From positions 1 through 64,000 of the forward strand of contig QCUL01000006.1 in assembly GCA_003210755.1 (NCBI GenBank): a DNA stretch of 64,000 nucleotides, given 5' to 3'. The translations under genes and the position numbers were made by a program. The notes beneath the pieces are model-generated. The model was not told the DNA's origin. It was given only the letters and a program-made list of their open reading frames with translations, and made no database searches. Shown one piece after another: positions 1 through 64,000 of the stretch; position 1 is the first letter of the stretch, and every line of letters starts with the position of its first letter. The DNA comes from Synechococcus sp. AG-679-C18. GTDB lineage: Bacteria > Cyanobacteriota > Cyanobacteriia > PCC-6307 > Cyanobiaceae.

Positions 1-2
1 CT

Positions 3-293
3 GGCGATCAAGTCGTAGTGAATCCTCGAGGGGAAGTGCGTGTGAACGATGTTGATCTCGATGAACCCTACGTAACTAACTACTGCAATTTGGACAAGCG
101 GGGGATGAGCCTTTGTCGCACACTCAATGTCACAGTCCCCGAAGGACAGGTTTTAGTTCTCGGTGATAATCGTAGTAATAGTTGGGATGGTCGCTACTGG
201 CCTGGAGGTCCTTTCCTTCCAGAAGACCAGATTATTGGTCGGGCCGTTTGGCGCTTTTGGCCATTCAATCGTCTAGGAACATTGGGATTCTGA
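3..293 (+). CDS. lepB: Signal peptidase I, C-terminal part (5' end outside window)
   Basis: Reading frame open from the window edge; contains VLGDNRSNSWDGRYWPGGPFLPEDQIIGRAVWRFWPF, typical of the signal peptidase I C-terminal box. Confidence 0.9.
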   Translation, partial: GDQVVVNPRGEVRVNDVDLDEPYVTNYCNLDKRGMSLCRTLNVTVPEGQVLVLGDNRSNSWDGRYWPGGPFLPEDQIIGRAVWRFWPFNRLGTLGF

Positions 294-1542
294 GTCCGCA
301 GTTCACGACCTGCCCTTTTATGGGGACGCCAATCCAGGGTTGGTTTGCAGCCCTGGGGGCGTGGGGTGCATCGCGACACTGATTCCAAATCACATCAGGA
401 TCAAATAACAACCAACGGTTGCTTTCGATCGTGAGTCGTTCTTCCTCTTGCCCCAGCAAGCGTGCAGGGCCAAAACTGATCGCTTCCCAAAGTTCCTTAA
501 CGCTCCATCCACGCTCGACGACAAGCTTTTGCCAAAGAGTGGGCAGAACAAGATGATGACCCGATAGTCCCCTTGGTCGTTGATCTGGGGGTAGTAGGCA
601 TTCCTCATCGTCAAGAGGAATGCCATGAACCGCAACGGCGTTGATCCTTCCTTCTTTTAACGCTCGAATTAAGGCGTTTCGATCGGCAGCTCCACCAATC
701 GAGGGGATGACAAACCAGTTGTTGGCATCGTCTTTTTGACCTGAATGGTCTTTCACCAGATGCCACCAGTTCACTGTGGCAAGAGGTGGTGATGTTGTGA
801 GGTTCAACATCTCAACTCCATCAGCTGTTGAGAGATTCATGATTATGAGATTGCGGTTTCGGTGGCGGCGTTGCAGTTCCAGCAATTGCCCAATGGGTAT
901 CGTTTCGCTGATGATGGGGTCTGGTGGCCATCCCGCGCGTAGCGTTTCAACACTTTCTCGCATCATTCCTTCTCCGCGAAGGTTGGAATCATGAGATGCG
1001 ATCAGAACAGGTGCTTCACCCATCTCACCAAGCGTTAGAGCGCGATCCAGCAAGTTCGCAGAGGGTATCTGCTCACCAGCACAAAGACCAATGGCACCTG
1101 CTTCTAGCAGGTCGGCATGGCTGCTGAGGCACTCTCCTTTTCCGCCATAACTGAAGCTTCCCCATAAATGAACCCGAAGATCGCAATCTTTGGGCTGGAA
1201 CCCCTGCAACCGTTCGGGGCTGTCTCGTTCCGAAGGGCTATTTGGGAGTAGTGCCAGCTGTCCATAACCGGATTGCCCTGCTGCCCGAAGAAGGGTGACC
1301 AATGTTTCACCGCTGCCCGTGAACGGACGAGGAAGACTTGAATGGGGATCGACAAGGCAAGGGGCAAGAAGCTGGTTAGCTCGGTCAAGGCTCGCAACAT
1401 CTAAGTCAGAGGCAAGGCATCGAGCCTCCTCTCCAAGAGCGATAAGACGATCCCCTTCAAAGAGAGCTGCACTTCCTTCTTGGAGAGGAGCATCGCTGGC
1501 CACTAAAACCTGAACGGGATCCAGCAGCATCGTCTCAGTCAT
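265..1542 (-). CDS. pyrC: Dihydroorotase / amidohydrolase family protein
   Basis: 425-aa ORF; amidohydrolase-like layout (LLAPCLVDPHSSLPRPFTGSGETLVTLLRAA...; VHGIPLDDEECLLPPDQRPRGLSGHHLVLPTLW). Overlaps the lepB 3' end convergently. Confidence 0.7.
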   Translation of the reverse strand: MTETMLLDPVQVLVASDAPLQEGSAALFEGDRLIALGEEARCLASDLDVASLDRANQLLAPCLVDPHSSLPRPFTGSGETLVTLLRAAGQSGYGQLALLPNSPSERDSPERLQGFQPKDCDLRVHLWGSFSYGGKGECLSSHADLLEAGAIGLCAGEQIPSANLLDRALTLGEMGEAPVLIASHDSNLRGEGMMRESVETLRAGWPPDPIISETIPIGQLLELQRRHRNRNLIIMNLSTADGVEMLNLTTSPPLATVNWWHLVKDHSGQKDDANNWFVIPSIGGAADRNALIRALKEGRINAVAVHGIPLDDEECLLPPDQRPRGLSGHHLVLPTLWQKLVVERGWSVKELWEAISFGPARLLGQEEERLTIESNRWLLFDPDVIWNQCRDAPHAPRAANQPWIGVPIKGQVVNCGLRIPMFLDD

Positions 1543-1546
1543 GAGT

Positions 1547-2875
1547 TCAGAGAGCTCCCGCTGCTGTTCGATCTAGAACGCCGCCGAGGTGAGACGTGAG
1601 ATTTAAGCAACTGACAACTGCAGCCTGGCTTCGATCTTCGGGCATGTCGATCACAGTGACTCCACCGTTGCCTTGCTTGACTGACCAAATATCTTTAGGC
1701 GCAAGGCCAAGTAAGTGACACAGGATTGTTTTATTAACAGCATCGTGGGCCACAACTAATGCGGTTTCAGATGGGCTAAGACCATTTGCGATTGTATTCC
1801 AGCAACTTACGGAGCGTTCCCATACGTCTTGGATGGTTTCTCCGCCGGGCATTTGCACGGTTTCGGGAGTGTCTTTCCAGGCTTGAAGCAACCGCTCCCA
1901 ACCATCACGAATTTCTGATTCCAATTTCCCTTCCCACTGGCCGTGCCCGATTTCCATCAGGCCATCGGTCACCGTTAGCGGGACCCCTGGGTGAGATTTC
2001 AAAATCCCCTCAGCTGTTTCCCTCGGACGAGACATTGAGCTGCTGTAAGCCCGATCAATTTTTACATTTTCCAGAAAAGAGCGAGCCGCTTCTGCTTGCT
2101 TATGCCCGTTGCTGTTGAGGGGGATATCAATCTGCCCTTGAAATCGGCCCTGGCGATTCCAATCTGTTTCACCGTGGCGGACCAGGACAATTCGAGCGCA
2201 TTTGCCTTTTGCAGGTAGCGCAGGCTTAAGATGGGAAATGTTATTCAGGCACTCAATTTGCACCTGGTAATTATTATCTTTAGGTGAAATATTAAACACT
2301 GATAGGGAGGCATTGTCAAGGCGAAGTCGCCTAAATCCTCCTTGGGGCTCGCCCAACAAGACGAGAATCAAGCATCGAAGAATGGCGTTGTGACCAACAA
2401 CAAGCACGGTGTGATTGTCATTGATTGGATGCCGTTCAATCAAGCTTTTTAGGAACTCATGAGCCTGTTCCATCAATTCTTTAATTGGCTGGTAGTGCGT
2501 CCCGTCCGCTCGAGTGAGTTCTAGGTTTTCGGGCCGTTCACGCCATGTGGCGTAGGCCTGGGGATCCTTGGAAGCCCTTTCATCGGCAGTGAGTCCGCTC
2601 CAAGGTTCAAGATCAACCTCGAGCAGTCCGTTATCCATGACAGGAGTTAGCTCATCGCCACGCACGCTGAGTATTCCGGTGGCGGTAGCAGCAGCACGTT
2701 GCAGAGGTGAGCTGTAGGCCGCATCAATCGGAACTTCGGCTAGAGCGTGACCAATGCACTGAGCCTGCTCTTCGCCTGTTGTTGTGAGTGTTGACAAATC
2801 ATTACGCCCCTGAATGCGGCGCTCAACGTTGAAACTGCTCAGGCCATGGCGGACTAGGAGGAGACGCAGGGACAC
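1547..2875 (-). CDS. Histidine phosphatase family protein with two phosphoglycerate-mutase-like domains
   Basis: Two RHG motifs in one ORF: LLLVRHGLSSFNVERRIQGRNDLS and IVLVRHGETDWNRQGRFQGQIDIPLN. Likely GTG start at 2875 (VSLRLLLVRHG); ATG ORF extends to 2947. Confidence 0.85.
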   Translation of the reverse strand: MSLRLLLVRHGLSSFNVERRIQGRNDLSTLTTTGEEQAQCIGHALAEVPIDAAYSSPLQRAAATATGILSVRGDELTPVMDNGLLEVDLEPWSGLTADERASKDPQAYATWRERPENLELTRADGTHYQPIKELMEQAHEFLKSLIERHPINDNHTVLVVGHNAILRCLILVLLGEPQGGFRRLRLDNASLSVFNISPKDNNYQVQIECLNNISHLKPALPAKGKCARIVLVRHGETDWNRQGRFQGQIDIPLNSNGHKQAEAARSFLENVKIDRAYSSSMSRPRETAEGILKSHPGVPLTVTDGLMEIGHGQWEGKLESEIRDGWERLLQAWKDTPETVQMPGGETIQDVWERSVSCWNTIANGLSPSETALVVAHDAVNKTILCHLLGLAPKDIWSVKQGNGGVTVIDMPEDRSQAAVVSCLNLTSHLGGVLDRTAAGAL

Positions 2876-2998
2876 TGCAACAAAGGGGTAGGCGCGGCCA
2901 TCGTATGGGTCCACGGTCAAATGCAACGCCGAAATGGCCCAAATCAATAGAACTCAGCGCTTCGCCGGAGAGAATCATTTGCAGTTGCCCATCGTCTG

Positions 2999-4378
2999 TT
3001 GAACAGCCCGCTGAAAGGACGTTCGAACTCAGTACCCCAGTGGAAACTCCTCTTGGCTGTCCTCTCGATGGTGCTGGCTTGCAGCGTTTGGTTCCTCGGC
3101 TTGATGGACAGCCTCGGTCGCCCATCTGTTTCGCCTGCCTTGTCCTTAGAGCAACAAGAACTAGCCCTTCTCGCAGACCCTGCCTTGGCACCATCTCTCA
3201 GGCCTTTGCTTGTTGGTCAGGATCCCACCAAGAGCCTCTTGGAAACGCTTAGGGAGACTCCTCTGGATAGGGTCAGCGACCGACAAGCACTCCTGTTCGC
3301 TTCGCTGGAAACCGATCCAGCTCAGCGAAATACTTTGTTGGAGATTCCGCTCAAGAGCCCGGAGCTTCAGACGCTTCAGCAAGTCCTTGCTACCGGCCCC
3401 ATTCCTCGTGATCTCACCCCTCAGGACCAGGACCTGTTGTCAGAAAACAGTCCTGATCCACTAATCCGCCGTGTGGTTTGTTTGGCCCTCGGAGGGGATC
3501 AGAACGCTTGCATTGATCGCCCTGCAGCCATGGCCGCGGCCCGACGCCTCGTTCTCAGCGAGTTGCTGCCGCTTGGAGCGTTGTTGTTGGGTTCACTTTT
3601 ACTGCTGCGTCACATCTGGCTAGTCCTGCGACGAAGTCAATCAGCTTGGCCAGAGCTACAAGCTCCTCCTCTTGGCTTGGTTGACATGGTGCTGTTAATC
3701 GCTGGTGGTTTTGTGGTGCTGGGCGAGGTCTTGGTCCCTCTCCTTGTTACTCCCATCTCTGCTTTGGTTGCACGTGGCATTTCGCCGCCCCTAAATCAGT
3801 CGGTCGCTGTTGTCGTTGGATACGTCGCTTTGGCGACGCCGCCATTACTCATTCTCAAAAGCCAACTCAAAGGTTTAGATCAACGCCTTGTTCCTGAGGG
3901 TGGATGGCTGCAATGGCGCTTGAGTCCTTGGTGGACAGCTGTGCTTCAGGGTGGTCGCGCTTGGTTGATGGTGATGCCGCCCGTGGTGTTCACCGGTTGG
4001 CTGATGACTCGCTTCATTGGGGACCAGGGAGGCAGCAATCCATTGCTGCAAATGGTGCTGAATGGAAGTGATCCTTTGGCCTTGTCTCTGCTAGCTGTCA
4101 CAGCCGTAGTGTTGGCTCCGCTGTTTGAGGAAACAGTCTTCCGTGGCGTTTTGTTGCCTGTCTTAGGTCGCTCGTTAGGACGGGGCTGGAGTGTGTTTGG
4201 TAGTGCCCTCGTGTTTGCGATTGCTCACCTCAGCATTGGTGAATTGCTCCCGTTATTGGTTCTCGGATTGGGACTGGCATTGCTGCGTTTAAGCAGTGGT
4301 CGTCTCCTGCCGTGTGTTGTGATGCATGCTCTTTGGAACGGTGTCACCTTTTTTAATCTTGTCCTGCTCGGTAGTTAA
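2999..4378 (+). CDS. CPBP family intramembrane metalloprotease
   Basis: Multi-TM ORF with LAPLFEETVFRGVLLPVLGR (EExxxR) and VFAIAHLS / VMHALWNGVTFFNL motifs of the CPBP/Abi family. Confidence 0.85.
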   Translation: MNSPLKGRSNSVPQWKLLLAVLSMVLACSVWFLGLMDSLGRPSVSPALSLEQQELALLADPALAPSLRPLLVGQDPTKSLLETLRETPLDRVSDRQALLFASLETDPAQRNTLLEIPLKSPELQTLQQVLATGPIPRDLTPQDQDLLSENSPDPLIRRVVCLALGGDQNACIDRPAAMAAARRLVLSELLPLGALLLGSLLLLRHIWLVLRRSQSAWPELQAPPLGLVDMVLLIAGGFVVLGEVLVPLLVTPISALVARGISPPLNQSVAVVVGYVALATPPLLILKSQLKGLDQRLVPEGGWLQWRLSPWWTAVLQGGRAWLMVMPPVVFTGWLMTRFIGDQGGSNPLLQMVLNGSDPLALSLLAVTAVVLAPLFEETVFRGVLLPVLGRSLGRGWSVFGSALVFAIAHLSIGELLPLLVLGLGLALLRLSSGRLLPCVVMHALWNGVTFFNLVLLGS

Positions 4379-4447
4379 GTCGATTTCCCTGCTGCCGTAA
4401 GTGATTTCTGCCTTGCGGCCTGACCATGCGAGTGGTTCACTGACGCA

Positions 4448-4921
4448 TTGCCCTGTTCGTTAGACGTGGTCGCGGTTCACCAGACACAACCTGCTCTAGA
4501 GGAATATGCATCAGTCACTGGTGCACTAGAGCTCATTCAGGGCTCCCTTTCTGCAAAGCGTGTTGCACGCCGTTCTCCGCTGCTGGCTGGACTGCATCGT
4601 GCGGCAGATGGAAGTTTGATCGGTGTTTTTACGGCTGTTTTGGCTCTCAGTGGATTAACACTTCATTGGCAATACCGCTGGACAGTCGCCTTTGAGCGCT
4701 TGGAGGATACGCGAGGCGTCGGTCACCGCCTGACTGAGTCCACTGCGATGCTTGAGCGTTATCTCCTCGACCGAACGCGTGCGCCTAAGTCAATGGTGCC
4801 GACGACCGCTTCAAAACTGCTTTACATGGAACGCCCCAGCGTCGGGAAGATTACTAAGTCCCACGATCACCTTGCCTTCATCGGCACTTTGATGAATCGT
4901 TCGATTCGTCAGGGTTATTAA
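4448..4921 (+). CDS. Small single-TM protein upstream of ftsI (FtsL-like topology)
   Basis: 157-aa ORF; one TM (SLIGVFTAVLALSGLTLHW) followed by a helical segment; stops 4 bp before ftsI. Start codon uncertain. Confidence 0.6.
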   Translation: MPCSLDVVAVHQTQPALEEYASVTGALELIQGSLSAKRVARRSPLLAGLHRAADGSLIGVFTAVLALSGLTLHWQYRWTVAFERLEDTRGVGHRLTESTAMLERYLLDRTRAPKSMVPTTASKLLYMERPSVGKITKSHDHLAFIGTLMNRSIRQGY

Positions 4922-4925
4922 AGGT

Positions 4926-6737
4926 ATGCCAGCCAACAGGCAAGGCTCGCCATCTTCTGCTCGTCGTGCACGACGCAGTGTCATTCGTTTGCAGCCGGTC
5001 CCTGCTGGTCGCATGAAGGTGGTGTTTGTTCTTCTTTGTGCAGGCTTGTTGGGATTGGTCGGGCGTATGGCCTGGCTTCAGATTTTTCAGGCATCTGAAT
5101 TAGAGGCCCGGGCTCGTGTAGTGCAAACGCAACGTACCCAGCCTCTTGGCAGCCGCCGTCCGATTGTTGATCGCAATGGCAGGCTCGTGGCTCTTGATGA
5201 AGAGCGATATCGACTCTGGGCACACCCCCGTTATTTCAACTTTCCTGGCGACGCTCCAACATTGATTCGTGACCGTGCAGAAGTTGCTGAACGACTGTCT
5301 GGTGTGTTGGCATTTTCTTCTGACGAACTCATCAAACGGATGGGAGATGGTTTGTCTGGCATCAAGTTGGCTGAGGGAGTTGACCCTGAAACGGCGATAA
5401 CCGTTCGTTCCCTGGGGATCAGTGGAATTGATCTTGAGCCCTACCCCTATCGGGTTTACCCGCAAGGGTCACTGTTTGCCAATGTCGTGGGTTTTCTCAA
5501 TCAAGAGCGAGAGCCACAGGCTGGGCTTGAGCAGAGCCGTGATGATGACTTACAACGTCATGAACAAGCCCGAAGTCTTCGCCGTGGGGCCGATGGAACA
5601 CCGTTGCCAGACAATCTCGCACCGGGGGTGTTTTTTGGAGATGACCTCAGATTGCAGCTCACTTTGGATGCACGCTTGCAAGAACTGGCTGCGAAGGCGC
5701 TAACGGCTCAGGTGAAGAAGTGGAAAGCGAAAAAGGGCGTGGCGATCGTCATGAATGTCACCAATGGTGAATTGATGGCGCTGACCTCAACACCAACTTA
5801 TGACGCCAATCGTTATTGGGATTTCAATCCAGAGCGTTTTCGTGAATGGTCTGTTCAAGACCTCTATGAACCTGGATCAACTTTTAAGCCGATTAATTTA
5901 GCTTTAGCTCTGCAGGAAGGCACTATTGACCCCAACGACAGGGTTTATGACAGCGGAGAGCTGACCATTGGCGGTTGGCCGATTAGGAACCATGACCGCA
6001 AAGGGAACGGGGTCGTTGATTTTGCCACTGTTCTTCAAGTGTCTAGCAATGTCGGCATGGTTCAAGCCATGCGCCGTATGCGGCCATCAAGCTATTGGGA
6101 TTGGTTGAATCGGCTTGGCCTCGATGCCAAGCCGGACACAGATCTTCCAGGAGCTGTAGCGGGCCAGCTGAAGACCAAGCAACAATTCACGTCCCAGCCA
6201 ATTGAGCCTGCTACTGCATCTTTCGGACAAGGCTTCTCGCTTACGCCACTCAAGCTTGTTCAGCTCCACGCACTGATCGCCAACGGCGGAAGGCTCGTCA
6301 GCCCCCACATCACCAGAGGTTTGCGAGCAGGTCATGCATTGGCCTCGAGTGGCGAACGCATGGGGCAATCGTTACTCCGGCCAGAGGTCACCCGCACTGT
6401 GTTGAGCTGGATGGAATCTGTCGTTGAAAAAGGCAGTGGTAAGGGGGTTCGAACCCCTGGGTATCGCATTGGAGGGAAAACAGGAACTGCACAAAAAGCT
6501 GTCAACGGCATCTATGTTCCTGGAGCCCTGATTTGCAGTTTTGTGGCAACGCTGCCGATCGAGGATCCCCGTTATGTCGTGCTTGTTGTTGTTGATGAAC
6601 CACAAGGTGCGCATGCCTATGGATCAACTGTGGCTTTGCCTGTGGCTAAATCCATCATTGATGGTCTATTGGTGATTGAGAAAATTCCTCCAAGTGGATC
6701 GTTTAAATCAGTACAAGAAGACACAGCCTCATCTTGA
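4926..6737 (+). CDS. ftsI: Penicillin-binding protein 2 / FtsI-type transpeptidase
   Basis: 603 aa; YEPGSTFKPINLALAL (SxxK), SSN (VSSNVGM), IGGKTGTAQK (KTGT) motifs. Confidence 0.92.
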   Translation: MPANRQGSPSSARRARRSVIRLQPVPAGRMKVVFVLLCAGLLGLVGRMAWLQIFQASELEARARVVQTQRTQPLGSRRPIVDRNGRLVALDEERYRLWAHPRYFNFPGDAPTLIRDRAEVAERLSGVLAFSSDELIKRMGDGLSGIKLAEGVDPETAITVRSLGISGIDLEPYPYRVYPQGSLFANVVGFLNQEREPQAGLEQSRDDDLQRHEQARSLRRGADGTPLPDNLAPGVFFGDDLRLQLTLDARLQELAAKALTAQVKKWKAKKGVAIVMNVTNGELMALTSTPTYDANRYWDFNPERFREWSVQDLYEPGSTFKPINLALALQEGTIDPNDRVYDSGELTIGGWPIRNHDRKGNGVVDFATVLQVSSNVGMVQAMRRMRPSSYWDWLNRLGLDAKPDTDLPGAVAGQLKTKQQFTSQPIEPATASFGQGFSLTPLKLVQLHALIANGGRLVSPHITRGLRAGHALASSGERMGQSLLRPEVTRTVLSWMESVVEKGSGKGVRTPGYRIGGKTGTAQKAVNGIYVPGALICSFVATLPIEDPRYVVLVVVDEPQGAHAYGSTVALPVAKSIIDGLLVIEKIPPSGSFKSVQEDTASS

Positions 6738-6791
6738 GCTGTCAGTTTGCAAAACGTGGCTACGTTGAATTCATAGATTTTTAATTGCGAT

Positions 6792-7964
6792 ATGGCCACC
6801 CTCCTTGAGCAGCTCTCCGCCATGACTGTGGTGGTGGCAGACACGGGTGATCTCGAGGCAATCAGGCGTTTCACCCCTCGTGATGCAACCACCAATCCAT
6901 CTCTCATTCTTGCTGCGGCTCAGATCCCCGCCTACGAGAACCTTATCGATGAAGCTTTGCGGTCTTCTCGCAGGCTGTTAGGGGAGAGCGCTCCGGTGGA
7001 GCAAGTGGTGCACGAAGCGCTTGATGAGATCAGCGTGATCTTCGGTAAGGAGATTCTAAAGATTGTTCCTGGCCGTGTTTCCACTGAGGTTGATGCACGA
7101 TTGAGCTACAACACCGAAGCCACGATTGAAAAAGGCAGAAAGCTAATTCGTCTTTACAACGACTCCGGTATCAGTAACGATCGAGTTCTGATCAAAATTG
7201 CCTCCACTTGGGAGGGTATTAAAGCGGCTGAAGTACTCGAAAAGGATGGAATACATTGCAACCTCACCCTTTTGTTTGGCTTCTCCCAAGCGGTGGCTTG
7301 TGCTGAAGCAGGGGTGACGCTGATTTCCCCATTCGTCGGTCGCATTCTTGATTGGTTCAAGGCCGATACAGGCCGTGATTCCTATCCCGGTCCTGAGGAT
7401 CCTGGTGTGATATCAGTAACTAGTATTTTTAATTACTTTAAAACATACAAATATAAAACTGAAATCATGGGAGCAAGTTTTCGTAATCTCGACGAAATTA
7501 CCGAGCTTGCTGGCTGTGATCTTCTAACTATTTCACCGAAGTTGCTTGATCAGTTGCGTAGTAGTGATGCTGAGCTCATTCGCAAACTAGATCCTGCCAA
7601 TTCTTCTGCAGTTGCAGAGCAAATTCACGTTGATCAGGAGCGTTTCGTCTCCATGATGGGTGAAGATCGCATGGCTACGGACAAGCTCAGTGAAGGCATC
7701 AAGGGCTTCAGTAAAGCCATCGAAACACTCGAGCAGCAGCTCGCTCATCGTCTTGCCGTGATCGAGGGTGGCTCGGCTTTCAGCCATGCCGTTCAAGAAA
7801 TCTTCATGCTGAATGACTTCAATGGTGATGGCTGCATCACTCGCGATGAATGGCTGGGTAGTGATGCTGTATTTGATGCTCTTGATCAAGATCATGACGG
7901 TCGCTTGACACCAGACGATGTTCGATTGGGATTCGGAGGCGCCCTAGCCCTAACATCTGTGTGA
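6792..7964 (+). CDS. tal: Transaldolase with C-terminal EF-hand pair
   Basis: TalB core ([71 protein letters not shown]); C-terminus [13 protein letters not shown] and [15 protein letters not shown]-hand loops. Confidence 0.95.
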
Positions 7965-8226
7965 GATTTGATTGCTGCAGGGGGGGGTAAGGTTGCGTAA
8001 TATCCCCTTGCTCCCCAATTCAGGGAATACTTTTGAAGACAATTAATTAACTTTCAGATCTAACTTTCTTGAGGTTTGTAATTTAGTTTTTGGTTGAAAT
8101 CAATTAGTTTTGATATTAAAAATTTAGCTCGATGATAATCAGTTGGGTGGTTTTGTTGTAGTTAATCTCTGTTTGTGAACTTAATCGTTAGGGTTGCTCC
8201 AACTCGCTTCTTAAGGATCGGCTCCA

Positions 8227-9744
8227 ATGGTTCTCCAGCTTGTCTGGTTCAAGCGAGACCTTAGGGTGCAGGATCATCAGCCTCTGCAGCAGGCTTTGCT
8301 TAGGGGACCAGTTTTACCCCTTTATATCGTTGAGCCTGATCTATGGCGTCAGCCTGATTTCTCAGGGCGCCAGTGGGCATTTTGCAGGGAGAGTCTTGAG
8401 CACTTGCGTGAACAACTTGCACGCTTGGGTCAGCCATTAGTGGTTCGCAGTGGTGATGCTGTTGCACTGTTAGATCAAGCCCATCGCCGGTTTGGAATTG
8501 AAAGACTTTGGAGTCATGAGGAAACCGGCAATGATTGGACGTACTCCCGCGATCGACGCGTTGCTAACTGGGCCAAGACCCATGGGATTCGATGGACGCA
8601 ATTGCCTCAATTCGGGGTGATCCGCGGACTTAGGCAACGTAAAGGCTGGGCCCAACGTTGGGAGTCACGCATGGCGGAGCCTCTGATATCAGCCCCTGAT
8701 GGCCTGCCCGCGATAACAGGTCTTTCTCCTGGTCCTCTGCCTATCGCTCCAGCAAAAGGTCTTGCCAGTGATTGGTGTCCCAACCGGCAGGTAGGCGGTC
8801 GCAGCGAAGGTTTGCAGGAATTGGAGTCGTTTCTGACGGAACGGGCTCCGGCTTATGCCAGTAGTCTTTCAAGTCCAGTCACAGCCTTTCGAGGCTGTTC
8901 TCGTCTGTCGGCCTATCTCAGCTGGGGGTGCCTATCCCTGCGTGAAGTGGTTCAAAGCAGTCGCCATGAGCAGGGACGAAGCATCAGATCCTTTGAGAAT
9001 CGCCTGCATTGGCATTGCCACTTCATTCAAAAACTTGAAGCGCAGCCCGCAATTGAGTTCGAAGACTTTCATCCATTCATGCGCGGGCTCCGCTGCGCTG
9101 ATGACGAGCGTCTCGCAGCATGGGCTGAGGGACGCACCGGAGTTCCTTTCGTTGACGCTTGTATGCGCGCTCTTCAATCCCACGGTTGGATCAACTTCAG
9201 GATGCGAGCCATGCTTATGTCTTTTGCGAGCTATCACCTTTGGCTGCCGTGGCGAGACAGTGGCCTTCATCTGGCTCGACAGTTTGTGGACTATGAGCCG
9301 GGGATCCACTGGAGCCAGTGCCAGATGCAGTCAGGCAGTACTGCCATCAACACCGTTCGCATCTACAACCCAATCAAGCAGGGTCAAGACCATGATCTGA
9401 ATGGAGAGTTCATTCGTACTTGGGTTCCAGAGCTTCACTTAGTTCCCGATGTTTATGTGCATGAGCCATGGAAGCTTTCGATGGCAGCGCAACGAAAGGC
9501 AGATCTAAGACTGGGATTTGACTATCCCTTACCCATCGTGGAACCTGTGGTTGCGGCTAAGGAAGCAAAGCAGAGGATTTGGGCGATTAGGGAACGCTCA
9601 GGTTTTTCGGCGATTGCTAATGAAATCCAGCAGCGCCATGGATCAAGACGCTCTGGATTACCCTCCACAGGGCAGCGTCGCCGTCGAAGTCGGAGAGATC
9701 CTGTGTCTAGTGATTCTCTGCAACTGACTCTTAATCTCTCCTAG
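8227..9744 (+). CDS. Cryptochrome/deoxyribodipyrimidine photolyase family protein
   Basis: MVLQLVWFKRDLRVQDHQPL N-terminus and the FAD domain SRLSAYLSWGCLSLREV / FVDACMRALQSHGWINFRMRAMLMSFASYHLWLPW. Confidence 0.9.
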   Translation: MVLQLVWFKRDLRVQDHQPLQQALLRGPVLPLYIVEPDLWRQPDFSGRQWAFCRESLEHLREQLARLGQPLVVRSGDAVALLDQAHRRFGIERLWSHEETGNDWTYSRDRRVANWAKTHGIRWTQLPQFGVIRGLRQRKGWAQRWESRMAEPLISAPDGLPAITGLSPGPLPIAPAKGLASDWCPNRQVGGRSEGLQELESFLTERAPAYASSLSSPVTAFRGCSRLSAYLSWGCLSLREVVQSSRHEQGRSIRSFENRLHWHCHFIQKLEAQPAIEFEDFHPFMRGLRCADDERLAAWAEGRTGVPFVDACMRALQSHGWINFRMRAMLMSFASYHLWLPWRDSGLHLARQFVDYEPGIHWSQCQMQSGSTAINTVRIYNPIKQGQDHDLNGEFIRTWVPELHLVPDVYVHEPWKLSMAAQRKADLRLGFDYPLPIVEPVVAAKEAKQRIWAIRERSGFSAIANEIQQRHGSRRSGLPSTGQRRRRSRRDPVSSDSLQLTLNLS

Positions 9745-10871
9745 TTTCTTTGCAGCAATAAGCGGCGGATGACCCTTTGCGCGATGTCCCCATACCCCAT
9801 TTCACCAGAGAGAATTTGAGCTATGCGCCGCGGAGCTGTTGGGCGTTTGATTCCAAGTTGATATCCCACTTTCGGAAAGCGATAGAACACCTGGGCCATG
9901 CGACGTCCCCAAGCCATCGAGTCACCCCAGCGTTCACGCATGCGTTCTGAGTACATGGAAAGATCACGTTGACCACCATTTAGCCAAGAGTCGAGGCTGG
10001 CTGCTGCTTCGCAGCCGCTCATCAGAGAAGGTCTGAGTCCCTCTGCAAGAAATGGGTCACATAAGGATGCGGCATCACCCACCGCCACGATGCCCTTGCC
10101 ATGAAGGGGGGTGTGACCATTCCAAACTCTCAAGTTTGTGGATTGTCGAAGTCCTTCTGTGGAAGGAAATCCCAAATCTGGCAGGAGTTTCTCAAGAACC
10201 ACTTCCGCGTCACTGGCCTTGCGTCCAATAAAAGTGCCAACCCCGACATTGATTCCATTTGCGAGTGGAAATGCCCAGGCGAAACCATGGTGGACGAGTC
10301 CAAATTCAAACCTGGCTGTTCCTGGTTCCAAGGTTCCCATTCCCTCGAGTCGGACCGAAAGAGTAGTGGCCATATGGAGATCACGGGGGCCGATCCCAAA
10401 ACGTTGTGGCCAAGGAGAACTTGAGCCATCAGCCAAAACCACTGCTTTGGCCTCAATGACCTCACCGTCTTTGCTTTGCACAAACCAATGGTTGTCATCC
10501 TGCTGAATCTTCAGTGCCTCGAAGGGGCGTCGCAGTTCTGCCCCTGAGCCGATCGCTTTTTCGAGCAATAGAGCGTCGAGTCGTTCTCGCTTCACAATCC
10601 AGAAGGGGGCAGAGCCAGGAAGCTCAGCGACTACGGGATCGGTCAGACACCAGCTGAAATCAACCTTTTTGATGACGTCATCAACTGCAGGTTGAAGATC
10701 GAAGGGGAACCACTGCTGAACGGAAGCAGCCATGCCACCACCGCATGGTTTGATCCGCTCCGCTGGATCACGTTCAAGAACAGTGACGCGGTGCCCCAAT
10801 TGGGCCAAATGAAAAGCTGTGCTGGAGCCTGCTGCACCGGCTCCGATCACTACAACATCAGTTGAGCTCAA
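9741..10871 (-). CDS. NAD(P)/FAD-dependent oxidoreductase, geranylgeranyl-reductase-like
   Basis: VVVIGAGAAGSSTAFHLAQLGHRVTVLERDP and KPCGGGMAASV; VGDAASLCDPFLAEGLRPSLMSG. Confidence 0.85.
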   Translation of the reverse strand: MSSTDVVVIGAGAAGSSTAFHLAQLGHRVTVLERDPAERIKPCGGGMAASVQQWFPFDLQPAVDDVIKKVDFSWCLTDPVVAELPGSAPFWIVKRERLDALLLEKAIGSGAELRRPFEALKIQQDDNHWFVQSKDGEVIEAKAVVLADGSSSPWPQRFGIGPRDLHMATTLSVRLEGMGTLEPGTARFEFGLVHHGFAWAFPLANGINVGVGTFIGRKASDAEVVLEKLLPDLGFPSTEGLRQSTNLRVWNGHTPLHGKGIVAVGDAASLCDPFLAEGLRPSLMSGCEAAASLDSWLNGGQRDLSMYSERMRERWGDSMAWGRRMAQVFYRFPKVGYQLGIKRPTAPRRIAQILSGEMGYGDIAQRVIRRLLLQRN

Positions 10872-11885
10872 ACCTTCAGAGTGCCAACAATGCAGGCTAT
10901 AACTCGGTTTAAACCTAGGTTCATTCCGTCAAGCCTTCAATTGATTGTGTCCACTCTGCCAGAAGCCAGGGTTCAGATGATCGATGAAAGAGCAAGAATG
11001 GAATTTTTGGAATCCTCATCCTTCATATGATTCTTGATAAGCCATTTGAAGCAATGAAGGTGTACTTTGGATCGTTAACTTTTTGATTAATGAGCCCATA
11101 GGTGGAATGTTTGATCATTCGGCTGAATGACGAAGTCAGTTCATAACTTTGTCTCACAATTGAAGTCTTAAAATTGCAAGAACTAATAATATTTGTTGCT
11201 CAATTCCTTTAAGTAAACTTTTACAGAGCTTTCGTTTGATTCTGATTGAGCTATCTTCTGATCGGATAGATATCCTTGAGAATTTTTTTTGGTTTCTCTT
11301 CGCTTCAAGTTTAGGAAATGTATTGATAAGAGATATCGCTTTGATCAATCGGGCTTTTGCGAATGGTCTGAAACCAAATCCACTATTTCAAAGATTCGTC
11401 TAGTGCAGTAGTCAGTCCCACTCGCCTTTCTGGATTCAATGGCTGGAGAAAGGAGAGATAAGTCTTGCGCATCCATCAGACAATTAATTAAAATGTAGCT
11501 CATAGAGCCTCAATGAATTCACCAGAAATACTCATTGATCATTATTTATGGCTATAATTTGCAGTCAAATTATTAGTTAACTGCAGGACTTCGATTGAAT
11601 GAGTTTTGCAAGCTGTTTAGTACATTCAGATATTTTAGATGAAGATGGAAATCAGTGGAGAGATATAAGGCTGATGAGGCAAGAATCTTCAGATAAGCCC
11701 ATTTCTTGAAAAGAGGCGAATCTGGCCGCTTCTTCAAAGCCTCAGGCACTATTTGGCTGGGATCGCGAAAGCAGGCAGAGTGTGCTTTCATTCTAGAATT
11801 GTGGGTATAATTGATTACTTTGAGTTGTTCCCGGTTTGCCTGCGAGATGGCCTGCACTTGTTAAAATTTAGAAAAATATTAGCTT

Positions 11886-12335
11886 ATGAACTCAAATTTA
11901 TCCAAATATTATCACCTCAAGAGCTTGGCGCGCCAAACAAGCGATCCACAATTGAGCGATTCTCTGTATCAAAGAGCTCAAGAGGTTTTGAACCTTGATT
12001 ACTCCGCTTTGAAAAATCAAGTTTCAATTACTAACAAGTTTATAAGCCATGTTGATAATGGGACTCTCTGATTAACAGGCAGATCATGCTGAAAAATCAA
12101 ATGTTCGAAAAAGGCTTTCAGAAATAAAATAGAGTCAGTTTTTCGTTTTGAATCAATTGATATTGATTTTTCTGGAATTGTAGTTGGAGGTTTTCCTGAA
12201 AGTCAGATATCTGAAGAGGATTTCATGCATAGCCGAAAAAGAATTTCTCAAATGTATCAAGAGCCTCAGTCATGCCAAATAAATACTCAAAAAAGTTGGT
12301 TTTATGTGAATTGCCAACGTGAGCTGAAAGTTTAA
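11886..12335 (+). pseudogene. Decayed/frame-disrupted small gene
   Basis: 61-aa ORF (MNSNLSKYYHLKSLARQTSDPQLSDSLYQRAQEVLNLDYSALK...) ends at TGA 12069-12071. A second TGA is in frame at 12090-12092. The same frame then reads NKIESVFRFESIDIDFSGIVVGGFPESQISEEDFMHSRKRISQMYQEPQSCQINTQKSWFYVNCQRELKV to TAA 12333-12335. Between them another frame reads QADHAEKSNVRKRLSEIK. Confidence 0.45.
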
Positions 12336-12567
12336 TAATTACTGGTCATATGCGATTAAACAATAAGTATTTGCCAAAGATTTAGGCTAAGAAAATAAAA
12401 AATGTAATTGTTGTTGATGCTGAATGAAAGATAGGATTCTTGATCGATTAAAAAGCTCCCATCCTTATTTGTATAAGTAAGCAAAATTAGGCCAATGCTA
12501 TCCTGTAATTAATTTGCAATTAATAATAGTTTTATTAGTTTTGCCCATGCAGCAGCAGTGGGAAGGA

Positions 12568-12675
12568 TCATTGCTCTTTATATTCAGATTGCGAACTTCC
12601 TACGCGCCATGCCCAGAGCGTCGTTAGAGCTGCTCCAAAAGTCATAAAGATCAAGAGATATTGTTCGGTGGTCAT
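12568..12675 (-). CDS. 35-aa putative single-TM miniprotein
   Basis: Manual translation of the minus strand: MTTEQYLLIFMTFGAALTTLWAWRVGSSQSEYKEQ*; hydrophobic N-half, polar charged tail. Below the 60-aa ORF-track cutoff. Confidence 0.5.
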   Translation of the reverse strand: MTTEQYLLIFMTFGAALTTLWAWRVGSSQSEYKEQ

Positions 12676-13704
12676 GGGTGACTGCTAAGTTTGATAGTTA
12701 TAGCTCATAGCAACTGAAGCTTGTATGGCGCTTTTTATACCATTGCCAAGAGACAAAACTTCCGCGTCTCCATTGCATGATCAAGCGATGAGTCTTGGCG
12801 ACGATCCACCACTGTTTGCTTGAGCTCTTCAAGCTGAAAGCCAAAGCCTTCTCAACACACTTGGGAGCAAATTGAGCTGGGTTTGAATGCTTATGCAAGC
12901 CAAATCTCTGTTAGTTCAAGCTGTCAGGCTATGTTCCGGCGGTTGAGCCTGATGAGCAATGGTCCTTTCGCCTTATTAGGGAGTTCATGAACTGGATTCA
13001 ACGCAAATGGGAGCCTCTCCCTTCCTTGAGCTGGAAAGGCGGATCCTGGTCAACCAACTGGTCTTTTTGGCAAAGATCCAAACGATTGTCGATGTCCTGA
13101 TTGTGACTGGCTGAACATACTGGGGTTTCCGACATATTTCGGCCTTCAAAAGATTGGAGAACACTCCTCTTAGCAGTAACTGTGATGGCCAAAGTCATCA
13201 AGAGAGATTGTGTGAGAAATCTTTTCCAGAGCTGATATAAGTGCAGGGAAAAAATATTGGCTGGCGAACACCAGTGGTTGATACTTTTGTAGATTTGATG
13301 CAGGAATTGGCTTTGGCCATACCTCTGAGTTCCTCCTCTCGGTCAAATATCAGCCTCTTAATCAATCAAAATCACAGGAATTATTGAAAGATTTGTCGTT
13401 CCCCTCATCCATCGCGGATCGCTTCAATAACCCATTAATCTGATTGGTTTTTAAATCGATTGTTGCCGGGTTATTTGCTTCAGACTCAAGTCTTATTCGC
13501 CATCTTGATTGTCATATCCCATCGCCAGATCTCTTCAAGGCTGTTTCAGCATCTTTCGTCTGAACGCACAGCCAACATCGTCAAGTGACATCATAAAATT
13601 CATAAGGCAATAGCGCCTCTACAGGAATAGGCCAAAAAATATGCTCAATGAATCCCCTCAAACAGGTTCAATAGCTGGCTGAGATTAGAGAAAACGCTAG
13701 ATGT

Positions 13705-14253
13705 TCAGACCTTGAGTATCTCGACCTCTTTTTCAGCTAAATGCTTTTCTAACTCGGCAATGTAACGATCGGTCGTTTTTTGAATGTTATCTTGTTCATC
13801 CCGACTTTGATCTTCTGAAAGCTCGCCTTCTTTTTCCTGTTTTTTGATCTTGTCGATCGCATCACGGCGTACGCTACGCAAGGCTACTTTTCCTTCTTCA
13901 TTATATTTAGCGGCCAACTTACAGAATTCCTTTCGGCGCTCTTCTGTGAGCGGCGGCACGTTGATTCGAATGACTTTTCCGTCGTTGTTTGGCGTGAAGC
14001 CCAAGTCACTTGTGGCGATAGCTTTTTCGATGAGTGCCAGAGATCCCATATCAAAGGGTTGAATGGCGATAGTTTGCGAGTCTGGAGTGGATAGGCTGGC
14101 CAGGGACTTCAGAGGTGTGTCAGCGCCGTAGTACTCGACATTGACTCGATCCAGCAAAGAAGGATTGGCTCGCCCTGTGCGGATGGTATTGAAATTGCGC
14201 TGGGTGGCTTCCACCGACTTGCGCATATTGGATTCGAGATCGGGGTTCGACAT
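13705..14253 (-). CDS. frr: Ribosome recycling factor
   Basis: 182 aa; [63 protein letters not shown]-like C-terminus. Confidence 0.97.
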
Positions 14254-14261
14254 GACGATGA

Positions 14262-14969
14262 TTAGTTACTGATACGGGAACCGATGGGCTCACCGGCCAC
14301 GGCTCTGCCGATATTGCCAGGCTCGAACAAGTTGAAGACAACGATTGGGATGTTGTTGTCCTTACAGAGAGCGATTGCGGTGCTGTCCATTACGGCAAGC
14401 TCACCACTGAGCACCTGCTGGAAAGTCAGCGACTCATAGCGGACAGCATCAGGAAATTGATGTGGATCTTTGTCGTAGACACCGTCAACTTTGGTGGCCT
14501 TAAACACCACATCAGCACTGATTTCAGCTGCTCTTAGAGCAGCTGTTGTGTCGGTTGTGAAGAATGGATTGCCACAACCTGCGCCGAATACGACCACCCG
14601 ACCTTTTTCCAGGTGACGCATGGCTCGCCGACGGATGTAAGGCTCTGCGACTTCTTGCATCTCGATGGCGGTTTGAACTCTGGTAGGAATTCCAGCCCGC
14701 TCCAGCCCATCCTGCAGCGTGATGGCATTCATCACTGTGGCGAGCATGCCGACATAGTCGGCAGTAGCCCGATCCATACCAGCAGCTGAACCCTTAAGGC
14801 CCCTGAATATGTTTCCGCCTCCTACGACAATCGCTAGCTGTGTCCCGGTAGCGACGACCTGGGCTACATCTTTTGCGATGGCCTGAACAATTTCGGGATC
14901 AATTCCATAGCCCTGATTGCCCATCAGCGCTTCACCGCTGAGCTTCAGTAGGGCACGCGCGTAGGCCAT
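14262..14969 (-). CDS. pyrH: UMP kinase
   Basis: 235 aa; [72 protein letters not shown]. Confidence 0.97.
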
Positions 14970-15091
14970 TCAAGATCCTGATCCGTAGGACAGTAGCAAG
15001 GCTGTTCTCATTGGATGGCGAAATCTGAGTGACTTTCGAAAGCCATCATTTCAAAGGTTGGGTCCGCCAGAGATCGTTTTCGGTAAGTCGC

Positions 15092-15781
15092 TTAGAACTC
15101 AATTCCTTGTTGTGCTTTGACACCTTGTTCTCGGAAAGGGTGCTTGATCAAAGACATCTCTGTGACCAGATCTGCTCGTTGGATTAGGCCGTCTGGAGCG
15201 CCTCTCCCGGTCAGTGCAACATGAGTGAGCTCAGGTCTTTCCTCGAGACCTCTCAGGACTTGATCGAGTTCCAGATAGCCAAGTTTCAGGGCCACATTGA
15301 CCTCATCAAGCACGACTAGTTTTTGATTGGGGTCGCTGAGGTAAGCGAGCGAAGTCTCCCAGGCTGCTTGCACAAGTTGACGATCACGCTCTCGATCCTG
15401 GGTTTCCCAAGTGAAACCCTCACCGAGGGCATGCCAGCTCAGCGCCTCTCCAAAGATTTTCAGTGCTTTGGCTTCGCCAGGCTCCCAACCTCCTTTGATG
15501 AATTGCACAACGGCAACATTGTGCCCATGTCCCAGGGTTCTTAACGCCAAGCCAAGAGAGGCGGTTGTCTTTCCTTTGCCGTGGCCGGTGAACACCAAGA
15601 CCAATCCCTTTTCAATATTTCTCTCTGAAACTCGCTGCCGTTGCACATCCTGTCGGCGAGCCATGCGCTTGCGATAGGCCTCTGCGTCTTTCTCAGGCGC
15701 TAAAGATCCACCCATTCCCAGAGATTCGGCTGATTGATCTAAAGCTGATGATGTTTCCCCAGAGGTTTGATTCGAGCTCAT
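15092..15781 (-). CDS. cobO: Cob(I)yrinic acid a,c-diamide adenosyltransferase
   Basis: GLVLVFTGHGKGKTTASLGLALRTLGHGHNVAVVQFIKGGW; VVLDEVNVALKLGYL; VALTGRGAPDGLIQRADLVTEM. Confidence 0.95.
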   Translation of the reverse strand: MSSNQTSGETSSALDQSAESLGMGGSLAPEKDAEAYRKRMARRQDVQRQRVSERNIEKGLVLVFTGHGKGKTTASLGLALRTLGHGHNVAVVQFIKGGWEPGEAKALKIFGEALSWHALGEGFTWETQDRERDRQLVQAAWETSLAYLSDPNQKLVVLDEVNVALKLGYLELDQVLRGLEERPELTHVALTGRGAPDGLIQRADLVTEMSLIKHPFREQGVKAQQGIEF

Positions 15782-16443
15782 GACTTTTCCAGAGTTGATT
15801 CCAGCATGCTGCTGGAGGGGCGACGTGCAGTAATTCGCTGAAGAGCGTCTCCGGCCATAACGGACTGCTCAATCGTCGTAAAGCCGATCTCTTGCAATTG
15901 CTTTGGTAGGTCGTCCTCAAGCAAAGCAATAGCAGTTTCCGTTTCAAACAAAGCGCAAAAAAGTTGTTGCGGGAGATGCAGTAGAGGTCCTGCAGGGTGA
16001 AGATCCACTACAACCAGCCAACCCTCTGGTTTTAATAACTGCAAGCAGCTCTCCAGGACCTGCTTTCGCTCTGCGCGTGAGAATTCGTGAAGCGCAAGGC
16101 TGATTTGAATCGCATCAAAACTGGCAGGCGCGCATGGCGGAGCCTCTGCAAGTCCTTCGACGCAGGTCAGAAGGGGATGACGTGCTGCGGCTAGTTCCAG
16201 TGCCTTTGGTGAGACATCAAGACCTGTCACTTGAAACCCTGCCTCGATCCATGGCGCAGCAGCTTCTCCTGAACCACAGCAAAAATCGAGAACGTCGGCC
16301 CCCCTTGGAAGCAACGGATTGAGTGCTGAGAGCCCCAAACTGCGCAGGCGATCAACACCTCCGACACTCAATGCAGAGATCCCAGTGACCATGTCGTAGA
16401 TCCAGCGATGCTGGTACGCCAGTTGACGAAGCGGTGAGGTCAT
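15778..16443 (-). CDS. Class I SAM-dependent methyltransferase
   Basis: ADVLDFCCGSGEAAAPWIEAGFQVTGLDVSPKALELA SAM-binding motif; ATGA stop/start overlap with cobO. Confidence 0.88.
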   Translation of the reverse strand: MTSPLRQLAYQHRWIYDMVTGISALSVGGVDRLRSLGLSALNPLLPRGADVLDFCCGSGEAAAPWIEAGFQVTGLDVSPKALELAAARHPLLTCVEGLAEAPPCAPASFDAIQISLALHEFSRAERKQVLESCLQLLKPEGWLVVVDLHPAGPLLHLPQQLFCALFETETAIALLEDDLPKQLQEIGFTTIEQSVMAGDALQRITARRPSSSMLESTLEKS

Positions 16444-17624
16444 CAGAATCCTTTTTTGGCCAGTGCCGCATCAACAGCCTGTTGCTGATCTCGCCTCGTC
16501 ATCCAGTGGTGGTATGTGCGGGTGTGAATCGCCACAGAATGTCCCATCATCCTGGCGGCTACGGTATCGGGAAGCCCGATGTGGATGGTGCGCACGGCCC
16601 ATGCATGGCGAAGGTCATACGGAGTGAGTGGTAAGCCATATCGCCTGAATTGCTCAGCAACACGTCGCCCGACTTGTTGAAGAGTGGTGCGGCGTAGATC
16701 GGTGCAAACCGCAGGAAGGGCGTCTGGGTTAGACGCGAGATGCATCAAATTGAAGCGATCCACCCATTCCGGATGGAAAGGCCAAACTTGATGCTCACCA
16801 GTTTTTGTAGTGGGCAGCACGCGGATGACCCTGTCTCCATCGGATTCCAGTGCCGAAACGTCCGTGAAGAACACCTCATGGTTTCGGAGTCCGTAGGTGG
16901 CCATTAGTCCATAAACCAGTTGCCAACTTGGATTTGGAATCTTCAGTATGGCCTCCACAATTTGTGAGTCGCTTGGCAACTGCCGAAAATGGGCACGGTG
17001 CAGGCCATATCCCCCAGCCTCTGCTCTCCATTCATCTGGCAAATACAGATTTTGATGGCGGGCCAGTGCTCCCAGCGCCGTGGAGCACTGTTGGCGGCTC
17101 CTGCTTCCATCTCGATAGCTGTTCAAGGTCAGAAGCAATAATTCGGGGCTCAGCAGCGCTTGGTTCTCGAGTGCCAATGTCTTCAGACGCCTGAGGTATG
17201 GCTGGTAAGCACCACTCCAAGTGGTGCGGCTGCCTGCTGGTGATCGACGACGACGGGGATCTGCGAAAAACGCCTTTTTGAATGCATCCAGATTTTGATC
17301 TAAGGGATGTCCAGGAGTCGTTGCTGGGTCCTGTTTGGTTTGTTGTGGTTGAACCTTTCGCTTCTGTAACCACTGATCCCATTCAAAAAGCTGTCTGTTG
17401 AGTTGCAATTCAACAAGTTGAACAATCCGCTCAGCTTCTTTCAATCCATTCATGTCAGCCAGAAGTCCAAGACTCAGGCGCTGTGTCTTCCATTCATGGG
17501 GCTGCTGGCGGCAGGGCAACCTTCCGCGCAGATTTAATTTTTGCCCTCGTTGCTCCACTCGAAGCCCGATGCCCTCTTCTGCAAAAGCCGCGTTGGCGGT
17601 CGCTAGCGCGGTGTCGAAGTTCAT
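16443..17624 (-). CDS. Tyrosine recombinase / site-specific integrase family protein
   Basis: C-terminal catalytic motifs TYGLRNHE, LTPYDLRHAWAVR, ARMMGHSVAIHTRTYHHW. Stop overlaps the methyltransferase start (TGATG). Confidence 0.88.
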   Translation of the reverse strand: MNFDTALATANAAFAEEGIGLRVEQRGQKLNLRGRLPCRQQPHEWKTQRLSLGLLADMNGLKEAERIVQLVELQLNRQLFEWDQWLQKRKVQPQQTKQDPATTPGHPLDQNLDAFKKAFFADPRRRRSPAGSRTTWSGAYQPYLRRLKTLALENQALLSPELLLLTLNSYRDGSRSRQQCSTALGALARHQNLYLPDEWRAEAGGYGLHRAHFRQLPSDSQIVEAILKIPNPSWQLVYGLMATYGLRNHEVFFTDVSALESDGDRVIRVLPTTKTGEHQVWPFHPEWVDRFNLMHLASNPDALPAVCTDLRRTTLQQVGRRVAEQFRRYGLPLTPYDLRHAWAVRTIHIGLPDTVAARMMGHSVAIHTRTYHHWMTRRDQQQAVDAALAKKGF

Positions 17625-17696
17625 GACCCTGTAAAGACAGCGTCACCATGACGTTGATGGGAGTTACGCTCAACCCCTCAACTCATAAGAATTTCC

Positions 17697-18872
17697 ATGG
17701 CTCGGGTTGGCATTCTCCTGCTCAATCTGGGTGGTCCAGAGAGGATTCAGGATGTTGGCCCCTTTCTGTACAACCTGTTCGCGGACCCAGAGATCATTCG
17801 CCTGCCGAATCCCATACTGCAGAAACCGCTTGCTTGGTTGATCAGTACGTTGCGGAGCAGTAAATCTCAGAAGGCTTACCGCTCAATCGGTGGTGGTTCT
17901 CCATTGAGACGTATCACCGAGCAGCAGGCCAGAGAGCTTCAAAGTCTTTTGCGCCAGCGAGGTGTTGACGCAACAAGTTACGTAGCGATGCGCTACTGGC
18001 ACCCATTCACCGAGTCAGCTGTGGCTGACATCAAGGCGGATGGCATCGATGAGGTCGTGGTTCTTCCCCTGTATCCACATTTTTCGATCAGTACCAGCGG
18101 GTCGAGCTTCCGTGAGCTTCAGCGCCTTCGTCAAATGGATGAGCGATTTGAGGCTCTGCCTTTGCGCTGTATCCGTAGCTGGTATGACCATCCCGGTTAC
18201 GTGCGATCGATGGCCGAATTAATTGCTGAGCAAGTGCTTGCCAGTGATGACGTTCAAAAAGCACATATTTTCTTTAGCGCCCATGGTGTGCCTAAGAGTT
18301 ATGTCGAAGATGCTGGCGATCCTTATCAGCAGGAAATTCAAGCTTGTACAGCTCTGATCATGGCGGAGGTGGAAGCGATTGTTGGCCATTCCAATCCCCA
18401 TACTCTTGCTTATCAAAGTCGAGTTGGTCCTGTGGAATGGCTGAAGCCCTACACAGAGGAAGCACTGGAAGAGCTTGGTAAGGCGAAGATCCAGGATTTG
18501 GTAGTCGTTCCCATCAGTTTCGTGAGTGAGCACATTGAAACTCTTGAGGAAATTGATATTGAATATCGTGAACTTGCCACAGAGTCAGGAGTTGTGAACT
18601 TCAGACGAGTTAGGGCATTAGATACGTATCCGCCCTTTATTGCGGGATTGGCTGATCTAGTTGTCGCCAGCCTCGAGGGCCCTGAGGTAAATCTCGACCA
18701 GGCGGCTGAACTTCCTACAACTGTGAAGCTTTACCCCCAGGAGAAGTGGGAGTGGGGGTGGAATAACAGTTCTGAAGTGTGGAACGGTCGCTTGGCGATG
18801 GTTGGTTTTTCAGCGTTCCTCCTTGAGCTTTTTAGTGGCCATGGTCCACTCCATGCTCTTGGTCTGCTTTGA
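17697..18872 (+). CDS. hemH: Ferrochelatase with C-terminal CAB/LHC-like segment
   Basis: [32 protein letters not shown]-terminus [34 protein letters not shown] matches the ExxNGRxAMxGF chlorophyll-binding-type motif. Confidence 0.96.
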
Positions 18873-18935
18873 GCAATGGTGTCGATTGGTCAGGCCGACA
18901 CTTAATCTTGAGGGTCAGTTCCCTGTGAGCCTGCC

Positions 18936-20732
18936 GTGATGCTGACATCCGTTCCCACGGACGCAAACGCGTCAGATCGGAGCGGTCAACGCCGACTTAC
19001 TGGAGCGCATGCCCTCATGGATGCCCTGAGGATCCATGGAGTTGACACCATCTTTGGTTACCCAGGCGGGGCGATCTTGCCCATCTATGACGCTCTTCAT
19101 ATTGCTGAAAGTGAAGGCTGGCTCAAACACATCCTTGTGCGTCATGAGCAGGGTGGTACTCACGCGGCTGATGCCTATGCCCGTGCCACAGGACGTGTTG
19201 GCGTTTGTTTTGGAACGTCTGGACCTGGAGCCACGAACCTTGTAACCGGGATCGCAACAGCACAGATGGATTCTGTGCCGATGGTGGTCATTACTGGTCA
19301 GGTTCCAAGAACCGCTATTGGTACTGATGCTTTTCAAGAGACAGATATTTTTGGCATTACTTTGCCAATCGTGAAGCACTCCTGGGTGGTTCGCGATCCG
19401 GCGGATCTAGCCTCAGTTGTGGCTCAGGCCTTCCTTATCGCCTCTTCGGGACGTCCAGGTCCTGTTTTGATAGATATCCCCAAGGATGTAGGGCAAGAAG
19501 AATTTGACTACATCCCAGCTGTACCGGGATCGATTCAACCGCCTGGATTCAGGCAGCCTGCCAATCCTGAAGCTCAGGCGATTTCGAACGCTCTTGAGTT
19601 GATTCGAACTTCAAGTCGACCTCTCTTTTACGTTGGGGGTGGAGCTGTGAGTGCCGGTGCTCATGACAGTCTCCAGGTGTTAGCGGAGCGCTTCCAAATT
19701 CCCGTCACCACAACATTGATGGGCAAGGGTGCGTTTGATGAGAATCATCCCCTCGCTCTCGGCATGCTGGGTATGCATGGCACCGCATACGCCAATTTTG
19801 CCGTCACAGACTGCGATCTTCTGATTGCAATTGGTGCTCGCTTTGATGACCGAGTGACAGGCAAGCTCGATACCTTTGCTCCAAGAGCCAAGGTGATTCA
19901 TTTCGAAATTGATCCCGCGGAGGTTGGCAAAAACCGACGACCCGAAGTGGTTGTGCTGGGTGATGTGGGATTGAGTCTTGCCCAACTTGTTCAGCAGAGT
20001 CATGACTATTCCGCCGAGTTGAAGACATCGCCATGGTTGGCACAAATCGATGAGTGGAAGGTTCGTTATCCCCTCACAGTTCCTCCAAAGGAAGGGGAAA
20101 TTTATCCACAAGAAGTGCTGCTCGCCGTCCGCGATCTCGCTGGGCAAGCCATCATCACGACTGATGTGGGGCAGCATCAGATGTGGGCCGCGCAGTACTT
20201 ACGTAATGGGCCGCGTTGTTGGATCAGCAGTGCTGGTCTTGGAACGATGGGGTTTGGAATGCCGGCAGCCCTCGGGGCTCAGGTGGCTTTCCCAAACCGG
20301 AAAGTGGTTTGCATTGCAGGCGATGCCAGCATCCTGATGAATATTCAGGAGCTTGGAACTCTGGCCCAATACTCACTTCCAGTCAAAGTTGTGATTGTCA
20401 ATAATCAATGGCAGGGGATGGTTCGGCAGTGGCAGGAAAGCTTCTATGACGAGCGTTATTCAGCATCCGACATGCTTAATGGAATGCCCGATTTCAGTGC
20501 GTTGGCTCGGGCTTTCGGGGTGGATGGCGTGAAGATCACTGAGCGGGATGATCTCCACAGCAAGCTAGGTGAGGCGCTGGAGTCACCTCGTCCAACACTG
20601 ATTGATGTGCATGTCAGACGAGGGGAAAACTGCTATCCGATGGTCCCGCCGGGGGCTAGCAATGCACAGATGGTGGGCCTTCCTTCTCAACCAGAGATGG
20701 CTAATGACGCCATGAGGACTTGTCCGGCATGA
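18936..20732 (+). CDS. ilvB: Acetolactate synthase large subunit
   Basis: [81 protein letters not shown]. Confidence 0.96.
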
Positions 20733-20784
20733 TCCGATCTACCGCTTGCGTACTCCCCTTATTTCAAGCATGTGAGGCCACTTT

Positions 20785-21141
20785 GTGATTCGTTTTTGTA
20801 TCAATCTTGTGATTTTATTGTTTGCGCTGGTGGTCTTCCCACTGCAATCAATTGCAGCAGAAGTATTGCAGGTGCGTTCGTCCACTCTTCTTCAGGTTGG
20901 TGATCGCAATCGTAATTACAGCGTTCGTTTGGCTTGTATCGAAGTGGAGCCTGCAAATGAATCTGCTGCGGTTGATCTTTTAAGAAAGGCAGTGCCTCGA
21001 CGCAAACGGGTCAATCTTCGTCCAGAGGGCAATGAGGATGGTGTTCTGATTGCACGCGTTACGCCTCTCGGCGCAGATGAAGATCTTGGTGTTTCGTTAG
21101 TGACAAGCAAACTGGCAAATAGCAGTTGTAACGAAGGTTGA
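20785..21141 (+). CDS. Secreted hypothetical protein, possibly thermonuclease-fold-like
   Basis: 118 aa with an N-terminal signal-like stretch; LQVRSSTLLQVGDRNRNYSVRLACIEVEPANE weakly resembles an SNase OB-fold. Confidence 0.6.
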   Translation: MIRFCINLVILLFALVVFPLQSIAAEVLQVRSSTLLQVGDRNRNYSVRLACIEVEPANESAAVDLLRKAVPRRKRVNLRPEGNEDGVLIARVTPLGADEDLGVSLVTSKLANSSCNEG

Positions 21142-21142
21142 G

Positions 21143-21361
21143 ATGGGAAAAAATAGGATTGCGGCAGGCATCGTGATGGTGCCATGTTTGTTGTTATCTG
21201 CTGCATTTTTTAGTACTGCTGTCTGGGGTGATGTGCCAGCAGAGAATCAAACGCTTGCCCTTGGGCTGGGTGGTTTGCTTTTGGCGACAAGTTTGCTTGC
21301 GCTCTTAATCCCGTCGACAAGTCCTGAGACAAATAAGGATGAAACTGACCAATCTCCCTAG
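21143..21361 (+). CDS. Small two-TM hypothetical protein (DUF3188-like)
   Basis: 72 aa, two hydrophobic segments; follows the preceding ORF with no gap. Confidence 0.55.
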   Translation: MGKNRIAAGIVMVPCLLLSAAFFSTAVWGDVPAENQTLALGLGGLLLATSLLALLIPSTSPETNKDETDQSP

Positions 21362-21400
21362 TTCTTGACAAAGCCTGGGTCTGTGAATGGAAATGTCCTC

Positions 21401-21838
21401 ATGGCATCGCTTTGGCAACTGATTTCTTACTCCGGTCGATTGGCGATGCTTGTAGATCAGGCTCAGAGGGAAGGTCGGTTGAGGGAAATCTCACTGGTGA
21501 TGCCGAAAAGAGTTTGTCTGATGCCGGTCACGAGCTTTGATGTTTTCCCTGGTAAGTCTTTTGCGCTCATGATTTCTCGCGAGCCGGAGCACGATGGCCC
21601 TGGCTGGTCTTCTTTCGCAGATTTCTATCAGCAACGCTGGGAACAGTTTTCTGATGCGCCACTTTCTGATGCGCCACTGTTCGATGTGTCGATTGCTCTG
21701 TGCCAATCGGGAGAGCCTGATTACTTAGCTGCTGCTAAAAGTGACCACGAATTAAGACCAGGGCAGGCACCGTCTGTTCAGTCGACCATCCAAGTCATCG
21801 CAGAAAAATCAATGTCTCTCCGCGATTGGAGCCGTTAA
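21401..21838 (+). CDS. Hypothetical protein
   Basis: ORF 21365-21838; likely start MASLWQLISYSGRLAMLVDQAQREG. Contains an in-frame 15-bp tandem repeat (SDAPL x2). Confidence 0.65.
   Translation: MASLWQLISYSGRLAMLVDQAQREGRLREISLVMPKRVCLMPVTSFDVFPGKSFALMISREPEHDGPGWSSFADFYQQRWEQFSDAPLSDAPLFDVSIALCQSGEPDYLAAAKSDHELRPGQAPSVQSTIQVIAEKSMSLRDWSR
21649..21678 (+). repeat. Perfect 15-bp tandem duplication (TTCTGATGCGCCACT)x2
   Basis: Direct reading of 21649-21663 and 21664-21678; encodes SDAPLSDAPL. Confidence 0.95.
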
Positions 21839-21843
21839 AGCCG

Positions 21844-23511
21844 ATGTTGCGTCTTAGTGAACTTCGTCTCCCTTTGGATCACGGACCTGACGATATCGAG
21901 CAGGCAATTCTGCGTTGCCTGAAGATTCCACGTTCGCGGCTCCTTCATCATCAGCTTGTGAAGCGCAGTATTGATGCCCGTCGTCGAGATCGGATTCAGT
22001 TGATTTATTCGATGGATGTCGAAGTAGATGGAGAAGCTGAACTGTTGCGCCGCAGGCATGGAGATCGAAGAATTCGTGCGACCCCAGACACTCACTATCA
22101 ATTTGTGGCTCGGGCTCCGGAATGGATAGGTGAAAATTCAGAGAGTCGTCCGGTCGTGATCGGAGCTGGACCTTGTGGTTATTTTGCTGCTCTCTTGTTA
22201 GCTCAGATGGGATTCTGCCCGTTGTTGCTGGAACGGGGACAGCCTGTAAAAAAACGGACTGCTGACACGTTCGGGTTTTGGCGTCGAACGGCTGAGTTCA
22301 ATCCAGAATCAAATGCGCAGTTTGGCGAGGGCGGTGCTGGAACCTTTTCTGATGGCAAGCTCTACAGCCAAGTCAGTGATCCTGATCATTACGGTTGCAA
22401 AGTTCTCAAAGAGCTGGTGGCCTGTGGAGCTAATCGGGAGATCCTTACGCAGCATCGACCTCATATCGGAACGTTCAAGCTGGCCACGGTGGTCAGAGGT
22501 CTGCGCGCCAAAATCGAGGCTCTCGGTGGAGAGGTGCGTTTCGGGAGCAGGGTCGATCAGCTGCTGTTGGAACCCTGTGGGGCTTCAAATGCCACAGGTA
22601 AGTCTTATCAAGTAGTTGGCCTCTCCTTGTCTGATGGTACGTCTCTATCTTGTCGTCAGGTGATTTTGGCTCCAGGCCATTCAGCTCGAGACAGCTTCAA
22701 GATGCTTCAGCAAGCTGGCGTCGCTTTAGAAGCCAAGCCTTTTGCTGTGGGTTTTCGAATTGAGCATCCCCAGGCATTGGTTGACAAAGCTCGCTGGGGT
22801 GGAAAGGCAGGCCATCCACTCCTTGGAGCTGCCGAATACAAGCTTGTTCACCATGCTGCAAATGGGCGATGTGTGTACAGCTTTTGTATGTGCCCTGGTG
22901 GTTTGGTGGTTGGAGCCACATCTGAGGAAGGCCGGGTGGTGACCAACGGCATGAGCCAGCATTCACGCAATGAACGCAATGCCAACAGTGCATTGGTTGT
23001 TCCTGTTTCAGATGAGGATCTGGAAGCCTATGCGGCGTGGAAGGGAGATCCTTTAGCTGGTCTTGCTTTTCAGCGTTCTCTAGAACAAAAGGCTTTTGTT
23101 CTCGGCGGGTCAAATTACAGCGCTCCAGTGCAGCGACTTCAGGACTTCTTGAGAGGGCGGCCCACAACGGAACTCGGCGAGATTGGACCTTCCTATCAAC
23201 CTGGTGTGTCTCCTACTGATTTACGCAGCCTCCTCCCAATGCCAATGGTGGTTGCATTACAGGAAGCATTACCCATTTTTGCTGGCCGTATCAAGGGTTA
23301 TGACCATCCGGATGCGTTGTTGACGGCGGTAGAGACCAGGACGTCGTCTCCAGTGCGTATTCCCCGGGATCAGTATTTGGAGTCGGTCAACACGCTTGGC
23401 CTCACCCCAGCAGGCGAGGGAGCTGGATATGCAGGCGGAATATTCTCTGCGGCCATCGATGGAATTAAGGCAGCTGAGTCTGTTGGCCTTCGGCTTGCCA
23501 CTTCACTTTGA
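21844..23511 (+). CDS. FAD-dependent dehydrogenase (COG2509-like NAD(P)/FAD oxidoreductase)
   Basis: PVVIGAGPCGYFAALLLAQMGFCPLLLERG; FGEGGAGTFSDGKLYSQVSDPDHYG; GEGAGYAGGIFSAAIDGIKAAE. Confidence 0.9.
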   Translation: MLRLSELRLPLDHGPDDIEQAILRCLKIPRSRLLHHQLVKRSIDARRRDRIQLIYSMDVEVDGEAELLRRRHGDRRIRATPDTHYQFVARAPEWIGENSESRPVVIGAGPCGYFAALLLAQMGFCPLLLERGQPVKKRTADTFGFWRRTAEFNPESNAQFGEGGAGTFSDGKLYSQVSDPDHYGCKVLKELVACGANREILTQHRPHIGTFKLATVVRGLRAKIEALGGEVRFGSRVDQLLLEPCGASNATGKSYQVVGLSLSDGTSLSCRQVILAPGHSARDSFKMLQQAGVALEAKPFAVGFRIEHPQALVDKARWGGKAGHPLLGAAEYKLVHHAANGRCVYSFCMCPGGLVVGATSEEGRVVTNGMSQHSRNERNANSALVVPVSDEDLEAYAAWKGDPLAGLAFQRSLEQKAFVLGGSNYSAPVQRLQDFLRGRPTTELGEIGPSYQPGVSPTDLRSLLPMPMVVALQEALPIFAGRIKGYDHPDALLTAVETRTSSPVRIPRDQYLESVNTLGLTPAGEGAGYAGGIFSAAIDGIKAAESVGLRLATSL

Positions 23512-24321
23512 GGTGGCGATGGCCTGACCAACGATTCCGCTCCACTGCACAGCTTTCACCTGATCGCGGCGCCAAGAGTGAAAAAGGTTCGGCTCTGAGA
23601 CGGTGCAGAGCGGGCAGTTGCTGATCTGTTCAGCAGGGACATTGCAGCGTTTGAGCTGTTCAAGGGCGGCAAGACGAATATCGAGGTAGCACTTGTTGGA
23701 GTTGGGATCTGACTGAAGGATGCCAAGGTTTTCCATGTCTGTGAGGTCAAGACATCGATCTGAATGGAGGGCCTGTCCAATCTGTCGTGCAACGTCTGTT
23801 TCAACCTGGTAATGAGACCCACTGACCGCGGGACCTAAGGCAATCATCAGTTGCTCTGGTTTAGCCCCGAGCGTTGTCAGCTGTTCTATCGCAGCAGGAA
23901 GGATTTCAGTTGCCACACCGCGCCACCCTGCATGGCATGCGGCAACGTGGCCGGTAGCAGGGTCCGCCATCAGGACAGGGGTGCAATCGGCACCGCAAAC
24001 CCAAAGACTTTGACCACCGCGGTCGCTCACAAGGCCATCCGCTTCAGGCCAGGGCGCACAGATGGCTTCTGAAGCATTGAGAACTTTGTTGCCGTGAACT
24101 TGCTGGGGCCGATGGACACTCACTCCTGCTGATAAGTAGCCCGCAAGGGCATCAGGCCCGCGGTTGTGCCAAAGACGTGTAAAAAATCCATGCTCGAACC
24201 CTGCCGCGTGTAGAGCATCGGACGTGAGGTAATAGCCGCCATAGCACCCCACCCATGTCCACTCTTTAAGGGTGTTGAACTGGCTGTCGAGTTTGTTGAA
24301 AGGATTGGCATCCGTTCTCAT
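23503..24321 (-). CDS. pgeF: Polyphenol oxidase-fold / YfiH-PgeF family protein
   Basis: GLVSDRGGQSLWVCGADCTPVLMADPATGHVAACHAGWRGVATEIL; IALGPAVSGSHYQVE. Confidence 0.9.
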   Translation of the reverse strand: MRTDANPFNKLDSQFNTLKEWTWVGCYGGYYLTSDALHAAGFEHGFFTRLWHNRGPDALAGYLSAGVSVHRPQQVHGNKVLNASEAICAPWPEADGLVSDRGGQSLWVCGADCTPVLMADPATGHVAACHAGWRGVATEILPAAIEQLTTLGAKPEQLMIALGPAVSGSHYQVETDVARQIGQALHSDRCLDLTDMENLGILQSDPNSNKCYLDIRLAALEQLKRCNVPAEQISNCPLCTVSEPNLFHSWRRDQVKAVQWSGIVGQAIATSK

Positions 24322-25232
24322 CGTTCGGCCTGGTCACGCAGCAGCCAAAATCCTTCAAAACGCTCAGCTTCAGGCGAGGTTTGTACAGCGATGAACTGCA
24401 ATCCATCAGCGTGATCTGATGCCTGTTTCATTAAGGAAGAAACGGTATTGGCCTCCTCTGCACTCAGATCGCTTACAAGCCAGCAATCATCTTGTCCGGC
24501 TTCCAATAGGAGTTGGTTGCTGCTCACCTTCAGGCAAACGGGTTCCATTCCGCCAAGGAGACCAGCCAGGGCTAATCCCCTGGTTTGGCTGAACAAGCGG
24601 AGCCCGGGGATGATTTGATCATCATTAATCGTTTCAGGTACAGGGAGTAATCCTCTGAATCCGATGGGCCAAGCACTAGCTTCTCGCAAACTTGATGCTG
24701 ACAGTTCTGCCCAATTCCAAGTATCTCCGCGCAGGGATTCTGGGAGAGGACGAGGAGGGGAGCTCACCCGTGCTGGTGGTGGAGCAAGAGGGCCAGCCAT
24801 ATAGCCCTCTTCCTTTGGGTAAAGATCGAGTTCGCGTTCAGCGATCCAATCGAACAAGGCATAGGTTCGACGACTGGGGACCATTTCGAGTCCCAGTTCA
24901 GAACATGCCCTCTGAATCATGGTGCGCATGGAGCTTCTCCATGAACGCAGCTTGCGGGGAGACGACCAACCTTGGCTTTCGGCTGCAGAAATGGCTTCTT
25001 TGAGGGCTTCTGTTAACCAGGTTGAATTGACGCTTCCAGCTGGACAGCGTTTTTCGAATTGAAAAGTGGAACTCGTCTGTTCGATCGGGGAGCTAACAAT
25101 TAGTAGTTCCCAACGTTTTTTGCCGTCGGGTTCAAGAATGGGTCTTGAGTAGAAATCGAGTTCCCAGTCGCCTGAAAGGATTCCGCTTGAGCTTTCATCG
25201 GCCTCATTCTGGATCTGTTCGGCGGAGATCAT
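24318..25232 (-). CDS. Tab2/Atab2-family RNA-binding protein
   Basis: WELDFYSRPILEPDGKKRWELLIVSSP; QGWSSPRKLRSWRSSMRTMIQRACSELGLEMVPSRRTYALFDWI. Confidence 0.88.
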   Translation of the reverse strand: MISAEQIQNEADESSSGILSGDWELDFYSRPILEPDGKKRWELLIVSSPIEQTSSTFQFEKRCPAGSVNSTWLTEALKEAISAAESQGWSSPRKLRSWRSSMRTMIQRACSELGLEMVPSRRTYALFDWIAERELDLYPKEEGYMAGPLAPPPARVSSPPRPLPESLRGDTWNWAELSASSLREASAWPIGFRGLLPVPETINDDQIIPGLRLFSQTRGLALAGLLGGMEPVCLKVSSNQLLLEAGQDDCWLVSDLSAEEANTVSSLMKQASDHADGLQFIAVQTSPEAERFEGFWLLRDQAER

Positions 25233-26524
25233 CCAGCTGATTGTTCCTCTTGCTTGAGGACATTACGAGCTCTGTTGGCCCGATCGGTGGCTTCGGCCAT
25301 CACTTTGTCCTTATCAACAAGTAACTCCCCAGGTTGGCCCTCCAAAATTGCGGTATTCAGAGCGATGCGTCCTCGGCCAGGATCTAACTCCGTAATCAAA
25401 GCTTTTACGGCATCACCATGGTCAAAGACTTCACGCATGGATCTCATGCTGCCCCCAGTGATTACTGATTGGTGCAAAAGTCCGCTAACGCCCCCGAGAT
25501 CAACAAAAAGCCCGTAGGGCTTTACTGCGGCCACGTGACCTTCAACCAACTGCCCAACTTCCAATTCTGAGAAACGGGCTGCGGTGGCTGCTCGTTTTTC
25601 AGAGAGGACCAATTTCCTGGTTTCAGAATTGACTTCGAGAAAGGCGACACCCAAGGTTTTGCCTACAAGAGACTCATGGTTTTCGCCATCCTGCAACTGT
25701 GAACGAGGGATGAAACCTCGCAAGCCTTCTAAATCGCAAGTCACACCACCACGATTGAAGCCAGTTATTTTGACTTGAGAGACTCGTCCCTCTTTTTCAA
25801 GCTGCTTTACCTTGTCCCAGCTTTGACGTAAAGCAAGTGCACGACAGCTAATAGTGACCATTCCATCGGCATTCTGCTCCCTGGTTACCAAAACTTCAAT
25901 TTCGAGACCTTTGGGGAATCGTTCCTTCAAGTTGGTGATCACTCCGAGACCGCATTCGTTTTTGGGCATAAAGCCCGGTGCTTTTCCTCCTATGTCGACA
26001 TAAACACCATCGCTTTCCATTCCGATCACTGTTCCAGCGACCACTTCGCCTGTGGTCCCAATCGGTTCATTGGCATCTAAAGCTGCAAGAAAAGCACCTT
26101 CATCAAAGTCGAAGTCGTCGACGCTTCGATTCGAGGATTTTGAGGAAGTTTGGCTTGACTGCTTGGTCTTCGAATTTGAGTTTTCGGGACCAAGAAGGTC
26201 AGCCATGCTCATGCCACTGAGCTCATCAGTCCCGAACCTCAGTTCGTCGTTGTCGACGACAGAGAACTGATCTTGCTGCGCTGTCATTGGGGCCACAGGT
26301 GGCCTTGCGATTGAATGTTGAGCCTTCTGCGCCGCTTCCTCAAGTTGGACAGCACGAGCATTAGCGGCGTCAGCTGCTGCTCTTGCCTCCTCTGCTTCAC
26401 GCTTAAGACGGTCTTGTTCGTCTTTGCGACTGATATGCATCACCTGCAAAGGCTTGCGCGGTGGCTGTGCTGCGGGTCTTTGCCCTTTGTTGTCTAAGGA
26501 ATGTTGGCTTCCTGATCCCGCCAT
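25229..26524 (-). CDS. S1 RNA-binding domain protein (30S ribosomal protein S1 homolog)
   Basis: Three S1-like repeats (GEVVAGTVIGMESDGVYVDIGGKAPGFMPKNE; GGVTCDLEGLRGFIPRSQL; VEGHVAAVKPYGLFVDLGGVSGLLHQS). Likely start MAGSGSQHS at 26524; ORF extends to 26590. Confidence 0.9.
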   Translation of the reverse strand: MAGSGSQHSLDNKGQRPAAQPPRKPLQVMHISRKDEQDRLKREAEEARAAADAANARAVQLEEAAQKAQHSIARPPVAPMTAQQDQFSVVDNDELRFGTDELSGMSMADLLGPENSNSKTKQSSQTSSKSSNRSVDDFDFDEGAFLAALDANEPIGTTGEVVAGTVIGMESDGVYVDIGGKAPGFMPKNECGLGVITNLKERFPKGLEIEVLVTREQNADGMVTISCRALALRQSWDKVKQLEKEGRVSQVKITGFNRGGVTCDLEGLRGFIPRSQLQDGENHESLVGKTLGVAFLEVNSETRKLVLSEKRAATAARFSELEVGQLVEGHVAAVKPYGLFVDLGGVSGLLHQSVITGGSMRSMREVFDHGDAVKALITELDPGRGRIALNTAILEGQPGELLVDKDKVMAEATDRANRARNVLKQEEQSAG

Positions 26525-26610
26525 GGGTTCTAATGTCCTCGATAAGCCAGTCTGGCAGCAAATGGGAGGCTTGACGGCCCATGACCGCACAAGCTCACTT
26601 GGCTATTTCG

Positions 26611-27426
26611 ATGACACGGCGCTTGGACAGGTTGAGTTGGCCTGAGGCAAGACAAGAATTGCAGCGATCAGGATCCACCATTGTTTGGCCCATCGGAGCT
26701 TTCGAGCAACATGGCCCCCATTTGCCTTTGGCAACAGATGCTTTGTTTTCTGAGCGGATCCTCTCCTCTGTGATGTCAAAGCTCCCCAAGCATTTGCCGA
26801 TTTGGAGTCTTCCACCACAGTCGTTTGGCTTTTCTCCAGAGCATTCAGGGTTTCCTGGAACCTTGAGTTTGTCCTCTGGATTGATGACCCAGCTGGTTAT
26901 CGAAGTAGGAAGGCAGTTGAATGCCCAAGGACTAAGGCGTTTGGTGTTGTTCAACGCCCATGGGGGACAAATTGGTTTGCTACAAACCGCAGCACGTGAA
27001 CTCCGTGCTCAATCTCCATCAATGGCAATCCTGCCCTGTTTCCTTTGGAGTGGTGTTCCAGGACTAGACGCGTTAATCCCTCAGGAGGAGTTAAGTGACG
27101 GGCTTCATGCTGGTCAAGCGGAAACGAGCTTAATGCTTGCTTTAGAGCCGAAGTTAGTAGGCGAGGCTCGCCCTGTTGACGGCGACCATCGTCAGCTCTC
27201 TTCACTTGCAACTCCTCCTCCTGGTTGGAGTCTTGAAGGTGCTGCTCCAACAGCGTGGTTGACAACCGATCTCAGTAGTAGCGGTGTGATCGGTGATTCA
27301 CGTGCCGCTACTGCCGACCTAGGAAACGAGTTAGAACGTCGGTTGGTGAACCACTGGGTGGATCTTTTTTGCAGTCTTTTGGACAGTGATTGGCCTCCGT
27401 CTCAGCCTGTTGCGGTTGTCAACTGA
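26611..27426 (+). CDS. Creatininase family protein
   Basis: VWPIGAFEQHGPHLPLATDALFSERI; LVLFNAHGGQIGLLQTAARELR; DGLHAGQAETSLMLALEP. Confidence 0.9.
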   Translation: MTRRLDRLSWPEARQELQRSGSTIVWPIGAFEQHGPHLPLATDALFSERILSSVMSKLPKHLPIWSLPPQSFGFSPEHSGFPGTLSLSSGLMTQLVIEVGRQLNAQGLRRLVLFNAHGGQIGLLQTAARELRAQSPSMAILPCFLWSGVPGLDALIPQEELSDGLHAGQAETSLMLALEPKLVGEARPVDGDHRQLSSLATPPPGWSLEGAAPTAWLTTDLSSSGVIGDSRAATADLGNELERRLVNHWVDLFCSLLDSDWPPSQPVAVVN

Positions 27427-27497
27427 CCCTTAGAGCACGTCTATTGGCATAAACCCTGGTTACAGTCATTGTTATTGCTGACTAACGGAAGAGAATC

Positions 27498-28226
27498 ATG
27501 CCGACCCTTGACTCAACAGCAGTCGCTGTTCTCGACGATCAGCAAGGTACGGCAGCGCTTCCTGACTTCACCACTGAATCCTACAAAGATGCCTATAGCA
27601 GGATCAATGCCATCGTGATTGAAGGTGAGAAAGAAGCTCACGACAACTACATCTCGCTTGGAACGTTGATGCCAGATCAAGCGGATGAGCTAGTGAAGCT
27701 TGCGAAGATGGAAATGAAGCATATGAAGGGTTTCACCGCATGTGCGAAAAATCTGAATGTGGTGGCTGACATGCCCTTCGCACGTGAGTTCTTTGCTCCA
27801 CTTCACGGCAATTTTCAGTCTGCGTTGAAAGAAGGAAAGTTGGTAACTTGCCTATTAATTCAAGCTCTTTTGATTGAGGCTTTTGCTATCTCGGCGTATC
27901 ACATTTATATTCCCGTAGCTGATCCTTTCGCCCGTAAGATCACTGAAGGTGTTGTGAAAGATGAATACACGCATTTGAATTACGGACAGGAATGGTTGAA
28001 AGAAAATTTTGAGGCAAGCAAAGATGAGTTGATGGCAGCCAATAAAGTTAACCTCCCCTTAATCCGTTCGATGCTCGAACAGGTTGCTGCTGATGCATCC
28101 GTTCTCCATATGGAGAAGGAAGACTTGATTGAAGATTTTTTGATTGCGTATCAGGAAGCTTTAAATGAAATTGGTTTCACCTCCCGTGATATAGCAAGAA
28201 TGGCTGCGGCAGCTTTAGCTGTTTGA
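27498..28226 (+). CDS. Aldehyde deformylating oxygenase (alkane biosynthesis)
   Basis: Ferritin-like di-iron protein: [71 protein letters not shown]. Confidence 0.96.
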
Positions 28227-28381
28227 TTGAACACCATCCACTTTTCGGGGTAGGCAGGAGTCAATATTGCTCCTGTCTGTTCACCCTGAACCCGACCCGT
28301 GCTTAGGTGGGTACAACTTTCATCAGCTCACTAGTTGATGCAGTTCACCTTCTTGCTTTTCAGTACGACCGTCTGCAGCAC

Positions 28382-29428
28382 ATGTTTGGTCTGATCGGAC
28401 ATTCCACTAGTTTCGAAGCTGCAAGGCGTAAAGCTTCTGAGCTGGGTTTCGATCACATTGCCGAGGGGGATCTGGATGTTTGGTGCAGTGCACCACCTCA
28501 GCTCGTAGAACGCGTGGAGGTCACAAGCCTCACAGGCAAAAAGATCGAAGGCGCCTATATCGATTCCTGTTTTGTTCCGGAAATGCTGAGCCGCTTTAAA
28601 ACAGCTCGGCGAAAAGTTTTAAACGCTATGGAGCTCGCCCAGAAAAAGGGCATCAATATCACCGCGCTCGGAGGTTTCACCTCTATCATTTTTGAGAATT
28701 TTAATCTTCTCAAGCATCAAACCATTCGAAGTACGACCCTCGAGTGGGAACGTTTCACTACAGGAAATACACACACTGCTTGGGTCATTAGCCGTCAGGT
28801 AGAGATCAATGCTCCGCTGCTGGGCATTGATTTGAGCAAGGCTCGAGTGGCCATCGTTGGAGCTACCGGAGATATCGGTAGTGCTGTATGTCGCTGGTTG
28901 ACTCAGCGAACTGGAATCGGTGAGTTGCTTATGGTCGCTCGTCAGCAGCAGCCTCTCCTAGACCTGCGAGAAACACTTGGATGTGGCCGCATTCTCAGCT
29001 TGGAGGAAGCATTGCCAGAGGCAGATGTTGTGGTTTGGGTGGCAAGCATGCCTCGAACCCTTGAAATCGATGCTGATCGCTTACAAAAACCCTGCCTGAT
29101 GATCGATGGTGGCTATCCAAAAAATCTTGATTCCCGAGTGGCTGGAGAAGGTGTTCATGTTTTAAAAGGTGGCATTGTCGAATTTGTCTCTGATATCGGT
29201 TGGACGATGATGGAGAACGCTGAGTGGCAGATGGAGAAGCCCCAGAGGCAAATGTTTGCTTGTTTTGCTGAAGCGATTCTTCTTGAATTCGAGTCTTGTC
29301 ATACCAATTTCAGTTGGGGTAGGAACAACATCACGCTTGAGAAAATGGATTTCATTGGTGCCGCTTCGGTTCGCCATGGCTTCTCAACTCTCAACCTTCA
29401 AGGACAGCTTCAGGCTTCCGCTGCCTGA
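28382..29428 (+). CDS. Long-chain acyl-[ACP] reductase (alkane biosynthesis)
   Basis: [61 protein letters not shown]; immediately downstream of ADO. ORF opens at 28307. Confidence 0.95.
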
Positions 29429-29448
29429 CGTTCACAGATTTGGTTTTC

Positions 29449-30438
29449 ATGGCACGTCGCCCTTTGCTCGAGTTTGAGAAGCCTCTGATAGAGCTTGAAC
29501 AGCAGATTGAGCAGATCCGCCAGCTGGCCAGGGATTCAGAAGTTGATGTCAGCCAGCAATTGCTTCAGTTGGAGACTCTTGCTGCACGCAGACGAGAGGA
29601 AATCTTCCAAAACTTAACCCCAGCCCAGAAAATTCAGGTTGCCCGTCATCCTCATCGACCAAGCACCTTGGATTTTATTCAGATGTTTTGCGACGATTGG
29701 GTTGAGCTGCATGGAGATCGGCGTGGAAGTGATGACCAGGCTTTAGTGGGTGGAATTGGGCGCTTGGGTAATCGCTCAGTAATGCTCCTGGGCCATCAAA
29801 AAGGGCGGGACACGAAGGAGAATGTGGCTCGTAACTTTGGGATGGCCACGCCTGGCGGATATCGCAAAGCCCTCCGACTCATGGAGCATGCCGATCGTTT
29901 TGGCCTCCCAATTCTTTCGTTCATCGATACGCCTGGTGCCTACGCAGGACTGCTGGCTGAAGAACAGGGCCAAGGTGAAGCGATCGCGGTAAATCTCCGT
30001 GAAATGTTCCGTCTACGTGTGCCAATCATCGCCACGGTCATTGGGGAGGGGGGTTCGGGAGGTGCTCTTGGAATCGGCGTCGCTGACAGGCTGCTGATGT
30101 TTGAACACAGTGTTTACACCGTGGCGAGTCCTGAGGCCTGCGCATCCATTCTGTGGCGGGACGCTGCCAAGGCACCGGAAGCGGCATCAGCGTTGCGAAT
30201 AACCGGCCAAGATTTACTGGGTCTGGGTGTTGTCGATGAGGTCCTTCCAGAACCATCCGGTGGAAATAATTGGGCCCCATTAGAGGCTGGAGCAACCCTG
30301 CGGGAAGCCCTAGAGCGCAATCTCTCTGAGTTGGGGGCTCTTCCACAGCAAGAACTACGTGATCAGCGTTATCAAAAGTTCCGAGTGATGGGTCGTTTCC
30401 TCGATCCAACCTCGTCAGAAGGCGATTCGGCTTCTTAA
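29449..30438 (+). CDS. accA: Acetyl-CoA carboxylase carboxyltransferase subunit alpha
   Basis: [81 protein letters not shown]. Confidence 0.97.
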
Positions 30439-30462
30439 GCTGGAGACGATCGCTGAGGCTCT

Positions 30463-31170
30463 TTGTCCTCTGTACTAATAACTGGAGCATCACGCGGCAT
30501 TGGTCGCAGTGCTGCCTTCGCTTTTGCTGAGGCTGGCTGGGACCTTCTTTTGTTGTCCCGCAGTCAATCCTCTCTTCAATCTCTCGCAACTGAATTGGCA
30601 TCTACAGGCCAACGCGTTAACTATGGAGCCGTTGATCTGACCAAACCTGAGGAGATTGCTCCAGGAGTGTCAACACTGCTCAGCCAGGGTTTAACACCTT
30701 CTGTACTCATCAACAACGCTGGCGCCGCGTGGACAGGAGGGTTGCTAGAGATGCCTTTGGAAAGCTGGAATTGGCTAATGCAGCTCAACCTCACCAGCGT
30801 CTTTCAAATGTGTTCTGCTGTCGTTCCTGCGATGCGTCCTTCCGGTGGTCTAGTGATTAACATCAGCAGCCATGCAGCTCGTAACGCATTCCCTAATTGG
30901 GGTGCTTACTGCACAGTGAAAGCTGCGCTTGCCAGCTTTACGCGTTGTCTCGCTGAAGAGGAAAGAGGCAATGGGATTCGCGCTTGTACGCTCACTCTTG
31001 GCGCTGTAGACACGTCACTTTGGGACTCTCCTACGGTCCAAAGTTCTTTTGATCGGCGTGCAATGCTCCCAGCCGAACAAGCTGCTGTTACGCTTCTTAA
31101 TCTTGCGCAGCAGCCCTCCACACAAGTTGTTGAAGACCTCACTTTAATGCCAGCTACTGGTGCCTTCTAA
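30463..31170 (+). CDS. SDR family oxidoreductase
   Basis: SSVLITGASRGIGRSAAFAFAEAGWDLLLLSRS; LINNAGAAWTGG; GAYCTVKAALASF (YxxxK-type catalytic motif). Confidence 0.92.
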   Translation: MSSVLITGASRGIGRSAAFAFAEAGWDLLLLSRSQSSLQSLATELASTGQRVNYGAVDLTKPEEIAPGVSTLLSQGLTPSVLINNAGAAWTGGLLEMPLESWNWLMQLNLTSVFQMCSAVVPAMRPSGGLVINISSHAARNAFPNWGAYCTVKAALASFTRCLAEEERGNGIRACTLTLGAVDTSLWDSPTVQSSFDRRAMLPAEQAAVTLLNLAQQPSTQVVEDLTLMPATGAF

Positions 31171-31182
31171 AACACCCCTGAC

Positions 31183-31926
31183 ATGACTTCTACTATTCCT
31201 GCTATTTCCAACGGGACATTGCCTCCTCTCAGTGCTGGGGCTCAATCCGTCTCTCAGAGAATCCGCAAACGTCTAATCGATCAGGACATTTCGTTCCTGG
31301 CCAATGACAACATCGCTGCCTTTATTCAATCAGGTGAGTTAGACGAACTTGAGCACGAAGTCGCTGATCGTGTCAGGGAGCTTCTCCGCAGCTTGGTCAT
31401 TGATATTGATAATGATCACAACACCGCTGAGACAGCAGAGCGAGTCGCTCGTATGTATCTCCGTGAGGTTTTCAAGGGTCGCTATCACCATCAACCGAAG
31501 GTTGCGAGCTTTCCTAATGTCAAACAGCTTGACGAGATTTATACAGTTGGCCCAATCACTGTTAGATCTGCATGCTCCCATCACTTGGTTCCAATCATGG
31601 GCAATTGTTGGATTGGGATTAAACCTGGGGATCGGGTCATTGGGCTATCTAAGTTCACCCGTGTTGCTGATTGGGTGTTCTCAAGGCCTCACATTCAAGA
31701 AGAAGCTGTAATGATTCTTGCTGATGAAATTGAACGCTTGTGTGCTCCACAAGGTCTCGGAATCATCATTAAAGCTCAGCATTACTGCATGAAATGGAGA
31801 GGCGTGCGTGAGCCGCAAACCAGCATGGTGAATTCAGTGGTTCGTGGAGACTTTCGGCATGATCCAAGCCTCAAGCAAGAATTTTTCGAGCTTGTCAGGC
31901 AACAGGAAGCAATGCTCAGCACTTGA
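31183..31926 (+). CDS. folE: GTP cyclohydrolase I
   Basis: SACSHHLVPIMGNCWIGIKPGDRVIGLSKFTRVADWVFSRPHIQEE; KAQHYCMKWRGVREPQTSMVNSVVRGDF. Confidence 0.97.
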   Translation: MTSTIPAISNGTLPPLSAGAQSVSQRIRKRLIDQDISFLANDNIAAFIQSGELDELEHEVADRVRELLRSLVIDIDNDHNTAETAERVARMYLREVFKGRYHHQPKVASFPNVKQLDEIYTVGPITVRSACSHHLVPIMGNCWIGIKPGDRVIGLSKFTRVADWVFSRPHIQEEAVMILADEIERLCAPQGLGIIIKAQHYCMKWRGVREPQTSMVNSVVRGDFRHDPSLKQEFFELVRQQEAMLST

Positions 31927-31954
31927 TCAGAAGATAAAGTGCTGATGTTCAATA

Positions 31955-32452
31955 TTATTGGATTGGTCCAATGATGTTGCTGCTCACACGCTTTACTTCT
32001 CCATCATTGGTTTTGACAACCAATACTGCCATTACTTTTCTACCACGTTCAGTTTGGCTTATTCGAAATGATTCTTCGCTTGAGTTTGGTACTAGTTTCC
32101 ATGGACCATTCCCTTGGCGCTGATACCAATGAATATCAACTGAGCTGAATTGATCTCCCTCAAGATCAACTTCGGCTCTTAGCAAACGTCCTTGACGTGC
32201 CTCTCCAGCAAGGATGAATTTTTTGAGCCCTTGGATCGACTGTTCAATGTGGCCTTCAGCTTCAAGATCCGTAGAAATTTCTTTGTCGAGCACCTTGATT
32301 TGTGCTTCGGGATCTGCTGTTAGGCCTGGTACGCACTGCAAACTTCCATTTTCTAAACGACATCCAGGGAGCATTCCTTGGGCGAGAGTACTTAGAGGTA
32401 AAAGATTGATCAATGTGAGGAAGATCGCAGATGCTGCAGCCTTGTGAGCCAT
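31955..32452 (-). CDS. Secreted hypothetical protein
   Basis: Likely start MAHKAAASAIFLTLINLLPLSTLAQG (signal peptide); ORF extends to 32518, overlapping trpF. Confidence 0.7.
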   Translation of the reverse strand: MAHKAAASAIFLTLINLLPLSTLAQGMLPGCRLENGSLQCVPGLTADPEAQIKVLDKEISTDLEAEGHIEQSIQGLKKFILAGEARQGRLLRAEVDLEGDQFSSVDIHWYQRQGNGPWKLVPNSSEESFRISQTERGRKVMAVLVVKTNDGEVKRVSSNIIGPIQ

Positions 32453-32477
32453 GGAAATCGGTTGAGATGGATGCAAC

Positions 32478-33161
32478 TTATTGCCGAAGCGGTCTGTTGT
32501 CATGAACGGCTCGAACAAGTGCTTGTACTTTGTCGAGATCTTTCACCCCTGGTTTCTCTTCCAGCCGGCTTGATGCATCGAGTCCGTAGGGCGTAATGCG
32601 GTTGAGGAGTTCGGGAATCCATTCGGCGCTGATCCCGCCAGCTAGCCACCAGGCACTGTTGGGTTCGAGCTGTTCGCTAACTCGGATTAACCAGCTTGGG
32701 TCAAGGCGATGCCCTGTTCCACCGAGTTGTTCAGGGCTCCAAGCATCAAGTAACAAGGCATCAACATGAGGTTCATATCGTTTTAATTCTCTGAGATCTT
32801 GTTCAGTACGCAGTCTCAGAGCTTTCCACCAGCGCACCGTTGAATGTTGTTCCTTTAATTGATGGCATCGCTCGGGTGTCTCCGATCCATGGAGCTGAAC
32901 AACGGTTGGAGTTCCCTTGCCTTTAAGTGCGCTTTGCAGTGATCTGTCCGAAGGATCTGCAACAACCCAGACCCGCTCTACGCGTGGATGAACACGCTCT
33001 AATTCGGCGAAGATGGCGCGTCGGAGTTGATCCTCTACGAAACGTGGCGTCGTCTCCACACCGATTACGCCGATCGCCTCAACTCCCATTGCAGCGATGG
33101 AACTGGATTGAGAGAGATCGGTGAGACCACAAATCTTCAGAGCAATGGCCGAATCGGACAT
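32478..33161 (-). CDS. trpF: Phosphoribosylanthranilate isomerase
   Basis: ALKICGLTDLSQSSSIAAMGVEAIGVI; VVQLHGSETPERC; LLLDAWSPEQLGGTGHRLDPSWL; GLDASSRLEEKPGVKDLDKV. Confidence 0.94.
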   Translation of the reverse strand: MSDSAIALKICGLTDLSQSSSIAAMGVEAIGVIGVETTPRFVEDQLRRAIFAELERVHPRVERVWVVADPSDRSLQSALKGKGTPTVVQLHGSETPERCHQLKEQHSTVRWWKALRLRTEQDLRELKRYEPHVDALLLDAWSPEQLGGTGHRLDPSWLIRVSEQLEPNSAWWLAGGISAEWIPELLNRITPYGLDASSRLEEKPGVKDLDKVQALVRAVHDNRPLRQ

Positions 33162-33229
33162 TCAATCGAGGTGCTCGAGGTGTTCCTTTCTAGGATTGAA
33201 ACATTGGGCCGCGGCGGCGCTCAACGGAG

Positions 33230-34501
33230 GTGTTCATGGGCGATGGATGGCAGCTAATGCGGATTCGAGGCATTCCGCTTCGGGTTCACCCGAGCTGGTT
33301 CATCATTTTGGTGCTGTTCACACTTGCTTTTCAGCAACAAGCAGCGCGGCTTCCAGATGCATCTGGCTCGCCCTTGCTGAGTTGGTTAGTTGGTTTGGCA
33401 ACTGCACTCTTGCTCTTTATCTCTGTTCTTTTGCACGAACTTGGCCATTCCCTTGTTGCACTTAGGGAGGGTGTCAAGGTAATCAGCATCACGCTGATCT
33501 TGTTTGGTGGTGTTGCTCGGGTTGAGCGTGAATGCTCTACAGCAATGGGGGCTTTCAGGGTGGCCGCGGCAGGTCCAGCTGTCAGCTTTGTTCTTGCCGG
33601 CTTGCTTCTGGCCAGTCAGCATGCTGCAGCTCACGCCAATCCCTTGTTGGGCAATCTTGTTGGTCAGCTTGGTGCTCTCAATTTGGTCTTGGCTGTATTT
33701 AATCTTTTGCCTGGGTTACCGCTGGATGGAGGCTTGATTCTTAAGTCCTTGGTCTGGCAGTTCACTGGTAGTCAACGCCGAGGAATTCAGGTTGCCACCA
33801 CCACCGGTCGGCTACTTTCTCTGACCTTGATCATGTTGGGGATTTGGTGGTTTCTCAATGGTGGTGGAATCACCGCTCTTTGGTTTGTCCTTTTGGGTTG
33901 GTTTGGAATGGGAGCTTCGCGCTCTCAAGCTCAAACATTGGCGCTGCAGCAGCTCTTAGTGCGCTTGCGGGTGGGACCTTCTTCCTCTAAGCGTTTTCGA
34001 GTGATGGAATCAGATCAGTCTTTGCGACGCCTCAGCCAAATGCGTCTAAGAGGAGCTGAGTCTGAGGAAGATCTGCTACCCGACTGGGTGCTTGTTTGTC
34101 GTTCTGGTCGCTGGGTTGGATTTGTCACTGATCAACCACTTAAGGAATTGTCTGTTCAAAACTGGGATTTTCAGACCGTCGGAGACCATATGCGACCTCT
34201 GGATGAGCTTCCTTCTATCGAAGAATCTGAACCGCTTTGGAAAGCCGTTCTTGCTCTTGAACAGAGTGAGCAGGGAAGATTACTTGTGACTGGTGCTGCG
34301 GGTCTTCCTTCTGGAACGCTCGATCGAAGTGATGTTGGCGAGGCGGTCCTTAAAGGGTTGTCGCTCAAGTTGCCAGCACCACTGCTTGAAGCCTCAAGGC
34401 GTCGAAATGACTATCCCTTTGGTCTACCGCTTCTCCAAGCGGTTACTTCAATGCGTGCATCTGGACTGTTGGATGAAACTTCAGAATCATTGACCCGATA
34501 G
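33230..34501 (+). CDS. Site-2 protease family (M50) membrane metalloprotease
   Basis: VLLHELGHSLVALREGVKV (HExxH) and NLLPGLPLDGGLILKSL (NxxPxxPLDGG). Confidence 0.93.
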   Translation: MFMGDGWQLMRIRGIPLRVHPSWFIILVLFTLAFQQQAARLPDASGSPLLSWLVGLATALLLFISVLLHELGHSLVALREGVKVISITLILFGGVARVERECSTAMGAFRVAAAGPAVSFVLAGLLLASQHAAAHANPLLGNLVGQLGALNLVLAVFNLLPGLPLDGGLILKSLVWQFTGSQRRGIQVATTTGRLLSLTLIMLGIWWFLNGGGITALWFVLLGWFGMGASRSQAQTLALQQLLVRLRVGPSSSKRFRVMESDQSLRRLSQMRLRGAESEEDLLPDWVLVCRSGRWVGFVTDQPLKELSVQNWDFQTVGDHMRPLDELPSIEESEPLWKAVLALEQSEQGRLLVTGAAGLPSGTLDRSDVGEAVLKGLSLKLPAPLLEASRRRNDYPFGLPLLQAVTSMRASGLLDETSESLTR

Positions 34502-35247
34502 ACATCAGCACGGTCTCTTACGAGTTGATGTTCTCTTCCAGTGATGGGGTTCACGTTCCAGCTGAGTCCTGGCCAGAGCTCCTTAATCGCATCAATAAGT
34601 GCCGCCTCCACGCTCGCAGCTGATGGTTGAAACGGTCGCCAGCAGGGTGGAGCCGTTCCGAATACCTCTTGCCAAAGTTGATTGGGTGGAGCTAAGGGAA
34701 TTTCTCCGTGCTGAAGCAAGTGCCCTCGTTGCCAGAACTGGGCGTTGCCAATGCGCTTTTGTCCGAAAGGATCTACTAAATCGGCCGAGGTGGCACTAGC
34801 GAAGCAATTCTGACTTCCGGCGAGAGCTGGAGCAACGCCTGGATTTAGCTCGAGACCGAGTCGCTGAAAGCCTGAATAAAGCCAAGTATTAAGCCGGCGG
34901 TACGCTTCACGGCGTCGCCGTGGTGGATGCGGCCAGATCAAGGCATAAGTAAGGCCTCCGCCATGCAGAACAGCGCCTCCACCGCTAGGGCGTCGGACCA
35001 ACTTCATGTGATTGCTTTCAACGAGTTCTTGCCAGTGACTTGCAAGTTGTGTCTGGTGGCGTCCAAGTGACAACCAGTGCCCATCCCAGCGGTAAAAGCG
35101 GAGCACGGGCCCAGGTTTTTCCTTTCTGTAGCAATGCTCCAATAACAGGGAGTCGAATGCCATGTGCTCAGGACCTTCGCCGTCGAGAGTCGGTATTAGC
35201 CGACCGCTTGTTTCGAACTCGGACCGGCAGGATGCAGGAATTGACAT
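34411..35247 (-). CDS. Biotin/lipoate A/B protein ligase family protein
   Basis: MAFDSLLLEHCYRKEKPGPVLRFYRWDGHWLSLGRHQ; VRRPSGGGAVLHGGGLTYALIWP; IGNAQFWQRGHLLQHGEIPL. Confidence 0.9.
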   Translation of the reverse strand: MSIPASCRSEFETSGRLIPTLDGEGPEHMAFDSLLLEHCYRKEKPGPVLRFYRWDGHWLSLGRHQTQLASHWQELVESNHMKLVRRPSGGGAVLHGGGLTYALIWPHPPRRRREAYRRLNTWLYSGFQRLGLELNPGVAPALAGSQNCFASATSADLVDPFGQKRIGNAQFWQRGHLLQHGEIPLAPPNQLWQEVFGTAPPCWRPFQPSAASVEAALIDAIKELWPGLSWNVNPITGREHQLVRDRADVYRVNDSEVSSNSPDARIEVTAWRSGRPKG

Positions 35248-35254
35248 AGCCGGA

Positions 35255-36022
35255 ATGGAGATTTTGGATTGGCTGCTGATTATTCCTCTAGGTCTCCTCG
35301 CAGGCGGGTTAGCAGGTCTGCTAGGGATTGGAGGTGGTTTGATTTTTGCTCCTTTGCTTCTTTGGATGGGATTAAGCCCTCATCAAGCACTTGCGACAAG
35401 CACCTTTGCCATTGTGCCGACGGCCATGAGTGGCACGGCCACTCATCTTCGAGCTCGATCTGTGCCTGCCCGCGCTGGATTGGCCATTGGTATCGCAGCT
35501 TTTTTGACGGCATTAATCTTCAGTCGTTTAGGCCGGTTGGCAGCTGGATGGCATTTGCTGGCCCTTCAAGCATGTCTTTATTTGTTTCTAGCTTGCACGA
35601 TTCAGTCACATCCACAAGATTCAGATTCTGATAAGTACCAGCCTTTTTCTGTTCCAGGTCTTACAGCTGTGGGCGGACTAGCAGGCTTCGCTGGAGGTTT
35701 GCTTGGCTTGGGCGGAGGGCTTGTGATGGTTCCTCTAATGGTTCGGGGGTTTTCGGTTCCGATTCGGCTGGCAATCAGATTCAGCACGGTGGCTGTTGCT
35801 TGTTCAACATCGGCGGCATCTCTTCAGTTTCTTCATGAAGGGAGGGGGCTGCCAACTTTGGGTCTCATTCTGGGTGGAGTTGCTGCGGTCGGTGCTCAGT
35901 GGAGCGCCTCGCGCCTCGATGACGTTAAGGCTGATCGGCTTGCCTGGATGCTGCGTGGTCTAGCCATTTTGTTGGCGTTTGATAGTGCTCGAAGAGCAAT
36001 CCAGCTTGTGATTGAAAGTTGA
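35255..36022 (+). CDS. Sulfite exporter TauE/SafE family permease
   Basis: GLLAGGLAGLLGIGGGLIFAPLLLWMGLSPHQALATSTFAIVPTAMSGTATH; second repeat GLAGFAGGLLGLGGGLVMVPLMV. Confidence 0.92.
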   Translation: MEILDWLLIIPLGLLAGGLAGLLGIGGGLIFAPLLLWMGLSPHQALATSTFAIVPTAMSGTATHLRARSVPARAGLAIGIAAFLTALIFSRLGRLAAGWHLLALQACLYLFLACTIQSHPQDSDSDKYQPFSVPGLTAVGGLAGFAGGLLGLGGGLVMVPLMVRGFSVPIRLAIRFSTVAVACSTSAASLQFLHEGRGLPTLGLILGGVAAVGAQWSASRLDDVKADRLAWMLRGLAILLAFDSARRAIQLVIES

Positions 36023-36023
36023 T

Positions 36024-37013
36024 TCAGTTCGCGGTCAGTGTGATCAAGGGCTGAATGCCTAACGCGATCATCAGGCTCACGAATAGCCCAACACCAGCTT
36101 TCCAGATGTCATCGCTCAAGATCTTCCCTAAGGGTCCTATGGCGTGATCAGAGCCTTCATTCGAGGATGATTGTTGCCTTAGGACAAGCGCGATTTCACG
36201 ACCTCCCAATAATCCCAGAAACACCCAAGTTGTGCTTAAGGGAAAGGTGCTGAGACGCGCTTCGTAGAGCAAACAGATCCCAAACATCAGGTCGATGACG
36301 GTGGCTGCCCGTAGATCGGATGTGTTGGTTTTTGATCTTAAAACCCCCTGAATCGGTCCCCCTCCAATGGAGACCAGTGCGCATAACCCTGCACAGAGAA
36401 CCATGATGCAAAGCAGCATTGGAACGAATCCGATGCTGCGAGGTAAAAAAATAAATATGTTCGCCAGATCTTGCACCATCCAAAGGCTCCAGAGAAAGCC
36501 TGTTGAGCACCACTGGAGGAAGTACCAGAGTTTGTTGACGTCTGAATCAGGATGATTCCTTTGCTCCAGCAAGCAATCGAGGAGCCACAGTCCGATCCCC
36601 CATGTGGCGAGTCCAAGGCAGAGGGCTAAGAGATACCCCGATACTGATCGCTCGAGAAGTGTGCTGACCTGTTCTGGAACAAAGGCTGAGAGCACAAGAA
36701 AGGAAGTGCTAACAGGAGCCCCCCAGGTTGTGAGGATGAGCAGTGCAACAGGTGGAATGATGTATGCCCAGGTCAAGTATTCAGGCTGCGGAAATGATTC
36801 GAGTCGTCCCCATGAGGGATCTCCACTGTTGATCAACCATCCCAACATCAGAACGACTGTTGTGATCGAGCAAAGAAAAACCATCTGCACCGCTTTTGGC
36901 GTGCATTTTTTATTGGATGTGAGGTAGCTCCCTAGGGTCTGAAGCGAATCATTTGCGGTCACCGAACAGGCGGCTAACAGAAAGCCGATCAACATCCATG
37001 GAGTGATCTCCAT
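36024..37013 (-). CDS. Multi-TM permease, PiT (inorganic phosphate transporter)-like
   Basis: ANDSLQTLGSYLTSNK near the N-terminus, TWGAPVSTSFLVLSAFV, and a second inverted-like repeat later in the protein. Confidence 0.6.
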   Translation of the reverse strand: MEITPWMLIGFLLAACSVTANDSLQTLGSYLTSNKKCTPKAVQMVFLCSITTVVLMLGWLINSGDPSWGRLESFPQPEYLTWAYIIPPVALLILTTWGAPVSTSFLVLSAFVPEQVSTLLERSVSGYLLALCLGLATWGIGLWLLDCLLEQRNHPDSDVNKLWYFLQWCSTGFLWSLWMVQDLANIFIFLPRSIGFVPMLLCIMVLCAGLCALVSIGGGPIQGVLRSKTNTSDLRAATVIDLMFGICLLYEARLSTFPLSTTWVFLGLLGGREIALVLRQQSSSNEGSDHAIGPLGKILSDDIWKAGVGLFVSLMIALGIQPLITLTAN

Positions 37014-37504
37014 TAGCTCTGATCAAGGAGAGTCCAAAATGCTGCGTCTATCTCGTAGCCAACAGTTGCGGCCATTTGGAGCAGATTTCCTCGTTGAGAC
37101 TGAGGCAGGTCTTTCCCTAGGTAATCGAGGAGCATCAACCTTTGGGTGATCCATAGTTCCAGGGCCTGAGGGACGAAGCGAATGCCTTCACTTGGGCTGA
37201 AATCGTGGGGCACCAACATGGCCACGTGTTGAACCAGGCTTCCTCCAGATCGTTCCAGTACCAAAGGGAGCCATGGATAAATGGCATCGGCTCTAAGGGC
37301 CCAAAGACGAGGCTCAGGGCATTCACTCAACTCTCTGGGATCATCTGCTTCCCGCGGCCAGTTGTACTGAAGCTCTAATCCCGCTCCATCATCGAGAAGA
37401 TCCAAAAGGGACCGTCCCATCCAGGGGGTTAACGGCATTAGATCCAGGGATCTAATGGCATCAGGATTAATAACGACGGGTTCCGTTCGACTTCCGACAT
37501 CCAT
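37013..37504 (-). CDS. CRR6-like protein (NDH-1 assembly family)
   Basis: 163 aa; LTPWMGRSLLDLLDDGAGLELQYNWPREADDPRELSECPEPRLWALRADAIYPWLPLVLERS resembles chlororespiratory reduction 6 family. Confidence 0.65.
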   Translation of the reverse strand: MDVGSRTEPVVINPDAIRSLDLMPLTPWMGRSLLDLLDDGAGLELQYNWPREADDPRELSECPEPRLWALRADAIYPWLPLVLERSGGSLVQHVAMLVPHDFSPSEGIRFVPQALELWITQRLMLLDYLGKDLPQSQRGNLLQMAATVGYEIDAAFWTLLDQS

Positions 37505-37583
37505 AGGGGTGTGACAGGCCTTTGCGAATGATGGCTTGAAGAGGGGGTAAGGAGAAAGAATGGAGGGGCTTTATGGATCTGTC

Positions 37584-37688
37584 ATGGTTAGTTCTATTAC
37601 TCAAACTGAAATTTTCATCGCTTTGGTCGTGGCTGCCCATGCCGGTGTCCTGGCTGTTCGCCTGTGTGTGAGTTTGTATCGCGCTTGA
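37584..37688 (+). CDS. psaM: Photosystem I reaction center subunit XII (PsaM)
   Basis: Manual translation: MVSSITQTEIFIALVVAAHAGVLAVRLCVSLYRA* (34 aa); matches the PsaM pattern (TQ..ALVVA....LA.RL...LY). Absent from the 60-aa ORF track. Confidence 0.85.
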   Translation: MVSSITQTEIFIALVVAAHAGVLAVRLCVSLYRA

Positions 37689-37701
37689 TTAGACGTTCGC
37701 T

Positions 37702-38136
37702 TTGAACGATGAGCTCTTGCAGTCTTTGTCCGCTGCGTTAGAAGCGGACATGGCAAAGGCAGCTTCAGCTCCCAAACGACATCGATCAAGGTCATCGCAA
37801 CGCTCACCCGTGGAATCGGTCGATGCTGCAACTCGTGCTGCCCTGATTCAGAATCAGGGCGATCGAAGAGACCTTCTCTGCAGCAGTCTCGCTTTGGCGG
37901 TGAAAATCGGACTGATCAGCCTTGGTGGTGTCAGCCTTGTCAGACTTTCAATGGCTTATCAGGAGCGTTTGGACCGCCATGGAGAGCTAGCCGCTGTTGT
38001 GGATGTTGAGACCAACAAGCTTCATGGTCTACAAAAACGTTTTGATCGTTTGTTCACACTCGGGGGACGAGAGCGCTTGATGGATGAACAGGATCAATGG
38101 ATCGCTCCTAACCGTCTTCGCATCATCTGGCGCTAA
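37702..38136 (+). CDS. Hypothetical membrane protein with coiled-coil-like C-terminus
   Basis: 144-aa ORF between psaM and por, one TM (SLALAVKIGLISLGGVSLVRL). Confidence 0.7.
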   Translation: MNDELLQSLSAALEADMAKAASAPKRHRSRSSQRSPVESVDAATRAALIQNQGDRRDLLCSSLALAVKIGLISLGGVSLVRLSMAYQERLDRHGELAAVVDVETNKLHGLQKRFDRLFTLGGRERLMDEQDQWIAPNRLRIIWR

Positions 38137-38198
38137 CAATGCGGATCGGTGGCATTGATCGGCATCGACCTTTCAAAGGCCAGACTGGAATTTGATGA

Positions 38199-39161
<963 letters not shown>

Positions 39162-39162
39162 C

Positions 39163-40134
<972 letters not shown>

Positions 40135-40259
40135 TCAGGAGAGAAGGTGCTGAAATCCTGATGAAGATTGAGCGTATTGGCATAAAAATCATAGGCAATT
40201 TGAGTACATTCACTCAACCGATCATGTCTGGTTGCGTGTAAAAAAATTGGGTTTGGTGG

Positions 40260-41822
40260 TTAGGCGCTGAAGTGGGCCTTCGCGTCGTAGAGGGTTTCAC
40301 TGTCGATTTGCGTACGTCCTGTGGATTTGGCAAAAGTTTCAGTGTTACGGCGCACTTTTCCACGAACGAAAAAGGGGATTTTCTTTAGCTCAGCTTCACC
40401 ATCAGCAGTCCAGATCAGGTCGCCCTGAATCGTGCTAGCTGCAGGTTCAGTCTCCGCACCAGCACCTCCTGAATGGCCGAGGTGGCTCTGATGTCCATCC
40501 ACGAACTCAAAGTCGTGCCGGAACATGCCAATTAAGTGTTCCTCTAGGCCCATCATCAGTGGGTGCACCCAGCTATCAAAGATCACATTCGCGCCTTCCC
40601 ATCCCATTTGCGGACTGTTGCGTGCAGGCACGTCTTGCACGTGCATGGGCGTGCTGATCACCGCACAGGGAACTCCCAAACGTTTGGCGCTATGGCGCTC
40701 CATTTGGGTGCCAAGAACGAGTTCCGGTGCTGCTGCCGCCATTGCGGCCTCCACAGCGAGATAGTCATCACTGATCAGGGCCTCGATCCCCATGGCTTTT
40801 GCGGCTGCGCGCACTGGTCGAGCCATTTCTCTGCTGTAAGTCCCTAAGCCAACGACTTCAAAGCCGAGCTCCTCTCTACAAATGCGTGCCGCTGCCAACG
40901 CATGAGTGCCATCTCCAAAGATGAACACCCGTTTACCAGTGAGGTAGGTGGAATCAACGGATTCGGAGTACCAAGGCAGTCTTGAACGACGAATTCCCTC
41001 TTGGGGAGAGGGAGGCGTCATGCCGAGCAAATTGTGGACTTCAACAAGGAAGTCATGTGTTGCACCGATGCCAATTGGCACTGTGCTGGTGAATGGAATC
41101 CCGAAACTGCGTTCGAGCCACGCGCAAGTTGATTCTGCGATCTCTGGGTAGAGGCAAACATTCAGGTCTGCTTGAGGAAGGCGATGTACATCAGCCACTG
41201 TTGCTCCCAATGGAGCGATCACTCCCACATCAATGCCATGGATGCTGAGGAGCCTCTGCACTTCGAGGACATCATCTCGACAACGGAAGCCCAGCAACGA
41301 AGGTCCCAGCAGATTCACCCGAGGACGACGCCCCTCTTTTTGCCAAGCTTTTGGGTCATGCAATAGCTCAGCAGGAGCTTGCTCTTTCAGCAGACTGCGA
41401 ACCAATTGGTACAAGGTTTCGGCAGCACCCCAATTCTCTTTTTTGCTGTAAGCCGGGAGCTCTAAGTTCACGATCGGCAGGTTCAATCCCATGCCAGCTG
41501 CTAATGCACCAGGTTGATCCTGGATTAATTCAGCTGTGCAGCTTTCACCAACCAAAAGCGCATCCGGTTGAAAACGTTCAACTGCTTCTCTGACGTGTCG
41601 TTTTACCAGTTCGGCGGTGTCACCTCCGAGATCTCTGGCTTGAAACGTGGTGTATGTGACTGGTGGCCTTTGATCCCGACGCTCAATCATTGTGAAAAGG
41701 AGATCGGCATACGTATCGCCTTGGGGCGCGTGCAACACGTAATGCACTCCTTTCATTGATGCAGCAATGCGCATGGCGCCCACATGAGGTGGTCCTTCGT
41801 ATGTCCAGAGGGTGAGTTGCAT
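40260..41822 (-). CDS. chlB: Light-independent protochlorophyllide reductase subunit B
   Basis: 520 aa; [50 protein letters not shown]-terminal [13 protein letters not shown]. Confidence 0.98.
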
Positions 41823-41826
41823 GGCT

Positions 41827-43131
<1,305 letters not shown>

Positions 43132-43264
43132 CTATCAATCACCATGACGCCTGAATCACGTACTGCTCAGACTTATCAAAATTCTTCCGGATCAGTGTTG
43201 ATTTCCAATTGGGTCACAACGGCCCGCCATGACTAAATTTGTCCAGAAAGAACATTCTGAAACG

Positions 43265-43753
43265 ATGATGTCTCTACGAACCTTGCCGGCTGCTTTGGTC
43301 TTGGGGTTGGCGATGACCGCTTGTCAACCAGCTGAGAAAAAGGCAGAAAATGATCAAGCCAAGGTTGTCTCAGACGTAGCTGTCGTTTGTTCAGCGAGTG
43401 CTGATGTCGAAACGGCCTTGAAGAATGTGGATGAACTGACTCCTGCTTCGACAGTTGCAGACGCTGAGACGGCAGGGAACTCTCTCAAAGAGGCGCTGTC
43501 GAAACTTGATCGAGCTGAGAAGCAACTGATTAAGTCTGAAGTCAAAGAATATCGTGATCAGGTTGCTATCTATAAAGATTTTATAGCGCAGGTAAGAAAG
43601 AACAAAACGATGACCTTGGAAGAGGCATCTCAGCAAATTAAAACGATGGCTCGGCCCCTAGTGGCGGCCCAGAAACAACTTCTGGAAGAAACAGTCTGTG
43701 TTGATATTGATTCAACGACTGATCCAAAAGAAGTGTCTCAGAGCAGTTCTTAG
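43265..43753 (+). CDS. Putative lipoprotein
   Basis: MMSLRTLPAALVLGLAMTACQPAEKK lipobox-type signal (LAMTAC). Confidence 0.75.
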   Translation: MMSLRTLPAALVLGLAMTACQPAEKKAENDQAKVVSDVAVVCSASADVETALKNVDELTPASTVADAETAGNSLKEALSKLDRAEKQLIKSEVKEYRDQVAIYKDFIAQVRKNKTMTLEEASQQIKTMARPLVAAQKQLLEETVCVDIDSTTDPKEVSQSSS

Positions 43754-43796
43754 CTGGAGTCTGCCTCCACAGAGACATCGCTTAACTAATGAAAAT

Positions 43797-44201
43797 TCAA
43801 AGGCGACGGCGGAAGCGGTCGTCACTGAAGCTATTTGTTTGTTGTGAGGAATCAGCATCAATATTTGTTAGACGCCAGACGTTTCTGCTCATCCGATTGG
43901 CACGAAGGCCGCCTCTTTCAACCTCTTCTGACCCAGGTCGGATTCCGAGCAATTGGGTGACCTCAGCCGTGCTTAACGGTGCTCCTGTCTTAATCGCTAA
44001 AGCTGTGAGTTCGAGTCGTTGGCGTAGCTCAACAAGATTGGCAGCACCGCCATCCTCGGCATCACTCCAGATCCACCGCCCAGGACCGTCATGATTGAGC
44101 TTTTGCATTAAGCCCATTCCAATCATCCCTAAAGCCTGTTCGGCGCTGAGCTCTGAACTTAAGGCGGATGTTTCAGGGGTATGGGTTTGGTTGGCTGCCA
44201 T
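43797..44201 (-). CDS. Conserved hypothetical protein next to the carboxysome locus
   Basis: 134-aa ORF, divergent from csoS1D; LSAEQALGMIGMGLMQKLNHDGPGRWIWSDAEDGGAANLVELRQRLELTALAIKTGAPLSTAEVTQLLGIRPGSEEVERGGLRANRMSRNVWRL. Confidence 0.75.
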   Translation of the reverse strand: MAANQTHTPETSALSSELSAEQALGMIGMGLMQKLNHDGPGRWIWSDAEDGGAANLVELRQRLELTALAIKTGAPLSTAEVTQLLGIRPGSEEVERGGLRANRMSRNVWRLTNIDADSSQQTNSFSDDRFRRRL

Positions 44202-44297
44202 GCTGCACTCCCGATTTGCGCGGACGGTATCGGTTCATTTGGCTGATGCAAGTCGAGATAGGAATTTTGTGAGCAACCTTCCGGTAATATCCCCGCC

Positions 44298-45083
44298 ATG
44301 ACCCGATTCGCCAGCTTCGATGCCCGGGAGCGGCGAGTAGGCGGAAGCGCTCTCGTCACTGGAACAGAGGTTCACTCCTCCGCGAGCGGAGCCAGCTGTG
44401 TTGTCACTACAGACAGCGAATCCCCACGACTTTTACGCCAAAACAGTCATGTGCAGTCCATTGAACTGCGCACATATGTTTTTCTTGATTCGCTTCAACC
44501 ACAACTCGCCACCTATATGGGCACGGTGAGTCAGGGCTTTTTGCCTATTCCTGGTGATGCCTGTCTTTGGATGGAGGTCTCACCTGGGATGGCAGTGCAT
44601 CGAGTGACCGATATTGCACTGAAAGCAAGCAACGTTCGTTTAGGCCAGATGGTGGTTGAGCGTGCCTTTGGCTCTATGGCTCTTTATCACCGCGATCAGA
44701 GCACCGTGATTCACTCCGGTGATGTTGTTCTTGAGGCAATTGGTAGCTCGATTGATCGGCGAAACCCTGCTGATGTCAGTTGGACTGAAGTCATTAGGGC
44801 AATCACCCCTGATCATGCCGTTCTTATCAATCGATTGAATCGCAGGGGCTCGATGATCGAAGCAGGGATGAGCATGTTCATTCTCGAGACGGAACCAGCT
44901 GGTTATGTCTTGATTGCTGCGAATGAAGCTGAAAAGGCCTCAAACATCACTCTTGTGGATGTGAAGGCTGTCGGCGCGTTTGGACGAATGACTTTGGCGG
45001 GTCGAGAAGGCGATGTTGAAGAAGCTGCTGCCGCTGCGATGCGTGCGATCGAATCGATTAATCGCAACTGTTCATCGCGGTGA
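44298..45083 (+). CDS. csoS1D: Carboxysome tandem-BMC shell protein CsoS1D
   Basis: Two BMC-like halves ([72 protein letters not shown]...); ER pore-type dipeptide; adjacent to the cso operon. Confidence 0.93.
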
Positions 45084-45099
45084 TGATGATTTGGGTGTC

Positions 45100-45702
45100 T
45101 TAGAGGATTCCAAGCTGTTGACGTAGTTGAGGTGCCATAGCCCTTGCTGCTTTTCCGCGACTCCCAAGCCTGCTGAGTTGGGCTTGTGTCATTTCGCCGT
45201 AGCTGCAACGGGTTTCTCGAAGCCAGAACAGGGACTCCAGGCCTCCGTTTGGGTATGCAGGACCTTTGAGAAGTTCACCCCAACAAATGCCCTCTGCGCT
45301 TCCAACGGAAGCCCCATCTGGAGAGCAGAGGACCATGGCGCTACGAAAAAGAGCACTGCGGTAAGGCTGATCAGCCATGGATCGCAATAACTTGGAGATT
45401 TTCTCGTCGTCTGTGGGCGCGAGGCGTGCTGTGTAGAGGCCAGGAGCCCCGTTGAGGGCGTCAACCTCTAGTCCTGAATCATCAGCCAAAGCCCAGGTCC
45501 CTGTGAGCTGTGCTGCTGCAGAGGCCTTGAGGAGAGCATTTTCGAGATAAGACGTACCAGTCTCTTCAACGTCAAGATCTGAAGGTTGGCGCACCACGAT
45601 GAGTGGGAGAGGCCCAAGCATTCCCTCAATTTCCGCAACCTTGTGTGGATTGCCACTGGCGATCGTCAGTTTGAGCACTGAAGGGGATCGAGTGAGATCC
45701 AT
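45100..45702 (-). CDS. rdgB: XTP/dITP pyrophosphatase (RdgB/HAM1 family)
   Basis: LTIASGNPHKVAEIEGML; ETGTSYLENALLKASAAAQLTGTWALADDSGLEVDALNGAPGLYTARLA. Confidence 0.95.
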   Translation of the reverse strand: MDLTRSPSVLKLTIASGNPHKVAEIEGMLGPLPLIVVRQPSDLDVEETGTSYLENALLKASAAAQLTGTWALADDSGLEVDALNGAPGLYTARLAPTDDEKISKLLRSMADQPYRSALFRSAMVLCSPDGASVGSAEGICWGELLKGPAYPNGGLESLFWLRETRCSYGEMTQAQLSRLGSRGKAARAMAPQLRQQLGIL

Positions 45703-46019
45703 TGTGTGGGGTAAGGGTAAAAATATCGATCAGATTCAAAAATGAAGCTCAGCTGGGTTGAACATTCCACTCCGCTTGCGCGAAAAACTTTGCTTCAGGG
45801 GGAAAGATATGGGGTTTGGCGACCCTTGCCTACCGCTTGTGTTGGTGTGCTCACCCGAACCAGCACAGGGCTTCAGATCAGTCCGGGGAAGGGTGATCAG
45901 CATTGCTTATCAAGTTCAGTATGGACATTGATCTGCAAAAACCCCCGAAACGCTTGACGAGCTGCCTCTCGGCAGAGCAATGTCATCGGCGAACATTCCA
46001 CCCCCTTTATCGGTAGGCA

Positions 46020-46331
46020 ATGGCTAACGAAACCATGGGTATCGCTCTCGGCATGATCGAGACACGCGGCCTGGTCCCAGCGATCGAAGCAGCTGACGCC
46101 ATGACCAAGGCTGCTGAAGTGCGCCTGATTGGTCGTGAGTTCGTCGGCGGTGGCTACGTCACAGTTTTGGTACGTGGCGAAACAGGTGCCGTTAACGCGG
46201 CAGTGCGTGCAGGTGCAGATGCTTGCGAGCGTGTCGGCGACGGCCTCGTTGCGGCTCACATCATTGCTCGCCCTCATCGCGAAGTTGAGCCAGCACTCGG
46301 CAACGGCAACTTCCTCGGACAAAAGGATTGA
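46020..46331 (+). CDS. csoS1: Carboxysome hexameric BMC shell protein
   Basis: MANETMGIALGMIETRGLVPAIEAADAMTKAAEVRLIGREFVGGGYVTVLVRGETGAVNAAVRAGADACERVGDGLVAAHIIARPH. Confidence 0.97.
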   Translation: MANETMGIALGMIETRGLVPAIEAADAMTKAAEVRLIGREFVGGGYVTVLVRGETGAVNAAVRAGADACERVGDGLVAAHIIARPHREVEPALGNGNFLGQKD

Positions 46332-46345
46332 GATCAGTCGCTAAT

Positions 46346-46357
46346 CCCCTGACGGGG
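46346..46357 (+). other. Short intercistronic hairpin CCCC-TGAC-GGGG between csoS1 and cbbL
   Basis: Perfect 4-bp G:C stem, tetraloop TGAC, in the csoS1-cbbL spacer. Confidence 0.45.
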
Positions 46358-46399
46358 TCGCGCATCTCATTTCTCTTCCCGAACTAACGGAATTAATCC

Positions 46400-47812
46400 A
46401 TGAGCAAGAAGTACGACGCTGGGGTCAAGGAGTACAGAGACACTTACTGGACTCCTGATTACGTTCCCCTAGATACAGACCTGCTGGCCTGCTTTAAGTG
46501 CACTGGTCAAGAAGGTGTTCCCAAAGAAGAAGTAGCCGCTGCTGTGGCTGCTGAATCTTCAACAGGTACCTGGTCAACTGTGTGGTCTGAGCTCCTCACC
46601 GATCTCGACTTTTACAAAGGCCGTTGTTACCGGATCGAAGACGTCCCTGGTGACAAGGAGGCGTTCTATGCCTTCATCGCTTACCCCCTCGATCTGTTCG
46701 AAGAGGGTTCCATTACCAACGTTCTGACCTCGCTGGTCGGCAACGTGTTTGGATTTAAAGCATTGCGCCACTTGCGTCTGGAAGACATTCGCTTCCCGAT
46801 CGCCTTCATCAAGTGCTGCGCCGGACCGCCAAACGGCATCGCCGTTGAGCGTGATCGGATGAACAAGTATGGCCGCCCACTACTGGGTTGCACCATCAAG
46901 CCAAAGCTTGGTTTGAGCGGTAAGAACTATGGCCGGGTTGTCTATGAGTGCCTTCGCGGCGGTCTGGACTTCACGAAAGACGACGAGAACATCAACTCTC
47001 AGCCTTTCCAGCGCTGGCAGAACCGCTTCGAATTCGTTGCTGAAGCTATCAAGATTGCTGAACAGGAAACGGGCGAGCGGAAGGGTCACTACCTCAACGT
47101 GACTGCTAACACTCCCGAAGAGATGTATGAGCGTGCTGAGTTCGCTAAGGAACTCAATCAGCCCATCATCATGCACGACTTCATTACCGGTGGCTTCACA
47201 GCCAACACCGGTTTGTCGAAGTGGTGCCGCAAGAACGGCATGTTGCTGCACATTCACCGTGCCATGCACGCTGTGATTGATCGTCACCCCAAGCACGGCA
47301 TTCACTTCCGCGTACTTGCCAAGTGTCTGCGTTTGTCAGGTGGTGACCAGCTTCACACCGGCACTGTGGTCGGCAAACTGGAAGGTGATCGTCAGACCAC
47401 CCTCGGCTATATCGACCAACTACGCGAATCCTTCGTTCCTGAAGATCGCAGCCGTGGCAACTTCTTCGATCAGGACTGGGGTTCCATGCCTGGTGTGTTT
47501 GCCGTTGCTTCCGGCGGCATCCACGTTTGGCACATGCCCGCACTGGTTGCCATCTTCGGAGATGATTCAGTTCTCCAGTTCGGTGGTGGTACCCACGGTC
47601 ACCCCTGGGGCTCCGCAGCTGGCGCTGCAGCTAACCGTGTGGCCCTCGAGGCCTGCGTCAAGGCACGCAACGCCGGTCGTGAGATCGAGAAAGAAAGCCG
47701 CGACATCCTCATGGAAGCCGGTAAGCACAGCCCTGAGCTGGCGATCGCTCTCGAGACCTGGAAGGAGATCAAATTTGAGTTCGACACCGTCGACAAACTC
47801 GACGTTCAGTGA
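46400..47812 (+). CDS. cbbL: Form IA RuBisCO large subunit
   Basis: [79 protein letters not shown]. Confidence 0.99.
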
Positions 47813-47847
47813 TCGGTGAACGGGGTGAATTTTCACCCCCCTACCGA
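47813..47847 (+). other. Two-tier hairpin in the cbbL-cbbS spacer
   Basis: TCGGT(gaac)GGGGTG-loop-CACCCC(cct)ACCGA: outer 5-bp and inner at least 6-bp stems starting right after the cbbL stop. Confidence 0.65.
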
Positions 47848-47904
47848 ACCTCAATACGACTCCGGCTGGAAAACTTTGATCCAGCCAAAACATTTTTTTA
47901 AAGC

Positions 47905-48255
47905 GTGATCCCCATGCCTTTTCAGAGCACCGTGGGTGACTACCAAACAGTCGCCACCCTGGAGACATTCGGCTTTCTTCCGCCGATGACCCAGGACGAG
48001 ATCTATGACCAGATCGCTTACATCATTGCCCAAGGTTGGAGCCCGCTCATTGAGCACGTCCACCCTTCCAATTCCATGGCCTCTTATTGGTCTTATTGGA
48101 AGCTCCCGTTCTTCGGTGAGAAGGATCTGAACGTTGTCGTAAGTGAACTCGAGGCTTGCCATCGCGCATACCCCGATCATCACGTTCGTATGGTCGGCTA
48201 CGACGCATACACCCAGGGCCAAGGTGCTTGTTTCGTTGTTTTCGAAGGACGCTGA
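47905..48255 (+). CDS. cbbS: Form IA RuBisCO small subunit
   Basis: MPFQSTVGDYQTVATLETFGFLPPMTQDEIYDQIAYIIAQGWSPLIEHVHPSNSMASYWSYWKLPFFGE. ATG of MPFQS is at about 47914; ORF opens at 47905. Confidence 0.98.
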   Translation: MIPMPFQSTVGDYQTVATLETFGFLPPMTQDEIYDQIAYIIAQGWSPLIEHVHPSNSMASYWSYWKLPFFGEKDLNVVVSELEACHRAYPDHHVRMVGYDAYTQGQGACFVVFEGR

Positions 48256-48275
48256 TCTTTCGGCTTCATGATTCC

Positions 48276-48306
48276 GAGCCCTGAATTGATCAGGGCTCAA
48301 ATTTTT
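48276..48306 (+). terminator. Terminator-like hairpin inside the cso operon (cbbS-csoS2 spacer)
   Basis: Perfect 9-bp stem GAGCCCTGA-attga-TCAGGGCTC followed by AAATTTTT. Confidence 0.75.
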
Positions 48307-48308
48307 CT

Positions 48309-48327
48309 GAAGGGACTTGTTCCCTTC
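48309..48327 (+). promoter_or_regulatory. Second hairpin downstream of the intra-operon terminator
   Basis: Perfect 7-bp stem GAAGGGA-cttgt-TCCCTTC, 27 nt upstream of the csoS2 ATG (48355). Confidence 0.6.
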
Positions 48328-48354
48328 AACTCACGTCGACATTCTCGGGCGGAC

Positions 48355-50742
48355 ATGGCAAGACTCTCTAGTCGCGAACTCGCACTTGAGCGCCGTAAGG
48401 CTCTCACCACTGCTGGTAAAAAAGCATCCGTTGCTGTTTCAGCAGGTGCAAATCGAGTTAGGACGGCCGACGATGCCCGCAAAACTCGCACCGATTCAGA
48501 TCCAGTCGCGTCAGTCTCTAGACACGCTGCTACTCCGATTTCTGTAGAGCGACCAAGCAATCCATCCTTAGCAGCCCCAACGTCCTCTCATCGTTCTCGT
48601 GTGAAACCTGTCAGTCAACCGAGTCGTGAACTTGTGCTGGCACGTCGAGAAGCACTCTCACGTCGTGGTAAGTCAGCAGACACCACAAGAGATCGGAATC
48701 GGGCTGAGATTGCCCGTAAAGCTGCAGCAACGACTTCTTCAACTGGGTCCTCTTCAACAAAGAAAGAGTGTGGTTGTGGTGGTGAAGCTGCCGTTGAAAA
48801 AGCCACTGGTGCGAGTCGTCGGTCTGTCTCTATCGATCTTTCAACCAAAACTTCCTCCCGCCGCACAACTTCTCCAAAGCGTCGTGCAATCGATAATCCC
48901 AGTCGTGCACTTGTTTTAGCCCGTCGTGAGGCCATGTCTAAGCATGGGAAAACAGCTGGTAAACAACCGACGAGTGCCGCTGCAGTTGCCCGTCAGGCAA
49001 ATCCTGACCTCACCAGTCGAGAGCTAGCTCAGCAAGTGCGTGAGCTTCGTGCAAAGTCGGGAGCCCGCAGTAAGCAGAGCGCTGGTGTGACGCGACCAAC
49101 TGGTCCTAACAAGAATGGATCTAAGCAAGTCGCTGCGGCAGATGCCCACTGGAAGGTTGGTGAATCAGAGACGACTGGTGGTCAGACAGTGACTGGAACT
49201 CAGGCCAATCGCTCCACTAAGACCACAGGCAACGAAGCCAGCACTTGCCGATCTATTACCGGTACTGAATATCTCGGTGCAGAAGTCTTCCAAACGTTCT
49301 GTCAGAACGCTCCTGTTTCAACTACGCCAGCCAAAGTTCGAGTGTCTGCCACTTCGCATGGCAACCGCGTAACTGGAAATGAAGTTGGGCGCTCTGAGAA
49401 GGTCACTGGAGATGAGCCCGGTACCTGTAAAAGCGTGACAGGCACTGAATATATCTCAGCAAATCAGAGCGCTGCCTACTGCGGTGGAACGAACCCCTCC
49501 CCTCGTAAAGTTGGTCACAGCCTTACGCAACAGGGACGTCCTGTGAGTGGTGTGATGGTGGGCAGATCTTCCAGCGTGACCGGCGACGAAGCTGGTGCGA
49601 ATCGTTCCCTCACGGGTGATCAATACTTAGGGTCAGATCCACTCCCTGAGGGGCGTCCAGCAGCCAAGGTTGGTTTGTCTGGAACTCTCTCTGGAACAGG
49701 TGTTACCGGCACGATGGTTGGCCGTTCCTCAAATGTCACGGGCGATGAATTTGGATCTTGCCATCGTGTAACCGGTGATCAGTACATCAGTTCAGAACAA
49801 GTCAATTCGTTTTGTGGAGCGAAGCCAGATCCAGAAGCGGCCAAGGTTGGATTCAGTATCACCAACCGCAACCAGGTGGTCAGTGGCACGCGTACTGGGC
49901 GCTCCGAGAAGGTCACCGGTGACGAGCCAGGAAGTTGTAAGGCAGTGACGGGAACTCCTTACGCAGGTCTTGAACAGGCTGGCCAGTATTGCGGTAATTC
50001 AGCAGTCCAAGCGATTCGTGAGCGGACACCTGTGCGCCCCGGTACTCCTGCAGCTCCAATGACAGGCCTACAGCCAGGTATTGGTGGAGTGATGACAGGT
50101 GGTGAACGAGGAGCTTGTGAAGTTGTGACCGGCACTCCTTACATCGGTGCCGATCAGCTTTCAGCCGCCTGTGGGGCAGAAGCACCCGCTGGAACAGACA
50201 GTCATGGTCAATCCCCAGAAGGGTCCAGTTGGACTCGATTCAGTGTGGTCTCCCCAGCGCGAGCTGTTCAGCAACAACGGGATTCCGGCAAAGGGGTCAC
50301 TGGTACGTCCTACGAAGACAGCAGCCGAATTACGGGCCCTTTTGATTTGGCCGGTGGGAAAATCACCGGCACGGAGCAATTCCGATTTGATAATCGCGAA
50401 TTTCAGGAGCGTCACAGCCAACGTCAAGTCCAACGTCAATTTCAACCCACCACACCTGAGGTTGAAGCCGCTGCTCAAGAACCTGCTTCCCGGGTCACAG
50501 GAGAAGGCTCTTCTACCAAAGTCACTGGTGATGACTGGGATCGTGGCAAACACGTAACGGGTACGGAAGGCGTCTCAGCTCGTCGCCGTAATCCAAGCCG
50601 CTCCGGCGCGAGGGAAGCAATGCCCCCATTTGAACGAAAGCGAAACGATCAGTCCGAGTGGCCGGAAAGTCGTGTCACTGGTTCCAGTGGCAACACTGGA
50701 AAAGGTTCACTGATCACCGTCTCTGGCGGAGCACGGGGCTGA
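48355..50742 (+). CDS. csoS2: Carboxysome assembly protein CsoS2
   Basis: N-repeats (SSRELALERRKALTTAGKKA, SRELVLARREALSRRGKSA, SRALVLARREAMSKHGKTA), VTG-rich middle repeats with paired Cys, C-terminal SRVTGSSGNTGKGSLITVSGGARG. ORF opens at 48268. Confidence 0.97.
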   Translation: MARLSSRELALERRKALTTAGKKASVAVSAGANRVRTADDARKTRTDSDPVASVSRHAATPISVERPSNPSLAAPTSSHRSRVKPVSQPSRELVLARREALSRRGKSADTTRDRNRAEIARKAAATTSSTGSSSTKKECGCGGEAAVEKATGASRRSVSIDLSTKTSSRRTTSPKRRAIDNPSRALVLARREAMSKHGKTAGKQPTSAAAVARQANPDLTSRELAQQVRELRAKSGARSKQSAGVTRPTGPNKNGSKQVAAADAHWKVGESETTGGQTVTGTQANRSTKTTGNEASTCRSITGTEYLGAEVFQTFCQNAPVSTTPAKVRVSATSHGNRVTGNEVGRSEKVTGDEPGTCKSVTGTEYISANQSAAYCGGTNPSPRKVGHSLTQQGRPVSGVMVGRSSSVTGDEAGANRSLTGDQYLGSDPLPEGRPAAKVGLSGTLSGTGVTGTMVGRSSNVTGDEFGSCHRVTGDQYISSEQVNSFCGAKPDPEAAKVGFSITNRNQVVSGTRTGRSEKVTGDEPGSCKAVTGTPYAGLEQAGQYCGNSAVQAIRERTPVRPGTPAAPMTGLQPGIGGVMTGGERGACEVVTGTPYIGADQLSAACGAEAPAGTDSHGQSPEGSSWTRFSVVSPARAVQQQRDSGKGVTGTSYEDSSRITGPFDLAGGKITGTEQFRFDNREFQERHSQRQVQRQFQPTTPEVEAAAQEPASRVTGEGSSTKVTGDDWDRGKHVTGTEGVSARRRNPSRSGAREAMPPFERKRNDQSEWPESRVTGSSGNTGKGSLITVSGGARG
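49153..50190 (+). repeat. CsoS2 middle (M) repeats, about six copies
   Basis: Repeated pattern KVG.S.T..G..VTG...GRS.KVTGDE.G.C..VTG..Y......YC seen by eye in the translation. Confidence 0.85.
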
Positions 50743-50749
50743 TCAACTG

Positions 50750-52510
50750 ATGGTTTGGTCTAAGCCTTCTAGCGGCAGGCGACCTCTGTTTCCCACCGCT
50801 CCAACTCGACGTCAGATGCAACGGGAGAAATCCGAAGCCACGTTGTCCTCCCAAGCTGATAAGGGGCCAGTGTCGGCTCGCTCCGCTTCCCTAGAGAGGA
50901 GACGCGCTCTCACCACATCGGGTAAAGCAGCTGTTTTGGTGCAGGGCACCACTGGCGCTGGACGAGTGAGAACAAGTCAAGACAGCAGACGTTTAATTCC
51001 CCAACAACCTGGTTGGGTGCGTCGAGATCAGAGCCAAACAGTTGAGCTGTCTGGACACTTGAATCGCTCTACACCTTTCTCTTCCAATCGTTCAGTAGCC
51101 AATGGCAACCATCCTCTTACGGATCAGGTCGCTAACGATCACCTAGGTGCTTACGAATTAGAAGTCAAGGGGCGCTTCGAAAGAATCGTTCCGCTACTTC
51201 AGAAAGTCTCAGCTCTCCAACATCAATCGGATTTCATCGATCAGGCACAGCTTTTGGCTCGCCGTGAACTCGGATTTGACTTGCCCTCCCACATTCTTGA
51301 GACCGCCTGGGTACGTCCTTTGGACATGAGAGCGCTTTATGCCTGGTGCGTTTTCGAATCGCATCGTGTATTCAGTGATTCTTTCTTTCAGAACGACCCT
51401 CTCGCTTCATCTTCAGGGAGTGAGGCAGCAAGGTCTTTTGATCAATTTCTCCTTGATTGTGGTTTTCATCTGCTTGACGTGACACCTTGCTCGGATGGCC
51501 GGCTGGCTCATTCCATTGCTTATGCCTTGCGCATTCCGTTTAGTTCAGTTCGCCGTCGCTCCCATGCTGGAGCCATGTTTGATGTTGAAAACACGGTCAA
51601 TCGATGGGTCAAGACTGAGCACCGCCGTTATCGCGAATCAACCCCCAACGCAGCTAGCGATGACACGAGCTACCTCAAGGTAGTGACATATCACTTCAGC
51701 TCATTGGATCCAAATCATCAGGGCTGCGCTGCGCATGGAAGCGACGATAATTTGGCAGCTTCCGCTGGATATCAACGTCTCCTTGATTTTCGTCAGGCCG
51801 TTGAAAACAGCTTTTGCTGCGGAGCTTCCGTTGATTTGTTGCTGATTGGACTTGATACCGATTCAGACGCGATTCGTGTTCATCCACCGACCAACGACAG
51901 CTCCACTCAATTGGATCGTTGGGTTTCGGCTCAAGATCTTTACGACGCAACCTTGTTGATGCCTCCTGATCAAGCGTTGGCTCAAATTGCCGAAGCTGTT
52001 GAAACAGGAGCTTCTGGAACGATGAGTTCAGGAATGATTTCATTCCTCACTCGTTTGATTTCAAATAATATTTCTCAGATTGATTATGTTCGTCAACTTC
52101 ATGGTGGACCTTATCCCGATGCAGGCCACGCTGAACGTTTTATTGGTGTTGGGATTGGTTTTAAGGAAGTGCATCTACGGAATCTGACTTATTTTGCTCA
52201 CCTCGACACTGTTGAAGAGGGTGCACCAGATTTAGATGTTGGTGTAAAAATATTCAAGGGTTTAAATGTTTCACGTGATCTTCCTATCCCTGTCGTGATT
52301 CGTTTTGATTACTCCGGTGCTGTTCCTGGTGCGCGAGAACGCGCGATTTCTGATTGTCAGAGAGTTAATTTGGCGATTTCCAATCGCTATTCAAAACTTG
52401 TACGCGATGGATTACTTCACACATGTTTGACGATTCGAGACCGAAGTCAAACGTCACCCGCAGAAGTTGTGGGGTCCACTCTCGATCCTGATCTTCAGGA
52501 GGCTCACTGA
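50750..52510 (+). CDS. csoSCA: Carboxysomal carbonic anhydrase CsoSCA (CsoS3)
   Basis: LDCGFHLLDVTPCSDGRLAHSIAYALRIPFSSVRRRSHAGAMFDVENTVNRWVKTEHRRYRE; YHFSSLDPNHQGCAAHGSDD; position between csoS2 and csoS4A. Confidence 0.96.
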   Translation: MVWSKPSSGRRPLFPTAPTRRQMQREKSEATLSSQADKGPVSARSASLERRRALTTSGKAAVLVQGTTGAGRVRTSQDSRRLIPQQPGWVRRDQSQTVELSGHLNRSTPFSSNRSVANGNHPLTDQVANDHLGAYELEVKGRFERIVPLLQKVSALQHQSDFIDQAQLLARRELGFDLPSHILETAWVRPLDMRALYAWCVFESHRVFSDSFFQNDPLASSSGSEAARSFDQFLLDCGFHLLDVTPCSDGRLAHSIAYALRIPFSSVRRRSHAGAMFDVENTVNRWVKTEHRRYRESTPNAASDDTSYLKVVTYHFSSLDPNHQGCAAHGSDDNLAASAGYQRLLDFRQAVENSFCCGASVDLLLIGLDTDSDAIRVHPPTNDSSTQLDRWVSAQDLYDATLLMPPDQALAQIAEAVETGASGTMSSGMISFLTRLISNNISQIDYVRQLHGGPYPDAGHAERFIGVGIGFKEVHLRNLTYFAHLDTVEEGAPDLDVGVKIFKGLNVSRDLPIPVVIRFDYSGAVPGARERAISDCQRVNLAISNRYSKLVRDGLLHTCLTIRDRSQTSPAEVVGSTLDPDLQEAH

Positions 52511-52512
52511 TT

Positions 52513-52800
52513 ATGTTAATTGTTAAAGTCATTAAACCACTAGTATCTACTAACCGCATTCCTGATTTCGAACATAAACATCTACAGGTTGTTTTGGACG
52601 GCAGTACTCAAAAAGTTGCTGTTGATGCTGTTGGCGCTAAACCTGGAGATTGGGTGATTTGTGTAAGCAGTTCTGCAGCTAGGGAAGCTGCAGGAAGTAA
52701 GTCTTACCCAAGTGACCTAACAATTGTTGGGATTATTGATCATTGGGACCCTGATCCACCTAAAACGTCTCCGCCTGCATTTAAGGAGTCGAAGAATTAA
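52513..52800 (+). CDS. csoS4A: Carboxysome vertex protein CsoS4A
   Basis: BMV/EutN-CcmL-like: MLIVKVIKPLVSTNRIPDFEHKHLQVVLDG...AVDAVGAKPGDWVICVSSSAAREAAGSKSYPSDLTIVGIIDHW. Confidence 0.95.
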   Translation: MLIVKVIKPLVSTNRIPDFEHKHLQVVLDGSTQKVAVDAVGAKPGDWVICVSSSAAREAAGSKSYPSDLTIVGIIDHWDPDPPKTSPPAFKESKN

Positions 52801-53051
52801 TGGAAATCATGCAGGTGATGGGCACATTGGTCTGTACCTGTCGCGTTGCAGGTTTGGATCACATGCACATGCGCATTCTCAAAAACAACAAAGGAAAGAA
52901 GCTCGTTGCCGTCGACCCGGTTGGAGCTCGTGAGGGCAATTGGGTTTTCACGGCTAGTGGTTCAGCTGCAAGACATGCCTGTCCGGATAACACCGTTCTG
53001 ACCGACCTCACTATTGGTGGAATCATCGATCACTGGATGCCTGATGGATAA
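52800..53051 (+). CDS. csoS4B: Carboxysome vertex protein CsoS4B
   Basis: MEIMQVMGTLVCTCRVAGLDHMHMRILKNNKGKKLVAVDPVGAREGNWVFTASGSAARHACPDNTVLTDLTIGGIIDHW; overlaps the csoS4A stop. Confidence 0.95.
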   Translation: MEIMQVMGTLVCTCRVAGLDHMHMRILKNNKGKKLVAVDPVGAREGNWVFTASGSAARHACPDNTVLTDLTIGGIIDHWMPDG

Positions 53052-53095
53052 CTGATTCACGCTCTGCTACTCCGATCCTCACTCCCCTTAATCCA

Positions 53096-53635
53096 ATGGC
53101 CACTCCTACTCCTCGCCGACGCTCCAGTGCAGACGCTGCTGCAGCGACCTCCGCAAGCAAAGCTGTGCCATCTTCCTCTTCAGCATCAAAGGCAACTGTT
53201 GATGTGAAGCCTCTTGCAAGCAACGCGGCCTCCTCAAAAAGTGCTTCCTCTCGAACTACGTCTCGAGGCACTTCTTCAGGAGGCAATAGCGGAAGTGGCT
53301 CAGCTCTCAATCCTTCGTCTACCTCATCTCAGAGACCTTTTTTCGGAATTGCTCTTGGCATGATCGAGACGCGAGGAATGGTTCCTGCGATTGAGGCTGC
53401 GGATGCAATGACGAAAGCTGCCGAAGTTCAACTCATTAGCCGTGAATACGTGGGTGGTGGTTATGTCACCGTGATGGTTCGTGGAGAAACTGGAGCGGTT
53501 AACGCTGCGGTGCGTGCTGGGGCCGACGCTTGTGAACGTGTTGGTGACGGCCTTGTTGCAGCTCACATCATTGCTCGTCCTCACGATGAGGTTGAGCCAG
53601 CTCTCTCCTGTACAAATGTGACGCGTCGGATGTGA
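53096..53635 (+). CDS. csoS1E: CsoS1E-type BMC shell protein with long low-complexity N-terminal extension
   Basis: About 80-aa Ser/Ala/Thr-rich N-terminus followed by a BMC domain nearly identical to csoS1 (GIALGMIETRGMVPAIEAADAMTKAAEVQLISREYVGGGYVTVMVRGETGAVNAAVRAGADACERVGDGLVAAHIIARPH). Confidence 0.92.
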   Translation: MATPTPRRRSSADAAAATSASKAVPSSSSASKATVDVKPLASNAASSKSASSRTTSRGTSSGGNSGSGSALNPSSTSSQRPFFGIALGMIETRGMVPAIEAADAMTKAAEVQLISREYVGGGYVTVMVRGETGAVNAAVRAGADACERVGDGLVAAHIIARPHDEVEPALSCTNVTRRM

Positions 53636-53714
53636 TGGTTACGACAACGGTCCCTTACCTCGTCTAGATTCCCGCCCCAAGTTCACTTTCAACGGCGCAA
53701 ACGCCCCGTTTCCT

Positions 53715-55559
53715 TTGACCTCAGCTGCAACGCTGCCTCTGCAAACAGCCTGGTTGATCCCGCTCTATGGGTTCTCCGGGATGTTGATCTCTTTGCCTTG
53801 GGCCCTGGGGGCATTCAAGCGTGATGCTCATCGCCCAGCGGCTTATCTGAATATTCTGCTCACGCTGATTGCGTTCATTCACGGAAGCCTTGTGCTTCGT
53901 GATGTCATGACAGGTGGCCCAACGGTTCTGACTTTTCCGTGGCTTAGTGTCGCTGATCTGAATTTAGACATCAGTTTCAGCCTTTCATTGACCAATGTGT
54001 CTGCCCTTGAATTGATCACAGGTCTGAGTTTGTTTTCTCAGGTTTATTCCCTGGGGTATCTCGATAAAGAGTGGGCTCTAGCCCGCTTCTTTGCATTGCT
54101 TGGCTTCTTTGAAGGAGCGATGTCTGGAGTTGTTCTAAGTGACTCCTTGTTTCAGAGCTATTTCTTGCTGGAAATGCTTACGCTCTCCACCTACCTGTTG
54201 GTGGGGTTTTGGTATTCCCAGCCACTCGTGGTGACAGCGGCAAGAGATGCCTTCCTCACAAAGCGTGTTGGTGATGTGATGTTGCTGATGGGGATGGTGG
54301 CTCTAGCCACTTGGTCCGGTGTGATCAGTTTTGATGACCTTTATGCATGGTCAGCTTCCGAGACGATCAGTCCCCTTGCTGCCACATTGCTGGGTCTCGG
54401 ACTGATTGCTGGACCAACAGGTAAGTGTGCCCAATTTCCTATGCACCTTTGGCTGGATGAAGCCATGGAAGGTCCGAACCCGGCATCGATTCTTCGTAAT
54501 TCAGTGGTTGTGACCTGCGGAGCCATTGTTCTACTCAAGGTGATGCCATTGCTCCAGCATGCACCTGTCACTCTCATTGTTCTCCAAGTGATCGGATCGA
54601 TCAGTGCGATTGGAGGCTCCTTGGTGTCTATCGCCCAGGTAGACATCAAGCGCACACTCTCCTATTCAACAACTGCCTACTTGGGGCTCGTTTTCATTGC
54701 AATCTCATTGCAAGTTCCTGTCTTGGCTCTGCTTCTCCTGTTTGCACATGCCGTCTCGAAGGCTCTGCTTTCGATGAGCGTAGGTGGCGTGATTGCTTCA
54801 ACCAATTGTCAGGACATTACTGAGCTTGGCGGTCTTGGCGGAAGAATGCCGGCTACAACTGGTTCGTTCCTAGTTGGGAGTGCAGGCCTCGTAGGTCTTC
54901 TACCACTTGGCGGATTTCTTTGTTTAGCTCAGGCAGTTGAGCTGATAGGTGCTCGCTCAGTGATCTTCGTACCTGTCTTTCTTCTGACAAACGCCCTTAC
55001 AGCGCTGAATCTCACAAGGGTTTATCGCCAAGTGTTTCTTGGCCGCTCATTAACTAAAACTCGGAGGGCTGCCGAGGTGAATTGGCAGATGGCATTTCCA
55101 ATGGTGGCTCTATCAGTCATCGTTGTGCTGACTCCTTTCTTGCTGATTCGTCTGGAATCCTTAGATGGCTTGCTCGCTTTCCCTCTTTGGGCGGCGGGTC
55201 TTGTGGTTGGCAGTGGTGTGATTGGATTGTTAGTTGGTTCTTTGATTCCACTGAATAAAGCATGGTCAAGATCATTAAATCCAGTATTACGTTGGTTCCA
55301 GGATCTTCTTGAAAATGATTTCTATACCGAGCGATTTTACAGGCTGACGATTGTTAACGTAGTGGCCTTGTTTTCAAGACTTGCGTATAGCTTCGATCGT
55401 AATATTGTAGATGGTGTACTCCATGGACTTGCACGGTTATCACTTCAGAGTGCTGAAGGTCTTAAGTTGAGTATTAGTGGTCAAAGCCAAAGTTATTTGT
55501 TGACAGTGATTGCTGCCATTGTGTTGCTTTTGTCATCGCTGAGTTGGTGGTTGAACTGA
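53715..55559 (+). CDS. ndhF4: NDH-1 subunit F, CO2-uptake type (NdhF4-like)
   Basis: Proton-pumping subunit motifs (TGKCAQFPMHLWLDEAMEGPNPASILRNS...VDIKRTLSYSTTAYLGL); followed by ndhD and a CO2 hydration protein. TTG start. Confidence 0.88.
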   Translation: MTSAATLPLQTAWLIPLYGFSGMLISLPWALGAFKRDAHRPAAYLNILLTLIAFIHGSLVLRDVMTGGPTVLTFPWLSVADLNLDISFSLSLTNVSALELITGLSLFSQVYSLGYLDKEWALARFFALLGFFEGAMSGVVLSDSLFQSYFLLEMLTLSTYLLVGFWYSQPLVVTAARDAFLTKRVGDVMLLMGMVALATWSGVISFDDLYAWSASETISPLAATLLGLGLIAGPTGKCAQFPMHLWLDEAMEGPNPASILRNSVVVTCGAIVLLKVMPLLQHAPVTLIVLQVIGSISAIGGSLVSIAQVDIKRTLSYSTTAYLGLVFIAISLQVPVLALLLLFAHAVSKALLSMSVGGVIASTNCQDITELGGLGGRMPATTGSFLVGSAGLVGLLPLGGFLCLAQAVELIGARSVIFVPVFLLTNALTALNLTRVYRQVFLGRSLTKTRRAAEVNWQMAFPMVALSVIVVLTPFLLIRLESLDGLLAFPLWAAGLVVGSGVIGLLVGSLIPLNKAWSRSLNPVLRWFQDLLENDFYTERFYRLTIVNVVALFSRLAYSFDRNIVDGVLHGLARLSLQSAEGLKLSISGQSQSYLLTVIAAIVLLLSSLSWWLN

Positions 55560-55563
55560 AGTA

Positions 55564-57072
55564 ATGATGATTCTTACTCTCCTACTTTTAATCCCATTCC
55601 TTGGAACTCTGCTTCTTTCGCTATGGCCACCTGGATCCAGTTCAGCTCAACTAAGGCGTCTTACACTTTTTATTCTTTCTGCTCAATGCATTGCAAGTTT
55701 TGCGGTGCTTTTTTGGTTTGATCCTGGAAATCCCGGCTTGCAGCTTCAGGAGCGTCTGTCTTGGCTCCCCAGCGTAGGACTTGATTACTCTTTAGCAGTT
55801 GATGGAATTTCTCTCCCTCTAGTTTTGATGAATGCTGTGCTTTGTCTTGTTGCAGCATTGGCATCACGAAGAATCGAGAACCGTCCCAGAATTTATTTTG
55901 CGCTTCTACTAATTATTAGTGGTGCTGTTAATGGAGCTTTTTTATCTCAAAATTTGCTTCTATTTTTCCTCTTTTATGAACTTGAACTCATTCCACTTTG
56001 GCTGCTGATTGCTGTTTGGGGAGGTGCTAATCGCGCCTATGCCTCTACTAAATTCCTCATTGTTACTGCAGTATCTGGAATTTTAATTTTGGCTGCATTT
56101 CTAGGCATTTCCCTTGTCACTGGAAGCGTCGATTTTGGCATTCGTCCAATCTTGTCAGGAGAGATGGGTCTCACCTCTCAGTTATTGCTAATGGGTGCAT
56201 TGCTTATTGGTTTCGGGATCAAGATCCCTCTTTTTCCTTTCCACACTTGGCTCCCTGATGCTCATACCGAAGCATCGACTCCTGTTTCAGTCCTCCTTGC
56301 GGGAGTTCTTCTCAAGCTTGGAACGTATGGATTGCTGCGCTTCTGTCTTGGCCTTTTCCCAGAAGCATGGGAATTGGCAGCTCCATGGTTAGCTCTATGG
56401 GCTGCAGTTTCCGTGCTCTATGGCTCTTTGGCCGCCATTGCTCAGTCGGATATGAAGCGGATGGTGGCTTACAGCTCCGTAGGTCATATGGGATACGTGC
56501 TTTTAGCTGCAGCTGCAGCAACGCCCTTGGGTTTGATCGGTGCGCTGTTCCAAATGGTGAGTCACGGTTTGATTTCAGCAGTTCTTTTTCTTGCTGTAGG
56601 TGTTGTTTACGAACGAACTGGTACAAGAGATCTGAATGTTCTTCGTGGACTTCTTAACCCTCAGCGCGGGTTGCCCTTAACGGGCACACTGATGATTGTT
56701 GGGGTAATGGCTAGTGCAGGTATCCCTGGCATGGCAGGCTTTATCTCGGAGTTCCTTGTGTTTAGAGGAAGCCTCCAACCATTTCCACTAGCCACCTTGC
56801 TTTGCATGGTGGGGTCAGGTTTAACGGCGGTGTATTTCTTGTTACTGGTTAACAGAGCATTTTTTGGACGCCTGGCTATTGCTGCAGGCAGTGTTGCGAA
56901 CCCAAATATTCTCTCGACGGTGGCACTGCAGGAGCAACTTCCCGCAATTGCCCTCTCCTTCGTTGTGCTTCTTCTTGGTCTTGCTCCAGACCTCCTAGTC
57001 GGGATGAGTCAGGCGGCTACAACAAGTCTTAGTGACTTAGCCCTCTTACAAACAACAGGTGGATTGTCATGA
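55564..57072 (+). CDS. ndhD4: NDH-1 subunit D, CO2-uptake type (NdhD4-like)
   Basis: IPLFPFHTWLPDAHTEASTPVSVLLAGVLLKLGTYGLLRF; AQSDMKRMVAYSSVGHMGYVLL. Confidence 0.92.
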   Translation: MMILTLLLLIPFLGTLLLSLWPPGSSSAQLRRLTLFILSAQCIASFAVLFWFDPGNPGLQLQERLSWLPSVGLDYSLAVDGISLPLVLMNAVLCLVAALASRRIENRPRIYFALLLIISGAVNGAFLSQNLLLFFLFYELELIPLWLLIAVWGGANRAYASTKFLIVTAVSGILILAAFLGISLVTGSVDFGIRPILSGEMGLTSQLLLMGALLIGFGIKIPLFPFHTWLPDAHTEASTPVSVLLAGVLLKLGTYGLLRFCLGLFPEAWELAAPWLALWAAVSVLYGSLAAIAQSDMKRMVAYSSVGHMGYVLLAAAAATPLGLIGALFQMVSHGLISAVLFLAVGVVYERTGTRDLNVLRGLLNPQRGLPLTGTLMIVGVMASAGIPGMAGFISEFLVFRGSLQPFPLATLLCMVGSGLTAVYFLLLVNRAFFGRLAIAAGSVANPNILSTVALQEQLPAIALSFVVLLLGLAPDLLVGMSQAATTSLSDLALLQTTGGLS

Positions 57073-58202
57073 CTGCCATCAAAATGACAGCAGCTCCCAC
57101 TCTCCCGGATCGCGATGAGCTGATTCACCGTCTCCTCTCTGATCAGCCTTTATTGGCGGACACTCCTGACCATCTTCTTCAGATAGTCAATGTTCTCGAT
57201 AGCTACGGGGTTGTGCTCGATGCTTACAGTCGCAATTTGGTGAATCAAGGGGAAACACAACTTCTGAATCCATTCCCAGTGATGCGATTCTTTCACGAGG
57301 GTTTTAGTTTCCAGCGGTTATGGCAGCATTTACGTGGTGATCGCATCAATTTCGAGTATGCCGAATATTGCCAAAAAGCAATGTTTTGGCATGGCACTGG
57401 AGGAATGGATGCCTATTTCGATTCTCAGCCTTTCCTAGATACCTGTCAACGCATCATTGCGTTGCGTAGTCGTCGTGATCCATTGTTGGCATTAGTTCAT
57501 CGAATTTACCCAGGATTCGCTCCCGAGGCAATTCGTTCAATGGCCACTATCTATGCTCTTGGCCTTTTTTGGAGGGTGATGAGTGATCTTTTTCTTGATC
57601 TCTCACGACGATACCGCAGTGGTGAAATCGTCACCGTTAATGATGCTGTTCACCACATCAGGGATGGTCTTGTGAGTGCAGCAGGTGACCCAATCTCCTA
57701 CAAAGTTACGGTTGGTGATGAAGAGGTATGGATTCTGCCGCCTGAAGCTGGACTCACCTTTCTTGTTGATGTTGCTGTTCCATACGTTGAAGCAGTATTT
57801 TTTAGAGGAATGCCCTTCTTGGGAACGGTGTCTTATAACGCTCAGGCGAGACAGATTTCGGCTGATATTAGTGATTTTAAGTATGGGGCTTTGTACGCTG
57901 ATCCTATTCCCAGTATGGGAGCAGGTATCCCTCCCAGCTTGTGCATGCAAGACATGTTTAGAAATCTCCCAGAGGAGCTAAGCACTTGGTACGAGTCGCA
58001 TGGAAGAGGCCTGAATGATGTTCATGTTCAAATCTGTATAAGTTTCCAAAAATCAATGTTTTGTGTTACAAATGGCGCAATTTCAGGCACCATGCCGCAT
58101 TCATTAGATACAACAGATTTTGATCAACAACAGGCAAATCGCGCTTATGCTTTAACATGGGCAGAGAGATTAATGGGATGTCAGAGAGGAGCACTCTTAT
58201 AA
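57069..58202 (+). CDS. cupB: CO2 hydration protein (ChpX/CupB-like)
   Basis: 377 aa; NPFPVMRFFHEGFSFQRLWQHLRGDRINFEYAEYCQKAMFWHGTGGMDAYFDSQPF; overlaps the ndhD4 stop. Confidence 0.93.
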   Translation: MTAIKMTAAPTLPDRDELIHRLLSDQPLLADTPDHLLQIVNVLDSYGVVLDAYSRNLVNQGETQLLNPFPVMRFFHEGFSFQRLWQHLRGDRINFEYAEYCQKAMFWHGTGGMDAYFDSQPFLDTCQRIIALRSRRDPLLALVHRIYPGFAPEAIRSMATIYALGLFWRVMSDLFLDLSRRYRSGEIVTVNDAVHHIRDGLVSAAGDPISYKVTVGDEEVWILPPEAGLTFLVDVAVPYVEAVFFRGMPFLGTVSYNAQARQISADISDFKYGALYADPIPSMGAGIPPSLCMQDMFRNLPEELSTWYESHGRGLNDVHVQICISFQKSMFCVTNGAISGTMPHSLDTTDFDQQQANRAYALTWAERLMGCQRGALL

Positions 58203-58440
58203 TTGTTTTTATCATTCTAATGAGTGGAAAATTTTAAATTAGAAAGAATTGTTTTTCTTATGCATTTGCATGTCGAGAATCTTGATGTACCAAATGCTGC
58301 GGAATGAGACTACCATTTGCCAAAGTAAAATTTAGATATATCCGATGATCAATTAGGTTTAAATCTAGAGAATGAATTGTCAAAAACATTCTGGAGATCT
58401 TTCCAAAATTAAAAATTTCCACTCAGGCATTAGAAAGTAA

Positions 58441-58470
58441 GAGTGATCTAAGCTCTTTCGAAGATCACTC
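58441..58470. other. 9-bp perfect stem-loop GAGTGATCT-N12-AGATCACTC
   Basis: Direct inspection of the intergenic sequence downstream of cupB. Confidence 0.6.
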
Positions 58471-58657
58471 GCAATGGGATAAAATAAAATATGCCGGATT
58501 GAGCAGAATTTCCCCAAAAAATATAATAAAAGAACTATAGTGAGTTATTAGAATGGTAAATCAATATAAAAACATCAAGGACTTATCGATGAATTCATTA
58601 TTCCTAATAAATATTATTACTAAGCGATGAAAATTAAACTACAAAATTCAATGGTAA

Positions 58658-58873
58658 TTATGAAGTCAATGGTACTTGAGAATTCATTTTTTCTCTGGAT
58701 TTAATGACAAAGCACTTAATATCCCTTCCGATTGAACGCGGCGTCGTACTTAGATGCTCGCCAATTTTTTTGTAAGTCCACCCTTGTTGTCTTAGTGCGA
58801 TTGCTAGCCGGAGGCGCTTCGATCGCCATCCATGAGCAGCACCTAGAAAACGAGAAAATCTTTCTTCTGACAT
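58658..58873 (-). CDS. Small HTH-domain protein (orphan regulator)
   Basis: 71 aa; SKRLRLAIALRQQGWTYKKIGEHLSTTPRSIGRDIKCFVI reads as a helix-turn-helix. Confidence 0.6.
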   Translation of the reverse strand: MSEERFSRFLGAAHGWRSKRLRLAIALRQQGWTYKKIGEHLSTTPRSIGRDIKCFVIKSREKMNSQVPLTS

Positions 58874-59113
58874 ATAAAAAATATCAATATAATTACAATA
58901 TCAATGCTAAGAGTAAGCCATAAGCAAAATGATGCTGTTAGCTCTATCGGAATGATCGACATGTATGCTTTCAAGGACAGAAAAAGAATATCCAATCATC
59001 TTCTGACTTGTTGCCATTGTTTAGCCTCTAGTGCTAAATGATACTGTTCCAGCAGCTGAATGTTTCGAATGGCTGATTAGATCGAATAAAGTTATGTCGT
59101 TACAATCACTGTA

Positions 59114-59407
59114 ATGACATTTTTTAGTGTTCAGCTGATTACACCTCAAGGGCCAGCGAAATTTGATTGCCCAGATGATGAGTATATTTTGGATGCCGCA
59201 GAGCAGGCTGGTATTGATATGTCATATTCATGCCGAGCTGGTGCTTGTAGCTCATGCGTAGGCCGACTTATCGAGGGCACATTAGATCAAACCGATCAAA
59301 GCTTTTTAGATGAAGAGCAAATAAAAGATAGGTATGTTCTTCTATGTGTTGCCTATGCAACATCCGATCTTATCGTAAAGACAGATTGTGAGGAAGAGCT
59401 TTGGTGA
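59114..59407 (+). CDS. 2Fe-2S plant-type ferredoxin
   Basis: [64 protein letters not shown]4CX2C...C cluster motif. Confidence 0.96.
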
Positions 59408-59943
59408 GTATAGATTTCAGGCGAAAGTTTGAAATTAAGTTTTGATAGTGTGGTTCACGATCGTCTCTTTAATTGCATCTATCTACGCGTTTGCTGTTTG
59501 ATTTCTTCTTTGAGATCATATCGACTTTGCGCTTAGATATTTTATTTCCGATTAATTTAAAGCGCATAGCCTTGATCATGCCTCATTCATTAAAAGTTAC
59601 TTGAATGGAACGGATTATAGACTCGCCTATAGTGAGGTAAATCACCTTTGATTTTGAAATCTTTTAGACAAGCAGATTGTCAATTGTATTTATTGTGCGA
59701 TCTTCCTGTTGTGATTAAAAGAGAGATCCAGTCCTTTTAGTCAAGCATTTGGTGTTGACTTCGTATTTAAATGTAGTAGATAAGATGCTTAAGTCTTTTG
59801 TCTTGCTGCTAGATTATTGGTTTATAATATTATATTAGTCAGCGCTTTTGCCTTTTACTCGTGAAGATTGAATCTAGTTCTTGTTGTTACAATAACTGTT
59901 TCCATCTTCCATTGGCTACAAAAACTGCCTTTGCTAATTATTT

Positions 59944-59965
59944 AGTCACGTCTGAAGACGTGACT
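59944..59965. other. 9-bp perfect stem-loop AGTCACGTC-TGAA-GACGTGACT
   Basis: Direct inspection, in the 0.9 kb spacer downstream of the ferredoxin gene. Confidence 0.65.
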
Positions 59966-60302
59966 TCGTGTGAAGCTGTCGTTTTCTTTTGAGATTAACC
60001 CCTTTTGGAAATCCTCCATCTTGTAGTCATTTCATGTAGTGATTGATACTCTTTCTTGGCTCATAGAATGCTTTCTGTGAAATGCTGCGCCTAGAGAAAA
60101 CATTTAATGCTTGGCCTAACTCGAGCCCTTCCTAGATTTGTTTCCTGCTAAAAGGAAGATGCTTCACACTAGCTTTTTGTCGACCAGATCAAAAAGTTTT
60201 GCACCCTTTTGGGAGAGGTCCATCCAATTCAGGCCAGGAATTTAGCTGGATCAATCAAGTGAATATTCTTACAGATCTTTTATTCCAAATCACCTTTCAT
60301 TC

Positions 60303-60521
60303 ATGAAGATTTCTGCAATCGTTTCAATTTATTTGGATGCGATGACCTCTTTGGTCATTCATAGTTCGGCATTGAATGCGCTTGATTTCTTGAAGGGAAA
60401 TGCTGATAGTGCAGAATATCGGCTAATCGCTTCATTGGAATTAAAAATAAAACAAGGAATTATTAAGGTCATTCCAGGTATGAATATTGATCATACGTCT
60501 AGTCCGGCTGTAACATATTGA
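60303..60521 (+). CDS. Hypothetical small protein
   Basis: 72-aa ORF MKISAIVSIYLDAMTSLVIHSSALNALDFLKGNADSAEYRLIASLELKIKQGIIKVIPG in an otherwise ORF-poor stretch. Confidence 0.4.
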   Translation: MKISAIVSIYLDAMTSLVIHSSALNALDFLKGNADSAEYRLIASLELKIKQGIIKVIPGMNIDHTSSPAVTY

Positions 60522-60592
60522 CCCTTTGGCTGTGCTCCTTTGGGCTCTGGCTGGCCTCTTCTGTAGCACCATTATAGAAGCATATCTTCAGC

Positions 60593-61354
60593 ATGTCATC
60601 GATTCTTTGGCTTGATCTGCAGCCTTCGCTTTTTTGTTTTAATAAAAGACTTGCATGTGTTCTAAGCCAATCAAGGCATGTTCGTCGCTGGTCTTTCCAG
60701 CATGATCTTGATGAGATATGTTCTTTATCTACTATTTTCAACCTTTTACAAGAAACATTAGATGAACTCGATCAGCCACCCCATGTGATTGCCCATGGGG
60801 TGAGTGGTACAGTTGCAGCGTTATTTTCGAAACAATTTCCTAGATTATTTAAATCATTAACCTTACTGTCCGTTGATTCTATCTCAGCTAATCAATGGTC
60901 AAGTCACTACCTTGAAATGAGGCGTCAATTTCCATGCTCAAGATCTCGGATCCTTTCTCATATCATCCCACTATTGTTTGAAAAAGATTTTGGAGATGCC
61001 AATCTAGTTCTTCCTGGTTTGTTTGCTAAGTGTCTTGATTCAGATTATATATCTGGATCTATTGCATCTCATTCTTCACTTTCTAATCTTTCTACGATCG
61101 ATATTCCTTTATCAATTATTAACGGTTCTCATGATTTTGTTATTGATCAAAATTCATTTCAGCGTTGGAAGCCTCATCTGAAAAATGGTGATCGCTTTTT
61201 TTCATTGCCAGGAGGACGTCATTTTTCACAATTTTCTCAACCTAAATTGTTTGGAACAATGATTAACTCATTCTTAGAGATGATTCCTGACTCGTTTGCT
61301 CCAGCCTTCCCCCATCAATTTAATTCTACATTCACCAGTAAAATCTCATTATGA
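60593..61354 (+). CDS. Alpha/beta-hydrolase-fold protein
   Basis: PPHVIAHGVSGTVAALFSKQFPRLFKSLTLLSVDS (nucleophile-elbow-like), LSIINGSHDFVID (acid), LPGGRHFSQF (His). Confidence 0.75.
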   Translation: MSSILWLDLQPSLFCFNKRLACVLSQSRHVRRWSFQHDLDEICSLSTIFNLLQETLDELDQPPHVIAHGVSGTVAALFSKQFPRLFKSLTLLSVDSISANQWSSHYLEMRRQFPCSRSRILSHIIPLLFEKDFGDANLVLPGLFAKCLDSDYISGSIASHSSLSNLSTIDIPLSIINGSHDFVIDQNSFQRWKPHLKNGDRFFSLPGGRHFSQFSQPKLFGTMINSFLEMIPDSFAPAFPHQFNSTFTSKISL

Positions 61355-62310
61355 CTGAATATATTGATGCAGACGTCCTCATTATTGGAGGTGGTCCTGC
61401 AGGATGTTCTTGTGCGCTCTACACGTCTAGATCGTCTTTAAAGACATATATTTTAGATAAAAACTCATCAGTGGGTGCTTTAGCAATTACTCACAAAATA
61501 GCTAATTATCCTGGTGTTTCTAATGAAATATCTGGATCTGATTTGCTAGATATGATGAGAGATCAAGCCATTTCTTATGGTACTAATTATGTGCGCGCTC
61601 AAGTATTTAGTCTGGATCTGTCTGGCGAATATAAACTTGCCTACACTCCAGAAGGAGTTTTTCGATCTCGTACGATTGTTTTAGCAACGGGTGCAATGGG
61701 AAGAACGTCTACACTTCAAGGAGAGAAAGAATTTTTAGGTAGGGGTGTTAGTTACTGTGCAACATGTGATGCAGCCTTCTATCGCAACGAGGATGTACTT
61801 GTCTATGGTTCAAATCAAGAGGCAGTTGATGAAGCTCTTGTCCTTTCTAAATTTGCAAAAACTGTCCACTGGATTACTAGTGCTAAACCAAGTCGATCTA
61901 CAAATCGAGTTGAGGTATTAACGGACCTTCCTAATGTCAAACAATGGACACGTACTAAACTACTTTCCATTCATGGAGCTGAAAATGGGATTAATTCAAC
62001 AAAACTTCAATCAACTAAGGACAAAACTACATTTTCTTTAGATGTTTCTGGTGTATTTTTATATTCTACTGGGACATTACCAATAACTGACTTTCTCCAC
62101 GGGCTTATTCCCCTTCGTAATGATGGGGGAGTTGAAGTTGACGACAACATGATGACGAATGTTGCTGGAGTATGGGCTATCGGAGATATTCGTAATACCC
62201 CTTTTAAGCAGGCTGTTGTTGCTTGTTCAGATGGTTGTATTGCAGCTATGTCAATAGATAAATATTTAAATTCTAGAACTGATTTCCGTGTGGATTGGGT
62301 TCACAAGTGA
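61351..62310 (+). CDS. Thioredoxin-reductase-like FAD-dependent oxidoreductase
   Basis: ADVLIIGGGPAGCSCALYTSRSSLKTYILD; GRGVSYCATCDAAFYRNEDVLVYGSNQEAVDEAL (CxxC); MTNVAGVWAIGDIRNTPFKQAVVACSDGCIAAMSI. ATGA overlap with the hydrolase gene. Confidence 0.9.
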   Translation: MTEYIDADVLIIGGGPAGCSCALYTSRSSLKTYILDKNSSVGALAITHKIANYPGVSNEISGSDLLDMMRDQAISYGTNYVRAQVFSLDLSGEYKLAYTPEGVFRSRTIVLATGAMGRTSTLQGEKEFLGRGVSYCATCDAAFYRNEDVLVYGSNQEAVDEALVLSKFAKTVHWITSAKPSRSTNRVEVLTDLPNVKQWTRTKLLSIHGAENGINSTKLQSTKDKTTFSLDVSGVFLYSTGTLPITDFLHGLIPLRNDGGVEVDDNMMTNVAGVWAIGDIRNTPFKQAVVACSDGCIAAMSIDKYLNSRTDFRVDWVHK

Positions 62311-62311
62311 T

Positions 62312-62340
62312 AAAAAAAGCGCCCGAAAGGGCGCTTTTTA
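62312..62340. terminator. Bidirectional rho-independent terminator
   Basis: AAAAAAAGCGCCC-GAAA-GGGCGCTTTTT between the convergent TrxR-like and flavodoxin genes. Confidence 0.93.
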
Positions 62341-62347
62341 AAAGGTT

Positions 62348-62857
62348 TTATGCTTCTGCTCCTATCTGTTTAACCCAATTACTCAATCTCTCATCAGTTA
62401 GATCGGATTCATTGTCTTCATCAATTGCTAAGCCACAGAATTTTCCATCAATTACACTTTTCGATTCTTCAAAAGTATACCCATCTGTAGGAACTTTTCC
62501 AATGATTTTTGCACCTGCCTGTAGGAATGCTGTATACAATTCCTCCATAGCATCGCAAAAATAGTCAGAATAGGATGATGAATCACCTAACCCTACAATT
62601 GCTACAGGCTTTCCACTAAAGTCCATACTTGGGATTTCTTCAGCATAAGTATCCCAAGCTGTTCCAGATCGCCCTTCGTCTGCTCCTGTATTCCATGTAG
62701 GGACGCAGCAAATTAATGCTTCAGCTGCTGCCAACTCTGCAGCTGAGCCGATGTTATCAACATCTTTGGTCTCAGTACCGGGCATTAATTCTTTGAGTTT
62801 GTCAGCAACATCTTCAGTTTTTCCTGTTGAAGTTGCGAAAAAGATTGTGTAGGCCAT
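62348..62857 (-). CDS. isiB: Flavodoxin
   Basis: AYTIFFATSTGKTEDVADKLKELMPG; LICCVPTWNTGADEGRSGTAWDTYAEEIPSMDFSGKPVAIVGLGDSSSYSDYFCDAMEELY. Confidence 0.96.
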   Translation of the reverse strand: MAYTIFFATSTGKTEDVADKLKELMPGTETKDVDNIGSAAELAAAEALICCVPTWNTGADEGRSGTAWDTYAEEIPSMDFSGKPVAIVGLGDSSSYSDYFCDAMEELYTAFLQAGAKIIGKVPTDGYTFEESKSVIDGKFCGLAIDEDNESDLTDERLSNWVKQIGAEA

Positions 62858-62952
62858 GCGTTAAGCAAATACTTTTCTATTTTCGTCCACAAGCATCTTC
62901 AGGTTTGTGCATCTGTGCCATTGCTAATGTTTATTTTTGTGCTTTGGATGTT

Positions 62953-63192
62953 TCATTGATTTCTGATTTGTTGATCATTTGATCCTCTGTAAGAATTTAT
63001 TTGCATTAAGCGATCGTACTCTCCAAGTGCTTGGTCTAGGCCGAACTGCCCAACGCGCTTAAGCCAGAGTTCTCTTTTGAATTTACTGGATTCTATAGTT
63101 TCAATAAATGATTCAAGTAAGCCGTTGTGATTTTTTTTCATTAGAAGAGTTCGTGTGTGCTTGTGTCTGTTCAGGTTGTGCGTTTTTGGCAC
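62953..63192 (-). CDS. Hypothetical small protein
   Basis: ORF with possible start MKKNHNGLLESFIETIESSKFKRELWLKRVGQFGLDQALGEYDRL at 63141; overlaps the next upstream ORF. Confidence 0.45.
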   Translation of the reverse strand: MPKTHNLNRHKHTRTLLMKKNHNGLLESFIETIESSKFKRELWLKRVGQFGLDQALGEYDRLMQINSYRGSNDQQIRNQ

Positions 63193-63461
63193 CCACCTCT
63201 ATTCCGTAGTTCATTTTCTGCTGATCTAATAGTGTTGTAAGCAGCAATTGTTGTTGCTCTTATCTCAGCAAGAAATACCAGGCATGATTTGCAGTTTCCT
63301 TCATCTGCTATATCCATTAGATCAGCAAGAGCTGTGCTCGCTTGACTGATCTCTGATTTGGCTGAATCCAGCCTTCCTATTACATCTCTGATTGTTTGAC
63401 TTGCATCATTCTTCCTATGACTACTCTCTAAGGCCCTACGAAATGCTTCAAGATTTTCCAT
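63171..63461 (-). CDS. Hypothetical small helical protein
   Basis: 96-aa ORF MENLEAFRRALESSHRKNDASQTIRDVIGRLDSAKSEISQASTALADLMDIADEGNCKSCLVFLAEIR. Confidence 0.55.
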   Translation of the reverse strand: MENLEAFRRALESSHRKNDASQTIRDVIGRLDSAKSEISQASTALADLMDIADEGNCKSCLVFLAEIRATTIAAYNTIRSAENELRNRGGCQKRTT

Positions 63462-63868
63462 TTTGAATTTCTTTTTTTAACTTTAGGCGCTCTTTCGTGC
63501 ATTTCTGTTTTCTTAGATAATGCATTCCGTATCAAAATTGTCTTTACCGCGTATCTGTTTTTGTGAGAGCTCTGCTAGTTATTAGTCTCTTCAGCCTGTC
63601 TAAAATGTAACTCTTGTTTATATAAGTATGCTTTTCTTGTTGTTTTCTTTTTCGTGTTTTAGTTGATTGTGTTTAGCGTCATTGATCATCTGATCCATCT
63701 TTTTGGTGAATTCATCGATTTTGGGCTTTGTTTAATGAATTGGTCCTGACGACCCATGGATTTGTTCGTTGTGATTTTGCTTTTTATGGATTACTGGAAT
63801 CGAAACGTTTGCAGATTGTTTTGCGGCGCGTGTTCAACTAGGTTTGAAGATGAGGATGGGATTGCTTT

Positions 63869-64000
63869 ATGGACCAGTGGCATGAGCGCAAGAGGCCAGT
63901 CTGTCTTGAGCGTCGTTTTGAGTTTGATACCTACAGCGAAACGCGTGACTTTCTAGATCGCCTTGGTGACTACAGTGAGGTCACACAAAGATTCCCTGAC
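63869..64000 (+). CDS. Pterin-4a-carbinolamine dehydratase-like protein (acRAF type), truncated by the window edge
   Basis: Manual translation: MDQWHERKRPVCLERRFEFDTYSETRDFLDRLGDYSEVTQRFPD..., similar to the carboxysome-associated RuBisCO assembly factor family. Confidence 0.7.
   Translation, partial: MDQWHERKRPVCLERRFEFDTYSETRDFLDRLGDYSEVTQRFPD

Follow-up and report, generated by a model that had tools for sequence, protein, structure and literature searches.

RuBisCO, scaffold, carbonic anhydrase and vertex protein are made in widely differing quantities from a single cso operon, and how this comes about is an open question. Secondary-structure elements were reportedly proposed in the cso operon of Halothiobacillus neapolitanus by Cai et al. 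in 2008 (Arch Microbiol 189:141, cited in PMC12918739). Selective RNA processing and stabilisation (SRPS) in Clostridium operons offers a precedent for the mechanism considered below (PMC4423207, PMC8219983). An incomplete terminator inside the phycocyanin (cpc) operon sets a ratio of about 6:1 in Synechococcus elongatus, and both this species and Synechocystis are without Rho (PMC3219970).

Here we analysed a 64,000-nucleotide stretch of Synechococcus DNA (the window), which contains a picocyanobacterial cso locus whose flanking genes were checked by Pfam (BMC, RuBisCO large and small, CsoS2_M, CsoSCA and CcmL-type). Within the window, csoS2, csoS3, csoS4A and csoS4B abut or overlap one another. 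The 99-nt spacer between cbbS and csoS2 (48256-48354) holds two hairpins, the first of which probably marks a cut site or a protected 3′ end of a shared mRNA from which more RuBisCO is made than of the downstream-encoded proteins. A csoS2 start inside the spacer, as an in-frame ORF from 48268 would imply, was rejected as an open-frame artefact; the conserved CsoS2 N-terminus MARLSSRELALERRKAL begins at 48355.

Table 1 Features of the cso locus, in window coordinates.
Feature	Position	Strand	Basis or remark
csoS1	46020-46331		ORF list and Pfam (BMC)
Small weak hairpin 3′ of csoS1, CCCC-TGAC-GGGG	46346-46357	+	median z only -1.14 for the csoS1-cbbL spacer
cbbL, RuBisCO large subunit	46400-47812	+	Pfam (RuBisCO large)
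Hairpin A, 3′ of cbbL; compound stem, core GGGGTGAA/TTCACCCC	47813-47847	+	equivalent element at the cbbL/cbbS junction; compensatory changes
Hairpin B, 5′ of cbbS; GGCTGGA/TCCAGCC, then AAAACA and U-run	47864-47886	+	hairpin comparison and covariation
cbbS, RuBisCO small subunit	47914-48255	+	Pfam (RuBisCO small)
Hairpin 1; 9-bp stem GAGCCCTGA/TCAGGGCTC, 5-nt loop ATTGA	48276-48298	+	conserved 3′ stem-loop of cbbS
Linker AAAUUUUUC, single-stranded; candidate RNase E cut site	48299-48307	+	A at -4/-3, U at +2
Hairpin 2; 8-bp stem TGAAGGGA/TCCCTTCA, 5-nt loop CTTGT	48308-48328	+	predicted near the 5′ end of any processed csoS2 mRNA
csoS2 leader	48329-48354	+	near-invariant GGGCGGAC ahead of ATG (alignment)
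csoS2, carboxysome scaffold	48355-50742	+	ATG at 48355; Pfam CsoS2_M
csoS3	50750-52510		Pfam CsoSCA
csoS4A	52513-52800		Pfam CcmL-type
csoS4B	52800-53051		Pfam CcmL-type
Second BMC gene	53096-53635		Pfam

An earlier note on this DNA had described perfect stems of 9 and 7 bp in the spacer; the first was exact, whereas the second proved to be one pair longer. Hairpin 1 is stable and G+C-rich (-15.7 kcal/mol), and the linker behind it consists of AAATTTTT (48299-48306) followed by C at 48307. Across three sequence contexts both stems paired with a probability of 0.85-1.0, with the linker 86-99% unpaired. Folded with its flanks, the spacer gave a z of -2.9, and none of 200 shuffles was equally stable. 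Moreover, a perfect stem of at least 9 bp arose in 36 of 20,000 dinucleotide shuffles of the spacer, and such a stem together with a second, disjoint stem of at least 7 bp in only 1 of 20,000; a chance origin of the hairpins is thus excluded. The suggestion that the second hairpin hides a regulatory switch found no support, as the two stems fold independently with a probability near 1. A riboswitch or alternative-fold leader was likewise rejected, there being no mutually exclusive folds and both stems coexisting at 0.85-1.0. Membership of a known Rfam family was also rejected, since no match at gathering score lay within 44000-56000 and a permissive search returned chance-level matches only.

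For comparison across species, 80 cbbS loci from genome contigs and 20 from relatives were combined with the window, giving 100 usable cbbS-csoS2 spacers that span marine Synechococcus, Prochlorococcus and Cyanobium- or Vulcanococcus-like genomes. All 100 of these alpha-cyanobacterial spacers held a simple hairpin at or below -12 kcal/mol (median -16.6), usually starting about 17-20 nt past the cbbS stop. Its stem letters were wholly exchanged from clade to clade: marine Synechococcus has GAGCCCTGA, Prochlorococcus TAGCCTCGA and the Cyanobium-like genomes GGTCCCGG. In a plain MAFFT alignment of 32 diverse sequences drawn across the clades, 99.0% of stem-1 cells were paired compared to 78.4% after shuffling, and the covariation score reached 0.752, against 0.339 for shuffled and at most 0.209 for slid controls. 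Conservation of the stem with compensatory changes in relatives, on which the earlier note had staked its own refutation, was borne out in this alignment by changes on both sides of all nine pairs. Within the Cyanobium-like group by itself, 6 of 7 stem-1 pairs covaried, and spacers with long insertions (e.g. L041) still held a strong hairpin inside. Every alpha-cyanobacterium examined has hairpin 1 immediately 3′ of cbbS, with compensatory changes preserving it; this conserved RNA element holds its shape as its sequence turns over.

Several observations stand beside this comparison. The Cyanobium-like locus L041 carries, from position 4343 onward, an insertion of several hundred nucleotides in the cbbS-csoS2 spacer, where a GTGGTCCTGG-type hairpin persists beside csoS2. 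Both spacers of the cso plasmid loci of Thiodictyon (L082) and Nitrobacter (L083) folded strongly, two cases being too few to generalise. The Thiodictyon plasmid contains an inverted repeat of ~21 bp with a long loop (GGAGGTCGAGGCTTTAGCCGG...; L082:5346-5571) between cbbS and csoS2. A pattern scan of viral contigs found 12 stretches in the whole collection.

Among 30 marine Synechococcus sequences, 6 of the 9 stem-1 pairs never varied, whereas the loop and flanks did, and none of the 7 counted stem-2 pairs was invariant. This near-invariance exceeds the needs of pairing and could reflect a binding partner, that is, a protein or small RNA that reads the sequence of hairpin 1 and links RuBisCO mRNA to stability, translation or localisation. 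The occurrence of the stem at most once per genome in the genus agrees with such a site; its exact sequence was found once in 21 of 25 genomes and was absent from the other four. Nevertheless, the stem sequence is fully replaced between clades, so that the partner would have had to change too, and no candidate partner was identified, and we consider a binding or pairing site improbable. A dispersed repeat was rejected on the same 25 genomes, given that the exact stem occurs at most once in each.

Hairpin 2 showed compensatory changes at 4 of the 7 counted pairs in 30 marine-Synechococcus-type spacers, some rows of which are misregistered by MAFFT. The changes in 13 Prochlorococcus sequences were mostly one-sided, and 94.5% of the hairpin was paired. 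At least two lineages, L103 (with an 85-nt spacer) and L075, have lost it by deletion, which makes it a covariation-supported but accessory part of the element; the same deletions weaken the idea that it serves as an obligatory 5′ protector of the downstream transcript. Further downstream, GGGCGGAC (48347-48354) abuts the csoS2 ATG. Of 30 marine Synechococcus-type genomes, 28-29 share it without change, and Cyanobium-like genomes have a similar sequence; it is not readily recognisable as a Shine-Dalgarno sequence.

Comparable hairpins were present at the cbbL/cbbS junction. Median folding z was -3.4 for cbbL-cbbS, -3.2 for cbbS-csoS2 and -1.1 for csoS1-cbbL spacers. The cbbL-cbbS spacer (47813-47913) carries two hairpins in most clades and one in a 59-nt short form found in many marine Synechococcus, whose single hairpin (GGCCGGTTG/CAACCGGCC) is similar to hairpin B. 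Of the consensus pairs, 11 of 20 covaried among long-form marine spacers and 5 of 11 among those of Prochlorococcus. The cbbS leader (47900-47913) closes with a conserved GATCCCC ahead of the ATG, replaced by GTTCACC in Prochlorococcus. Furthermore, the strongest hairpin within 100 nt past the stop had a median of -16.6 for cbbS, -13.5 for cbbL, -8.1 for csoS2 and -5.7 for csoS1 (cbbS versus csoS2, Mann-Whitney p about 6e-23, uncorrected for phylogeny). Strong hairpins mark the RuBisCO cistrons, cbbL and cbbS, and csoS1 and csoS2 are without comparable ones. This distribution leaves little room for the idea that the hairpins insulate adjacent translation units or keep leaders open with no effect on mRNA levels: their location at wide spacers and the conserved leaders directly before cbbS and csoS2 would suit insulation, which nonetheless leaves unexplained why they follow cbbL and cbbS and not csoS1 or csoS2, and we regard it as very improbable. 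RuBisCO subunits have to be supplied 1:1, which termination between their two genes would upset; this speaks for a role in processing or stability for the whole set of hairpins.

The main rival to a role in processing and stabilisation is partial termination, in which hairpin 1 and its U-run would act as an attenuator that frees a fraction of the RNA polymerase and lowers transcription from csoS2 onward relative to cbbLS. Such incomplete terminators are known inside cyanobacterial operons (PMC3219970). A simple terminator scan lists hairpin 1 followed by AAAUUUUU, a run of at least four U is retained in 36 of 39 marine-type linkers, and the AAAUUUUU hybrid is still weak, which leaves some probability for weak partial termination. 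The position of the run, however, does not fit. Terminators were scored by the d'Aubenton-Carafa formula. The baseline joined the window to 400 kb from the close relative G222, and its genes were predicted with a simple dicodon caller of our own making. Here all 20 terminator-scoring 3′ ends had their U-run at offset 0, which is partly inherent in the score (e.g. CCCTCCCCTAAGGGAGGG followed directly by TTTTTTT). In the window, the U-run lies at offset 3 from hairpin 1 and the score is about -35, in place of the U-run at the stem base and the positive score of an intrinsic terminator. The offset was 3-4 in 31 of 39 marine-type spacers, with a median score of about -37 that never exceeded 0, and in Cyanobium-like genomes the run was displaced by 4-7 nt or absent. 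The run is gone (AACAATTCC) but the hairpin persists in L084, which is closely related to the window. Given this displacement, absence or low scoring of the run and its loss in L084, the conserved feature is the hairpin and not the terminator register. Termination is less clearly excluded in Prochlorococcus than in other clades, because there the tail is more often T-rich right beside the stem: 9 of 22 spacers have offset 0, and 4 of these 22 spacers score above 0.

The earlier note had placed a partial terminator or processing site at this boundary. The placement between RuBisCO and scaffold genes stands, and a role in processing or decay fits, whereas the terminator half of the proposal is weakened by the displaced or absent U-run, by scores that are never positive in 39 marine types and by the hairpins that also separate cbbL from cbbS. 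Since the products of these two genes are needed 1:1, processing is the more plausible of the two, and we regard partial termination as rather unlikely.

Of the readings considered we favour, at about even odds, that the spacer is a processing and 3′-end stabilisation element of RuBisCO mRNA, cut in its AU linker and protected by hairpin 1. Under processing and stabilisation, a polycistronic RNA running from csoS1 through cbbL and cbbS into csoS2 and beyond would be cut in the single-stranded, AU-rich linker past hairpin 1, most likely by RNase E. The upstream csoS1-cbbL-cbbS RNA would then end in a stable hairpin that blocks 3′-5′ exonucleases such as PNPase, and would outlive the csoS2-csoS3-csoS4 part, which is without comparable internal hairpins. 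Hairpin 2, where present, would cap the 5′ end of the downstream csoS2 RNA. An equivalent element sits at the cbbL/cbbS junction. One promoter could in this way yield more RuBisCO mRNA relative to the csoS2, carbonic anhydrase and vertex messages.

In the summary of Hoffmann et al. given in PMC10989914, Synechocystis RNase E sites are enriched in A at -4/-3 and in U downstream, especially at +2, and one reported case has the cut just 3′ of a stem-loop; PNPase stalls at stable RNA structures (PMC10989914). Marine linkers follow the pattern stem-AAN-UUUUU, and AANNNU occurs in 25 of 39, compared to a mean of 4.2 (sd 1.8) for shuffled linker letters. The linker matches the cyanobacterial RNase E preference and is a candidate cut site. 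Counting against a cut in the linker, it is C-rich or short in Cyanobium-like genomes, and the fact that hairpin 2 is not universal also speaks against processing and stabilisation, as does the near-invariance of the stem-1 sequence within marine Synechococcus. Contrary evidence comes from Prochlorococcus MED4, in which RNA stability increases with distance from the start site, and the CO2-fixation genes of the long-lived cluster sit mid-to-end of their operons (PMC2897979). Read simply, processing and stabilisation would make the RuBisCO part the longer-lived one, and the MED4 pattern runs the other way; slow elongation after rifampicin may play a part in it. Collectively, the evidence is good for the element and moderate for the mechanism.

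With somewhat less than even confidence, we propose a new, alpha-cyanobacteria-wide RNA element that would cut and cap RuBisCO messages at both junctions; with a single promoter, unequal decay of the mRNAs would then set carboxysome stoichiometry. Open-access full text, which does not cover most of the subscription literature, yielded no report of hairpins at the cyanobacterial cbbS-csoS2 junction. Lying exactly where the RuBisCO genes give way to the scaffold gene in the most abundant phototrophs of the ocean, the conserved RNA element provides a precise, mutable place to test stoichiometry. Alpha-carboxysomes are being transferred into plants and bacteria, and constructs with artificial intergenic regions would omit the hairpin element.

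Among described systems, the cip-cel operon of Clostridium cellulolyticum is alike in having 3′ stem-loops after highly needed cistrons, in encoding a multi-protein assembly and in a possible cut beside the stem (PMC4423207). The 3′ stem-loops of selected cistrons that mark SRPS are found here too, conserved as structure; the host differs, being a cyanobacterium with RNase E and not a Firmicute. SRPS operons are further marked by an intercistronic processing site beside the stem-loop, for which the match of the linker to the RNase E preference makes a candidate here, and by a stem-loop free energy that tracks the transcript ratio of the flanking genes. The S. elongatus cpc terminator (PMC3219970) likewise lies in a cyanobacterial operon, with its hairpin parting plentiful from scarce components; at cbbS, in contrast, a gap separates U-run and stem, and the site falls short of a terminator score. 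The Synechocystis TIER-seq sites, as far as PMC10989914 summarises them, resemble the linker in being AU-rich and single-stranded, with A at -4/-3, U at +2 and one cut 3′ of a stem-loop, and the cso linker compares with them as a sequence match. The elements reportedly proposed in H. neapolitanus belong to the same operon type and express the same idea of RNA structure setting unequal carboxysome protein levels; that host is a proteobacterium, whereas the cross-species covariation presented here covers the alpha-cyanobacteria.
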